Below are positions 1 through 41,970 of a DNA stretch of 41,970 bases, in pieces. The notes beneath the pieces were generated by a model, which searched no databases, was not told the DNA's origin, and was given only the letters and a program-made list of their open reading frames with translations. Each line of letters begins with the position of its first letter. The first letter of the stretch is position 1. The translations under genes and the position numbers were made by a program. Location: the NCBI GenBank assembly GCA_017538365.1, contig JAFYIZ010000037.1, forward strand, positions 1 through 41,970. Reading direction: 5' to 3'. The stretch is from a bacterium. Lineage in GTDB: Bacteria; UBP6; UBA1177.

Positions 1-1
1 C

Positions 2-214
2 GACCGCATAGAAAAACTTCCCGATGAAAATCCGACCATAGGAATCCTGCTCTGCACGAGCAAAAACGATACTGTCGTGAAAATGACTCTGCCGCAGGAC
101 AACAAAACCATTCTTCCGAAAGAATATCAGATCTATCTGCCAACATCGGAACAGTTAGTGAAAGAAGTAAACGAGGCAAAACAGATCGCAGAAGATACGA
201 AAAAACAATCATGA
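2..214 (+). CDS. C-terminal end of a DUF1016/YhcG-family PDDEXK nuclease (partial)
   Basis: The window opens inside this gene; 70 codons remain, ending in TGA at 212-214. The readable tail has the pattern of the DUF1016 (YhcG, PDDEXK-like) C-terminal domain: a DENPTIGILLCTSKND stretch, then VKMTLPQDNK and an EYQIYLP segment followed by a Glu/Lys-rich helix. In this family the domain is a predicted nuclease fold of unclear role, often sitting next to restriction-modification genes, and the next gene here is a restriction-modification protein, which fits. The catalytic core is presumably upstream of the window. The stop codon lies at the foot of an intrinsic terminator, so this gene ends its own transcript. 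The family call rests on my memory of the C-terminal consensus only. Confidence 0.65.
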   Translation, partial: DRIEKLPDENPTIGILLCTSKNDTVVKMTLPQDNKTILPKEYQIYLPTSEQLVKEVNEAKQIAEDTKKQS

Positions 215-240
215 AAAAGTCGTGACAGTCACGACTTTTT
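214..240 (+). terminator. Intrinsic terminator after the YhcG-like gene
   Basis: A perfect 12-bp inverted repeat (214-225 with 229-240) with a 3-nt loop. The upper part of the stem is GTCGTGA/TCACGAC and the lower part is A5/T5, so the T-run directly follows the GC part. It begins within the TGA stop codon. Because the A-run matches the T-run it could also work in the reverse direction. Confidence 0.85.
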
Positions 241-425
241 CCGAAATTTAATCTTACTGAATCACGTAATATTAAAATCAGTTTGACCGATCAATAAGTT
301 GTACCGCTTTTGTTGCATCCCGAATTAAATTAAGCGCTAAAATCAATCGCAAAAACGCATCGTTTTCTTCGACTCTCCTTAGATAAAAATTAGAAAATTA
401 TTCAATAAAATTAAGTGGTTATTTC

Positions 426-454
426 TTGAAAAGGTGCGGTGTTTGGGGTATGGT
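426..454 (+). promoter_or_regulatory. Putative sigma-70 promoter of the RM gene
   Basis: TTGAAA (426-431), 17 nt, TATGGT (449-454), followed by GGGGCGGTTTTGG. The expected transcription start near 460 lies downstream of an in-frame ATG at 434, which supports the later start at 497 for the RM gene. Confidence 0.5.
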
Positions 455-496
455 GGGGCGGTTTTGGTTGGAAAGCCTTTATTCGGAGGTTTTAGT

Positions 497-2944
497 ATGG
501 CACGCAAAGAAGTAAAAACCGATTTGTGGGTTCACGATTTATTAAAAGAAGCAGGAATTGAACTTGACGCTCAAGGCAGTGAAATAAAAGAAATAGATGA
601 GGCCTTAAAAACTGCTTCAAAACGTGGAACGGGCAAAGTCGGATTTCCTGAATATGTGGGCATTGTAAAAGATTTTATTATTGTAATTGAAGATAAGCCG
701 AAACTTGAAAATCATGTGAAATACGATTCAAATAAACTTGTCAGCCTTGAGACTAAAGATGTTGTTGATTTCGCCGTGAACGGCGCGTTATTTTATGCGA
801 AACATTTGATTCAGAACACGACTTATAAAAAAGTTTTTGCTTTCGGAGTTTCTGGAAATGAAAAAAATCATCGGATTACTCCGCTTTTTGTTGATGACCG
901 ATTGAATTTGTTTGACAGGCTCGAAGATGTTGAATCTTTTATCTCATTTAACGAAAAGAATATCGACGAGTATTATCTTTGCGATGTCTTGAAGGAATCG
1001 AGTGACAAAGAAAAAGAACTTGAGGAGATCTTGGCAGATGCAAAAGTATTACATGAGCATTTGAGAAACTACGGTAATATGAAAGATGAAGAAAAACCGC
1101 TTGTTGTTTCGGGAATTCTTCTTGCTTTGCGTGAGCGTGACCACGGGAATTTCAGCATTGATTCTTTAAACGGAGACACCTTTGTAACCGACGGACAGAA
1201 AATTTACAATGCGATTGAATCAAGCTTCAAGAGAACGGATTTATCGCCGATAACAAAAATTGATAAAATTCTTTCGCAATTTGCAATCATAAAAGACAGT
1301 ACAAAGTTAAACGAAAAAAACGCGACTCTTGGAGAAACCCCGCTGAAATTCTTTGCAAAGTTTCTGGATGAAAAGCTTTATAAATCAATAAAATATACTC
1401 GTTCTGCAGAAGATTATCTTGGTCGTTTTTACGGTGAATTTATGCGCTATTCCGGTGGCAGTGGTCAAACTTTAGGAATAGTTCTTACTCCACGCCACAT
1501 TACTGAACTTTTCTGCGATTTACTTGATTTGAAAACTACAGATAGAATTTTTGACCCGTGCTGCGGAACTGGCGGTTTTCTTGTTGCAGCTCTTCACACA
1601 ATGCTTTCAAAAAGTTCAAGCGAAAGTGAAAAACAGCATATTCGCAAAAATCAGCTTTATGGAATGGAACTCCGCCCGGATATGTTCACTGTAGCGACAA
1701 CAAACATGATTCTTAGAGGTGACGGAAAGAGTAATTTGCATTGTGATGATTTTATTGCAAAGAATCCAAAGCAATTGCAGACGGATTTCAGGGCAACAGT
1801 GGGGATGTTGAATCCGCCTTATTCGCAGGGAACAAAAAAAGATCCGAGCCTTTATGAAATCGCTTTTACAGAACATTTGCTAGATTCGCTTTTGCCAAAT
1901 TCTCGATGTGCGGTAATAGTTCCGCAAAGTGCGATGACTGGAAAATCAAAGGAAGAACAACAGATAAAAGAATCGATTTTAAAAAAGCATACACTCGAAG
2001 GTACGATTATGCTTCAGAAAGATACTTTTTATGGAATCGGCGTAATTCCTTGCATTGCGGTTTTTACAGCTGGAGTTCCGCACGATAAAGAGAAAGTATG
2101 CAAGTTCGTGAACTTTGAGGATGACGGTTTTAAGGTGTCTCCGCATATCGGGCTTTTGGAGACCGAGAGCGCAAAGGACAAAAAGCAGCATTTGCTTGAT
2201 GTTTGGTTTGACCGAATTGACACGCCGACAAAGTTCTGCGTAAAAACGACAATAACAGCGGAAGATGAATGGCTTCACAGTTTTTACTATTTCAATGACG
2301 AAATTCCTACGGACAAAGATTTTGAAAAGACTGTCGGTGATTATCTGACATTCGAATTTTCGATGATTATGCAGGGAAGAAAATATCTTTTTGAAAAAGA
2401 AAAAACCGAATATGCAGACATTAAATGCATAAAAATTGAAAAATTAGAATATAAGGAATGGAAAGGTTTCCGCCTTACAGATATTTTTGAAATAAAAGCA
2501 GGAAAACGACTGACTGTCGCAAATATGACAAGTGGTGATAGGCCGTTTATTGGAGCTTCTGATTCGAATAATGGAATTACGAATTTTGTGTCAAATAAGA
2601 ATAACTCTATTGATAAAAATGTTCTTGGCGTAAATTATAACGGCAGTGTTGTTGAGAATTTCTATCATCCTTATGAATGTATATTTTCAGATGATGTAAA
2701 AAGGTTTCACTTGAAAAAGTGGCAAAATAATAAATTTTCATTGTTATTTATGAAAACAATTATTTTACAACAGAGATCGAAATTTTTGTATGCATATAAA
2801 TTCAATGAAAAACGAATGAAAGCTCAGACCATAATGCTTCCTACAGATTCAAACGGTAATCCTGACTATGCATACATGGAAAACTACATCAAAAATCTTA
2901 TGGCGCAAAAATACACGGAATATCTAAATTTTAAGAAAAAATAA
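497..2944 (+). CDS. Single-chain restriction-modification protein (nuclease + N6-adenine methylase + specificity domain)
   Basis: 815 residues from ATG 497, chosen because GGAGG lies 7 nt upstream; an ATG 63 nt earlier has no ribosome site and precedes the likely transcription start. Three parts are visible. Residues ~1-150 carry a PD-(D/E)XK-like pattern (GIVKDFIIVIEDK, acidic residues and Lys at ~59-67), as in HsdR-type N-termini. Residues ~270-600 are an N6-adenine methylase: DPCCGTGGF SAM-binding motif at ~353-361 and catalytic NPPY at ~439-442. Residues ~654-815 look like an HsdS-type target-recognition half (KGFRLTDIFEIKAGKRL followed by a variable region). This order resembles type IIG/type I-like fused enzymes that cut and modify DNA themselves. 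No separate HsdR or HsdS gene is present in the window. The recognition sequence cannot be read from the protein. Confidence 0.82.
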   Translation: MARKEVKTDLWVHDLLKEAGIELDAQGSEIKEIDEALKTASKRGTGKVGFPEYVGIVKDFIIVIEDKPKLENHVKYDSNKLVSLETKDVVDFAVNGALFYAKHLIQNTTYKKVFAFGVSGNEKNHRITPLFVDDRLNLFDRLEDVESFISFNEKNIDEYYLCDVLKESSDKEKELEEILADAKVLHEHLRNYGNMKDEEKPLVVSGILLALRERDHGNFSIDSLNGDTFVTDGQKIYNAIESSFKRTDLSPITKIDKILSQFAIIKDSTKLNEKNATLGETPLKFFAKFLDEKLYKSIKYTRSAEDYLGRFYGEFMRYSGGSGQTLGIVLTPRHITELFCDLLDLKTTDRIFDPCCGTGGFLVAALHTMLSKSSSESEKQHIRKNQLYGMELRPDMFTVATTNMILRGDGKSNLHCDDFIAKNPKQLQTDFRATVGMLNPPYSQGTKKDPSLYEIAFTEHLLDSLLPNSRCAVIVPQSAMTGKSKEEQQIKESILKKHTLEGTIMLQKDTFYGIGVIPCIAVFTAGVPHDKEKVCKFVNFEDDGFKVSPHIGLLETESAKDKKQHLLDVWFDRIDTPTKFCVKTTITAEDEWLHSFYYFNDEIPTDKDFEKTVGDYLTFEFSMIMQGRKYLFEKEKTEYADIKCIKIEKLEYKEWKGFRLTDIFEIKAGKRLTVANMTSGDRPFIGASDSNNGITNFVSNKNNSIDKNVLGVNYNGSVVENFYHPYECIFSDDVKRFHLKKWQNNKFSLLFMKTIILQQRSKFLYAYKFNEKRMKAQTIMLPTDSNGNPDYAYMENYIKNLMAQKYTEYLNFKKK

Positions 2945-2965
2945 TGACGGAAACTAAATATGTCC

Positions 2966-2986
2966 AAGATTCCAAATTGGAATCTT
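2966..2986. repeat. Perfect inverted repeat after the RM gene
   Basis: Arms 2966-2975 and 2977-2986 (AAGATTCCAA/TTGGAATCTT) are exact complements around one base. There is no T-run, so as a terminator it would be weak. It sits directly before copy 1 of the 35-bp repeat; an analogous but unrelated inverted repeat precedes copy 2. Confidence 0.6.
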
Positions 2987-2988
2987 AG

Positions 2989-3023
2989 AAAACCTGCGGG
3001 CGGGCCGCCCACGCTCCGACAAA
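2989..3023 (+). repeat. 35-bp GC-rich repeat, copy 1 (left of the TA pair)
   Basis: Matches 3766-3800 in the same orientation at 33 of 35 positions. The core (GCGGGCGGGCCGCCC) is palindromic, so the element can form a hairpin. The GC-rich core stands out from the AT-rich surroundings. The two copies bracket the antitoxin-toxin pair. Confidence 0.75.
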
Positions 3024-3074
3024 AATCAATGAAAAGAAAATCGAAAAACCTCTCGCTTTTTTCAAAAAATCGAG

Positions 3075-3080
3075 TATAAT
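3075..3080 (+). promoter_or_regulatory. Putative -10 element of the antitoxin-toxin operon
   Basis: A perfect TATAAT followed by ACGGCAGTTTTTACGG, about 29 nt before the antitoxin ATG. No clear -35 hexamer is present 16-17 nt upstream, so the promoter may depend on an activator or on the nearby GC-rich repeat. Confidence 0.5.
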
Positions 3081-3108
3081 ACGGCAGTTTTTACGGATGG
3101 AGGTAAAA

Positions 3109-3351
3109 ATGAGTTTCGAAAATTTCGAACAAGCGTTGAGTTCACTCACGCAGGAGCAGCAGACGGTTGTCTACAACCTGATTGTTTCGCTCGGAAAGCT
3201 GAATTCCAAAGACGATGAAGAAACTCCTGCTCAGAAATTCCTGAAATTATCGTGGGATGGAGACGAAAACGCGGAAAAAATTCTTGAAAATATAGCTTGC
3301 AGCCGCGTCAATTCAGACCGTTTCGGAGAGAACAATGCGCTTTTTGATTGA
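3109..3351 (+). CDS. Putative antitoxin of a VapBC-type pair
   Basis: 80 residues from ATG 3109. An ATG 12 nt upstream is in frame but overlaps the GGAGG site that serves 3109. The protein is acidic and helical: an N-terminal repeat-like segment (NFEQALSSLTQEQQTVVYNLIVSLGKL), then a polar C-terminus (~residues 35-80) rich in Asp/Glu/Asn, suited to wrapping a toxin. I recognise no DNA-binding fold; the assignment as antitoxin comes from its size and from the 17-nt overlap with the downstream PIN-domain gene, the usual coupling of such pairs. Known relatives have similarly uninformative N-termini. Confidence 0.6.
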   Translation: MSFENFEQALSSLTQEQQTVVYNLIVSLGKLNSKDDEETPAQKFLKLSWDGDENAEKILENIACSRVNSDRFGENNALFD

Positions 3352-3730
3352 CACCAATATCATAATTTACCGCTTGAAAAACATGGGCAATGTAAATGCC
3401 AATTTTCTGAAATATAAAAACGAAGATATGTTTGTCTCGGTGATTTCTTACGGAGAACTTGTTTTCGGAGCGAAAAAATCGAGTGCTGTAGAAAAAAATC
3501 TGCAAACAGTCGAAGCTGTAAAATCCATATTTCCATTGATTGATGTAGATGCTGATGTTATGGACGTGTTCGGCGAGATAAAAGCTCATACGCAGAAAAC
3601 AGGCAAAGTTATTGACGATATGGATATGCTTATTGCTGCGAGCGCAATTTCGAACAAAATGACTCTCGTCACCCACAACACAAAGCATTTTGAAAATATC
3701 CCGAATTTAAAGATCACAGATTGGTTTTAA
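3335..3730 (+). CDS. vapC: VapC-like PIN-domain ribonuclease toxin
   Basis: 131 residues, the normal length for VapC. The PIN acidic residues are in place: D6 in FLIDTNI, E41 in SYGEL, D94/D95/D97 in the VIDDMDMLIAA block, and the closing THNTKHF segment at ~113-119, followed by a typical IPNLKITDW ending. PIN toxins of this type cleave RNA (tRNA or rRNA sites) using Mg/Mn when freed from their antitoxin. The start overlaps the antitoxin gene by 17 nt, so translation is probably coupled. The pair lies between two copies of a 35-bp repeat, which suggests it arrived or moves as a unit. Confidence 0.85.
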   Translation: MRFLIDTNIIIYRLKNMGNVNANFLKYKNEDMFVSVISYGELVFGAKKSSAVEKNLQTVEAVKSIFPLIDVDADVMDVFGEIKAHTQKTGKVIDDMDMLIAASAISNKMTLVTHNTKHFENIPNLKITDWF

Positions 3731-3742
3731 TATCACCATCTT

Positions 3743-3763
3743 GAAGTCAAAATTTTTGACCTC
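3743..3763. repeat. Imperfect inverted repeat after the toxin gene
   Basis: Arms 3743-3752 and 3754-3763 (GAAGTCAAAA/TTTTGACCTC) with one mismatch, 13 nt after the toxin stop and immediately before copy 2 of the 35-bp repeat. It may act as a weak terminator or as part of the repeat unit. Confidence 0.5.
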
Positions 3764-3765
3764 AA

Positions 3766-3800
3766 AAAACCTGCGGGCGAGCCGCCCGCGCTCCGACAAA
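3766..3800 (+). repeat. 35-bp GC-rich repeat, copy 2 (right of the TA pair)
   Basis: Same orientation as copy 1 at 2989-3023, with two substitutions. The core GCGGGC...GCCCGC forms a stem. The two copies enclose about 740 bp holding only the toxin-antitoxin pair and its promoter. Confidence 0.75.
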
Positions 3801-3884
3801 CCACCTGAATTTATTTGTTTCAAAAACTCAAAAGTTCCAGCAATCACTATTGAGAAATTCTGAAAAAATTATCGCACTAATTTA

Positions 3885-3912
3885 TTGATAAATCCGAAAA
3901 AAAGAGTGATAA
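3885..3912 (+). promoter_or_regulatory. Possible promoter of the thi operon
   Basis: TTGATA (3885-3890), 16 nt, TGATAA (3907-3912), followed by AGCCGCGCTGCGG. The spacing matches the better promoters of the window, but the -10 is poor. It supports the thiG start at 3954 over an in-frame start at 3885. I see no TPP riboswitch elements in the leader. Confidence 0.35.
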
Positions 3913-3953
3913 AGCCGCGCTGCGGATGCAGAGTTCGATCATTGGAGGCGATC

Positions 3954-4727
3954 ATGGATAAAAGTGACAAGCTCGTTATTGCGGGGCATGAGTTTTCGTC
4001 CCGTTTCATTCTGGGTTCCGGAAAATATTCGATGAAACTTATCGAGGCTGCGGTGAAATATGCCGGTGCTGAGATCATAACTTTAGCAGTGCGGCGCGCC
4101 AATTCCAAAGAGCACGAAAGTATTTTGGATTATATTCCGAAAGGAGTGACGCTGCTTCCCAACACTTCGGGAGCGAGAAATGCCGAAGAGGCAGTGCGTA
4201 TCGCAAGACTTGCGAGAGAACTCGGCTGCGGTGATTTTGTAAAGATCGAGATCATGCGCGACACAAAATATCTCCTTCCCGACAACGTTGAGACGGTCAA
4301 GGCGACCGAGATCCTTGCGAAAGAGGGTTTTGTCGTAATGCCTTACATGTATCCCGACCTCAACACAGCGCGCGATCTTGTCAACGCAGGTGCCGCTTCG
4401 GTCATGCCGCTCGCTTCTCCGATAGGTTCGAACAAAGGCTTGTGCACACGTGATTTCATCCAGATTTTAATTGACGAGATCGACCTTCCGATAATCGTCG
4501 ATGCCGGAATAGGCCGCCCGTCACAGGCTTGCGAAGCGATGGAAATGGGAGCCGCGGCGATAATGTCGAACACCGCTTTGGCAACAGCCGGAGATCTTCC
4601 GAAAATGGCGGACGCATTCAAACAGGCGATCGAAGCAGGCAGAAAAGCTTATCTTTCGGGGCTCGGACGAGTCCTTTCGCGCGGCGGCGCACCCTCTGAC
4701 ACACTTATCGGATTCTTGCACGATTAG
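3954..4727 (+). CDS. thiG: Thiazole synthase ThiG
   Basis: 257 residues from ATG 3954, which has GGAGGCGAT just upstream. ThiG condenses 1-deoxy-xylulose 5-phosphate, dehydroglycine and ThiS-thiocarboxylate to build the thiazole phosphate of thiamine in the cytosol. Family landmarks: the N-terminal FILGSGKY strand, the Schiff-base Lys (~K97 in DFVKIEI), the [14 protein letters not shown] stretch, and phosphate-binding [11 protein letters not shown] and AAIMSNTA loops. Length is usual for the family. It starts an operon with thiH 9 nt downstream, which would supply dehydroglycine. The sulfur carrier ThiS and its activator ThiF are not in this window and must be encoded elsewhere. Confidence 0.95.
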
Positions 4728-4736
4728 AAGGTAAAA

Positions 4737-5990
4737 ATGGATAACAACTATTTTGTAGATTCTGCGAAACTTTCAAAAGAGGCTCTTGCGAAAAAGCACC
4801 AGCTTGAGACTGAACCGGCGTCGCGTGCCGATATTATGGCGTATCTGCCGGGGATGGAACAGATAAATTCCGACATTGCTTCCAAGGTTTTGGCCGAAGT
4901 CGATTCCTACGATCCCGATTCATACAAGGCGGCTGATGTTCAGCGTGCACTTGACCACACGAACCGTACTATAGATGATCTGAAGGCTCTTCTTTCGCCG
5001 GCTGCAGACGCTTTTTTGGAAAAAATGGCGGAACTTTCACGCCTTGAGACGCAGAATCACTTCGGGAACACGGTTTATCTTTTTACGCCGCTCTATATCG
5101 CGAATTACTGCGAAAATTACTGCGTTTACTGCGGATTCAACTGCTACAACGACATCCGCCGCGTCAGACTCGACATGGATCAGATCGAGCACGAAATGAA
5201 GATAATCGCCGAAAGCGGAATGGAGGAAGTACTCATTCTGACTGGCGAAAGCAGGTCAATGAGCAGCGTCGAATATATCGGAGAGGCGTGCAAACTGGCG
5301 CGGAAATATTTCAGGATGGTGGGTATTGAAGTTTATCCGCTGAATGTCGATGAATACAAATATCTGCACGAATGCGGAGTTGATTATGTCACCGTTTTTC
5401 AGGAGACTTACGACAAAGTTAGGTTTGAAAAGCTCCATCTCAGAGGCCACAAAAGAGTATGGCCGTACCGCTTCGATTCGCAGGAAAGGGCTCTCATGGG
5501 CGGAATGAGGGGAGTCGCTTTCGCAGCTCTGCTCGGACTTTCCGATTTCAGGCATGACGCCCTTGCTACGGCACTTCACGCATATTTCATCCAGAGAAAA
5601 TATCCGCAGGCGGAAATCTCGCTTTCGTGCCCCAGACTGAGACCTATCATCAACAACGAAAAAATAAATCCACTCGATGTGAGTGAACGCAGACTCTGCC
5701 AGATTTTGTGCGCCTACAGGCTTTTTCTGCCGTTTGCCGGGATCACAGTCTCCTCGCGTGAGAGCAAAACATTTAGAAACGGCATCGTGAAGATCGCCGC
5801 GACCAAGATTTCAGCCGGAGTTTCTACCGGGATCGGCGACCACGAAAGCAAATACACCGGAAAAAGCGCCGATACAGCCGAAGGGGACGAACAGTTCGAG
5901 ATCAACGACAGCCGCAGCTTCAAAACAATGTATGAAGATATGTCGGATGAAGGAATGCAACCGGTGCTCAATGATTATATCTACCTCTAA
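4737..5990 (+). CDS. thiH: 2-iminoacetate synthase ThiH (radical SAM)
   Basis: 417 residues. ThiH cleaves tyrosine with a SAM-derived radical to give dehydroglycine for ThiG and p-cresol. The radical-SAM cluster motif CxxxCxxC is at C125-C129-C132 (YCENYCVYCGF). Other family marks are the LILTGES segment (~residue 165), the GGMRGVAFAALLGL segment and the C-terminal SAGVSTGIGDH glycine-rich loop. It is somewhat longer than the E. coli enzyme through its N-terminal part. Use of ThiH rather than the oxygen-dependent glycine oxidase ThiO suits an anaerobic lifestyle. It lies 9 nt after thiG and its last codons overlap the tenI start. Confidence 0.95.
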   Translation: MDNNYFVDSAKLSKEALAKKHQLETEPASRADIMAYLPGMEQINSDIASKVLAEVDSYDPDSYKAADVQRALDHTNRTIDDLKALLSPAADAFLEKMAELSRLETQNHFGNTVYLFTPLYIANYCENYCVYCGFNCYNDIRRVRLDMDQIEHEMKIIAESGMEEVLILTGESRSMSSVEYIGEACKLARKYFRMVGIEVYPLNVDEYKYLHECGVDYVTVFQETYDKVRFEKLHLRGHKRVWPYRFDSQERALMGGMRGVAFAALLGLSDFRHDALATALHAYFIQRKYPQAEISLSCPRLRPIINNEKINPLDVSERRLCQILCAYRLFLPFAGITVSSRESKTFRNGIVKIAATKISAGVSTGIGDHESKYTGKSADTAEGDEQFEINDSRSFKTMYEDMSDEGMQPVLNDYIYL

Positions 5991-6582
5991 CATCATCTGC
6001 GTCACAAACAGGTCGCTTTGCGAAGGCGATTTCTTTGAAAGAATCGAGAAAATCGCTTCATGCGGAGTGAAGGCGATAATCCTTCGTGAAAAGGATCTGT
6101 GTGCGGAAGAATACTGGATTCTGGCTGAAAAATTTGTCGGGATATGCCGTAAACACAAGGTGGAAGCGGTGCTTCATTCGTTTGCCGATGTCGCGATCGG
6201 ACTCGGCGTTCCGGCTATCCATCTTTCTCTTGAGGCTTTCAGAAATCTTGATGAAGAGAGAATGAAGCGCTTTGAAAAGATCGGCGTTTCCTGCCATTCG
6301 GTCGATGATGCGCTGGAGGCTGAAAGGCTGGGAGCGGCTTACATAACTTTCGGGCATGTTTTTGCTACCGACTGCAAGAAAGGGCTTGAGCCGCGCGGTT
6401 TGTCAGCTTTGAAAAAAGTATGTGAGGCGGTAAAAATCCCGGTCTATGCGATAGGCGGGATAAATTGCGAAAACATCGGGCTTGTCTTTGAAAACGGGGC
6501 TAGCGGCGCCTGTGTCATGAGCGGATTCATAAAGTGTGAAAGTGTTAATGATTTTATGAAAAAATTGATTGAGGCAAAATGA
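5971..6582 (+). CDS. tenI: Thiazole tautomerase TenI (ThiE/TenI family)
   Basis: 203 residues from ATG 5971, overlapping the thiH end by 20 nt; an earlier in-frame ATG at 5932 would add a tail lacking homology. ThiE and TenI share a TIM-barrel fold. ThiE couples thiazole and pyrimidine phosphates, while TenI aromatises the ThiG product. The signature here, FGHVFATDCKKGLEPRG at ~127-143, matches the Bacillus TenI version as I remember it rather than the GPVFPTxTK of ThiE. The His of the CHS motif (~H109) corresponds to the TenI catalytic His. This would give a thiG-thiH-tenI thiazole branch, with true ThiE elsewhere. A bifunctional role is possible. Confidence 0.75.
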   Translation: MIISTSNIICVTNRSLCEGDFFERIEKIASCGVKAIILREKDLCAEEYWILAEKFVGICRKHKVEAVLHSFADVAIGLGVPAIHLSLEAFRNLDEERMKRFEKIGVSCHSVDDALEAERLGAAYITFGHVFATDCKKGLEPRGLSALKKVCEAVKIPVYAIGGINCENIGLVFENGASGACVMSGFIKCESVNDFMKKLIEAK

Positions 6583-7439
6583 AAAAACTTATTAAGATCA
6601 CTTTTTTGATCGTTATTTTTCTTCTTGTTTCATGCAGTGCGAAAGAAGCTAAAAAGGTTGAAAATACAATTCCCTGCCAACGGATCGTGAGCACTGCTCC
6701 GAGTATCACAGAGACGCTTTTTGACCTCGGTCTTGGAGAAAACATTGTCGGTGTCACCGAAAACTGCATTTATCCCGAAGCGGCAAAGTCAAAACCGAAA
6801 ACAGGCAAAGCTTTTGATATAAATGTCGAGGCGGTTGCGGCGCTGAAACCAGACACCGTTTTTGTTCTCAGCGCTTACAGTGAACTTGCAGGAAAACTTC
6901 AGTCTCTCGGAATGAAAACCGTTGTTGTTGAGCAGTCTACAGTACGCGGTTTCATTGATTCGATAGATGTTTTCGGAAAAACGTGCTCTATTGAAGAAAA
7001 AGCTGCAGAATTCAAAGAAAAATTTGTTCCTTACATTAAAGAAAACGCAGCTAAAAATTCGGGAAAAAAGGTGATGATTCTTGTAGGGCGCGACTACGAA
7101 AGCAGTTCGGTAAAAGATGCATATATCGTAGGAAAAGACGGATTCCTTAATGAAATCATTGCGTTGAGCGGAGCGGAAAATGTCTATCAGGGGGATATGC
7201 CTTATCCGAAAATCCAGCTCGAAGGAATAATCGCGCTCAATCCCGACATTGTTATTGACGTCATCACCGCTTCAAATCTCACACCGGAAAAGCTCGAATT
7301 TTTGAAAAAAAGCTGGTCAGAAACTGACATAAATGCGGTTAAAAACGGCAAAGTCTTTGTTAAAACCGAAGATTTCTGGAGTCTTCCCGGACCTCGTTTT
7401 GTCAAAATCATCGAAGAAATAAAAAATATACTGGAATAG
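6579..7439 (+). CDS. BtuF/FepB-like periplasmic substrate-binding lipoprotein
   Basis: 286 residues. A short Lys-rich start, hydrophobic segment and lipobox LVSC (C19) mark a lipoprotein exported by Sec and cut by signal peptidase II. The mature part has the two-lobed, helical-backbone fold of cluster A-II binding proteins: QRIVSTAPSITETLFDLGLG near the N-terminus, the VGVTENCIYP segment typical of BtuF-like proteins, and LNPDIVID in the C-terminal lobe. Family members bind cobalamin, iron-siderophores or haem. Its ATG overlaps the tenI stop by 4 nt (ATGA), placing it in the thi operon. No permease or ATPase is adjacent, so the ligand is unknown; a thiamine precursor is possible but unsupported. 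Confidence 0.8.
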   Translation: MKKLIKITFLIVIFLLVSCSAKEAKKVENTIPCQRIVSTAPSITETLFDLGLGENIVGVTENCIYPEAAKSKPKTGKAFDINVEAVAALKPDTVFVLSAYSELAGKLQSLGMKTVVVEQSTVRGFIDSIDVFGKTCSIEEKAAEFKEKFVPYIKENAAKNSGKKVMILVGRDYESSSVKDAYIVGKDGFLNEIIALSGAENVYQGDMPYPKIQLEGIIALNPDIVIDVITASNLTPEKLEFLKKSWSETDINAVKNGKVFVKTEDFWSLPGPRFVKIIEEIKNILE

Positions 7440-7453
7440 TTTTTCAAAACTGC

Positions 7454-7459
7454 TATTTT
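7454..7459 (+). promoter_or_regulatory. Possible -10 element before the prenyl synthase
   Basis: TATTTT followed by ACGGCGTTTTGATTTTTGCGG, the same CG-then-T layout seen after other -10 elements here. The -35 region (TGGAAT at 7432-7437, 16 nt) is poor, and it overlaps the stop of the preceding gene. Confidence 0.35.
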
Positions 7460-7488
7460 ACGGCGTTTTGATTTTTGCGGAGGCTGAA

Positions 7489-8376
7489 ATGTCTGAGCTC
7501 ACTTTTTTGGAAGCAATCAGTGCCGAAAAGGCAAATATCGAAAAACATTTGAAGTTTTATCTCGATTCGCTTCATATCCCCGGAGTTCTGCACGAGGCGA
7601 TGAATTACAGTCTGAGTGCCGGAGGAAAAAGGCTGCGTCCGTTTTTGTCAATTGCGGTCTGCAATATGCTTGGGAAGCCGAAAGATCTCATCATGCCTTA
7701 TGCCTGCGCACTTGAATTCGTCCACACTTTTTCGCTTATTCACGACGATTTGCCCGCTCTCGACAACGACGATCTGCGCCGCGGTAGACCGAGCTGCCAC
7801 AAGGCTTTCAGGGAAGATATCGCGATTTTAGCAGGGGATGCGCTCAATACCGACGCATTCTCGCTTCTTTTTGAATTCGGTGAAGGCAACATCAAAAGGG
7901 CAGGCCGCTACTTCGCAAAGGCTGTAGGCGGCAGAGGTATGACGCTCGGACAGGTTTACGACTGCACGATTCCCGAAAACGAGCGCACTGCCGAAAAGCT
8001 CGATTTTATAAACTACTATAAGACTTCGGAACTTTTCATCGCTGCGACTGCCGGGGCTGCGGCATGGCTCGACGCATCCGAAAAAGAGGTGAAAGCGCTT
8101 GAAGAGTTCGCAAGCGAAGCAGGAATCGCTTTTCAGATTTCAGACGACATTTTAGATATAACTTCGACGACTGAAAAGCTCGGAAAACCTGTCGGAAGTG
8201 ATGCTGCGCTCAACAAAATGACCTATCCGACTCTGATGGGGCTTGACGGAGCTCGAAATGCGGTCGTCGAGAGAACTGAAAAGGCTAAGGCGGCTCTGGT
8301 TTCGGCATTTGATGAAAGCGAATGGATGAAGATCATGCTGGGTTTTGCTGATTACGTAAGAGATATGGCAAAGTAA
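7489..8376 (+). CDS. ispA: Polyprenyl (farnesyl/geranylgeranyl) diphosphate synthase
   Basis: 295 residues from ATG 7489, with GGAGG 6 nt upstream; a TTG 21 nt earlier overlaps the probable leader. This cytosolic enzyme joins isopentenyl diphosphate to allylic diphosphates for quinones, undecaprenyl carriers and similar lipids. The GGKRLRP motif is at ~45-51, the first Asp-rich motif DDLPALDNDD at ~86-95 (with the two-residue insertion of bacterial FPP synthases), and the second DDILD at ~219-223. The region upstream of the first Asp-rich motif is LEFVHTFSLIHDD; product chain length (C15 or C20) cannot be decided by eye. One base separates its stop codon from the start of the MlaE gene. Confidence 0.9.
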   Translation: MSELTFLEAISAEKANIEKHLKFYLDSLHIPGVLHEAMNYSLSAGGKRLRPFLSIAVCNMLGKPKDLIMPYACALEFVHTFSLIHDDLPALDNDDLRRGRPSCHKAFREDIAILAGDALNTDAFSLLFEFGEGNIKRAGRYFAKAVGGRGMTLGQVYDCTIPENERTAEKLDFINYYKTSELFIAATAGAAAWLDASEKEVKALEEFASEAGIAFQISDDILDITSTTEKLGKPVGSDAALNKMTYPTLMGLDGARNAVVERTEKAKAALVSAFDESEWMKIMLGFADYVRDMAK

Positions 8377-8377
8377 A

Positions 8378-9421
8378 ATGACTGAAAAACTCAATATTCC
8401 AGATAACTTAACGATAGAAAACAGCAAAAGCGCATACGCAGGGATTTCAAAGCAGTTTGCAAACGGTTCTACTTTCGAACTCACCCGCGATATCCAGCTT
8501 AATTCGATAACAAAAGCACTCATCAGGCAGCTTTCCGAGGATCATCCCGGTCAGCTGATAGTTCCCGAAGAGCTGAAAAACGATATTTTTTATTCAAAAG
8601 AAGAGGAAACTGCTGAGAAAGAGTCTGCAAAACCGGTTGAACCTCGTCTTGACAGGCTGGGCGGCAGACTGCTGAAACTCTGGGATGTCGTTTTCTACTT
8701 CTTCGTAATCATGGTTGACATGATTTTCTATTCGATGGAATCGATATTCAACAGAAAGTTCATCCTTAAAAACGATACCACGAAAAATGCTTATTATATC
8801 GGATACTTAGCTGTTCCGATAGTTTTCCTTCTGGCATTTCTTATCGGTTTTACGATTGCGCTGCAGGCGGCGATACAGCTCGCAAAAATGGGCGGTCAGA
8901 GCATGATAGCTATGATGAGCACGATGATAATGACAAAAGAGCTCGGACCTCTCATCACGGCGATAATCATTGCAGGAAGAACGGGCAGCTCGATTGCGGC
9001 GGAAATAGGAACGATGGTCGTTATGGAAGAAGTCGACGCGCTCAAAACGATGGGCGTCAAACCGCTGAAATTCCTCCTTGTTCCGAAATTCTGGGCATTC
9101 ACGACAGTCATGCCGGTCCTCACTTTAGTTGCAGACATTGCCGGAATTTTCGGCGGATTCCTGATCGCTTCGGCGTACAACATTCCGCCGGGCTCGTTCA
9201 TGGTCGATGTCATTGAATCGATAAAAATGTCCGATATTTTCTGGGGAACAATAAAAAGTATCTCTTTTGCGTGGGTAATCCTAGCTGTCGGCAGCTTCAA
9301 AGGGCTTAATGTCCGCGGTGGAGCCGATGCAGTAGGGCGCGCCACGACTGAATCGGTCGTTGTTTCGATATTCATGGTCGTTGCGATTGACGCGATATTC
9401 TCATTGTTCCTTTATACTTAA
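8378..9421 (+). CDS. mlaE: MlaE-family ABC transporter permease with N-terminal extension
   Basis: 347 residues, longer than the usual ~260 because about 100 residues precede the permease. From ~105 on it is a typical MlaE/Ttg2B permease: FxIGFTIALQAAIQLAKMG, the conserved ELGPLITAIIIAGRTGSSIAAEIGTM block (~190-215), EEVDALKTMGVKP, and several membrane spans. MlaE with an MlaF ATPase moves phospholipids between inner and outer membranes. The N-terminal part (~1-80) is soluble; an anti-sigma-antagonist (STAS)-like fold is known before some MlaE proteins, but I cannot confirm it. MlaF and MlaD are not adjacent; an MlaC homologue lies about 9 kb away. Confidence 0.85.
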   Translation: MTEKLNIPDNLTIENSKSAYAGISKQFANGSTFELTRDIQLNSITKALIRQLSEDHPGQLIVPEELKNDIFYSKEEETAEKESAKPVEPRLDRLGGRLLKLWDVVFYFFVIMVDMIFYSMESIFNRKFILKNDTTKNAYYIGYLAVPIVFLLAFLIGFTIALQAAIQLAKMGGQSMIAMMSTMIMTKELGPLITAIIIAGRTGSSIAAEIGTMVVMEEVDALKTMGVKPLKFLLVPKFWAFTTVMPVLTLVADIAGIFGGFLIASAYNIPPGSFMVDVIESIKMSDIFWGTIKSISFAWVILAVGSFKGLNVRGGADAVGRATTESVVVSIFMVVAIDAIFSLFLYT

Positions 9422-9523
9422 AAACCGAAAAAAATATCAGCTGCAGTAAATAAAATTATTCTGATTTTTTAAGTATATAAAATTATATTCTGAAAAATAG
9501 GAATCTGAAAATTTATTTTAAAT

Positions 9524-9551
9524 TTGACTAATCTGTGAAATATTGTAATAT
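9524..9551 (+). promoter_or_regulatory. Promoter of comM
   Basis: TTGACT (9524-9529), 16 nt, TAATAT (9546-9551), then CAATTTTGTTTG. An excellent sigma-70 match. It overlaps an in-frame ATG at 9535, which rules that codon out as the comM start. Confidence 0.7.
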
Positions 9552-9588
9552 CAATTTTGTTTGTTTGTTAAATTTTAAGGTGGTTTTC

Positions 9589-11115
9589 ATGTTTACGATA
9601 TTAAAAAGCGGTTCGGTTTCAGGAATTGACGGCAATGTAATCGATGTCGAAGTCGATATTTCGCGCGGAATGCCTGCTTTTTCGATAGTCGGGCTTCCCG
9701 ACAATGCGGTGAAAGAGTCGAAAGAGCGCGTGAGGACGGCAATAATAAACAGCGGACACCTGTTCCCGCAGAACAGAATAACGATAAATCTGGCTCCGGC
9801 GGGGATCAGAAAAGAGGGTGCAGGCTTCGATCTTCCGATTGCGACTGCGATAATTGCCTCTATCTACAGCATGGAAACCGACAAAATCGACGGCTTCATG
9901 ATAGTTGGAGAGCTCGCTTTGAACGGTGAGATAAAGCCGGTCACCGGTGTCCTGAGTCTTGCGATAACCGCGAAGGAAAGCGGACTCAAGGGAATAATCG
10001 TGCCCGAGGAAAACGGCGGAGAAGCATCAGCGATAACCGAAATAAATGTTGTAACGGTAAAAAATCTGGATGATATTTTCTACCTTTTGAAAGAAGGGCC
10101 GAAAGAGTTCTTTCATTCCGAATCGAAACCGGACGAAAAAAAATATATTGTCGATTTTGCCGAAGTGCGGGGGCATGAGCAGGCTAAACGCGCAATTGAA
10201 ATTGCTGCGGCAGGCGGTCACAATATTCTTATGGTGGGCTCTCCCGGAAGCGGAAAAACTATGCTTGCGCGGCGCATTCCGACGATTTTGCCGGAACTTG
10301 AGCGCGAAGAGAGCATCGAAACGACGAAGATTTTCAGTGTTTCAAACCTTATGCAGGGAAACGGGCTCATCAACGAGCGTCCTTTCAGATCTCCGCATTC
10401 GTCGTGTTCTCACATTGCCCTTGTCGGAGGCGGCAATCCGCCGAAACCGGGGGAGGTGAGCCTTGCCCATAACGGAGTTCTCTTTCTGGACGAGCTTCCG
10501 GAGTTCAGCAGAAACGCTCTCGAAGTTTTGCGTCAGCCGATGGAAGACGGCGACGTTTCGATATCACGTGCGACGAATACGATCCGCTATCCCGCCAATT
10601 TTATGCTTGTCGCTTCGATGAATCCGTGTCCCTGCGGCTATCTTTTCGATAAAAAGAAGCCGTGTGTCTGCTCAACTCAGGCAGTGCAGCGCTATCAGCA
10701 GAAGATTTCAGGGCCATTGCTTGACAGGATAGATATTTCGATTGTCGTAAATTCAGTCTCTTTCGACGATCTCAGAAGCCGAGAAACCGGTGAAACAAGC
10801 GCCCAGATAAGAGCGAGAGTCGAGAAGGCGAGGGAGATTCAGCGCGAACGCTTCAAGGATTCACCGTTTTTCACGAATTCCAAAATGCAGGCTTCCGAAA
10901 TCGACAGATTCTGCCGTCTTGATGAAGCAGCAGAGCTTCTTCTCAAAAACGCGATGGAAAAACTCGGTATTTCGACACGCGGATATTCTCGGATATTAAA
11001 AGTGGCGCGGACTGTCGCCGATATCGACGGAAAAGAGCAGATCGAATGCGCCCACATTGCCGAAGCGATCCAATATTACAACCGCTCGATGTTCAACGAA
11101 GGTCAGAGAATATAA
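9589..11115 (+). CDS. comM: YifB/ComM-type Mg-chelatase-like AAA+ ATPase
   Basis: 508 residues from ATG 9589, preceded by AAGGTGG and lying downstream of a good promoter; the earlier ATG at 9535 falls inside that promoter. The order is that of the family: an N-terminal Lon-protease-like (ChlI) domain (~1-170), Walker A GSPGSGKT at ~217-224, Walker B LFLDEL at ~298-303, the MNPCPCGY cysteine segment after it, and a C-terminal Mg-chelatase helical domain. In naturally transformable bacteria ComM is a hexameric helicase promoting branch migration during integration of incoming DNA, but the gene is widespread in non-competent species as well. It appears monocistronic and convergent with the next gene. 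Confidence 0.92.
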   Translation: MFTILKSGSVSGIDGNVIDVEVDISRGMPAFSIVGLPDNAVKESKERVRTAIINSGHLFPQNRITINLAPAGIRKEGAGFDLPIATAIIASIYSMETDKIDGFMIVGELALNGEIKPVTGVLSLAITAKESGLKGIIVPEENGGEASAITEINVVTVKNLDDIFYLLKEGPKEFFHSESKPDEKKYIVDFAEVRGHEQAKRAIEIAAAGGHNILMVGSPGSGKTMLARRIPTILPELEREESIETTKIFSVSNLMQGNGLINERPFRSPHSSCSHIALVGGGNPPKPGEVSLAHNGVLFLDELPEFSRNALEVLRQPMEDGDVSISRATNTIRYPANFMLVASMNPCPCGYLFDKKKPCVCSTQAVQRYQQKISGPLLDRIDISIVVNSVSFDDLRSRETGETSAQIRARVEKAREIQRERFKDSPFFTNSKMQASEIDRFCRLDEAAELLLKNAMEKLGISTRGYSRILKVARTVADIDGKEQIECAHIAEAIQYYNRSMFNEGQRI

Positions 11116-11137
11116 GTTTTTGGATTTAATTCGGATT

Positions 11138-11998
11138 TTAGATTGTTACAAGTGCACAACCGCTGGCATCGTCTTCGTCATCTTCGTCAGCCGGATTTGA
11201 ATTGCCGTCTGTCGGTGCATCATCGGTGTCTGCTGGTTCATTGCCGGTATTGGTCGGTTCTGCCGTCGGCTCAGCTGTCGGTTCTGCCGTCGGTTCAGCT
11301 GTTGGTTCAGTGGTTGGCTCAGTCGTCGGTTCTGCCGTTGGCTCAGTCGTCGGTTCAGTGGTTGGCTCAGTTGTCGGTTCTGCCGTTGGCTCAGCTGTCG
11401 GTTCAGTGGTTGGCTCAGTTGTCGGATCAGTCGTCGGTTCGGAACCTTCAGGGTAAGTTGTCCATGCGGCGCTCTCTATTTCGTAGCATTCGCCGTTTTC
11501 AACAAATGTGCTTGTATATGGGGAAGAATCCGCAATCTCAGCTTCTGCAAGTTTGACGGAAATAACGCCGTCGTAATAATACTGGCTGTTTTCTATAAAA
11601 TCGGTGTGTTTGATCTGAAGAGTTCCTTCTTTCTGGAAGAATGCCTTGTCAAATTGGTACTTGTCTGTTTCGGCATTGTAGACATAGCGATACATTGTTA
11701 CGCACTGGTTGCAGGTGGCGTAGTTAGTATTGTTCCCTGAACCAAGATCATAAGTCCCGACTACTGCAAAATCATTCGAGTTTTCATCCTCCGGAATAAA
11801 TTCAAGTCCAATCACTCCAGCTTGATCTTCATCAGAAAATCCAGACACATACGACTCAAGGCTGTTCGGATAATAATACTCACCATCATCATAGAAATCC
11901 ATAGCCGGATCGAAAGAAAGACCCGTGCACTCTGCAAGCAGATCTAATGAGATCAAGCATGCAAGAACCATAATTGTTGAAAAAACGAACTTTTTCAT
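11138..11998 (-). CDS. Secreted protein with Pro-Thr tetrapeptide repeat
   Basis: 286 residues, no family recognised. A signal peptide (MKKFVFSTIMVLACLISLDLLA) ends before ECTG. The mature N-terminal part (~23-185) is Asp/Tyr/Asn-rich, with Cys at 24, 96, 99 and 171 that could form disulfides; the NQC and NGEC contexts suggest an exported, folded domain. Residues 187-250 are sixteen tandem (E/D)PT(T/A/N) units, an extended, probably glycosylatable stalk. An acidic tail follows, and the protein ends in SGCALVTI, with a lone Cys 6 residues from the C-terminus. The layout, domain-stalk-Cys end, resembles surface proteins held by a C-terminal sorting signal, though no transmembrane helix follows the Cys. 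It has its own promoter, divergent from eno. Confidence 0.7.
   Translation of the reverse strand: MKKFVFSTIMVLACLISLDLLAECTGLSFDPAMDFYDDGEYYYPNSLESYVSGFSDEDQAGVIGLEFIPEDENSNDFAVVGTYDLGSGNNTNYATCNQCVTMYRYVYNAETDKYQFDKAFFQKEGTLQIKHTDFIENSQYYYDGVISVKLAEAEIADSSPYTSTFVENGECYEIESAAWTTYPEGSEPTTDPTTEPTTEPTAEPTAEPTTEPTTEPTTEPTAEPTTEPTTEPTAEPTAEPTAEPTAEPTNTGNEPADTDDAPTDGNSNPADEDDEDDASGCALVTI
11249..11440 (-). repeat. Sixteen 12-bp units encoding EPTT/EPTA
   Basis: The 64 codons of the stalk form 16 in-frame 12-bp units that differ mainly in third positions and in the Thr/Ala codon. Because the period is a multiple of three, slippage would change stalk length without a frameshift. Confidence 0.9.
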
Positions 11999-12041
11999 AA
12001 TTTGCCTCTTTCAAAAGTTAATAAAACGCAAAAAACGGAAT

Positions 12042-12070
12042 ATATTATTTGCAGGCGAAAAAAAAGTCAA
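12042..12070 (-). promoter_or_regulatory. Promoter of the repeat-bearing secreted protein
   Basis: Read on the minus strand: TTGACT (12070-12065), 17 nt, TAATAT (12047-12042), then ATTCCGTTTTTTGCG. It lies about 45 nt before the start codon, and the leader includes GAAAGAGGC as a ribosome site. Confidence 0.65.
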
Positions 12071-12146
12071 ACAGGTTTTCCAAGCAACTGTGTTTTGTGC
12101 CTGATGCAAAATAACTCAAAATTTTGAAAAATTTTCCCTTAAATAC

Positions 12147-12174
12147 TTGTTATCCTCTTAAAAGGTTGTAGTAT
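12147..12174 (+). promoter_or_regulatory. Promoter of eno
   Basis: TTGTTA (12147-12152), 16 nt, TAGTAT (12169-12174), then CTCTGCCGGTTTTTT. The start codon is 41 nt beyond the -10, preceded by TTGGAGAT. Confidence 0.6.
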
Positions 12175-12212
12175 CTCTGCCGGTTTTTTATTAACTTGTT
12201 TTTTGGAGATGA

Positions 12213-13511
<1,299 letters not shown>

Positions 13512-13522
13512 CTTTTTTGATG

Positions 13523-13548
13523 CGGGGTCGCAAGACCCCGTTTTTTTT
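13523..13548 (+). terminator. Intrinsic terminator after eno
   Basis: Stem CGGGGTC/GACCCCG (13523-13529 with 13534-13540), a GCAA tetraloop and eight T (13541-13548). It is the strongest terminator in the window. Confidence 0.95.
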
Positions 13549-13560
13549 ATGTGAGGTGTC

Positions 13561-14718
13561 ATGAGCGAAGCACTTTATTCAAGCTGGATCGAGATCTCGC
13601 GTTCGGCTTACAGAAAAAACATCGAATTTTTTAGAAGCAGACTCACTCCGGGAACGGAACTTGCCGTCGTTATCAAGGCTAACGCATACGGTCACGGAAT
13701 GGTTGAAATAGCCCACTTCGCCGACGAGTGCGGAGTCAAGGTTTTCTGCGTCCACAGCATTGACGAAGCCCTTATTTTGAGAAAGCAGGGTTTTACGCAG
13801 AGAATCGTTGTCGTCGGTCCCGTCATCAAAAGAATGGCTGAAGCTGCGATAGAAAACAACATCGAAGTTCTCTGCTGCGATACTGAATATCTGCAAAATT
13901 ATGAAAAAGTTGCTGAATCATTGGGAAAAACCGTAAATATTCACCTTAAATTAGAGACTGGAACGAACAGGCAGGGAATCTCGGGACAGGTGCTTATAAA
14001 CTTCCTCGAAGAACTCAAGAAGTGCAAAAACGTGAAACTCAGAGCGGTTTACAGCCACTTTGCAAATATTGAGGATACGACAGACCACTCCTACGCAAGA
14101 TTCCAGATTGACCGCTTTAAAAGAGAGATTTCATACATCCGCGAGGCCGGATTTTCGGGCTTCGATATGCACTTCGCATCAAGCGCGGCTGCGGCTATAT
14201 ACAGCAACACCCACTTCAACATGATCCGTCTCGGTATCGCGCAGTACGGTCTCTGGCCGTCAAAAGAGACATATTTGAGTTATATAATCGAGCACGGTCA
14301 CGGCCCGGAACATATTCTGACGCCTGTTCTTTCTTGGAAAACAGTAATCGGTCAGGTAAAAACTGTTAAAGCGGGCGATTTTATCGGCTACGGCTGCTCG
14401 CACCAGATGACGCGTGATTCTAAAATTGCAATAATTCCGATAGGTTATAGCGACGGCTACGACAGGAAACTTTCCAACCAGGGCTATGTCTTAGTTCACG
14501 GTCAGAGGGCTCCGATACTGGGCAGGATCGCGATGAATCTCACCACGATCGATGTCACCGACATTCCCGATGTCAAAGCGGAAGACGAAGTTGTTCTCAT
14601 TGGTGAGCAGGGTGACCAGATTATCCGCGCTGAACAACTGGCTTCTCTTGCCGGAACTATCAACTACGAAGTCGTAGCAAGACTTTCGAGCCGGATTCCC
14701 AAAGTCGTTGTCGATTAA
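13561..14718 (+). CDS. alr: Alanine racemase
   Basis: 385 residues. This PLP enzyme makes D-alanine for peptidoglycan. The PLP Lys is K39 in VVIKANAYGHG; other marks are RLGIAQYGLWP, the IPIGYSDGYDR block with the second catalytic Tyr at ~300, and the GRIAMNLTTIDVT strand. Slightly longer than usual because of a ~15-residue segment (SYIIEHGHGPEHI) near residue 245. The ATG is only 12 nt after the eno terminator T-run, with AGGTGTC as the sole ribosome site, so expression depends on terminator read-through or on a promoter inside the end of eno. No obvious promoter is visible there. Confidence 0.93.
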   Translation: MSEALYSSWIEISRSAYRKNIEFFRSRLTPGTELAVVIKANAYGHGMVEIAHFADECGVKVFCVHSIDEALILRKQGFTQRIVVVGPVIKRMAEAAIENNIEVLCCDTEYLQNYEKVAESLGKTVNIHLKLETGTNRQGISGQVLINFLEELKKCKNVKLRAVYSHFANIEDTTDHSYARFQIDRFKREISYIREAGFSGFDMHFASSAAAAIYSNTHFNMIRLGIAQYGLWPSKETYLSYIIEHGHGPEHILTPVLSWKTVIGQVKTVKAGDFIGYGCSHQMTRDSKIAIIPIGYSDGYDRKLSNQGYVLVHGQRAPILGRIAMNLTTIDVTDIPDVKAEDEVVLIGEQGDQIIRAEQLASLAGTINYEVVARLSSRIPKVVVD

Positions 14719-14757
14719 AGAAATCCATATAATTTAGAGCTGAAACGACGATTTATA

Positions 14758-14785
14758 TTGACTTTTAAATATTTAAGTGTAAAAT
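14758..14785 (+). promoter_or_regulatory. Promoter of rpsB-tsf
   Basis: TTGACT (14758-14763), 16 nt, TAAAAT (14780-14785), then CGCGCGTTTTTTTG. A strong match, with a G/C-rich discriminator of the kind associated with stringent control of ribosomal genes. Transcription would begin near 14792 and give a leader of about 100 nt. Confidence 0.75.
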
Positions 14786-14804
14786 CGCGCGTTTTTTTGA
14801 AGCA

Positions 14805-14861
14805 CCTCTGTGCAGTAATCCCGTGCCTGTCTCTTGTTTGAGAGTGAGCGGGATGCAGAGG
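14805..14861 (+). ncRNA. Structured 5' leader of rpsB (candidate S2 autoregulatory element)
   Basis: Three nested helices can be drawn in the untranslated leader: CCTCTG/CAGAGG (14805-14810 with 14856-14861), ATCCCG/CGGGAT (14818-14823 with 14849-14854) and CTCT/AGAG (14831-14834 with 14841-14844) around a TGTTTG loop. The stems are perfect and separated by small internal loops. Many ribosomal-protein operons carry such leaders for autorepression, and rpsB is one known to be autoregulated. There is no T-run after it, so translational control is more likely than termination. Confidence 0.6.
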
Positions 14862-14895
14862 GAAGATTATTAACAGGTAATTCTTGGAGGAAAAA

Positions 14896-15729
14896 ATGCC
14901 TGAATTAAGAGAAATGCTTAAAGCCGGTGCTCATTTCGGACACCAGAAGCAGAAATGGAATCCCAAAATGGCTCCTTACATTTTCACGGAGCGCAACAAC
15001 ATCCACATCATCAACCTTCAGAAGACGATGGAACTCATCGAAGACGCTAAGAAGTTCGTAAAAGAACTCGGTATGGCGGGCGAAGTTATTTTCCTTGTCG
15101 GAACGAAAAGACAGGCTCAGGAAGTCATCAAGGAAGAAGCTGAGAAAGCCGGTGTTCCTTACGTCAACTACCGTTGGCTCGGCGGAATGCTCACGAATTT
15201 CGTAACAATCAACCAGTCGGTTAAGAAATTCCAGAAATTCGAAGAGATCCTTACCACCGAAAAGAGAAGAATGTACAAGAAAAAAGAGCTTGCAGACATC
15301 GAAAAGAGAAAAGACAAACTCGAAAAGAACCTTGCAGGCGTTATGAAAATGGAAAAAATGCCGGGCGCAATCTTCATCGTTGACCCGATGAAAGAGCATC
15401 TTGCAGTTCACGAAGCTCAGAAACTCGGTATTCCGATAATCTCCATCATCGATACGAACGGAAACCCGGACGGAATCGATTACCTCATTCCGGCAAACGA
15501 CGACGGTATGCGCTGCATCTCCCTTATAACCTCCGACATCGTTGATGCTTACATGGAAGGTCTTGACATCTACAGACAGAAGATCGCTACCGAACAGAAA
15601 GACAAGAAAGAAAGACCGGCAAGAGGCGAAACGAGAAGCGTTGCAGGAAGAAAGGTCCGCGTTAAAAGAATCCAGACTGCTGAAGCTGAAGAGAGTGAAG
15701 CAGTTGAAGAAGCAGCAGAAAAAGAATAG
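14896..15729 (+). CDS. rpsB: Small-subunit ribosomal protein S2
   Basis: 277 residues from ATG 14896, with GGAGG at 14886-14890; a TTG 12 nt earlier overlaps that site. S2 sits at the head-body junction of the 30S subunit and is needed for S1 binding. Marks: LKAGAHFGHQKQKWNPKMAPYIF at the N-terminus, FLVGTKRQAQEVI, YVNYRWLGGMLTNF, and FIVDPMKEHLAVHEAQKLGIPIISIIDTN, PANDDGMRCI at ~200-210. The C-terminal ~50 residues are a charged, Lys/Glu-rich tail. It is followed 9 nt later by tsf, the classic rpsB-tsf pairing. The reverse strand carries a long open frame, which is only codon-bias shadow. Confidence 0.97.
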   Translation: MPELREMLKAGAHFGHQKQKWNPKMAPYIFTERNNIHIINLQKTMELIEDAKKFVKELGMAGEVIFLVGTKRQAQEVIKEEAEKAGVPYVNYRWLGGMLTNFVTINQSVKKFQKFEEILTTEKRRMYKKKELADIEKRKDKLEKNLAGVMKMEKMPGAIFIVDPMKEHLAVHEAQKLGIPIISIIDTNGNPDGIDYLIPANDDGMRCISLITSDIVDAYMEGLDIYRQKIATEQKDKKERPARGETRSVAGRKVRVKRIQTAEAEESEAVEEAAEKE

Positions 15730-15738
15730 GAGGAAACT

Positions 15739-16659
15739 ATGGAAATTACTGCAGGATTGGTTAAAGAACTCAGAGAAAAAAGCGGCGTAGGAATGATGGA
15801 CTGCAAAAAAGCCCTCATGGAAGCTAACGGCGACCTTGATGCGGCTATGCAGATTCTTAAGGATAAAGGTATTGCGAAAGCTGCTAAAAAGGCCGGCAGA
15901 GTAGCTGCAGAAGGCGCTGTTCTCGTTTCTATCGAAGGAAACAAGGGTCTTATGCTCGAGCTCAACTGCGAAACGGACTTTGCTGCAAAAAGCGACGGTT
16001 TCAAAGAACTTTCCCAGAGAATGCTTGACTACTTTGCAAAAAATGCAAAAGAGGAAAATCAGGTCGTTTCGATGGAAGAAAACTTCTACAATGCAGAAGT
16101 TGAGACCATGACGAAAGAAGCTGTTGCAGTTATCGGCGAGAACATCAAACCGAGAAGATTCGTCAAATATGAAGCAGGCGAAAAATCGCTTATCCACTCC
16201 TATGTTCACATGGGCGGAAAAATCGGCGTTATGCTTGAAATCGAAGCATGCTGCGCTGAATGTGCAAAGAAACCGGAAGTTGTTGAAATGGCTGACGGAA
16301 TCGCTATGCAGATCGCTTCAATGCGTCCTGACTGCGTTGACGTAGATTCTTTCCCGCAGGATAAACTTGCTTCCGAAAAACACGCTTTCCTTGCACAGGT
16401 TCTCGAAATGGGAAAACCGCAGGCAGTTGCAGAAAAGATTGTTGAAGGAAAAATCCAGAAATTCATATCTGAAAACACTCTTCTCGAGCAGGTTTTCGTT
16501 ATGAACAATGATCTTAAGATCAAAGATTACGTAAAAGAAACAGGAAAGAAAGTCGGCTGCGAACTTAAAGTCGTCCGCTTCAACCGTTTTGAACTTGGCG
16601 AAGGCATTGAAAAGAAAGTAGAAAATTTCGCGGAAGAAGTTGCAGCTCAGATGAAATAA
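15739..16659 (+). CDS. tsf: Elongation factor Ts
   Basis: 306 residues. EF-Ts exchanges GDP for GTP on EF-Tu. The N-terminal UBA-like domain has VKELREKSGVGMMDCKKAL and the following KGIAKAAKKAGRVAAEGAV segment, then the ELNCETDFAAKSDGF core motif at ~74-89 and YVHMGGKIGVMLEIE at ~155. A well-placed AGGAGG precedes the start. It is co-transcribed with rpsB. Its stop codon is 6 nt before the next ATG, and an intrinsic terminator follows at 16696, inside the next gene. Confidence 0.97.
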   Translation: MEITAGLVKELREKSGVGMMDCKKALMEANGDLDAAMQILKDKGIAKAAKKAGRVAAEGAVLVSIEGNKGLMLELNCETDFAAKSDGFKELSQRMLDYFAKNAKEENQVVSMEENFYNAEVETMTKEAVAVIGENIKPRRFVKYEAGEKSLIHSYVHMGGKIGVMLEIEACCAECAKKPEVVEMADGIAMQIASMRPDCVDVDSFPQDKLASEKHAFLAQVLEMGKPQAVAEKIVEGKIQKFISENTLLEQVFVMNNDLKIKDYVKETGKKVGCELKVVRFNRFELGEGIEKKVENFAEEVAAQMK

Positions 16660-16665
16660 TTTTTC

Positions 16666-18120
16666 ATGAGCGATTTTTGTGATTTTACATTCTCGGGAGC
16701 GTCTTTCAAAAGGGCGCTCCTTTCTTTTTTTATAATAATCTCATTCTTTTTCCTTTCGGCAGAGGCGGCTGAAAAGGAAAACACTGATAAAATTGCAAGC
16801 AATGCCAATCCGACCGTTTATACGAAAGATGAATTTATCGAGAAATTCATAGCGAAAACCGGTCTTGGAGACGCTTCAAAATATAGATTGCAGATGGCGG
16901 ATGCCGATTACGATTACGTAATTGCGCAGATGTTTCCGCGACTGAAACTCGAAACAGGAATCGGTCCTCACCCGAAGTATGTTTACGAACAGTCAGAGAT
17001 ACTTCCTGATGCCGACGGCGACGGTATTCCTGAATTTAAAGAGAGAACCTGGCACAAATACTACAGCGATATTACGGAATGGGGTATCGCAGTAAGAGCG
17101 AAGATCGAATTCATCCTTCCGATTTACACTTTCGGAAAAGTCACTGCGGCAAAACATGCGGCTTGGGCACAGATCGAACTCAGAAAAGCGGAATCGAAAA
17201 TCGGAGACCTCAAGTTGAAAAAAGAGGCTGCGACGATCTACTGGTCCTGGGTGATGGCGCAAAGCTACCTTGACATCATGGAACCGGCGATGAAGGAGAT
17301 CAACAAAGTTGAAGAAAAGATCAGAGATATGCTCTACGAAGAAAAAGAGGGCGTTACGCAAAAAGATCTCAACAAGCTGCTCATCGAAAAAGAGAAGATC
17401 CAATATCTCTACGACAGGCTGATTTTTCAAATCGATACTTTGAAATCTCTTATTACCGAAGTTTTAGGCGAAAACTGGGCTTTTGCCGACAAAGAGATGA
17501 TAAAACAGGATTATTCCAAAGAAATGCCGGAACTTGTCGATTTTATGAAGCAGAACAGTCCTTATTCAGCGTATGTCCAGAAAGGGCTTACCATCTACGA
17601 AAATCTTTATAAACTTGAAGTGAGACGCACTCTGCCGAATTTCGGAATGATCGGTTCATATTCCTTCAGATACACGAGTTCGGTCGATGAAAAATATTAT
17701 CCCGAGGCAAACAGCCCCTACAACGGCTACGACGGTGAAATCGGGATAGGACTCAGTTTTAACCTTAACATCATGGAACAGGTTAGAAAGATCCAGAAAG
17801 CCAAAGCTGAATGGAATTACATGAAGGCAAAGGCGTTTTTTGCAGAGCAGAACGTTTCTTTGCAGATACAAAAAAAATATAATGATTTAAAGGCGTTGGA
17901 TTCGCATATTTCGCATCTCAAAGCGATACGCAAAACTTCGAAAGGAATGCTGACGACCGAATATGCCAACTATGAATCAGGCATGACGACTGACACGAAA
18001 GATCTGATCGACGCAGTAAAGGCGTTTTTCGAGAACGAGCAGGAATACATCAAGGCGATTTACGATTACAATATGAAAATTGAAGATATTAATGAATTTA
18101 CGGGGGCGGTAGAGAAATGA
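16666..18120 (+). CDS. TolC-like outer-membrane efflux protein
   Basis: 484 residues. Outer-membrane efflux proteins form trimeric channel-tunnels for export. The N-terminus has a Sec signal: KR followed by a Phe/Ile-rich core and cleavage after SAEA (~33-36). The mature protein shows the long coiled-coil heptads of the OEP family (~50-110, 160-260 and 360-470), with LPIYTFGKVTAAKHAAWAQIELRKAE and FNLNIMEQVRKIQKAKAEW as the two pseudo-repeats. No Shine-Dalgarno is visible and the ATG is 6 nt after the tsf stop, so translation is probably coupled. No later start is possible without losing the signal peptide, yet codons ~11-22 coincide with an intrinsic terminator. mlaC overlaps its end by 4 nt. 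Confidence 0.8.
   Translation: MSDFCDFTFSGASFKRALLSFFIIISFFFLSAEAAEKENTDKIASNANPTVYTKDEFIEKFIAKTGLGDASKYRLQMADADYDYVIAQMFPRLKLETGIGPHPKYVYEQSEILPDADGDGIPEFKERTWHKYYSDITEWGIAVRAKIEFILPIYTFGKVTAAKHAAWAQIELRKAESKIGDLKLKKEAATIYWSWVMAQSYLDIMEPAMKEINKVEEKIRDMLYEEKEGVTQKDLNKLLIEKEKIQYLYDRLIFQIDTLKSLITEVLGENWAFADKEMIKQDYSKEMPELVDFMKQNSPYSAYVQKGLTIYENLYKLEVRRTLPNFGMIGSYSFRYTSSVDEKYYPEANSPYNGYDGEIGIGLSFNLNIMEQVRKIQKAKAEWNYMKAKAFFAEQNVSLQIQKKYNDLKALDSHISHLKAIRKTSKGMLTTEYANYESGMTTDTKDLIDAVKAFFENEQEYIKAIYDYNMKIEDINEFTGAVEK
16696..16730 (+). terminator. Intrinsic terminator of rpsB-tsf, embedded in the TolC-like gene
   Basis: Stem GGAGCGTC/GGCGCTCC (16696-16703 with 16713-16720, one G-U pair), a 9-nt loop and then TTTCTTTTTT. 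It is 37 nt after the tsf stop. The loop encodes the basic FKR of the signal peptide and the T-run encodes its Phe residues. Confidence 0.8.
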
Positions 18121-18827
18121 AACAAATTTTAATTGCAACAGTTATGTTTTTCTGTTTCGGACTTTTCGCCCAGGCGGCTCCGGCGGCTGAGAAACCCGCG
18201 GCTGACAATTCAGGGCTGGATGTCGCAGCAGCGATGAAACTGCTTGAAACCAAAGAGCAGGCTTTTGAGAAACTGGCAAACACTAATCCTAAAAAGGGAA
18301 CTCCGAAATACGCCGCAAAAGATAAGGAAATAAAGGAAATCGTTGAAGAAATCATCGACTACCGCTTTATTTCGGAATATATAATCGGCAAAAAATGGCT
18401 TGAGACTCCCGACAGTAAAAAAGAAGAATTGTTCAATAAAATCAAAGAGTTGTTTACAGATGTCTACTTGGATAAACTTTTCTACAACAAAAGTTACGAG
18501 AAAAAATATTTAGACAAGGGAACCGAGAAAAAATATCTGAAAGGTGTTCCGGAAAGTATCTACATAACTTCTGAAATCCAGGGAATTTTCAAAGGAAAAA
18601 CAGTCGGTTACGAGCTTATTTACCACATCAGGAAGATTGATGGAAAATATAAGGTTTTTGATGTTGAGCTCGATACGGTGAGCCTTGCGAGAAACTATCG
18701 CGAGCAGTTCGAAAAGAATCTCAAAGAAAAAAGCGTTGACGAACTTATCGCCAATATCGATAAAAAAATAAAGTCTTCGAAATCGGAAAAACAGGAAAAG
18801 AAAGAAACAAAACCTGCTGCCAAGTAG
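18117..18827 (+). CDS. mlaC: MlaC-family periplasmic phospholipid-binding protein
   Basis: 236 residues with a signal peptide cleaved near AQA|AP (~residue 20). MlaC shuttles phospholipids across the periplasm between the outer-membrane MlaA complex and MlaFEDB. The family pattern is visible: an all-helical N-terminal half with DYRFISEYIIGKKW, then a twisted sheet containing YELIYHIRKIDGKYKVFDVELDTVSLARNYREQF, the MlaC closing motif. A Lys/Glu-rich tail follows (~215-236). It overlaps the TolC-like gene by 4 nt (ATGA), so the two are made together. An MlaE permease lies upstream near 8.4 kb. The pairing of mlaC with a TolC-like gene suggests a joint envelope-lipid or export role. Confidence 0.82.
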   Translation: MKQILIATVMFFCFGLFAQAAPAAEKPAADNSGLDVAAAMKLLETKEQAFEKLANTNPKKGTPKYAAKDKEIKEIVEEIIDYRFISEYIIGKKWLETPDSKKEELFNKIKELFTDVYLDKLFYNKSYEKKYLDKGTEKKYLKGVPESIYITSEIQGIFKGKTVGYELIYHIRKIDGKYKVFDVELDTVSLARNYREQFEKNLKEKSVDELIANIDKKIKSSKSEKQEKKETKPAAK

Positions 18828-18832
18828 CCGAA

Positions 18833-19375
18833 ATGAGTGAGAAAATTCTTCTTCATGCCTGCTGTGCGCCATGCACGAGCGCGACTCTTGAAAAGATATT
18901 AAGCGACAATCCGGATTCCGAAATTTCTGTTTTTTACTACAATCCCAACATTTCTCCCGCGGAAGAAGAGGAAAAACGCTACGCAGAGCTTGTCCGCTAC
19001 ATCGATACACGCTACGGAAACGCGGTCAGAGTCCTGCGCGGAAAATACGACTATGATTCGTGGAATTCGCTCATCGAGCCCGTTTCATTAAGCGGTGAAG
19101 GCGGTTTCAGATGCAGGATCTGCTACTATCTGCGGCTTCTCGAAAGTTTCAAAAAGGCGGCTGAACTCAGCTGTGATGCGGTGAGTACGACTCTGGCGAT
19201 AAGTCCTTACAAAAATTTCGAGTGGCTTGACGAAATCGGAAAACTGCTTTCAAAAAAATTCGGGATCAGGTGGTTTCTCGAAAGATGGGATTACAAGCGT
19301 TCGATAGAACTTTCGAAAGAATACGGCTTATACCGGCAGAAATACTGCGGATGCGATTACAGTAAAAGGCGTTAG
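18833..19375 (+). CDS. queH: Epoxyqueuosine reductase QueH
   Basis: 180 residues. QueH (formerly DUF208) is the cobalamin-independent enzyme that reduces epoxyqueuosine to queuosine in tRNA, replacing QueG. Its metal- and cluster-binding cysteines are all present: the adjacent pair HACCAPC (C10, C11, with C14), FRCRICYY (C94, C97) and YCGCDYS near the C-terminus (C172, C174). The FYYNPNISP segment and the STTLAISPYKN segment are also family marks. Length is normal. It starts 5 nt after mlaC and probably shares its transcript. Confidence 0.93.
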   Translation: MSEKILLHACCAPCTSATLEKILSDNPDSEISVFYYNPNISPAEEEEKRYAELVRYIDTRYGNAVRVLRGKYDYDSWNSLIEPVSLSGEGGFRCRICYYLRLLESFKKAAELSCDAVSTTLAISPYKNFEWLDEIGKLLSKKFGIRWFLERWDYKRSIELSKEYGLYRQKYCGCDYSKRR

Positions 19376-19385
19376 GGAGATAAAA

Positions 19386-19889
19386 ATGGAAGAAGAGAAG
19401 ATCCTTTTTTATGAAAGACAGCGTTTGAGACAGTGGTGGCTGTGGCTTATCGTCATTTTAGCCATATCGGTTCCGCTTGTTATCGATGTCGCAAAAATGG
19501 TGAAGAACGGAGTTCCGCAGCAGCTTATGTTATCTTCACTTCTGAGCTATGTTGCTTGCATAATCCCTGTTTTAATTCTTCTCTGCATCATAAAATTAGA
19601 AACCGAAATAACTGAAAAATGCGTTTATGTCCGCATGTTTCCTTTGCATATCTCTTTTAGATCGTACGCTTTCAGCGAAATGGAGGCATGCTTTGTCAGA
19701 AAATATCATCCGGTACGCGAATACGGCGGCTGGGGCCTGAAAGGAACATTCAACAACAGAGCTTTGAATATTTCTGGGAATCAGGGGCTTCAGATAGTGT
19801 TCAAAAACGGAAAAAAACTTCTTATCGGAACACGTAAGCCCCAGGAAATAATGGAAATTTTAAAATCACTTCAAAGTAATAAAAAATGA
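19386..19889 (+). CDS. Small membrane protein, DUF6141-like
   Basis: 167 residues. Two membrane spans (~18-38 and ~48-68) follow a short cytoplasmic start with an RQRLRQWW motif; the remaining ~95 residues are a beta-rich soluble domain with KYHPVREYGGWGLKG, NISGNQGLQIVFKNGKKLLIGTRKPQEI. This pattern resembles the DUF6141 family of bacterial PH-like membrane proteins as I remember it; function is unknown. It begins 10 nt after queH and overlaps the next gene by 4 nt (ATGA), so it is translationally coupled to the sugar-transporter fusion. Confidence 0.6.
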   Translation: MEEEKILFYERQRLRQWWLWLIVILAISVPLVIDVAKMVKNGVPQQLMLSSLLSYVACIIPVLILLCIIKLETEITEKCVYVRMFPLHISFRSYAFSEMEACFVRKYHPVREYGGWGLKGTFNNRALNISGNQGLQIVFKNGKKLLIGTRKPQEIMEILKSLQSNKK

Positions 19890-22078
19890 AAAAACTAACT
19901 ATTTTTTTATCAGTTTTACTACTTGTTTTTTCTCTTTTTGCCGAGAGAAAAACAGTAACCATCTGGCATTCATACCGCGGCGACGAGCAGACTGCTCTTG
20001 AAAAACTGCGCAGCGAATTCAATGAGCTGCAGTCTGAATACAAAGTTGATCTGCTTAACGTTCCGTATGATGCTTTTGCAAACAAGCTGACAAGTGCGAT
20101 TCCGCGCGGAAACGGCCCGGACGCTTTCATTTTTGCTCACGAAAGAGTGGGGGACTGGGCTGAAAGCGGAATAATTTCGGATGTTTCCGGATTTTTAAGT
20201 GATGAAGTGAAAAACGACATCATTCCGTCAACGGTTGATGCGCTGAAATATAACGGAAAATACTGGGGATTTCCGCTTTCCTTCAAAAGCGCTGTTCTTT
20301 TCTACCGCACCGATATGGTTGAAAAAGTGCCTGAAACGACTGACGAACTTTTGGAAGCGGCAAAAAAACTTACAGATGCAAAAAACGGAAAATACGGTCT
20401 TGCATTCGAAGCCACTTCGGCTTATTTCGCGGCTGGTTTCATATACGGTTTTGGCGGAAAATTCTGCTTCGAAAACGGCTCGGAGCGTGAAGACGGTCTT
20501 GCATGCCTTGATGATAAAGGAAATGTTGAGGCGCTTGAATTTATTGATGATTTAGTCAACGGCTCAAAAGTCACTCCGCAGGAAGCGACTGCCGCGCTTG
20601 TCACGCAGATGTTCAACGAAGGAAATTCGGCTTTCGTGATAAACGGCCCGTGGTTTCTGGGTGAAATCGACAAAAACGTTCCGTTTTCTGCGGCGGTTCT
20701 TCCGAAAGTAAGCTCCACCGGTGAAGTTATGAAGCCGTTTCTTACGGTCGAAGCATACCTTATTTCAAACCACGAAACGACAGATAAAGATGGCGCGGCG
20801 GCATTCGGAAAATTCCTGATTTCGCGTGATGCCGCAAAAGTCAGAGCCGTAACCGGCAGACAGTCTGTTGCAACGGTTTCAGTCTATGAAGATGAAGAAG
20901 TGGCAAACGATCCGCTTCTCAACGTCTTCAAAAAACAGGCTGAAGTTGCTGTTCCCATGAGCAATAATCCCGGAATGAGAATGGTCTGGGAGCCTCTTGC
21001 AGGCGCACTTCGCAAGGTTTTGAGAGGAGCAGACACGCCCGAAAACGCTCTCGAGGGGGCGCAGCAGCAGTTCAGAATTTTTGCAAAACCGCGTCCTGCG
21101 GCGCAGAGTCCGGTATTTTTCGTGATAATCCTCATTGTTGCAGCTTTGGTAGGCCTTGTTTTCACAGTCAGACAGATAAAAAAATATAAATTTTTCGAGA
21201 AGCTGACTTCTTCGCCGACTCCTTACATTTACCTGTTTCCGGCGATGTTCTCTATGCTCGTCCTTGTTTTCGTGCCGTTTGCAGTCGGAACTGCGGTTGC
21301 ATTTTTCGCACACAAAAGCGGAGAATACGAGTTTGTCGGCTTCACAAACTTCATATCTATTCTTCTTTCGCAGGATTTCCCGATAACAGATCCGCTTTCC
21401 TTCTATTTTACTCTCGCTGTCACGATTTTGTGGACTGCTGTGAACGTTTTCCTGCACGTTTCGATCGGTCTTGCGCTTGCACTCATGCTGCGCGAGCCGT
21501 GGCTCAAACTCAAAGGTGTTTACAGAATGCTTCTCATAATCCCGTGGGCAGTTCCGAACTACATCACGGCACTTATCTGGAAGGGAATGTTCAACAGACA
21601 ATTCGGCGCGATAAACGGCATACTTCAGGCGATCGGGCTTGAACCTGTAAGCTGGTTCAGCGGCTTCTGGACTTCGTTTGCGGCTAATGTCACGACAAAT
21701 ACATGGCTCGGTTTCCCCTTTATGATGGTCACCGCTTTGGGCGCTCTGCAGGCGATCCCGCGCGAACTTGAAGATGCGGCAAGCGTTGACGGAGCCAACG
21801 GATTTCAGCGTTTCAGACACGTAATTCTGCCTCTTCTCAAACCGGCGCTTCTTCCGGCAGTCATTTTGGGCAGCGTCTGGACATTCAACATGTTCAACAT
21901 CATCTACTTGGTTTCAGGCGGTGAACCTGACGGCGCGACCGAAATCCTCATCAGCGAAGCCTACAAGTGGGCATTCCAGCGCCAGGAACGCTACGGCTAC
22001 GCTGCGGCTTATTCGACTTTGATTTTCATCGTCCTTCTTCTTTATTCCAAAGCGACAGAGAAGATTGGGAAAGAGTGA
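19886..22078 (+). CDS. Fused sugar-binding protein and permease (MalE-MalF type)
   Basis: 730 residues. Residues 1-19 are a signal peptide (cleavage near LFA|E). Residues ~20-395 are a family-1 extracellular solute-binding protein: TVTIWHSYRGDE, GPDAFIFAHERVGDWAESG, a GKYWGFPLSFKSAVLFYRTDMV hinge and MFNEGNSAFVINGPWFLGEI. A membrane span at ~409-428 leads to a MalF-like permease with about six spans and the EAA loop at ~629-651 (EDAASVDGANGFQRFRHVILP) that docks the ATPase. In the usual system these are separate proteins. The fusion tethers the binding protein to its channel. No MalG-like permease or MalK ATPase is adjacent, so partners must be elsewhere. The ligand is probably a maltose-like oligosaccharide, an inference from family only. 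Confidence 0.88.
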   Translation: MKKLTIFLSVLLLVFSLFAERKTVTIWHSYRGDEQTALEKLRSEFNELQSEYKVDLLNVPYDAFANKLTSAIPRGNGPDAFIFAHERVGDWAESGIISDVSGFLSDEVKNDIIPSTVDALKYNGKYWGFPLSFKSAVLFYRTDMVEKVPETTDELLEAAKKLTDAKNGKYGLAFEATSAYFAAGFIYGFGGKFCFENGSEREDGLACLDDKGNVEALEFIDDLVNGSKVTPQEATAALVTQMFNEGNSAFVINGPWFLGEIDKNVPFSAAVLPKVSSTGEVMKPFLTVEAYLISNHETTDKDGAAAFGKFLISRDAAKVRAVTGRQSVATVSVYEDEEVANDPLLNVFKKQAEVAVPMSNNPGMRMVWEPLAGALRKVLRGADTPENALEGAQQQFRIFAKPRPAAQSPVFFVIILIVAALVGLVFTVRQIKKYKFFEKLTSSPTPYIYLFPAMFSMLVLVFVPFAVGTAVAFFAHKSGEYEFVGFTNFISILLSQDFPITDPLSFYFTLAVTILWTAVNVFLHVSIGLALALMLREPWLKLKGVYRMLLIIPWAVPNYITALIWKGMFNRQFGAINGILQAIGLEPVSWFSGFWTSFAANVTTNTWLGFPFMMVTALGALQAIPRELEDAASVDGANGFQRFRHVILPLLKPALLPAVILGSVWTFNMFNIIYLVSGGEPDGATEILISEAYKWAFQRQERYGYAAAYSTLIFIVLLLYSKATEKIGKE

Positions 22079-22118
22079 CCTCACCCTGGCCCTCTCCAGA
22101 GTTGCGAGGGAAATTGAA
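22079..22118. repeat. CCTCACCCTGGCCCTCTCC-type intergenic remnant
   Basis: This GC-rich stretch directly after the transporter stop resembles the CCCTCACCC-GGCCCTCTCCC motif of dispersed extragenic repeats known from many Gram-negative genomes. CCCTC (22091-22095) can pair with GAGGG at 22107-22111. Only one copy is visible here. Confidence 0.4.
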
Positions 22119-22141
22119 AATCTGAATCCGGAGGCGAAGAT

Positions 22142-22669
22142 ATGAAAACGGCTCTGCTCGTAATCGACATGCAGAACGATTATCTTTGGGAAAAAAGGAA
22201 AAAACGGTTTTCCTACAATACCGAAAAAGTGGTTGCTTCAGTGAACGAACTGATCCGTCAATATCATAATGAAAACCGTGATGTGATTTATATACGCCAC
22301 ATCATACAGAATTTTTTTACAAACCGTCTTTTGTTCGGCTACTCGATTGCGGGAAGTGAGGGCGCGGAGCTCTACAGCGGTCTGGATATTGTGTCGGATC
22401 ACTGCTTTGACAAGTACCTCAGTGATGCGTTCAGCAGCAGGAAATTTAAAGAATTTGTGTGTGCCGGAGGCTATGAGACGCTTCATCTCTGCGGCCTTGA
22501 CGAATGCGGATGTGTCGCTGCCACGGCACTCGGTGCGGTCAAAAGAGGGCTGAATGCCGCAATCCTTCGGGAGGGAACTGTAACGAGATTCCCGGAAAAT
22601 AAAGTCAATGCGATCCGCAAAAGGCTGAATTCAGCCGGAATCCAGTATATTGACGCAGTCAGGAAATAA
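22142..22669 (+). CDS. Isochorismatase-family cysteine hydrolase
   Basis: 175 residues, with GGAGGCGA before the ATG. The fold and catalytic triad of the isochorismatase/nicotinamidase family are visible: D9 in LLVIDMQNDY, K91 in FDKYLSDAFSS, and the nucleophile C124 in LDECGCVAATALGAVKRG, preceded by the GLDE turn. The members hydrolyse nicotinamide, isochorismate, ureidoacrylate and related amides or ethers. The metal-binding His cluster of true nicotinamidases (DxHxxxH) is not seen, so nicotinamidase is unlikely and the substrate stays open. Cys122 and Cys124 are close together, which is unusual and could allow redox control. It is apparently separate from the transporter fusion. Confidence 0.78.
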   Translation: MKTALLVIDMQNDYLWEKRKKRFSYNTEKVVASVNELIRQYHNENRDVIYIRHIIQNFFTNRLLFGYSIAGSEGAELYSGLDIVSDHCFDKYLSDAFSSRKFKEFVCAGGYETLHLCGLDECGCVAATALGAVKRGLNAAILREGTVTRFPENKVNAIRKRLNSAGIQYIDAVRK

Positions 22670-22679
22670 CCGCTATAAT
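22650..22679 (+). promoter_or_regulatory. Promoter of the YgiT-type zinc-finger gene
   Basis: TTGACG (22650-22655), 18 nt, TATAAT (22674-22679), then CCGCAGGTATTTACAG. It overlaps the end of the preceding gene. Confidence 0.6.
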
Positions 22680-22698
22680 CCGCAGGTATTTACAGTTG

Positions 22699-22720
22699 CC
22701 GACGGCTGTCAGACGCTGTT
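22699..22720 (+). repeat. Divergent copy of the CCGACGGCTGT repeat
   Basis: 18 of 22 bases match the core of the 34-bp repeats at 23003-23036 and 24781-24814; the first 11 and last 6 bases are identical. It lies in the leader of the YgiT-type gene. Confidence 0.5.
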
Positions 22721-22761
22721 CAGTGGAATGATGATTTTAAGACAAGAAAGGAGAATAAAAA

Positions 22762-22992
22762 ATGAGATGTCTGGTATGTAAGTCAGAGCGGATGGAAGAA
22801 AGCACGAACACTTATTTCGCACAGCTCAAAAACTGTTATGTTATCATTGAAAATGTGCCATGCCTTAAATGTCTTCAGTGCGGCGAGGTCGTCTATCCGA
22901 TGTCGGTCTTGGAAACGATTGACGAAATCCTTGGAAAAGTAGAGAACGTCACGAGTAAAATCTTTATTATGGACTACTCCAAAGCTGCCTGA
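22762..22992 (+). CDS. YgiT-type zinc-finger protein (MqsA-like antitoxin N-domain), no partner seen
   Basis: 76 residues, with GAAAGGAG well placed upstream. The N-terminal zinc finger of the MqsA/YgiT family is present: C3-x2-C6 and C37-x2-C40, with an extra Cys at 34, then the GEVVYP turn and a helical LETIDEILGKVE segment. There is no DNA-binding helix-turn-helix domain, as in the short members of the family that pair with a DUF4258 or RelE-like toxin encoded upstream. Here only about 90 bp, including a promoter, separate it from the hydrolase gene, so no toxin gene is present. It may be an orphan antitoxin or a remnant of a pair. Confidence 0.75.
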   Translation: MRCLVCKSERMEESTNTYFAQLKNCYVIIENVPCLKCLQCGEVVYPMSVLETIDEILGKVENVTSKIFIMDYSKAA

Positions 22993-23002
22993 GTTCTAAA
23001 GT

Positions 23003-23036
23003 AAATCCGACGGCTGTTCAATGCTGTTTGTATAAA
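23003..23036 (+). repeat. 34-bp repeat, copy left of the Schlafen-type gene
   Basis: AAATCCGACGGCTGTTC... matches 24781-24814 in the same orientation at 32 of 34 positions. The pair brackets the AlbA_2/HATPase gene, 1.78 kb apart. Confidence 0.8.
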
Positions 23037-23090
23037 TCTCATTCGTTAAAAATTTCACAATAACTCTTGATTTTCATGAAGTTTTATTTG

Positions 23091-23123
23091 CACTACTCGT
23101 GAGTAGTCTACTTTTGAGTAGTG
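23091..23123. promoter_or_regulatory. Compound palindrome, possible operator
   Basis: CACTACTC (23091-23098) is followed by GAGTAGT (23101-23107) and again by GAGTAGTG (23116-23123). The left arm can pair with either right arm, so the site is a perfect palindrome plus a third half-site on a ~15-bp step. It lies about 190 bp before the regulator-like gene and could be its operator. Confidence 0.45.
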
Positions 23124-23249
23124 TCGGAAATCTTTTTTTATTGTCAGAAAAATATAAACTTTTTTAAACTTTTGTTTTGTATGATTTTTATAATATTTCA
23201 ATATTTTCTTCCGTATTGAATTTTTTTCTTGATTTTAAATAAAATTTTA

Positions 23250-23278
23250 TTGACTTTAATGGTAAAATAAATTATTAA
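23250..23278 (+). promoter_or_regulatory. Possible promoter of the Schlafen-type gene
   Basis: TTGACT (23250-23255), 17 nt, TATTAA (23273-23278), in very AT-rich DNA where chance matches are common. The -35 is good, the -10 ordinary. Confidence 0.4.
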
Positions 23279-23315
23279 TATTTGATGTTTTGTTAATTAA
23301 TTTTAGAAACAACGG

Positions 23316-24758
23316 ATGATTGACAAGCACAGACTGGAATATACGGAATGCGATTTTAAGCGCGAAGTAGAGCGGACAAAAACAAAAAACTGGTTGAAAA
23401 GCGTCTGTGCGTTTGCAAACGGAATCGGCGGAATGCTTGTGTTCGGTATTGATGACAAAACAAGAGAACATGTTCCTTTAAAAGACATTCAAGGCGATAT
23501 CGAGTTCATCACTTCCTGCATAAAAGACAGAATTTCTCCGATTCCGGATTTTGTTCTTGTTCCTGATTTTACAGAAACCGGTGGAGAAATTTTGATTTTA
23601 AAAGTGCGAGGCGGTCTGAATACACCTTATTATCTGACAGAAGGCTCCAACAAAATCACTTTTATCCGCGCCGGCAGCTCAACTGTTCAGGCTGACACTC
23701 CGATTCTGCACGAACTGATACTCAAAGGCACGAACAGAACCTGGGACACGTTAAAATCTGAATACAAAGCAAAAGATTTCAGTTTCACCTTCCTTGAATC
23801 AATGTTTTACAACAAAACAGGCGGCAGAATCTCCGAAAGCGATTTTTATTCTTTCGGACTCGTAACAAAAGACGGTTTTCTTACAAACACAGGCGCGTTG
23901 TTTGCGGATTTCTGCCCTTTCAGGCATTCCAGAATTTTCTGCACGCGATGGAACGGACTTTCCAAAGCTCCGTCAAATATTGATGCACTTGACGACAAGG
24001 AATACAGCGGAAATATCCTGCAGCTTCTTGGCGAAGGAGAAGGTTTCATAAAGCTGTACAACCAGAAAATCTGGTATAAAACAGCAAACTCAAGAGTCGA
24101 AAAAGAAAATTTTCCGGAGCGTGCGATCCATGAAATAATTGTCAATGCTCTTGTTCACAGGGATTACGGAGTGCTTGGCAGCGAAATTCATATCGATATT
24201 TTTGATGACAGAGTCGAAATTCAGAATCCTGGCGGAATGTATGACGGTATTCCGGTGCAGTTTCAGAATTTGGAAAATGTCGTTTCTACAAGAAGAAATC
24301 CGGTCATCGCAGACATAATGAGCAGAATGAATCTCATGGAACGGCGCGGCAGCGGGTTCCGGAAAATCATGGATGCTGTAAAGTTTGCTCCAGATTTCAA
24401 GGTGGAAACATTGCCTTCGTTTCATTCCACTGCATACACTTTCACTGCTGAAATCAAAAACATGAATTATACAAAATCCGATGTTGGCGGATTAAATGAT
24501 AGGATAAATGATAGAATAAATGATAGGATAAATGATAGGATAAATGATAGAATAAATGATAGGATAAAATTATCTGATACTGAATTGCTGATACTGAGTG
24601 AAATCTCAAAAAATACTTCGGTTACTATTTATGAACTTGTGGAAATCACAGGATTTTCTGCACCAACAGTGAACAGAGCATTGAAAGTGCTTCAGCAAAA
24701 TAATATTATTGCCCGTGTCGGGGCAAAGAAAAACGGTTACTGGAAGATATTGGTCTGA
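23316..24758 (+). CDS. AlbA_2 (Schlafen-like) / HATPase_c_4 transcriptional regulator-type protein with NDRI repeat
   Basis: 480 residues. N-terminal ~1-125 is an AlbA_2/Schlafen domain (LEYTECDFKREV, VCAFANGIGGMLVFGIDD, FIRAGSST). Residues ~250-390 form a GHKL-type ATPase-like domain (AIHEIIVNALVHRDYGVLG, DDRVEIQNPGGM, MERRGSGFRKIMD). A winged-helix follows at ~420-480 (TIYELVEITGFSAPTVNRALKVL). Such proteins are common, often described as ATP-dependent DNA-binding regulators, and their role is mostly unknown; some sit in defence islands. Between ATPase and winged helix, six tandem NDRI units form a hinge. The start codon has a weak ribosome site (AACGG). It is flanked by two 34-bp direct repeats and AT-rich DNA, suggesting acquisition. 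Confidence 0.82.
   Translation: MIDKHRLEYTECDFKREVERTKTKNWLKSVCAFANGIGGMLVFGIDDKTREHVPLKDIQGDIEFITSCIKDRISPIPDFVLVPDFTETGGEILILKVRGGLNTPYYLTEGSNKITFIRAGSSTVQADTPILHELILKGTNRTWDTLKSEYKAKDFSFTFLESMFYNKTGGRISESDFYSFGLVTKDGFLTNTGALFADFCPFRHSRIFCTRWNGLSKAPSNIDALDDKEYSGNILQLLGEGEGFIKLYNQKIWYKTANSRVEKENFPERAIHEIIVNALVHRDYGVLGSEIHIDIFDDRVEIQNPGGMYDGIPVQFQNLENVVSTRRNPVIADIMSRMNLMERRGSGFRKIMDAVKFAPDFKVETLPSFHSTAYTFTAEIKNMNYTKSDVGGLNDRINDRINDRINDRINDRINDRIKLSDTELLILSEISKNTSVTIYELVEITGFSAPTVNRALKVLQQNNIIARVGAKKNGYWKILV
24495..24566 (+). repeat. Six 12-bp tandem units (NDRI)
   Basis: Six copies of AATGATAGRATA, the only differences being G/A at one position (R). The period of 12 keeps the frame. They encode an alternating-charge linker between the ATPase-like and winged-helix domains. 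Confidence 0.95.
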
Positions 24759-24780
24759 ACTGCCCGAAGGAATAAATTAC

Positions 24781-24814
24781 AAATCCGACGGCTGTTCGAT
24801 GCTGTTTGTCTAAA
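24781..24814 (+). repeat. 34-bp repeat, copy right of the Schlafen-type gene
   Basis: Direct copy of 23003-23036 with two substitutions, placed 22 nt after the stop codon. Confidence 0.8.
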
Positions 24815-24875
24815 AGTTTCTTTTTTCCTCAATTTCCTTATCATAATTCGTTCATTTGCCGAAACGGAGGCTGAT

Positions 24876-24977
24876 ATGCGGAAACATTTGACGGGACAAC
24901 AATTTTTCCTTATGGCTTCGAATTTGAAGGGAAATGGCTGCTTTATCAAAAAAGGAGTTCGGATCCTTTCATTTTGA
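24876..24977 (+). CDS. Possible 33-residue small protein
   Basis: A short frame of 33 codons, ATG 24876 to TGA 24975-24977, with a strong GGAGG site 6 nt upstream. The product is basic (MRKHLTGQQFF ... FIKKGVRILSF) with no membrane segment and no recognised family. It lies between the 34-bp repeat and the next gene. The good ribosome site is the only evidence; it could be a leader peptide or a gene remnant. Confidence 0.3.
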   Translation: MRKHLTGQQFFLMASNLKGNGCFIKKGVRILSF

Positions 24978-25045
24978 GTGATATGAAATGTTATTGCAGG
25001 GCGAGGGCGTGTGTTGTGTTTAAAATGTTTTTTGTGGAGTCTGTC

Positions 25046-25627
25046 ATGAAAAACTATCGAAATATCTTAACGATCAGTCTTCTTTGCTTTATTTTTTCTT
25101 CATGGTTCGGGTTGTATGCCGAGGAGAAAGAAGACGCTCTGAAAGTAGATAGTGTTAATAGTGTCAAAAATGAAAATTCAGATGAAAAGTGGTGGTATCT
25201 TCAACCTAATATTGGATTTTTGATTGGTTATCCTGTTGGTCTGACACTTAATGCTGGATTAGATTTTAATGTTCGCGTTGTTGAGATGTTTCACATCGGT
25301 TTTAATGCAGAACTCAGGCTGGCTAAGATTGCTCCTAAAGAAGAAACCATTGCATTGGGTGTTCCGTTGAAATTACGTCCTATAGTGCCGATTTCCGTTG
25401 ATAACAAGTTTTTAAAAATTTGTGCCTTTTGGTTTGCAGGAGGTATAAATTTAATATTTGACGTGCCTGTGCACGAAGATGCCTCTTATTTTTTTCAGAA
25501 AAATTTTATATATGGTTTCGGAATTGATTTGATTTTTAAAAATAATTTGGTGTTAAGATTGGGCGCAGAGAACTATTTCAGCGACTATTATCCTAACTTG
25601 CTTGTCGCTTTAGGGTATAGATTTTAA
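25046..25627 (+). CDS. Putative outer-membrane beta-barrel protein, unrecognised
   Basis: 193 residues from ATG 25046, chosen because GGAG precedes it and a typical signal peptide begins there (MKNYRNILTIS, hydrophobic core, cleavage near LYA|EE); an in-frame ATG at 24974 would put 24 unrelated residues before it. The mature part is acidic for ~25 residues, then shows alternating hydrophobic/polar strands with Gly turns (GFLIGYPVGLTLNAGLDFNVRVVE, HIGFNAELRLAK, FGIDLIFKNNLVLRLG) and ends in YRF. A terminal aromatic is the normal signal for beta-barrel insertion. About eight strands can be drawn. Function unknown; the gene is lower in GC than its neighbours. Confidence 0.6.
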   Translation: MKNYRNILTISLLCFIFSSWFGLYAEEKEDALKVDSVNSVKNENSDEKWWYLQPNIGFLIGYPVGLTLNAGLDFNVRVVEMFHIGFNAELRLAKIAPKEETIALGVPLKLRPIVPISVDNKFLKICAFWFAGGINLIFDVPVHEDASYFFQKNFIYGFGIDLIFKNNLVLRLGAENYFSDYYPNLLVALGYRF

Positions 25628-25663
25628 AGCAACGAACGCCCTCGTCGCTAAAGCGCCACCGGA

Positions 25664-25686
25664 TCAACTTGCCACCGGCAACTTGA
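25664..25686. repeat. Near-perfect inverted repeat between the barrel gene and the UvrA-like gene
   Basis: Arms TCAACTTGCC (25664-25673) and GGCAACTTGA (25677-25686), one mismatch, ACC loop. There is no T-run, so it would be a weak terminator. It overlaps the proposed -35 of the next gene. Confidence 0.5.
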
Positions 25687-25711
25687 TTCTAACTTAGAGG
25701 GAGAATAAAAG
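25683..25711 (+). promoter_or_regulatory. Possible promoter of the UvrA-like gene
   Basis: TTGATT (25683-25688), 17 nt, TAAAAG (25706-25711), followed by TTTTGGAGG. The -10 is so close to the start that the leader would be only a few bases, and the ribosome site GGAGG would lie at the very 5' end. Confidence 0.35.
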
Positions 25712-25724
25712 TTTTGGAGGTCCA

Positions 25725-28700
25725 ATGAACATAAAAATTCAAAACTGCACTGAAAACAACCTTAAAAACGTCAGTGTCGAGTTCGAAAAGGGAAAATTCA
25801 CGGTAGTGACCGGAGTTTCGGGCAGCGGCAAGTCGTCGCTTGTCTACAACACGCTTTTCAAGGAGTCTCAGCGACTCTATCTTTCGTCGTTTCCGGCATG
25901 GCACAGGAAGTTTTTCGGTGTCACGAAAAAGCCTGATGTAGAGCGGATAAGCGGTCTTGATGCCTGTGTCGCAGTCGATCAGCGGGCGGATGTTGCCAAT
26001 TCCATGTCGACAGTAGGCACTTTTTCCGGAATTTATGACCTTCTGCGAGTTCTTTTTGCGCGTCACGCCGGTGTTTCACGCTCAGTTTTTTCATTCAATT
26101 CGGCTTTGGGTGCATGTGAGGCGTGCAAAGGCTACGGAGTTGAAGATTTTCTCGATTACGAACTCATAATCGCCGATAAAACCAAGTCAATCCGCGACCG
26201 TGCTTTGAAAATAACGGCTCCCAACGGCTACATAATCTATTCGCAGGTGACGCTTGATGTTCTCGACGAAGTTTGCCGCGCTCACGGTTTTTCAGTCGAT
26301 ACGCCGCTTTGCGACCTCGCTGACGAGCAGATGAAAGTTCTCTTTTTCGGAAGTGAAAAGATCAAAGTTCCTTTCGGCAAACACACTCTTGAAAGCCGCA
26401 TGAAATGGACGGGTATCACAGCAAAACCGCGTGAAGAGGGCTATTACAAAGGGATAATCAACGTGATGGCGGAGATTTTAAAAAGAGACAGAAACCCCAA
26501 CATTCTCCGTTTTGTCCGCTCAGTTCCGTGCAGCAAGTGTCACGGTTCCCGCCTGAACGAAAAGGCGTTGGAAGTGCTTTTTGCTCATAAAAATATCGCT
26601 GAACTCTGCGAAATGACTCTCGCTGATCTCGCCGTTTTCCTTGAAAATGCAAAAAGTGAGGCAAATGAGGCTGAAAATAAAATAATAAATGAAATCAACA
26701 GGTTGCTTTCAGAACTCATAAACATAGGGCTCGGTTCGCTCACTCTTTCAATGCCTTCCGGAGATTTGAAATCAAGCGAGATCCAGCGCATTAGGATAGC
26801 GGGCGCGGCATCGAGTACGCTAAAGGGAACGACTTTCGTTTTTGACGAGCCGAGCATAGGCTTGAGCCGCAGCGAGCTTGCCAACGTCTTGAATCTGCTC
26901 ATAAAAATCAGAGACAACGGAAACACTGTTATCGCAGTCGAGCACGATCTTGACGCCATTCTTATGGCTGACAACATCGTCGAGACTGGGCCCGGCGGCG
27001 GTGTAAACGGCGGAAAGATCCTTTTTTCGGGAAGTGTTGAAGATTTTTTGAAAAATGCCGAAACACTTGAAACTCCGACGTCTATTGCTCTCAAAAAATA
27101 CCGCGGCACTGTGACAGAAATGCGTCCATGCGAAAAAATCATCGAAGGCGCTCTCAATGCGATAAGCGGGAAAACCTCTTTTGAAAAGCGGAATTTTGTT
27201 GAACGCTACATTAAAGAACTGAAAGAAAAATCAATAAGTTATGAGAAAATAGAAAGAAGCCCGATAGGGCGCACATCCAGATCGAATCCGGCGACTTACA
27301 CAGGGATATTCGATAAGATCAGAGACCTTTTCGCGGCAACCGAAGAAGCCAAAAAACGCGGCTTTTCAAAATCACATTTTTCATTCAACGGTGAGTCGGG
27401 CAGATGCCCCAAATGCGAGGGCGGCGGCGTAATTGAGACGGGAATGAAGTTCATGGGAAGCGTGACTACCGTCTGCGATGTATGCAACGGAAAACGCTTC
27501 ATTGACGAAGTTCTGGAAGTGAAGCTGAACGGCCTTTCGGTTTATGACGTCCTTAACCTTTCGATTTCGCAGGCACTTGTTTTTTTTAAGGAAAATAAGC
27601 AAGTGGCTAAAACTATCGACATAATGGAGCGCCTCGGAATCGGTTACCTGCTTTTAGGTCAGCCGTCATCAACGCTTTCGGGAGGAGAAGCGCAGCGGAT
27701 AAAACTCGCTCTCTGGCTTTCAAAGATAAAGGAAAATTCGGTTCTGATCTTCGAAGAGCCGACAGCCGGGCTTCACCCCGAAGATATCGAAAAATTCGTT
27801 GCGATTTTGAAAAGTGTAACAAAATCGGGCGTAACGGTCGTTGCGACTGAAAACAATCCAGTGTTTTTAAGACTTGCCGACAGCGTCATCAGTTTCGGCG
27901 ACGATGAGCGTTTTTCGGCTGAAAAAGTTGTGGCTAAAGAGGGAAATTACGAAGCAGAACTTGCAAAAGAGATTGTTCTCAAAAATGTTGAAACGCACAA
28001 TCTGAAAAATATTGATCTGCACATAAAACCCAATAAATTCAATGTGATAAGCGGAATTTCGGGAAGCGGGAAGACGAGCCTTGCATTTGATACACTTTTT
28101 GTAGAAAGCATCAAGGCGGTTATGTCGGGAGTTTCGCCCTACGTCAAAACTTTTCTTTTGGGCAAAAATCAAAGCAGTGCCGCAAAGTGCGAAGGACTCA
28201 GGGCCGGAGTAGGCGTTTCGGCGAAATTTTCATACTCGGGAGTGCGCTCGACTGTAGGAACTGTGAGCGGAATATATGAATTTGTGAGAATGCTTTTCTC
28301 GCGTGCCGGCAAAGACGCAAACGGCGAAAACTGCACTTTTACTGCTGGAGATTTTTCATTTAATTCCGAAAAAGGTGCCTGCGCAAAATGCTCGGGAACG
28401 GGCTTTATTTTAGGCTGCGACATCAAAAAACTTCAAATAAATCCTGAACTTTCATTCGCTGACGGCGCGCTTGCGGCAACGAAGCAGGGGCGTTTCTACG
28501 GTGACAAAGACGGGCAGTTCATCCACACCCTTTTTGCCGCGGGAGAAAAATTAGGAATCGATTTTTCAAAGCCTGTCAAAGAACTTTCGCCGCGTGAATT
28601 TGATATCGCGATGTTCGGCGCGGGGGATGAAATTTTCGACATAAACTGGGAATACAAGCGTGGAAATGTCGAAGGAACACACTCTTTCAAAGGAAAGTGG

Positions 28701-30284
28701 ATCGGTTTTGCAAACCTCATAACCGATGAATATTACAGGTCTTCGGGCAACAAAAACGAAGAAGAACTTTTCTCTCTGATGGGGGAGACTGTCTGCCCTG
28801 AATGCTTTGGAAAAAGGCTCAAAAAAGAGCTTCTTGCTGTGAAATTTGCAGGGATCACGATCGATGAATTCTGCGAAAAACCGGTTACTGAGATAAAAAA
28901 ATTCCTCGATTCGTTCGAGACTCAGGATGAGCGCGAGCGGGAAATCTTTCTTAGAGTCAAAGCTGAAATTTATGGAAAAATCAATAAAATCATACTCTTA
29001 GGTTTAGGACACCTGACACTTGCGCGTGCCGCTTCAACTCTTTCGACCGGTGAAAGGGAAAGACTCAGGCTTATCAAAAGTTCAGCCGATGACCTGCAGA
29101 ATCTGATATACGTCGTTGACGAGCCGAGCCGCGGACTTCACCCGATAGAATGCGAAAACATGGCGAAACTGCTTAAGGAAACGGCGGCAAACGGAAACAC
29201 CGTCGTTGCAGTCGAGCATGTTCCCGAAATAATAAAGTATGCAGACCACATAATCGAAATGGGGCCCGGAAGCGGGGATGCCGGCGGAAAAATCGTTTTT
29301 GAAGGCGACTATGATTCTTTAATAAAATCTGACTGTTACACAGCAAAAGCACTTAACTTCAAACTGATTTTGAAAGAAAATAATTTTTCGGATTTCATAA
29401 CCCTTTCAAACATTTCGGAAAACAACCTGAAAAACATCACCGTTTCGATTCCGCTCGGCAAAACGACAGTCATTTCGGGCGTTTCTGGAAGCGGCAAAAC
29501 GACTTTGATAAAGTATTTGTCAGAAAATATCAGCGGTTATCCCGTATTTTTTGATAGATGCGGACTTGACAGTGCCACCGGCGGCTCTTCGAACATCGCA
29601 TCATTTTCAGGGTGCTACGACAAAATAAAGAAAAAATTTGGAAAGAGTTTCAAGATCACGAAAAACGACATCTGCAAAACCTGCAAAGGAACAGGAAAAA
29701 ACTCCGTTTCGATGGATTTCCTCGGAAATGTTGAGCATTTCTGCGCCGACTGCAACGGAACGGGATTCGCAGAAAACATCCTTTCATTCAGATATAAAGA
29801 AAAGAATATCGCAGAAATTTTGGATATGGAAATAGGCACCGCGGCTGAATTTTTCAGCGACGATCCCGCGATTTTCAAACTGCTCGACACTTTTGTGAAG
29901 TGCGGACTGCACTATTTGAAACTGAGCCAGCAGGTCTCGACCCTTTCAAGCGGAGAACTCATGCGGCTCAATTTCGCCGTCAGTTTCGCGGCATTCAACG
30001 CCGAAAAGAGCAGAAACGGAATCTTCATTTTCGACGAACCGAGCAGCGGACTCCATTTCTGCGATGTCGAAAAACTTCTCGAAATGTTCAAAACCCTCAA
30101 TGATTCCGGCAATACCGTCATAATTGCCGAACACAGAAGCCAGATAATTGCAAGCGCCGACTACGTCATTGATTTAGGCCCTGGCAGCGGGGAAAACGGC
30201 GGAAACGTCGTATTTCAGGGCGAAGTCAGAGACCTTGTCAACTGCGCTGAATCTGTGACGGGAAAAATGATAAAAAACTTATAA
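25725..30284 (+). CDS. Giant tandem UvrA-like ABC ATPase (four ABC modules, no UvrB-binding domain)
   Basis: 1519 residues against ~940 for normal UvrA. Two UvrA-like halves are joined. Module 1: Walker A GVSGSGKSS (~30-38), Walker B FVFDEP (~371-376), signature eroded to SGDLKSSEIQR. Module 2: no Walker A, intact LSGGEAQRIKLA (~651), Walker B IFEEP. Module 3: SGISGSGKTS (~776), LSTGERERLRL, VDEPSRGLHP. Module 4: SGVSGSGKTT (~1251), LSSGELMRLNF, FIFDEPSSGLH. Zinc-type CxxC pairs lie at ~131/134, 269/272, 561/564, 584/587, 886/889, 1024/1027, 1317/1320 and 1340/1343. After LLRVLFAR (~106-113) the chain runs at once into FSFNSALGACEACKGYG, so the UvrB-binding domain of true UvrA is missing; the same holds at ~855-890. 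It therefore resembles UvrA2-type proteins more than a repair UvrA. Confidence 0.9.
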   Translation: MNIKIQNCTENNLKNVSVEFEKGKFTVVTGVSGSGKSSLVYNTLFKESQRLYLSSFPAWHRKFFGVTKKPDVERISGLDACVAVDQRADVANSMSTVGTFSGIYDLLRVLFARHAGVSRSVFSFNSALGACEACKGYGVEDFLDYELIIADKTKSIRDRALKITAPNGYIIYSQVTLDVLDEVCRAHGFSVDTPLCDLADEQMKVLFFGSEKIKVPFGKHTLESRMKWTGITAKPREEGYYKGIINVMAEILKRDRNPNILRFVRSVPCSKCHGSRLNEKALEVLFAHKNIAELCEMTLADLAVFLENAKSEANEAENKIINEINRLLSELINIGLGSLTLSMPSGDLKSSEIQRIRIAGAASSTLKGTTFVFDEPSIGLSRSELANVLNLLIKIRDNGNTVIAVEHDLDAILMADNIVETGPGGGVNGGKILFSGSVEDFLKNAETLETPTSIALKKYRGTVTEMRPCEKIIEGALNAISGKTSFEKRNFVERYIKELKEKSISYEKIERSPIGRTSRSNPATYTGIFDKIRDLFAATEEAKKRGFSKSHFSFNGESGRCPKCEGGGVIETGMKFMGSVTTVCDVCNGKRFIDEVLEVKLNGLSVYDVLNLSISQALVFFKENKQVAKTIDIMERLGIGYLLLGQPSSTLSGGEAQRIKLALWLSKIKENSVLIFEEPTAGLHPEDIEKFVAILKSVTKSGVTVVATENNPVFLRLADSVISFGDDERFSAEKVVAKEGNYEAELAKEIVLKNVETHNLKNIDLHIKPNKFNVISGISGSGKTSLAFDTLFVESIKAVMSGVSPYVKTFLLGKNQSSAAKCEGLRAGVGVSAKFSYSGVRSTVGTVSGIYEFVRMLFSRAGKDANGENCTFTAGDFSFNSEKGACAKCSGTGFILGCDIKKLQINPELSFADGALAATKQGRFYGDKDGQFIHTLFAAGEKLGIDFSKPVKELSPREFDIAMFGAGDEIFDINWEYKRGNVEGTHSFKGKWIGFANLITDEYYRSSGNKNEEELFSLMGETVCPECFGKRLKKELLAVKFAGITIDEFCEKPVTEIKKFLDSFETQDEREREIFLRVKAEIYGKINKIILLGLGHLTLARAASTLSTGERERLRLIKSSADDLQNLIYVVDEPSRGLHPIECENMAKLLKETAANGNTVVAVEHVPEIIKYADHIIEMGPGSGDAGGKIVFEGDYDSLIKSDCYTAKALNFKLILKENNFSDFITLSNISENNLKNITVSIPLGKTTVISGVSGSGKTTLIKYLSENISGYPVFFDRCGLDSATGGSSNIASFSGCYDKIKKKFGKSFKITKNDICKTCKGTGKNSVSMDFLGNVEHFCADCNGTGFAENILSFRYKEKNIAEILDMEIGTAAEFFSDDPAIFKLLDTFVKCGLHYLKLSQQVSTLSSGELMRLNFAVSFAAFNAEKSRNGIFIFDEPSSGLHFCDVEKLLEMFKTLNDSGNTVIIAEHRSQIIASADYVIDLGPGSGENGGNVVFQGEVRDLVNCAESVTGKMIKNL

Positions 30285-30292
30285 GGAAAATC

Positions 30293-30320
30293 TTCACAAA
30301 TGAAAGCAAGCGACTATACT
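30293..30320 (+). promoter_or_regulatory. Promoter of the alpha-oxoamine synthase gene
   Basis: TTCACA (30293-30298), 16 nt, TATACT (30315-30320), then CGCCGCGTTGTTTTTT. A good match, starting just after the UvrA-like stop. Confidence 0.7.
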
Positions 30321-30371
30321 CGCCGCGTTGTTTTTTACGGTTTTTTTATAAATTGATTTAAGGAGTTCATT

Positions 30372-31586
30372 ATGACTACAAAATTGGAAAACGCTCTTAA
30401 CAATTACGTTAACGACCTCAAGGCGAAGGGAACGGCGAAAGGTGACGAAATGGTCATCACGAAGATCCTTCCTCCTGAAGGCGCAAACGGCCCGCGTTAT
30501 GTCGTCGAAGGCTACAAACAGACCTTTATCAAAATGAATTCAAACAGTTACCTCGGTCTTTCGATGAGGGACGAAGTCATCAAGGCTGAAGAAGAAGGAA
30601 CGAAGGCTTTCGGTGTCGGCCCCGGCGCTGTCCGCTTCATTTCTGGAACCCACAAAGCTCACGTTGACCTTGAAAAAAGACTTGCGAAGTTCCACGGCAG
30701 AGAGTCGGCGATGATTTTCTCGAGTGCTTATGTTACTTCGATGGGCGTTCTTTTCCCGCTTATCACAAACGAAACGGTCATCATCAGCGACGAGCTCAAC
30801 CACAACTGCATCATCAACGCGATGAAACTTGCCCGCCCGGCACTCAAACTTATCTACAAGCACAACAATATGGAAGACCTTGAAGCAAAACTTCAGGAAG
30901 CTGTCGGCAAAGGAAAGAGATGCATCGTCGTTACAGACGGCGTTTTCTCGATGAGAGGCGATTTCTGCCCGTTCGATAAATTCACCGCTATCTGCAAGAA
31001 ATATGACGACAAATTTGAAGAAGGTGTAACGACCGCTGCTGACGATTCACACGGTGTAGGCGCTTACGGCAAGACCGGAAGAGGAACCGAAGAAGTTACC
31101 GGCGCAAAAGTCGACATCCTTATCGGCACACTCGGCAAGGCTTACGGCGTAAACGGCGGTTACGTTGTCGCTTCGAAATCGGTCACCGAATTTTTGAGAC
31201 AGTCGGCTCCGATGTACATCTACTCGAACCCGATCACAGTCGGCGAGGCTTATGCGGTACTTAAAGTTCTCGACATCCTCGAGAGCGAAGAAGGCATTAA
31301 ACGCCTTGCTCACCTTGCAAGCATCACCGCAAGATTCGAAAAAGGACTTATCAACAACGGCTTTGAGACGATCCCCGGTCCGCACCCTGTAACTCCGCTC
31401 ATGGTTCGTGACACCAAAAAGACGGCAGACATCGTCGAATGGCTCACGAAGAACGGCGTTCTCGCTACGGGACTCAACTACCCGGTAGTTCCGAAGGGCG
31501 ACGAAGAGATCCGCTTCCAGATCAACGCTGACCACACCGAAGCAGATATCGACTATGTCATCAATGTTCTGAAATCGTTCAAATAA
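30372..31586 (+). CDS. PLP-dependent alpha-oxoamine synthase (Kbl/BioF/SPT-like)
   Basis: 404 residues. This fold-I family condenses an amino acid with an acyl-CoA: glycine C-acetyltransferase (Kbl), 8-amino-7-oxononanoate synthase (BioF) or serine palmitoyltransferase. Marks: NSNSYLGLS near the N-terminus, GVGPGAVRFISGTHKAHVDLE, the PLP-stacking His (~144) in ELNHN, DDSHGVGAYG (~224-232) and the Schiff-base Lys (~256) in GTLGKAYGVNGGY. A short KFEEGVTTAA insertion before DDSH is unusual. No threonine dehydrogenase or biotin gene is adjacent, so the exact reaction is open; Kbl is the nearest match by overall layout. Strong codon bias and AAGGAG site indicate high expression. Confidence 0.85.
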   Translation: MTTKLENALNNYVNDLKAKGTAKGDEMVITKILPPEGANGPRYVVEGYKQTFIKMNSNSYLGLSMRDEVIKAEEEGTKAFGVGPGAVRFISGTHKAHVDLEKRLAKFHGRESAMIFSSAYVTSMGVLFPLITNETVIISDELNHNCIINAMKLARPALKLIYKHNNMEDLEAKLQEAVGKGKRCIVVTDGVFSMRGDFCPFDKFTAICKKYDDKFEEGVTTAADDSHGVGAYGKTGRGTEEVTGAKVDILIGTLGKAYGVNGGYVVASKSVTEFLRQSAPMYIYSNPITVGEAYAVLKVLDILESEEGIKRLAHLASITARFEKGLINNGFETIPGPHPVTPLMVRDTKKTADIVEWLTKNGVLATGLNYPVVPKGDEEIRFQINADHTEADIDYVINVLKSFK

Positions 31587-31599
31587 TTCATTCCCTTTC

Positions 31600-31627
31600 T
31601 TGCATTTTCTTCTTTAAACATTAAAAT
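31600..31627 (+). promoter_or_regulatory. Promoter of the DUF1566 lipoprotein gene
   Basis: TTGCAT (31600-31605), 16 nt, TAAAAT (31622-31627), then CCTTACGTTTTTTG. The start codon follows 31 nt later behind GAGGTG. Confidence 0.6.
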
Positions 31628-31658
31628 CCTTACGTTTTTTGTTTTAATGAGGTGAAAA

Positions 31659-32993
31659 ATGAAGAGATTTTTTATTGTATTTTCGTTTTTCTGTGCATTT
31701 TTTCTGGTTTCATGCGGAAGCGGCAGCTCAAAAAATGATGATGATACGGAGAAATCAGATTCGGAAGAGGGAGAAGTGGCGGCGGATGAAGATACGTCTG
31801 ACATCGTTCCTGATTCAGATGATATTGATGATATTTCAGATACGTTACCGGATGATCCGGAACCGGATGATGCCGATGTCATAGAAGGTTCAGACAATGA
31901 TTCCGAGCTGTCAGATCCTTGTGATCCGAATCCGTGTGCAGGTTTGCAAAATTCAACAGAAATATGCACTGTGATAGCTCAGAATCTTTATTCCTGCGGC
32001 TGTATCGGCGGATATTATTGGTGGGGAGCGGAGAAGGGCTGTATGAACAAACGATTGTCGCTTGGTAACATCTGCACAGGAAACAATAAATGTTACGATA
32101 ATAAAAAGGAAATAGACTGTTCGTTGACTGAGACCAATTTCTATGGTCAGGATGCGCAGTATGCGGAACTCGGTTCATGCTTGCCGCAGAATTTCACCGT
32201 CAAAACCCTTTCTGGACAAAATATCGTTATGGATAACAACACTGGGCTCGAGTGGCAGCAAACGCTTGACAAAGGCACCTACACTCGGGAAGAGGCGGAA
32301 AACTACTGCGACAGTCTGAATGCCTCGAATTACGCCGGATATAGCAGCGGCTGGCGTCTTCCAGCTCCGCATGAATTTCTCACGATCGTCGATAACAGCA
32401 AGTATGATCCGGCAGTTGATACGACAATCTTTCCGGATATCCCTGCAGAGAATCCTGCCTATTTCTGGGCTTCAAAGACTTATTATGAGTTCAGTGACGC
32501 CAGATGGAGCTTTGATGCTCATTACGGTCAGATCGAGCTGAAATCCCAAAACGAGAGTTACTATGTAATGTGTGTGCATGGTGAAGAACTTCCGTCAGGG
32601 TTGTTTTCCGTTTCCGATGAGACTGAAGAAGAATCTGTCGTAACCGATTCGACAACCGGACTTGTATGGCAGAAAAACATTATAGCGGAGCCGTATAGAT
32701 GGCAGGATGCGTTGTCTTATTGCGAGAATTTGGTTTATGCCGGTTTGAGTGACTGGAGACTGCCTAACAAGAACGAACTTTACTCTCTTGTAAACTTCGA
32801 TATATCAATTCCTCCGTATTCCGACTTTCCGGCATCATCAGACGTGGCTTATCATTTTTTCTGGTCTTCATCAACCTCGGTGGATAAATACAATCAGGCT
32901 TTGGTCGTTTATTTCAATTATGGTTCCGGCTTCGACGGACAAAAGAGTAATACTCAGAACTATTATGTCCGTTGTGTCAGAAACGCGGACTGA
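31659..32993 (+). CDS. Surface lipoprotein with two DUF1566 (Lcl-type) domains
   Basis: 444 residues. Signal peptide with lipobox LVSC (C19). Residues ~26-86 are a very acidic Asp/Glu/Ser/Pro linker. Residues ~87-130 are a Cys-rich EGF-like segment opening with DPCDPNPCAG. Two DUF1566 domains follow, at ~183-306 and ~326-441, each with TGLxWQ, a Cys in the middle (NYC, SYC), WRLP and an ending in VMCVHG or VRCVRN. DUF1566 is found in cell-surface and adhesin-like proteins, including the Legionella collagen-like protein Lcl, and is thought to bind ligands or polymers. Probable site is the outer surface, where the acidic linker would act as spacer. Exact role unknown. It is monocistronic. Confidence 0.82.
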   Translation: MKRFFIVFSFFCAFFLVSCGSGSSKNDDDTEKSDSEEGEVAADEDTSDIVPDSDDIDDISDTLPDDPEPDDADVIEGSDNDSELSDPCDPNPCAGLQNSTEICTVIAQNLYSCGCIGGYYWWGAEKGCMNKRLSLGNICTGNNKCYDNKKEIDCSLTETNFYGQDAQYAELGSCLPQNFTVKTLSGQNIVMDNNTGLEWQQTLDKGTYTREEAENYCDSLNASNYAGYSSGWRLPAPHEFLTIVDNSKYDPAVDTTIFPDIPAENPAYFWASKTYYEFSDARWSFDAHYGQIELKSQNESYYVMCVHGEELPSGLFSVSDETEEESVVTDSTTGLVWQKNIIAEPYRWQDALSYCENLVYAGLSDWRLPNKNELYSLVNFDISIPPYSDFPASSDVAYHFFWSSSTSVDKYNQALVVYFNYGSGFDGQKSNTQNYYVRCVRNAD

Positions 32994-33032
32994 AGAGAGA
33001 TATCGGGTTCCGTCCCTACATTTCCAAAAAAA

Positions 33033-33061
33033 TTAGGTATTTTTTTTAATTCAATTATAAT
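33033..33061 (+). promoter_or_regulatory. Promoter of the M18 aminopeptidase gene
   Basis: TTAGGT (33033-33038), 17 nt, TATAAT (33056-33061), then GCCGCGTTTGTTTC. Perfect -10, moderate -35. Confidence 0.6.
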
Positions 33062-33104
33062 GCCGCGTTTGTTTCTTTACTAATTGTTTTTTTAGGAGAG
33101 TGAA

Positions 33105-34526
33105 ATGGCAGAAAAGAAGGCGGCAAAGAAAGCCGAAAAATTCGATCCGAAGACCCTGACTTATTCCAAGAAATCAGGCTGGGACGGTATCTCCGAAGCT
33201 AAGATGAAAGAGATCATGAACTTCGCTGAAGGTTACAAAAAATTCCTCACGGATGCCAAGACCGAGCGTGAAGCTGTCAGCACGATTTTCGAACTTGCAA
33301 AGGCAAAAGGCTACAAAAACATCGAAAACGCAAAACCGACCGACACGAAACTTTTCATCAATTTTGACAATGTCGCATGCGTTCTTGCAGAGATCAACGA
33401 CAAGAGCTTCAGCCGCGGCTGGCTCATGGTCGGTTCACACATCGACACGCCGAGACTCGACCTCAAAGGCTATCCGCTTTACGAGAAAGAGGATATGGCT
33501 TACTTCAAAACGCACTACTACGGCGGAATCAAAAAATATCAGTGGGTTACGAGAGCACTTGCGCTTCACGGCGTAGTCATCACCGAAGCAGGCAAAACGG
33601 TTAACGTCGTTGTCGGCGAAGATGAAAACGATCCTGTTTTCACAATTAACGATCTTCTTCCGCACCTTGCTCAGGAGCAGATGGAAAAAGGCGCTAGAAA
33701 AGTTATCGAAGGCGAGAACATGAATATTCTCATCGGCTCGATTCCTTACTCCTTCAAATACGACAAAGACAGCGTAAAACTCGCAATCCTTGATTTCCTC
33801 TATAAAAAATACGGTTTCAAAGAGGAAGATTTTGTTTCTGCAGAACTTCAGCTTGTTCCGGCAGGAAAGGCGAGAGATGTCGGTTTCGACAGAAGTTTCG
33901 TCGGTTCGCACGGTCAGGACGACAGAATCTGTGCTTACAGCGCGATGCAGGCAATTTTTGACGCAGGCAAATCGAAAGAGAACAAACTTGCGATGTTCTT
34001 CGATAAGGAAGAGATCGGTTCGAAAGGAAATGCAGGTGCAAACTCCAACATTTTGGAAAGAGCCGTAAACAAACTTATAAACTTCTACGGAAAAGGCGAT
34101 TACAACACGCTCATCAACTCTCTTGCAGACAGCAAATTCCTCTCATCCGACGTCAATGCAGGTATCGAACCTGAATGGGCAGGCGCATTCGAATCAATGA
34201 ATGCAGGCAAAGTCGGCTGGGGCGTCTGCCTCACGAAGTTCACGGGTGCAGGCGGCAAAGGCAACTCCAACGAAGCACACGCTGAATTCGTTGCAAAATG
34301 CAGAGCAGCTTTCAACAAAGACGACGCACGCTGGCAGACAGCAGAACTCGGAAGAGTAGACCTCGGCGGCGGCGGCACGATCGCAATGTTCATTGCTGAA
34401 TACGGAATGCAGGTTCTTGATGTCGGTACACCGATCCTTTCGATGCACAGCCCGTTCGAAGTTGCTTCGAAAGCTGACCTTTACAACACCTATCTTTCCT
34501 ACAAAGCATTTTACAAATATCTTTAA
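33105..34526 (+). CDS. M18-family metallo-aminopeptidase
   Basis: 473 residues. M18 enzymes are dodecameric, cytosolic, two-metal aminopeptidases acting on acidic or hydrophobic N-termini. Metal ligands and catalytic residues are in place: H112 and D114 in VGSHIDTPRLD, D272 in SHGQDDRICAY, the Glu pair in FFDKEEIGS (~302-303), the SSDV Asp (~349) and the final His in SMHSPFE (~448). This is the branch with a long insertion and a Lys-rich N-terminus (MAEKKAAKKAEKF), resembling the clostridial version, which keeps the same layout. No signal peptide. With ClpS/ClpA and Aat nearby, it may help degrade peptides, though it has its own promoter. Codon use is that of a well-expressed gene. Confidence 0.9.
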   Translation: MAEKKAAKKAEKFDPKTLTYSKKSGWDGISEAKMKEIMNFAEGYKKFLTDAKTEREAVSTIFELAKAKGYKNIENAKPTDTKLFINFDNVACVLAEINDKSFSRGWLMVGSHIDTPRLDLKGYPLYEKEDMAYFKTHYYGGIKKYQWVTRALALHGVVITEAGKTVNVVVGEDENDPVFTINDLLPHLAQEQMEKGARKVIEGENMNILIGSIPYSFKYDKDSVKLAILDFLYKKYGFKEEDFVSAELQLVPAGKARDVGFDRSFVGSHGQDDRICAYSAMQAIFDAGKSKENKLAMFFDKEEIGSKGNAGANSNILERAVNKLINFYGKGDYNTLINSLADSKFLSSDVNAGIEPEWAGAFESMNAGKVGWGVCLTKFTGAGGKGNSNEAHAEFVAKCRAAFNKDDARWQTAELGRVDLGGGGTIAMFIAEYGMQVLDVGTPILSMHSPFEVASKADLYNTYLSYKAFYKYL

Positions 34527-34543
34527 CGGTTAACGGTTTTTTC

Positions 34544-35191
34544 ATGCACAAAATTCTTTTAAGTTTCATAGTTTTATTACAGTTTTTCTTTGTTTTTGCC
34601 GATGATTCCGAACAAAAAAACGAGAAAAAACAGGCAAAATGGGAATTTGTAAGCGAAAAAGACGGTCTTAAACTCTACGAAAGGAATCATGAAGGTTCCG
34701 AAATCAAGGAAGTTAAGGCCGTCGTCACTTATCAGGGAACAATTCAGGAAGCGGTCGATATAATGTTTGACAGGCTGAAACATCCGGAAATATTTAAATA
34801 CATAGAATTCTCCGATGTTCTCAAAAAGAACGACAGATGCGACTGGTCATACAACCGGCTTTCCGTGCCGGTGGCAACAAACCGTGACTACTACGTCAAA
34901 TCGTGCCGTGTCGACAACAAAGACGGTTCTGTTTCGATAACGTGGGTTCCGTTCGACGATCCTAAGTATCCGGTGACCGACAAATATGTCCGTGTGACCG
35001 ACAACAAAGGGTTCTACAAATTCACTCAGGTCGAACCCGACAAAATAAAGGTCGATTACTATATTTACAGCGATCCGGCCGGTTCTCTTCCAGTTTTTGT
35101 CAAGAACATCGCTTCAAGACAAGCCGTTACCGATACTTTGTGGACACTTCACAAAGAAATTATGAAGCGCCGCGCGGCATCAAAAAAATAG
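34544..35191 (+). CDS. Secreted START-domain (lipid-binding) protein
   Basis: 215 residues. Signal peptide MHKILLSFIVLLQFFFVFA, cut before DDSEQ. Residues ~30-210 form a START/SRPBCC domain: WEFVSEKDGLKLYERNHEGSEIKEVKAV, a middle strand with DWSYNRLSVPVATNRDYYVKSCRV, and a C-terminal helix ASRQAVTDTLWTLHKEIMKR. START domains bind lipids or sterols in a deep pocket; bacterial secreted members are known but poorly studied. It lies 17 nt after the aminopeptidase gene, with no visible ribosome site beyond GGTTTTTTC, so it may be translated from the same transcript. A link to the MlaE/MlaC lipid traffic is plausible but unproven. Confidence 0.78.
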   Translation: MHKILLSFIVLLQFFFVFADDSEQKNEKKQAKWEFVSEKDGLKLYERNHEGSEIKEVKAVVTYQGTIQEAVDIMFDRLKHPEIFKYIEFSDVLKKNDRCDWSYNRLSVPVATNRDYYVKSCRVDNKDGSVSITWVPFDDPKYPVTDKYVRVTDNKGFYKFTQVEPDKIKVDYYIYSDPAGSLPVFVKNIASRQAVTDTLWTLHKEIMKRRAASKK

Positions 35192-35230
35192 TCACCTTTA
35201 TTCAATCGTTTTTATTAGTTTGGAGACTAC

Positions 35231-35545
35231 ATGTCCGATTTCTCAACAAAAAAAACGCCGAAGCGTTCGATTGAAACAAATATCAAACTGAAAGAACCCG
35301 ATCTTTACAAAGTTGTGATGCTCAACGACAATTTCACCACGATGGAGTTCGTCGTCGAAATTCTTGTCGACATTTTCGGCAAAAGTGAGGCGGAAGCCCG
35401 CAAAATCATGCTTGCAGTCCACAAGCAGGGGCGGGGAGTCGCAGGAATTTACGTCTACGACATTGCAGTTTCAAAAATCGCGCAGGTGGACGAAGCGGCG
35501 AAAAAGAAAGGTTTCCCGCTTAAATGTATCGTTGAAAAGGAGTAA
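35231..35545 (+). CDS. clpS: ATP-dependent Clp protease adaptor ClpS
   Basis: 104 residues. ClpS captures proteins with N-degron residues (Leu, Phe, Trp, Tyr) and hands them to ClpA. Marks: YKVVMLNDNFTTMEFVVEIL (N32-D33-N34 gate of the pocket), the MLAVHKQGRGVAGIYVYDIA helix and strand with the His that contacts the degron amino group. The usual NDD is NDN here, a conservative change. Length is normal with a flexible N-terminus. It starts after TTGGAG and lies 2 nt before clpA, the classic order. A leucyl/phenylalanyl transferase (aat), which makes such degrons, is 5.6 kb away. Confidence 0.95.
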   Translation: MSDFSTKKTPKRSIETNIKLKEPDLYKVVMLNDNFTTMEFVVEILVDIFGKSEAEARKIMLAVHKQGRGVAGIYVYDIAVSKIAQVDEAAKKKGFPLKCIVEKE

Positions 35546-35547
35546 CT

Positions 35548-37800
35548 ATGGCGGAAAAAGATAATATGTCGCTGCCGTTTTCCTATGAAGTGGCGAAGAT
35601 TTTCAGTATGGCGATTGAGGATGCGACCGACAACAAAGACGAGTTCGTAACACCGGAGCATCTTTTGTTCCAGCTGCTTTTTAACCGAAAAGCCATTGAA
35701 ATTCTTGAACATTTTGATGTTGATGTCGCAGAAATGAGGCAGAATATCAGGGAATATTTGGAAAAATATGTTCCGAAAAGCTCTAAAAACGGTCGCGTTG
35801 TTCCATCTGAATATCTGAACATGTGCCTTCTCGATGCGGCGAATAATGTTTTCGGCTCGCAGCGTACCCGCGTTGAAGTGACCGATCTGATCGTCGCGAT
35901 TTACGACTTGGGCGACAAATCGTATTCCTCGAGTCTCCTCAAGGCAAACAACATAAAGAGGTACGACCTTTTGAGCGCGATTGCACACGGCGGATTTTCC
36001 GAAACTGAAAAGCCGGAAGAACCGAAAAATGTTGAAGCAGCTCCCGAAGAGACTGAAAAAACGCCTTCCGCGCTTGAACTTTTCACGGTCGATCTTACCG
36101 AAAAAGCCCGTTTGGGAGAGCTTGATCCGATAATCGGCAGAGAAGACATCATCGGGCGGACGATCCAGATTCTTTTAAGGCGCAAAAAATGCAATCCTGT
36201 TCACATCGGTGATCCGGGAGTCGGCAAAACCGCAATAACGGAAGGTCTGGCTCAGAGAATTGCAAAAAATGATGTGCCGAAACAGCTTCAAGGTTACCGC
36301 ATTCTTTCACTCAACATTTCCCGCCTTATCAGCGAATGCAGGTTTGTGGGCGATCTGGAGCGGACGATGAACAAACTCGTCTCCGCATTGAAAAATGAAG
36401 AAAAAGTAATTGTTTTTATTGATGAAATCCATAATCTGGTCGGTGCCGGCAGTGCGGGAAATTCATCGATAGATGCAGCCAACATCCTGAAACCTGTTCT
36501 TGAAGAAGGAACGATAAAATTTATCGGAGCAACGACCGCAGCGGAATACAGAAAGTTTTTCGAGAAAGATTCAGCTCTTTCAAGAAGATTCCAGAAAATA
36601 AATGTTCCCGAACCTTCAAAAGAAGAAACTTTCCTGATTTTAAAAAGTCTTGCCGAAAAATATGAGTCCTTTCACAAGGTTAAATACAGCGACGAGGCTC
36701 TGCACGCGGCAATAGAGCTTTCTTCGCTTTACATCAATGACCGTTTTCTGCCAGACAAGGCGATAGACCTAATTGACGAGGCGGGAGCGGCATGCAACAT
36801 GCAGGCTAAGAAAATAAAAGTCGTTCGTCCTGAACATATTGAAAAAGTTGTCGCATTTCTCACCGGAAAAAAGGAAAACGGTGTAAATTCCGACAGAATG
36901 AAGCAGCTCAAAGGGCTTGATTCAGCTCTTTCGACTGAGATTTTCGGTCAGGACGAGGCGATTTCCGAGATCGTTCGGGCAATAAAAAAGAGCTATGCAG
37001 GATTCAAAAATCCCGAAAAACCGGTCGCATCATTCCTTTTTGTAGGCTCAACAGGAGTCGGAAAAACGGAACTCGCCCGCGTTCTTGCAGACAAAATGGA
37101 TATGCCGCTCATCAGATTTGACATGAGCGAATATCAGGAAAAACACACGGTTTCCAAACTTTTCGGCGCGCCTCCAGGATATGTCGGATATGAAGAGGGC
37201 GGATTACTCACCGAAGCTGTCCGCAAACAGCCGACATCGGTCCTTCTTCTTGACGAGATTGAAAAAGCGCACGCCGACATTTACAATTCGCTTCTTCAGA
37301 TCATGGATTATGCGACTCTGACTGATAACGCAGGTCGCAAGGCAAACTTTAAAAATGTAATAATTATAATGACTTCCAACGCAGGAAGCAGGGAAGTCGC
37401 AAAAAAACAGGTTGGATTTGAATCCCGTTCGGGAAATACTTCCGCTTTAAAAGAGGCTGTCAAAAATACGTTTACACCTGAGTTTTTAAACAGACTTGAC
37501 CACATTGTTTATTTCTCGCGCATAACGCCTGAAATCGTTAAGAAAATCGTTAAAAAGAATGTCTCAGCCCTTGCATCAAGGCTCGCAGCAAGGAATATTG
37601 AGCTTTCAATTACAGAATCCGCAGTCGCGCACTTGGCTGAACTTGGTTTTTCGCCTGTTTTCGGTGCGAGAGAGACGGCACGAGTAGTGGACAAGGAACT
37701 CGAAAATCTCCTTCTTGATGAAATTCTTTTCGGAAAATCTAAAAACGGAGGAAAAATAAAAATCGATTTTAAAAACGGAAAACTTATAACTGTTAAATAG
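35548..37800 (+). CDS. clpA: ATP-dependent Clp protease ATP-binding subunit ClpA
   Basis: 750 residues, normal for ClpA. The N-domain (~1-145) binds ClpS. Module 1 has Walker A GDPGVGKT (~221-228), and Walker B FIDEIHNLVGAG (~290-301). Module 2 has Walker A GSTGVGKT (~500-507), LLLDEIEKAH, and the loop VGF (~622-624) in AKKQVGFES, the equivalent of the IGL/F loop that docks onto ClpP. The C-terminal small domain closes with FSPVFGARETARVVDKELEN. There is no ClpB-type middle coiled coil. ClpA unfolds substrates into ClpP, which is not in this window. It is followed 10 nt later by the lipoprotein deformylase. Confidence 0.95.
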   Translation: MAEKDNMSLPFSYEVAKIFSMAIEDATDNKDEFVTPEHLLFQLLFNRKAIEILEHFDVDVAEMRQNIREYLEKYVPKSSKNGRVVPSEYLNMCLLDAANNVFGSQRTRVEVTDLIVAIYDLGDKSYSSSLLKANNIKRYDLLSAIAHGGFSETEKPEEPKNVEAAPEETEKTPSALELFTVDLTEKARLGELDPIIGREDIIGRTIQILLRRKKCNPVHIGDPGVGKTAITEGLAQRIAKNDVPKQLQGYRILSLNISRLISECRFVGDLERTMNKLVSALKNEEKVIVFIDEIHNLVGAGSAGNSSIDAANILKPVLEEGTIKFIGATTAAEYRKFFEKDSALSRRFQKINVPEPSKEETFLILKSLAEKYESFHKVKYSDEALHAAIELSSLYINDRFLPDKAIDLIDEAGAACNMQAKKIKVVRPEHIEKVVAFLTGKKENGVNSDRMKQLKGLDSALSTEIFGQDEAISEIVRAIKKSYAGFKNPEKPVASFLFVGSTGVGKTELARVLADKMDMPLIRFDMSEYQEKHTVSKLFGAPPGYVGYEEGGLLTEAVRKQPTSVLLLDEIEKAHADIYNSLLQIMDYATLTDNAGRKANFKNVIIIMTSNAGSREVAKKQVGFESRSGNTSALKEAVKNTFTPEFLNRLDHIVYFSRITPEIVKKIVKKNVSALASRLAARNIELSITESAVAHLAELGFSPVFGARETARVVDKELENLLLDEILFGKSKNGGKIKIDFKNGKLITVK

Positions 37801-37810
37801 AGGTAACATT

Positions 37811-38506
37811 ATGAAATCATTTGCAAAAATGTTCACAACTGCACTTTGTGCACTTCTCCTTTTCTCATGCGCTACGGCTCCGAAAACTGAAGGAAAAGAA
37901 AAAACTGATGACGGTTTAATGACTGCCGAAGAAATCAGCTACATCAATGACACTTCGGCAAGGCATCTTCTTCAGAACGATGTCGAAAAAGATAATGAGA
38001 TTTTGAGAAAGGTTTCTGTTTCAGCAAAATTGGGAGCAGATGGTTACGATGTTCTTGAAAAATTCATGCTTGAATCTTTGGGAACCGGAGTAGGGATTGC
38101 GGCTCCGCAAGTCGGTATAAACAGGCGAGTAATCATGGTCCAGAGATTTGACAAGGAAGAAAAACCGTTTGAATTTTTTTACAACATAGAGATCAAAAAA
38201 ACATACGGCGAAAAGGTGGTTGGCTGGGAGGGCTGCCTCTCTATTCCGGCAGGTTTCGGACAGGTCGAAAGGTGGCAGGATATAGACATCGAATACGATG
38301 CCGAAGTCGATGGAAAATTAGTCCGCAAAAGTGAAAACATAAAAGGGTTTACGGCTGTTATTTTTCAACACGAAACGGATCACTTAAACGGCATTCTTTT
38401 CATCGACAAAAAGACTGATGATCCTTTGATGACTGCCGAAGAATACCGCGAAATGCGAATGAAAGAAAAGGCTGAGAAAGAAGCAAAAGAACAAAATAAG
38501 GAATAA
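37811..38506 (+). CDS. Peptide deformylase with lipoprotein signal peptide
   Basis: 231 residues. Deformylases remove the formyl group from nascent Met in the cytosol; family length is ~165-190. All three catalytic motifs are intact: GVGIAAPQVG (~93-102), EGCLS (~140-144, metal Cys) and HETDH (~187-191). Unusually, the N-terminus is an export signal: MKSFAKMFTTALCALLLFSC with lipobox LFSC (C20), so the enzyme would be lipid-anchored in the periplasm or outer membrane. An upstream in-frame start is excluded by the clpA stop 10 nt before, and AGGTAAC is the ribosome site. A linker of ~60 residues separates anchor and enzyme, and a Lys/Glu-rich tail ends it. The cytosolic deformylase should be encoded elsewhere. 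Confidence 0.88.
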   Translation: MKSFAKMFTTALCALLLFSCATAPKTEGKEKTDDGLMTAEEISYINDTSARHLLQNDVEKDNEILRKVSVSAKLGADGYDVLEKFMLESLGTGVGIAAPQVGINRRVIMVQRFDKEEKPFEFFYNIEIKKTYGEKVVGWEGCLSIPAGFGQVERWQDIDIEYDAEVDGKLVRKSENIKGFTAVIFQHETDHLNGILFIDKKTDDPLMTAEEYREMRMKEKAEKEAKEQNKE

Positions 38507-38526
38507 TTTGCGGTTTTAAAAGTTCT

Positions 38527-39237
38527 ATGAATTTACTTTTACTCGATAGAAGTGATCTGATCGCTGAAAATAAGGCGGAAATTTCCGGCGAAAAAGTTCA
38601 TCATCTTAACGAAATTTTGAAAGTGAATGCCGGTAACGAGATCAAAGTCGGCATTTTAAACGAAAAAAAAGGAAAAGCTGTAATTGAAAAAATTGAAACG
38701 GAAAAAGCAGTTTTATCGATTGAGCTTAACGAAGAAGCGCTACCCAAAATTCCTCTTTTTGTGATAGTTGCGCTAGCCAGACCGAAGGTCCTTTCTAGAC
38801 TTATTTCCGACCTTGTTTCCTACGGAGTTTCCGGAATAGAAATAATACAGACTTATTTTGGAGACAAAGGTTATTGGGAAAACGAATTGTTTACAGAAAC
38901 TGGTCTTAAAGAAGCTGTCGTCAAAGGTCTTGAACAGAGCATGGACACGATCATGCCGAAAATCAGCTTAGTCAAGCGTTTCGGCCCTTATTCAAACGAT
39001 ATTCTGCCAACATATCCAATAAATTCAAGCTGTTACATTGCTTTACCCGGTGATTTCCCAAAAATCGGCGAAATAGAGAAGGGAAAATCGAATATTATTG
39101 CAATCGGTCCCGAAAGAGGCTTCACAAAATACGAAGCCGCACAATTCATCAAGGCAGGATTCCAGCCCGTTTCACTCGGAAACCGCGTTATCAGAACTGA
39201 AGCCGCAGTTCATGCGTGCGTCGCTCACTTTATTTAA
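38527..39237 (+). CDS. rsmE: 16S rRNA (uracil1498-N3)-methyltransferase RsmE
   Basis: 236 residues. RsmE is a SPOUT methyltransferase that modifies U1498 of 16S rRNA in the assembled 30S subunit. The N-terminal PUA-like domain (~1-75) includes KVHHLNEILKVNAGNEIKVG. The SPOUT part shows FVIVALARPKVLSRLISDLVSYGVSGIEII, the knot region IIAIGPERGFTKYEA (usually GPEGGF; Arg replaces Gly here) and PVSLGNRVIRTEAAV at the C-terminus. Start ATG is 20 nt after the deformylase with only a weak ribosome site (AAAAG). Its last 8 bases overlap the end of the convergent polyferredoxin gene. Confidence 0.9.
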   Translation: MNLLLLDRSDLIAENKAEISGEKVHHLNEILKVNAGNEIKVGILNEKKGKAVIEKIETEKAVLSIELNEEALPKIPLFVIVALARPKVLSRLISDLVSYGVSGIEIIQTYFGDKGYWENELFTETGLKEAVVKGLEQSMDTIMPKISLVKRFGPYSNDILPTYPINSSCYIALPGDFPKIGEIEKGKSNIIAIGPERGFTKYEAAQFIKAGFQPVSLGNRVIRTEAAVHACVAHFI

Positions 39238-40066
39238 GGTTTTTATTCACCGGACATACGCTGACACAGTCGCCGCATTTGATGCATTCGATAGAATTTA
39301 CTTCTTTTACGGGGTCTATTCCCATCGGACAGTGTTTTTTGCACGCTGAACATGAGACGCATTTATTTTGATTCAATTTGATTTGCAAAATTGAAATGCG
39401 GTTGAAAAATCCTAAAATTAATCCAAGAGGGCAGATGTAACGACAAAAGGCTCTTTTTTCGCGCATAAAATAAATGACGAAAATGATCGTGAGAGCAACT
39501 TTCCACCAGAAAGTGAGTCCGATCGTCGCTCTTAAACCTGAATTTGCGGCGATTATCGGGAGGCCTGCGACTATCAAACCGGATGGGCAGACGTATGCGC
39601 AGAAGCCCTGGGCGAGCCCGAAAGCGGGAATCAGCAGAACGAATAAAAATAAGTTAAACCACTTTATATAACGGAATTTCTGCGGCAATTTTGCTTCTAT
39701 ATTTTTCCAAGGTGAAATCGAATATAAAATCTCCTGAAAAAATCCGAACGGGCAGACGTATGCGCAGGTCGCTCTTCCGAGTATCGCACCTGCTGCGGAG
39801 AGTGTTCCGAGTGCGAAAAACGGGATCATTGAGGCATATTTGATGACATACTGCAAAGTTCCTAGCGGACAGCCGAACGCCATCGAAGGGCAGCTGTAAC
39901 AGTGGAGTCCGGGAGCGCAGAAAGTCTTTGTCGGGCCGCTGTAAGGTTTGCCGGTGAGGAAGTTCGATATAAACGGGTTCTGTATAATTAAGAAGAATAA
40001 CTGTATCAAACTTCTTTTTGAGCCGATATTTTTTAATTTACTTAAAAAAGATGATGATCGTTTCAT
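39230..40066 (-). CDS. Membrane polyferredoxin (NapH/NosR-like 4Fe-4S protein)
   Basis: 278 residues. Five or so membrane spans alternate with Cys clusters: CYSCPSMAFGCPLG (~56-69), CAYVCPFG (~101-108), CAYVCPSG (~156-163) and CRYICPLG (~208-215), the CxxxCP pattern of the NapH/NosR/RnfB-like family. A C-terminal cytoplasmic or periplasmic domain has two classical 4Fe-4S ferredoxin motifs: CVSCSACKKHCP (~236-246) and CIKCGDCVSVCP (~261-272). Such proteins relay electrons across or along the inner membrane, often from quinols or a partner flavoprotein. It is the last gene of a three-gene operon, touching the small CxxC protein gene by 1 nt. Its role here is probably to deliver low-potential electrons, an inference from the activase. 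Confidence 0.85.
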   Translation of the reverse strand: MKRSSSFLSKLKNIGSKRSLIQLFFLIIQNPFISNFLTGKPYSGPTKTFCAPGLHCYSCPSMAFGCPLGTLQYVIKYASMIPFFALGTLSAAGAILGRATCAYVCPFGFFQEILYSISPWKNIEAKLPQKFRYIKWFNLFLFVLLIPAFGLAQGFCAYVCPSGLIVAGLPIIAANSGLRATIGLTFWWKVALTIIFVIYFMREKRAFCRYICPLGLILGFFNRISILQIKLNQNKCVSCSACKKHCPMGIDPVKEVNSIECIKCGDCVSVCPVNKNLK

Positions 40067-40287
40067 TATTTTGACTCTTCCTGTTTGCTTCCGCTGAATT
40101 TTTCCTTTATCTTTGCAAAGATGTCTTCGTCGTAAAGCCCGATGCAGCTCATGCAGATGTTTTTGCCTGCCGCTTTGACGAGATCGGTCTCTTTCGTGCC
40201 GTATTCATCGATTTCAGCAGTAAATGTCCTGACTATGAAAAGTGCTGAAATTATTAAAAGTATTAGCGGAATTATGATCTTTTTCAT
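40066..40287 (-). CDS. Small membrane-anchored CxxC protein
   Basis: 73 residues, no family recognised. One N-terminal membrane span (~4-22, MKKIIIPLILLIISALFIV) that could also be a signal anchor, then a charged linker and NICMSCIGL with Cys at 45 and 48. The Cys pair plus a hydrophobic IGL turn suggests metal, haem-free cluster or disulfide chemistry; by itself it cannot hold a 4Fe-4S cluster, so it may dimerise or share ligands with the polyferredoxin. The start overlaps the activase gene by 4 nt and its stop touches the polyferredoxin start, so the three are translated together in fixed ratio. Confidence 0.6.
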   Translation of the reverse strand: MKKIIIPLILLIISALFIVRTFTAEIDEYGTKETDLVKAAGKNICMSCIGLYDEDIFAKIKEKFSGSKQEESK

Positions 40288-41075
40288 TTTTTCTCCGTTT
40301 CCTTCATCGCAAAAAGGGCAGCTCCGAGAGCTCCCATAAGCTGTGAATTTTCATCGGTTTTTATTGTAGAACCGAATAGTTTTTCAAGCTGGAACCTGAC
40401 TGGTTTGAGTTTCGAGACACCGCCCGACATGAAAAAAGGTGCTTCAGGTCGCGTTTTGCGTGCCATGAAAAACGTGTTTGCAGCGACCATTCTGGCAAGT
40501 GAAGAGGCTATCACATTCTGCGGAACATCACGCGAAACCATTGAGATCACTTCACTTTCTGCAAAAACCGTGCAGGTCGAATTTATTTTTACAGGTTCTA
40601 CTTCCGAAATGTCGAGAGCAGCAAAATCCTCTATCGAAAAACCGATGCGGTCCATCATAACTTCCAGGAATCTGCCTGTTCCGGCGGCGCAGCGGTCGTT
40701 CATCGCAAAATCTTTGATCCTTGAATTATTATCAACAGTTATGACTTTGCTGTCCTGACCTCCGATATCGATTATCGTTTTTGTTTCGGGGTGCGAGTGC
40801 AGAACTCCGAGATAGTGGCATGTGATCTCGGTCGCCGAAAAATCGCACATCGCGGCGGTGCTTTCCCTGCCGTAGCCTGTAACAGCCGATGCTGAGACTC
40901 TGCTTTTTAATTCTTCTGGTATCGTTGCGACAAGAGTCTGATAAGTTTTTGCCGCCGAAGCGACGGTTTTTATCATTTCTGAAAAAATTATCGTCTTGCT
41001 CTCGCCGATAAGAACGATCTTTCCCGTTCTCGAGCCGATGTCTATGCCGCAGAAAATGTTTTTTTCGTTTTCCAT
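40284..41075 (-). CDS. Acyl-CoA dehydratase activase (BadF/HgdC-type ATPase)
   Basis: 263 residues from the ATG at 41075, which has GGAGGAATT upstream; a start 21 nt earlier overlaps that site. Fold is ASKHA: FCGIDIGSRTGKIVLIG, IIDIGGQDSKVITVD and FFMSGGVSKLKP phosphate loops. The two Cys that hold the bridging 4Fe-4S cluster of the dimer are C129 (NDRCAAGTGRF) and C168 (NSTCTVFAESE). These activases use ATP to push an electron into 2-hydroxyacyl-CoA dehydratases, benzoyl-CoA reductases or double-cubane proteins. No such target gene is adjacent; instead the next genes are redox proteins. The activase is oxygen-sensitive in known cases, which supports an anaerobe. Confidence 0.92.
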   Translation of the reverse strand: MENEKNIFCGIDIGSRTGKIVLIGESKTIIFSEMIKTVASAAKTYQTLVATIPEELKSRVSASAVTGYGRESTAAMCDFSATEITCHYLGVLHSHPETKTIIDIGGQDSKVITVDNNSRIKDFAMNDRCAAGTGRFLEVMMDRIGFSIEDFAALDISEVEPVKINSTCTVFAESEVISMVSRDVPQNVIASSLARMVAANTFFMARKTRPEAPFFMSGGVSKLKPVRFQLEKLFGSTIKTDENSQLMGALGAALFAMKETEKK

Positions 41076-41095
41076 AATTCCTCCAAAAACATGCA

Positions 41096-41123
41096 AATAT
41101 ACACAAAAAAATTAAAATAACAA
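41096..41123 (-). promoter_or_regulatory. Promoter of the activase operon
   Basis: Minus strand: TTGTTA (41123-41118), 16 nt, TATATT (41101-41096), then TGCATGTTTTTGG. Its -35 touches the -35 of the divergent aat promoter, so the two must compete for polymerase. Confidence 0.65.
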
Positions 41124-41151
41124 TTGCAGAAAAAGTGTGTTCTGCTAAAAT
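41124..41151 (+). promoter_or_regulatory. Promoter of aat
   Basis: TTGCAG (41124-41129), 16 nt, TAAAAT (41146-41151), then CCCGCGTTTTTTGTGCGG. The expected start near 41158 leaves a leader of about 18 nt with GGAG as ribosome site. Confidence 0.7.
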
Positions 41152-41175
41152 CCCGCGTTTTTTGTGCGGAGCGTG

Positions 41176-41871
41176 ATGATTTATTATTTGTCGAGAAATT
41201 CAATCGGTTTTCCACCGGTCGAAAACGCTGAACCCGACGGTTTTTTAGCAATCGGCGGTGACCTGAGACCTGAAAGGCTGCTTCTTGCCTACAAGTCGGG
41301 GATATTTCCGTGGTATTCTGATGAAAGCAGGATCTCGTATCAGGGAAGCAAGATTTTGTGGTGGTCTCCCGATCCCCGTTTCGTCCTTTTTCCAGAAAAG
41401 CTCCACGTCTCAAAAAGCATGAAAAAAGTCCTCAAATCAGGAAAATACACAGTGACTATAAACACCGCATTCCCGCAGGTCATAAGCCGCTGCCGCCACG
41501 AAGTGCGGGTTCATCAGGAAGGGACCTGGATAACTGACGACATGGAAAAAGCCTACAACCGCCTTCACGTTTTAGGTTATGCTGTGAGCGTCGAAAGCTG
41601 GCTTACAGGCACTGACATCCTCGCAGGAGGACTTTACGGCGTGATGATAGGGAAGGCTTTTTTCGGCGAAAGCATGTTTTCGACTTATCCCGACGCCTCG
41701 AAAACGGCATTCATTACTTTTGTCGGCAAACTCCGTGAAATAGGCTGCCCCGTGATCGACTGCCAGGTCGAGACCGAGCATTTGAAGTCGTTGGGTGCCG
41801 AATTCATCCCGCGGAAAGAATTCCTCAAAATCGTAGGAGTTGCGGCTGAAGCGGGAAGAGTGGATTTTTAA
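41176..41871 (+). CDS. aat: Leucyl/phenylalanyl-tRNA-protein transferase
   Basis: 231 residues from ATG 41176; a GTG 12 nt earlier covers the ribosome site and follows the transcription start too closely. Aat adds Leu or Phe from aminoacyl-tRNA to proteins with N-terminal Lys/Arg (or Met), producing N-degrons for ClpS-ClpA. Marks: FPPVENAEPDGFLAIGGDL, the GIFPWYSD motif, LWWSPDPRFV, GTWITDDMEKAY, VESWLTGTDILAGGLYGVMIGKAFFGESMFS and DCQVETEHLKSLGAEFI, all typical, and the length is normal. It is divergent from the activase operon and has its own good promoter. Confidence 0.95.
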   Translation: MIYYLSRNSIGFPPVENAEPDGFLAIGGDLRPERLLLAYKSGIFPWYSDESRISYQGSKILWWSPDPRFVLFPEKLHVSKSMKKVLKSGKYTVTINTAFPQVISRCRHEVRVHQEGTWITDDMEKAYNRLHVLGYAVSVESWLTGTDILAGGLYGVMIGKAFFGESMFSTYPDASKTAFITFVGKLREIGCPVIDCQVETEHLKSLGAEFIPRKEFLKIVGVAAEAGRVDF

Positions 41872-41882
41872 AATTAATAATG

Positions 41883-41910
41883 TTGCGTTTAATTTAATAA
41901 TACATATAAT
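41883..41910 (+). promoter_or_regulatory. Promoter of the next gene beyond the window
   Basis: TTGCGT (41883-41888), 16 nt, TATAAT (41905-41910), then TTTTCGGTTTTTTTC. Its perfect -10 and the common spacing make it convincing. Confidence 0.65.
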
Positions 41911-41935
41911 TTTTCGGTTTTTTTCAGGGTTTGTG

Positions 41936-41970
41936 ATGACGATAACCGGGCTGACGACAAACAAACAAAC
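41936..41970 (+). CDS. Possible start of a gene cut by the window end
   Basis: ATG 41936 follows the promoter by about 25 nt, with CAGGG as a weak ribosome site. Only eleven complete codons and two bases of a twelfth (MTITGLTTNKQ) are present, too few for a family call; a GTG at 41933 is an alternative start. Confidence 0.3.
   Translation, partial: MTITGLTTNKQ

Follow-up and report, generated by a model that had tools for sequence, protein, structure and literature searches.

A terminator-like stem-loop within the signal-peptide codons of a TolC-like gene that follows rpsB-tsf

Intrinsic terminators inside open reading frames (ORFs) are already known, for instance in brfA and in leader peptides; the case presented here is a putative terminator embedded in the codons of a signal peptide. 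As described in the available text of the report by Li et al. (2015), translation in E. coli cut the efficiency of a terminator lying 30 bp past an AUG by ~10%, and full efficiency was reached by terminators more than 27 nt beyond a stop codon, the authors arguing that new ribosomes fail to catch the polymerase within the first 100 bases (PMC4824070). In the pil1 leader of S. gallolyticus, according to the accessible part of that study, a distance of 39 bp from stop codon to stem corresponds to the low state (PMC3894217). SMRT-Cappable-seq data for E. coli, again from available text, include rpsB-tsf reads that extend past the known terminator into pyrH-frr (PMC6131387). The accessible text on ribosome rescue adds that arfA, like brfA, is produced from non-stop mRNA, the brfA product corresponding to ~62 of 71 codons (PMC6881298).

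The locus studied here lies in a stretch of 41,970 nucleotides, analyzed as a whole and hereafter called the window, from a bacterial genome; those of its relatives that bear names are assemblies from rumen and gut, including two with the label UBP6. The genes rpsB and tsf are followed, in 5' to 3' order, by a gene for a TolC-like protein (Pfam OEP), a MlaC-like gene and queH; their coordinates and those of the smaller elements are collected in table 1. The TolC-like gene is abbreviated below as tolC, even if its product scores far under the cut-offs of the NCBIfam TolC models. Searches with Rfam returned only L20_leader at the window locus (21.9 bits versus a cut-off of 58.7, E 0.27) and no common family in nine relatives; the L20_leader identity was dropped as chance, its score being far under the cut-off. 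Positions 1-141 of the window recur without change at the beginning of a second contig from this genome (G000:C1); the window hence opens in a repeat at a contig end.

Table 1. Features of the rpsB-tsf-tolC-mlaC-queH region (window positions)
Feature	Position	Strand	Evidence or remark
rpsB, ribosomal protein S2	14884..15729	+	Pfam Ribosomal_S2, E 6.7e-88; first of the pair preceding the terminator
tsf, elongation factor Ts	15739..16659	+	NCBIfam TIGR00116, E 1.4e-90, over cut-off; Pfam EF_TS
Possible weak hairpin, tsf end (GCUCA) with tolC start region (UGAGC)	16645..16671	+	
tsf stop codon TAA	16657..16659	+	36 nt ahead of the stem
6-nt spacer, tsf stop to tolC start	16660..16665	+	no Shine-Dalgarno motif; 6-8 nt across the genus
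tolC, TolC-like outer-membrane efflux protein gene (OEP), ATG at 16666	16666..18120	+	Pfam OEP, E 1.8e-24
Signal-peptide codons MSDFCDFTFSGASFKRALLSFFIIISFFFLSAEAA	16666..16770	+	judged by eye from translation and relatives
Terminator stem-loop, 11 pairs	16696..16720	+	tolC codons 11-19
Terminator U-tract	16721..16731	+	Leu/Ser/Phe codons opening the hydrophobic core; reaches codon 22
MlaC-like gene, 3' of tolC	18117..18827	+	Pfam MlaC, E 9.9e-22
queH, epoxyqueuosine reductase, downstream	18833..19375	+	Pfam QueH, E 1.6e-52

The stem-loop has the composition GGAGCGTCTTT-CAA-AAGGGCGCTCC (-15.3 kcal/mol) and is followed directly by the U-tract TTTCTTTTTTT, which is the arrangement of an intrinsic terminator, namely a GC-rich stem with a U-tract at once after it. 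A pattern scan, in which the stem extends to 12 pairs at 16695-16721, listed this site first among 18 terminator-like sites between window positions 12000 and 22000, and the fold of 101 nt around it has a z of -4.03, none of 200 shuffles being equally stable. (The possible hairpin at the tsf end listed in table 1 is almost invariant in the genus and can thus barely be tested by covariation.) A preceding reading of the locus, made from the sequence only, had placed stem and T-run wholly within about codons 11-22 of the TolC-like frame and had claimed that no downstream start could replace its ATG. Both statements hold, since ATG, GTG or TTG codons occur in frame among codons 1-90 of tolC only at positions 1, 75, 77 and 89. 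As there is no alternative start before codon 75, the signal peptide requires codon 1, and because this start lies upstream of the stem and has no later substitute, every functional tolC message reads through the terminator. The dependence of a downstream gene on readthrough, as in a tuned partial terminator, is thus found for tolC; mlaC and queH could be served by separate promoters.

We scanned for terminators in 41 stretches of the genome (750,259 bases with 666 called genes, about one third of the total). Scores of at least 33 were obtained for 14 intergenic sites, one antisense site and one sense intragenic site, the latter being that in tolC, while a threshold of at least 30 gave 23 intergenic, 15 antisense and four sense intragenic sites (two in the first 100 bases of genes, two deeper). 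A genome-wide habit of intragenic terminators is therefore unsupported, the tolC site being the sole sense intragenic one scoring at least 33 in the 750,259 bases. In stem, U-tract and energy the embedded terminator is on par with the intergenic terminators of the same genome, and by sequence it ranks among the better terminators there. Where an intergenic terminator scores at least 28 and a same-strand stop codon precedes it by no more than 50 nt, the two are 10-42 nt apart (20-30 in most cases), and the distance of the tolC-embedded stem from the tsf stop is inside this range. The terminator is in the normal place after tsf; the misplaced item is the tolC start, which precedes it.

A strong ordinary terminator at 13522-13551 of the window separates eno-like and alr-like genes (named by eye), lying 10 nt past the stop of the former and 19 nt ahead of the start of the latter. 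A second intragenic candidate, in an obg-like gene (named by eye; census of 367,571 bases), was rejected, its start having been called too early and its terminator being intergenic. On contig G000:C1, a stem followed by six T lies less than 100 bases into a vapC-like gene, also named by eye (locus L095, 9251-9289), 28 nt past the upstream stop; the frequency of sites with that score is about the chance level. A repeated or mobile terminator was likewise discarded: the 86-base stretch around the tolC site has one strong match in 12 of 15 genus genomes and no second strong copy in any of the 15, the other matches listed having E values of at least 0.06.

To place the overlap in an evolutionary frame, 25 genomes of the order were searched. 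The TolC-like gene is present in 23 of them, always directly after tsf (G018 has it divided between two contigs), and in 19 of the 23 a terminator-like stem with a U-run lies inside the ORF, 3' of the start codon, at codons 9-21. One 25-base stem core is common to fifteen of these, comprising the twelve genomes of the genus plus G005, G015 and G016, with the exact stem of the window genome shared by a total of six; unrelated stems occupy the same place, at codons 11-21, in G018, G019 and the pair G020/G021. A good U-tract adjoins the stem directly in 18 of the 19 genomes, that of G018 being poor (tail score 2.91). Measured to where the stem begins, the distance in all 19 is 28-54 nt for the tsf stop and 26-37 nt for the tolC start; the position of the stem tracks the latter (r = 0.96 over eight lineages that are related and hence not independent). 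No stem of note is present at the tsf-tolC junction of G017 and G024. In G022 (locus L024) and G023 (L021) a weaker stem spans the tolC start codon and is followed by a T-rich run; it may be either a remnant or a different solution.

In the phylogenetic tree of tsf the genomes with the shared stem form one group (support 90/94), the other stems and the losses being scattered, while the TolC tree requires two changes for the shared stem. This turnover suggests that the place of the stem has been kept, not its sequence. Signal peptide and stem are conserved together in 19 of the 23 genomes, which the sequence-only reading had named as a condition for its own survival, and in this respect it was right: the overlap is real and old, and transcription of tolC passes the terminator. 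At the G005 junction (locus L014), the TolC-like frame has no ATG, GTG or TTG before the stem and a GGAGG motif precedes ATT ATT, which suggests that ATT, rare as a start codon, serves as the start. A plain terminator lies ~5 nt after tsf in two of three genomes (G027 and G025) from the phylum's other family and is followed by a pyrH-like gene (by eye); nothing close after tsf was found in the third, G026.

The coding constraint was evaluated by recoding, whereby the first 50 codons of tolC were swapped for synonyms and the trials giving an equal or better terminator were counted. The observed score was reached in 4 of 1000 trials for the window genome, in 0-8 of 1000 for eleven genus genomes and in 4 of 600 for G007. 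Outside the genus, the counts were 0/600 for each of G005, G015, G016, G020 and G021, 1/600 for G018 and 11/600 for G019. The stem-less G017 gave 154/600, and the weak start-codon stems of G023 (52/600) and G022 (73/600) were easily matched (the series does not include G024). Judged from these recoding tests, the unique sense intragenic match at the higher threshold and the conservation within and outside the genus, the overlap of terminator and tolC codons is beyond chance.

Synonymous differences among the 12 genus genomes amount to 0.000 for tolC codons 2-8 and 0.041 for codons 11-23 as compared with 0.407 for codons 51-484. Of 448 windows along the gene, the 12 with the lowest values all begin at codons 1-12. 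No comparable drop is present in mlaC (0.353 for codons 2-8, 0.440 for codons 9-24), the corresponding values for queH are 0.208 and 0.325, and rpsB and tsf show low values along the whole gene (the comparison of gene starts covers 9 of 12 sequences for rpsB, 10 of 12 for tsf and 4 of 12 for alr, the rest being cut off or unaligned at the start). At the protein level, identity of the TolC-like sequences in the genus is 0.95 for codons 9-24 versus 0.44 for codons 25-50. Within the shared stem, 94.8% of cells are paired, versus 44-65% when the stem is slid along the alignment, and changes mostly preserve pairs, with just one compensated pair (in G005). Covariation in the shared stem did not exceed the shuffle control (316/500) and is not significant, so the case for an RNA function rests on recoding, synonymous conservation and stem replacement. 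The embedded stem has been kept or replaced in 19 of the 23 genomes, and within the genus the synonymous change of 0.41 drops to roughly 0.04 over codons 1-24; RNA and peptide are therefore under joint selection in this part of tolC.

A further stretch 5' of the stem, consisting of the tsf end and tolC codons 1-8 (16627-16695), shows nearly no synonymous change; the value for the last ten tsf codons is 0.019 in the genus. A longer RNA element spanning this stretch is possible.

With moderate confidence, we favour the interpretation that the stem is the terminator of the rpsB-tsf unit, over which tolC has been built, and that it works mostly independently of translation, setting a low ratio of tolC to tsf. 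Most polymerases would stop at ~16725-16732 and yield abundant rpsB-tsf mRNA, whereas the minority reading through would produce all tolC message, plus that of mlaC and queH unless these are self-promoted. A ribosome halted at the tsf stop or at the tolC start would just fail to cover the stem, which would also be too near the latter for a fresh ribosome to catch the polymerase, so that termination would occur mostly regardless of translation and the tolC:tsf ratio would be low. Rapid restart by ribosomes leaving tsf may raise readthrough somewhat, with tolC-mlaC-queH held far under rpsB-tsf and modestly modulated by ribosomes. Rho, found in 23 of the 25 genomes of the order, could also cut short untranslated readthrough RNA. 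The embedded terminator looks like a lasting means of keeping an outer-membrane gene low after the highly expressed tsf.

This constitutive partial terminator draws support from the likeness to intergenic terminators, the conservation and replacement of the stem, the recoding and synonymous-difference results, the plain terminators after tsf in the other family, the E. coli reads past rpsB-tsf, and distance: the spacing of the stem in all 19 genomes falls in the zone where, in the available text, Li et al. saw near-full efficiency (PMC4824070), and the values for the window genome (AUG to stem 30 nt, tsf stop to stem 36 nt) favour it when set against theirs. We infer from sequence that termination takes place in the cell, and likewise its efficiency and its weak dependence on translation. 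Several observations count against the favoured interpretation. The stem position follows the tolC start too, as a terminator serving tsf alone need not, even if this tracking could result from what the signal peptide must encode, the U-tract having to fall on the hydrophobic core. The invariance spans tolC codons 1-8 and the last ten codons of tsf, beyond the needs of a bare terminator. Moreover, an efficient terminator after a live start would generate non-stop messages, and selection should disfavour so costly an arrangement (a weak tolC start would also limit such messages). Finally, four of the 23 genomes are without a clear stem and the U-run of G018 is poor.

The tracking of the start and the invariance would fit a translation-gated attenuator, in which ribosomes leaving tsf restart at the tolC AUG and only a quick restart keeps the stem open and tolC-mlaC-queH transcribed; we regard this as a less likely possibility. 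The terminator does lie in a translated ORF ahead of the genes to be controlled, in 18 of 23 genomes 2-9 nt separate the tsf stop from the tolC start, a distance suited to restart, the spacing from stem to AUG is tighter than that from stem to tsf stop, and the RNA from the tsf end to the U-tract is near-invariant in the genus. Ribosome-driven readthrough of terminators is proven elsewhere, as the available texts report (Danne 2014, PMC3894217; pyrBI per PMC4824070), and a loss of 10% from an efficiency of ~0.9 would roughly double readthrough. However, ~10% is all that the terminator 30 bp past an AUG lost in the work of Li et al., to judge from its accessible part (PMC4824070). Fast initiation at tolC is not expected either, since in 21 of 23 genomes its start has no Shine-Dalgarno motif (AGGA, GGAG or GAGG); such a motif occurs at 433 of 661 sampled genes of the window genome, where it helped to choose the starts. 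A competing antiterminator stem backed by covariation was looked for and not found, none of 43 alternative pairs having both sides changed in relatives within this nearly invariant region. (Long-range pairing of the A-rich tsf sequence with the U-tract was set aside, there being hardly any variation with which to test it.)

The sequence-only reading had made readthrough beyond tsf dependent on translation of the tolC start. Given the effect of ~10% at 30 bp in the available text of Li et al. (PMC4824070), a strong dependence is unlikely and a modest one is possible; the link of the export genes to translational capacity that it also suggested is conjectural. That the n-region of the signal peptide doubles as a translation-gated attenuator, release into tolC-mlaC-queH reporting the restart speed of tsf ribosomes, appears unlikely. 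If true, transcription of envelope genes would be tied to ribosome supply by an element that, for as long as a bacterial order has existed, has changed its stem but held its place.

Very improbable, in our estimate, is a non-stop device, in which terminated messages contain the tolC start and no stop codon and their rescue by tmRNA lowers or couples the output of tsf and tolC. The genome does encode a tmRNA (137.8 bits, over the cut-off), expression of the upstream gene was halved in the construct of Li et al. and there ascribed to non-stop rescue (PMC4824070, available text), and the internal terminator of brfA is proven (PMC6881298, available text). The terminator of our locus does lie in an ORF ahead of its stop codon, as in systems of the ArfA/BrfA type, but the truncated product would not be a functional ribosome-rescue factor; it would consist of ~22 residues of a TolC-like signal peptide, still inside the ribosome, and could not act by itself. 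The weak tolC start furthermore suggests that such events are minimised. Strong stems can shield RNA 3' ends, and the hairpin might accordingly protect or process the 3' end of tsf mRNA without terminating; we hold this to be very unlikely too, since a protective stem needs no U-tract and yet a good one adjoins the stem in nearly all stem-bearing genomes. A mere coding coincidence, by which Phe-rich signal peptides yield U-runs and a stem arises by chance, is scarcely credible, for signal-peptide codons do yield U-runs (the median score after recoding is ~18) but recoding, conservation and stem replacement in other lineages contradict it, as do nine mlaC signal-peptide regions used as controls, none as strong and the best reaching 27.6.

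Our searches of the literature (titles and abstract openings, mostly outside subscription journals) found no terminator in signal-peptide codons or so placed after tsf. In the E. coli ampC attenuator, the terminator of the upstream operon lies in the leader of a cell-envelope gene and is said to be opened by ribosomes during fast growth; it differs in sitting in an untranslated leader, not in signal-peptide codons as in the case of tolC. The locus offers a clear natural case of one DNA stretch under two codes, intrinsic terminator and signal peptide, in which a whole gene can be expressed only by readthrough. Software for gene calling or terminator finding that bars intragenic terminators would overlook such sites.

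The comparisons that follow refer to the available text of the respective reports. Attenuators of the pyrBI type also have an intrinsic terminator in the first ~100-135 bp of an ORF that can be opened by ribosome position, but they use a separate leader peptide with pause sites, whereas here the gene is structural and the stem encodes its signal peptide (PMC4824070). In S. gallolyticus pil1, too, translation into the stem blocks termination and raises downstream transcription, albeit within a phase-variable leader peptide ahead of the operon and not in the coding gene itself (PMC3894217). The brfA gene has an intrinsic terminator in its ORF that gives rise to non-stop mRNA (PMC6881298); in brfA and arfA, however, the terminator is close to the 3' end of the very gene encoding the rescue factor, whereas in the tolC case it occupies the 5' end of an adjacent gene. 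E. coli shares the terminator after tsf and the readthrough into the next genes, although there the next gene is pyrH, not a TolC-like one, and an overlap with the next coding sequence is not described in the text available (PMC6131387). Construct W48 of Li et al. (2015) has a near-identical geometry, its terminator lying 30 bp past the AUG and beyond an upstream gene, but it is artificial, built with lambda tR2 in E. coli (PMC4824070); the tolC locus is the natural counterpart to that synthetic test.

What the first reader, a model, noticed from the sequence alone, without database searches (positions are those of the whole stretch)
37811..38506. Catalytically complete peptide deformylase exported as a lipoprotein
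Seen: all three deformylase motifs are intact, but the protein begins with a full signal peptide and lipobox LFSC, placing the enzyme outside the cytoplasm. Known: deformylase acts on nascent chains at the ribosome, so an exported copy has no textbook substrate. It follows clpA by 10 nt. Inference: it may deformylate secreted N-formyl peptides, which are strong alarm signals for animal hosts, or it may have drifted to another amide-hydrolase role.
Basis: partly seen in the sequence, partly recalled or inferred. Interest (0 to 1): 0.7.

Follow-up and report, generated by a model that had tools for sequence, protein, structure and literature searches.

The report
Exported lipoprotein peptide deformylase family
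A peptide deformylase, an enzyme otherwise known from inside the cell, here carries a conserved lipoprotein export signal and belongs to an apparently undescribed branch of exported deformylases found in several bacterial phyla, almost always beside an ordinary cytosolic copy.

Summary
ORF 37811-38506 (231 aa) has all three deformylase motifs and an N-terminal signal peptide with lipobox LFS|C. It is not an oddity of one genome. The genome has a separate ordinary Def plus fmt, lgt and lspA. The lipoprotein copy occurs in 24 of 25 genomes of the order (candidate phylum UBP6), the lipobox Cys is invariant, and the enzyme domain is under strong purifying selection. Searching outward gave one clade (100/100 support, long stem) of exported deformylases in UBP6, Myxococcota (6/117 genomes sampled), Bacteroidales (20/149) and Flavobacteriaceae (25/151). 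Essentially every member has a lipoprotein or Sec signal, and 15 of 16 carrier genomes checked also hold a canonical Def. AlphaFold gives a confident deformylase fold. Best reading: a membrane-anchored, probably periplasm-facing deformylase that removes formyl groups from N-formyl-Met peptides or N-termini outside the cytoplasm. Its purpose is unproven: peptide salvage, or clean-up of N-out proteins and signal-peptide debris. The host-immunity idea is weak: UBP6 is reported from anaerobic digesters, many carriers are free-living, and Bacteroidota members lack the surface-export signal. I found no published description in the open-access library. New variant of a known kind.

The parts
37811..38506 (+). 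CDS of the exported (lipoprotein) peptide deformylase, 231 aa
   Evidence: Pfam PF01327 E=1.3e-30
37800..37803 (+). Shine-Dalgarno GAGG, 7 nt before the ATG, overlapping the last base of the clpA stop codon; GAGG-type spacing kept in orthologues
37811..37867 (+). signal peptide codons 1-19 (MKSFAKMFTTALCALLLFS)
   Evidence: predicted helix 3-19, then a low-confidence linker, in the model
37868..37870 (+). lipobox Cys20 (predicted lipidated, mature N-terminus)
   Evidence: invariant in 21 orthologues; lgt and lspA present in the genome
38087..38110 (+). deformylase motif I GVGIAAPQ (residues 93-100)
38228..38242 (+). deformylase motif II EGCLS (residues 140-144; metal ligand Cys142)
38369..38383 (+). 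deformylase motif III HETDH (residues 187-191; metal ligands His187 and His191, catalytic Glu188)
35231..35545 (+). clpS, upstream neighbour (probable same transcription unit)
   Evidence: Pfam ClpS E=4e-32
35548..37800 (+). clpA, immediately upstream; neighbour in part of the genus only
   Evidence: NCBIfam ClpA E=2e-285; synteny
38527..39237 (+). rsmE-type 16S rRNA methyltransferase, immediately downstream in most family f1 genomes

Best explanation
This is a member of a monophyletic family of extracytoplasmic peptide deformylases. The pre-protein is exported by Sec, lipidated on Cys20 by Lgt, cut by LspA, and anchored in an envelope membrane, probably facing the periplasm. The metal site (Cys142, His187, His191) and Glu188 hydrolyse the N-formyl group of formyl-Met N-termini there, releasing formate. 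The most likely use is clean-up or salvage of N-formyl-peptides: signal-peptide fragments, fMet-bearing segments of N-out membrane proteins, and peptides from dead neighbours. Once deformylated these become substrates for aminopeptidases and peptide uptake. Shown by sequence: intact motifs, conserved signal, single clade, deformylase fold, coexistence with a canonical Def. Inferred: location, activity, substrate and purpose.
For: Intact motifs and Pfam/fold match (pLDDT 94.3, 57 best matches all deformylases, TMt up to 0.88). Lipobox in all orthologues, Cys20 invariant. Lgt and LspA present. Separate canonical Def in own genome and in 15 of 16 carrier genomes, plus Fmt, so the housekeeping role is already filled. 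Exported rows form one clade, 100/100, stem 0.93 changes per site. Signals are present throughout the family in UBP6, Bacteroidota and Myxococcota. dN/dS 0.03-0.19 in the domain. Residues at the E. coli Met-pocket positions stay hydrophobic (F180, V183, I184). Bacteroidota members lack a surface-export signal. UBP6 is reported as amino-acid-degrading anaerobes. Formyl-Met is expected outside the membrane (PMC5454389).
Against: No biochemical or localisation data. Gene context is not conserved, so nothing points to a pathway. Family-specific invariant residues (VQR.DK..P.E, Thr181) could mean a shifted substrate. Patchy distribution in Bacteroidota argues against an essential maturation role. 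The window protein falls just under the NCBIfam equivalog cut-off for peptide deformylase (98.3 vs 103.95 bits).
Confidence: 0.6

Rival explanations
1. Exported deformylase whose main job is maturing the cell's own envelope: it deformylates fMet N-termini of N-out inner-membrane proteins that SRP shielded from cytosolic Def. Mechanistically the same enzyme, with a different purpose.
For: SRP blocks co-translational deformylation, and N-out proteins are proposed to keep fMet (PMC5454389). Vertical conservation within the UBP6 order, 24 of 25 genomes.
Against: Patchy in Bacteroidota (25/151 and 20/149), although all such bacteria have N-out proteins. If sorted to the outer membrane (non-Asp +2 residue, by the E. 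coli rule) it would be far from inner-membrane N-termini.
Confidence: 0.2
2. Host-facing immune masking: it destroys secreted N-formyl peptides so that animal formyl-peptide receptors are not triggered.
For: Some carriers are gut Bacteroidales MAGs.
Against: UBP6 is reported from methanogenic reactors. Many carriers are free-living marine or soil bacteria (Saprospiraceae, Reichenbachiella, Lutibacter, Tamlana) and Myxococcota. No surface-export signal in Bacteroidota members.
Confidence: 0.05
3. Neofunctionalised amide hydrolase: deformylase fold and metal site kept, but the substrate is not formyl-Met (another N-formyl or N-acyl compound, or a formylated peptide antibiotic), or it sequesters hydroxamate deformylase inhibitors as a decoy.
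For: Long stem (0.93) and family-specific invariant residues Q111, R112, D114, K115, P119, E121, T181. Motif variants inside the family: EGDLS in Chryseobacterium/Epilithonimonas/Elizabethkingia, DGCLS in some Bacteroidales.
Against: All catalytic and oxyanion residues are kept in the window's clade, and residues at the Met-pocket positions remain hydrophobic.
Confidence: 0.15
4. Ordinary cytosolic deformylase with a misread N-terminus.
For: Met37 is an in-frame possible start after the lipobox.
Against: Shine-Dalgarno placement at the first ATG, universal signal peptide in the clade, invariant Cys20, and a separate canonical Def.
Confidence: 0.02

Closest known systems
Canonical bacterial peptide deformylase (Def/PDF; Pfam PF01327, TIGR00079; e.g. 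Leptospira 1sv2/1szz, Thermotoga 1lme, Synechococcus 4dr8)
   Same: All three motifs, metal ligands Cys/His/His, catalytic Glu, oxyanion Gln, fold
   Different: Signal peptide and lipobox; own clade with a 0.93 stem; VQR.DK..P.E and FTAVIFQHE signatures; window protein below the TIGR00079 cut-off
Organelle-targeted deformylases (plant PDF1A/1B, Plasmodium PDF, human mitochondrial PDF)
   Same: Deformylase with an N-terminal targeting extension (structures 1zxz, 3m6o, 1rl4, 3g5k appear; targeting from general knowledge)
   Different: Those are moved to compartments with their own ribosomes and nascent chains; the space outside the inner membrane has none
Phage-encoded deformylases (RIIA-RIIB-associated 3uwa; IMG/VR hits)
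   Same: Accessory copy of the same fold
   Different: Of the top viral hits, nine were read and none had a signal peptide; they act in the host cytosol by inference

Membership tests
Peptide deformylase superfamily (PF01327) | Motifs GxGxAAxQ, EGCLS, HExDH | tested here: met
Peptide deformylase superfamily (PF01327) | Deformylase fold | tested here: met
   AF2 mean pLDDT 94.3; top PDB matches are all deformylases
Peptide deformylase superfamily (PF01327) | Metal-dependent hydrolysis of N-formyl-Met peptides | not testable with these tools
   needs an enzyme assay
Housekeeping co-translational deformylase (TIGR00079 equivalog) | Score above the curated equivalog cut-off | tested here: not met
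   98.3 bits vs 103.95; groups apart from the canonical Defs in the tree
Housekeeping co-translational deformylase (TIGR00079 equivalog) | Cytosolic, acting at the ribosome | tested here: not met
   conserved signal peptide and lipobox; the genome has another Def without signal; prediction only, no localisation experiment
Bacterial lipoprotein | Signal peptide with lipobox and invariant Cys | tested here: met
Bacterial lipoprotein | Lgt and LspA encoded in the genome | tested here: met
   lgt read in L069:1821-2738; lspA by PF01252
Bacterial lipoprotein | Lipidation and membrane location shown | not testable with these tools
   needs labelling or fractionation
Surface-exposed Bacteroidota lipoprotein | Lipoprotein export signal K-(D/E)2 after the Cys | tested here: not met
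   1 of 65 Bacteroidota members has two or more acidic residues at +2 to +6; for about ten the script took an earlier Cys than the lipobox one, so the count is approximate. The rule is not established for UBP6

The most novel reading that the evidence does not exclude
Several diderm phyla run a second, extracytoplasmic deformylation step in the periplasm, made by a dedicated clade of lipoprotein deformylases; N-terminal formyl removal would then not be confined to the ribosome. In part of the clade (Chryseobacterium and kin, EGDLS) the metal-binding Cys is replaced by Asp, perhaps as an adaptation to an oxidising compartment.
Probability: 0.6. Interest if true: 0.75.

Novelty: new variant of a known kind. 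Interest (0 to 1): 0.62.

Why it matters
Deformylase is a textbook ribosome-associated enzyme and a drug target. A conserved clade placed outside the cytoplasm would mean a formyl-Met economy in the envelope: where fMet peptides come from, how long they last, and how they are recycled. It makes an open question testable, namely what becomes of fMet on SRP-routed membrane proteins and signal peptides (raised in PMC5454389). These genes appear simply as peptide deformylase in family models, so multi-copy counts and inhibitor-target predictions may be misread.

Tried and rejected
Misread start codon: rejected (Shine-Dalgarno, conservation). Only deformylase in the genome: rejected. Functional link to ClpS/ClpA (N-degron): the adjacency is limited to part of the genus; in L053-L055 clpA is not upstream, and the order-level loci have other neighbours, so it was not used. 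Neighbour clustering over about 90 loci gave only lineage-specific synteny, e.g. a ChaN-like gene in Chryseobacterium and ruvX in Sphingobacterium. Phage or plasmid origin: nine of the top viral hits were read and are signal-less; of 792 plasmid records only one match covered at least 80% of the query, at 30% identity, and it was not followed. Literature: phrase searches for periplasmic, secreted or lipoprotein deformylase found nothing, but the library is open-access only. Phylum sample around G360 gave 2/248; fewer candidates per genome were scored there than in the family search, so I rely. Members with odd starts: L116 (a GTG start gives lipobox LVGC) and L138 (no standard start seen). L228 was labelled canonical in the tree, but it is the exported gene of that genome (identical to L079).

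Full report
Check of the finding. The ORF 37811-38506 on the + strand is real: ATG start, GAGG 7 nt upstream, 10 nt after the clpA stop. Its 231 residues hold GVGIAAPQ, EGCLS and HETDH and match Pfam Pep_deformylase at E=1.3e-30. The N-terminus MKSFAKMFTTALCALLLFS|CATAPK is a lipoprotein signal peptide by inspection (no SignalP available).

Own genome. The window is G000:C40, a 2.32 Mb assembly, 97.6% complete. A PF01327 search finds exactly two genes. The other (G000:C30:12497-12988; L069:4489-5079) is an ordinary Def without signal peptide, close to prfB, lgt and ychF. fmt is present elsewhere, as are lgt and lspA. So the housekeeping formylation cycle is complete without the lipoprotein copy, and the lipoprotein pathway exists.

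Relatives and identity. G011 is in the same genus as the window genome, so the window belongs to candidate phylum UBP6 (proposed Ca. Asafiota, PMC13248872). Two searches and the truncated copy in G017, which runs off its contig end, put the lipoprotein Def in 24 of 25 genomes of the order. It was not found in three genomes of another family of the phylum. All orthologues have a lipobox, and Cys20 is invariant along with all catalytic residues. Within the genus, dN/dS is 0.03-0.19 in the domain and 0.25-0.59 in the signal and linker. clpA lies upstream in part of the genus, and rsmE lies downstream in most of family f1; outside that the neighbours differ.

A wider family. A scan of named genomes returned close relatives in Bacteroidota and Myxococcota. 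Reading their N-termini showed lipoprotein or Sec signals throughout; the two exceptions are start-codon uncertainties. In a domain-wide sample the profile scores were bimodal: 223 bits or more for exported genes, 137 or less for the rest. Only one of about 360 genomes outside UBP6 carried one. Targeted samples gave 25/151 in Flavobacteriaceae, 20/149 in Bacteroidales and 6/117 in the Myxococcota sample. Of 16 carrier genomes, 15 also have a canonical Def; the exception is a 1.3 Mb MAG. A maximum-likelihood tree of 150 sequences puts all exported ones on one side of a 100/100 branch of length 0.93; the one 'canonical' row inside is a mislabelled identical copy of L079. UBP6 and Myxococcota sequences group together, with modest support, apart from Bacteroidota.

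Structure and active site. AlphaFold with 39 exported sequences gives pLDDT 94.3 with a helix at 3-19 and a loose linker. Foldseek's best matches are all deformylases. By alignment to E. coli Def (sequence verified), the metal ligands, Gln, Glu and the LS of motif II are kept. Residues at the Met-pocket positions are Phe, Val and Ile. Family-specific invariants lie in VQR.DK..P.E and at Thr181. In Chryseobacterium, Elizabethkingia and Epilithonimonas the metal Cys is Asp (EGDLS), and some Bacteroidales have DGCLS; no such change occurs in UBP6.

Mechanism. Inference from established knowledge: the protein is exported unfolded by Sec, lipidated and anchored, and loads metal outside. Candidate substrates exist there: N-out membrane proteins escape deformylation because SRP blocks Def, and signal-peptide fragments may stay formylated (PMC5454389). 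Bacteroidota members lack the surface-export signal (PMC5080379), so they probably face the periplasm; the Cys position was taken crudely by script in about ten cases. UBP6 are reported as amino-acid degraders in methanogenic reactors (PMC7382037), which fits peptide salvage. Patchy occurrence fits an accessory trait better than essential maturation. None of this is shown experimentally.

Comparison and novelty. It is a member of the deformylase superfamily by motifs and fold, but not of the housekeeping equivalog by score, by tree or by predicted location. Open-access literature searches found no description of such a family. I rate it a new variant of a known kind: the enzyme is familiar, while the conserved extracytoplasmic clade is, to my knowledge, not described.

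Noticed in passing
window 34544-35191: A START-domain protein with an apparent signal peptide (Pfam START E=1e-6), i.e. an exported START-type lipid-binding protein.
   Followed up: no
window 35231-37800 and 41164-41871: clpS, clpA and a leucyl/phenylalanyl-tRNA-protein transferase (aat; identified by eye) lie within 7 kb: an N-degron pathway cluster around the exported Def.
   Followed up: partly
L105, L109, L140 and other Weeksellaceae loci: Exported Def with EGDLS: the metal-ligand Cys is replaced by Asp across Chryseobacterium, Elizabethkingia and Epilithonimonas, with a Sec signal without lipobox instead of a lipoprotein signal.
   Followed up: partly
L096, L098 (Sphingobacterium): Exported Def with an N-terminal DUF1684 domain (PF07920, E=2.8e-42, tested on L096): a fusion that may hint at the function of DUF1684.
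   Followed up: partly
L077 (Bacteroidales): Exported Def reads in frame into a flavin-reductase-like domain (PF01613); could be a fusion or a lost stop codon.
   Followed up: no
L271 (Bacteroidales): Tandem exported Def: the first domain has degenerate motifs, the second is complete but with DGCLS.
   Followed up: no
L069:4489-5079: The canonical Def of the window's genome has GLGIAGPQ in motif I (Ala to Gly), shared by most of the genus.
   Followed up: no
plasmids collection: Def homologues on 792 plasmids, 584 of them Klebsiella; those listed cover about 60% of the query and are annotated def. Plasmid-borne spare deformylases are common.
   Followed up: no
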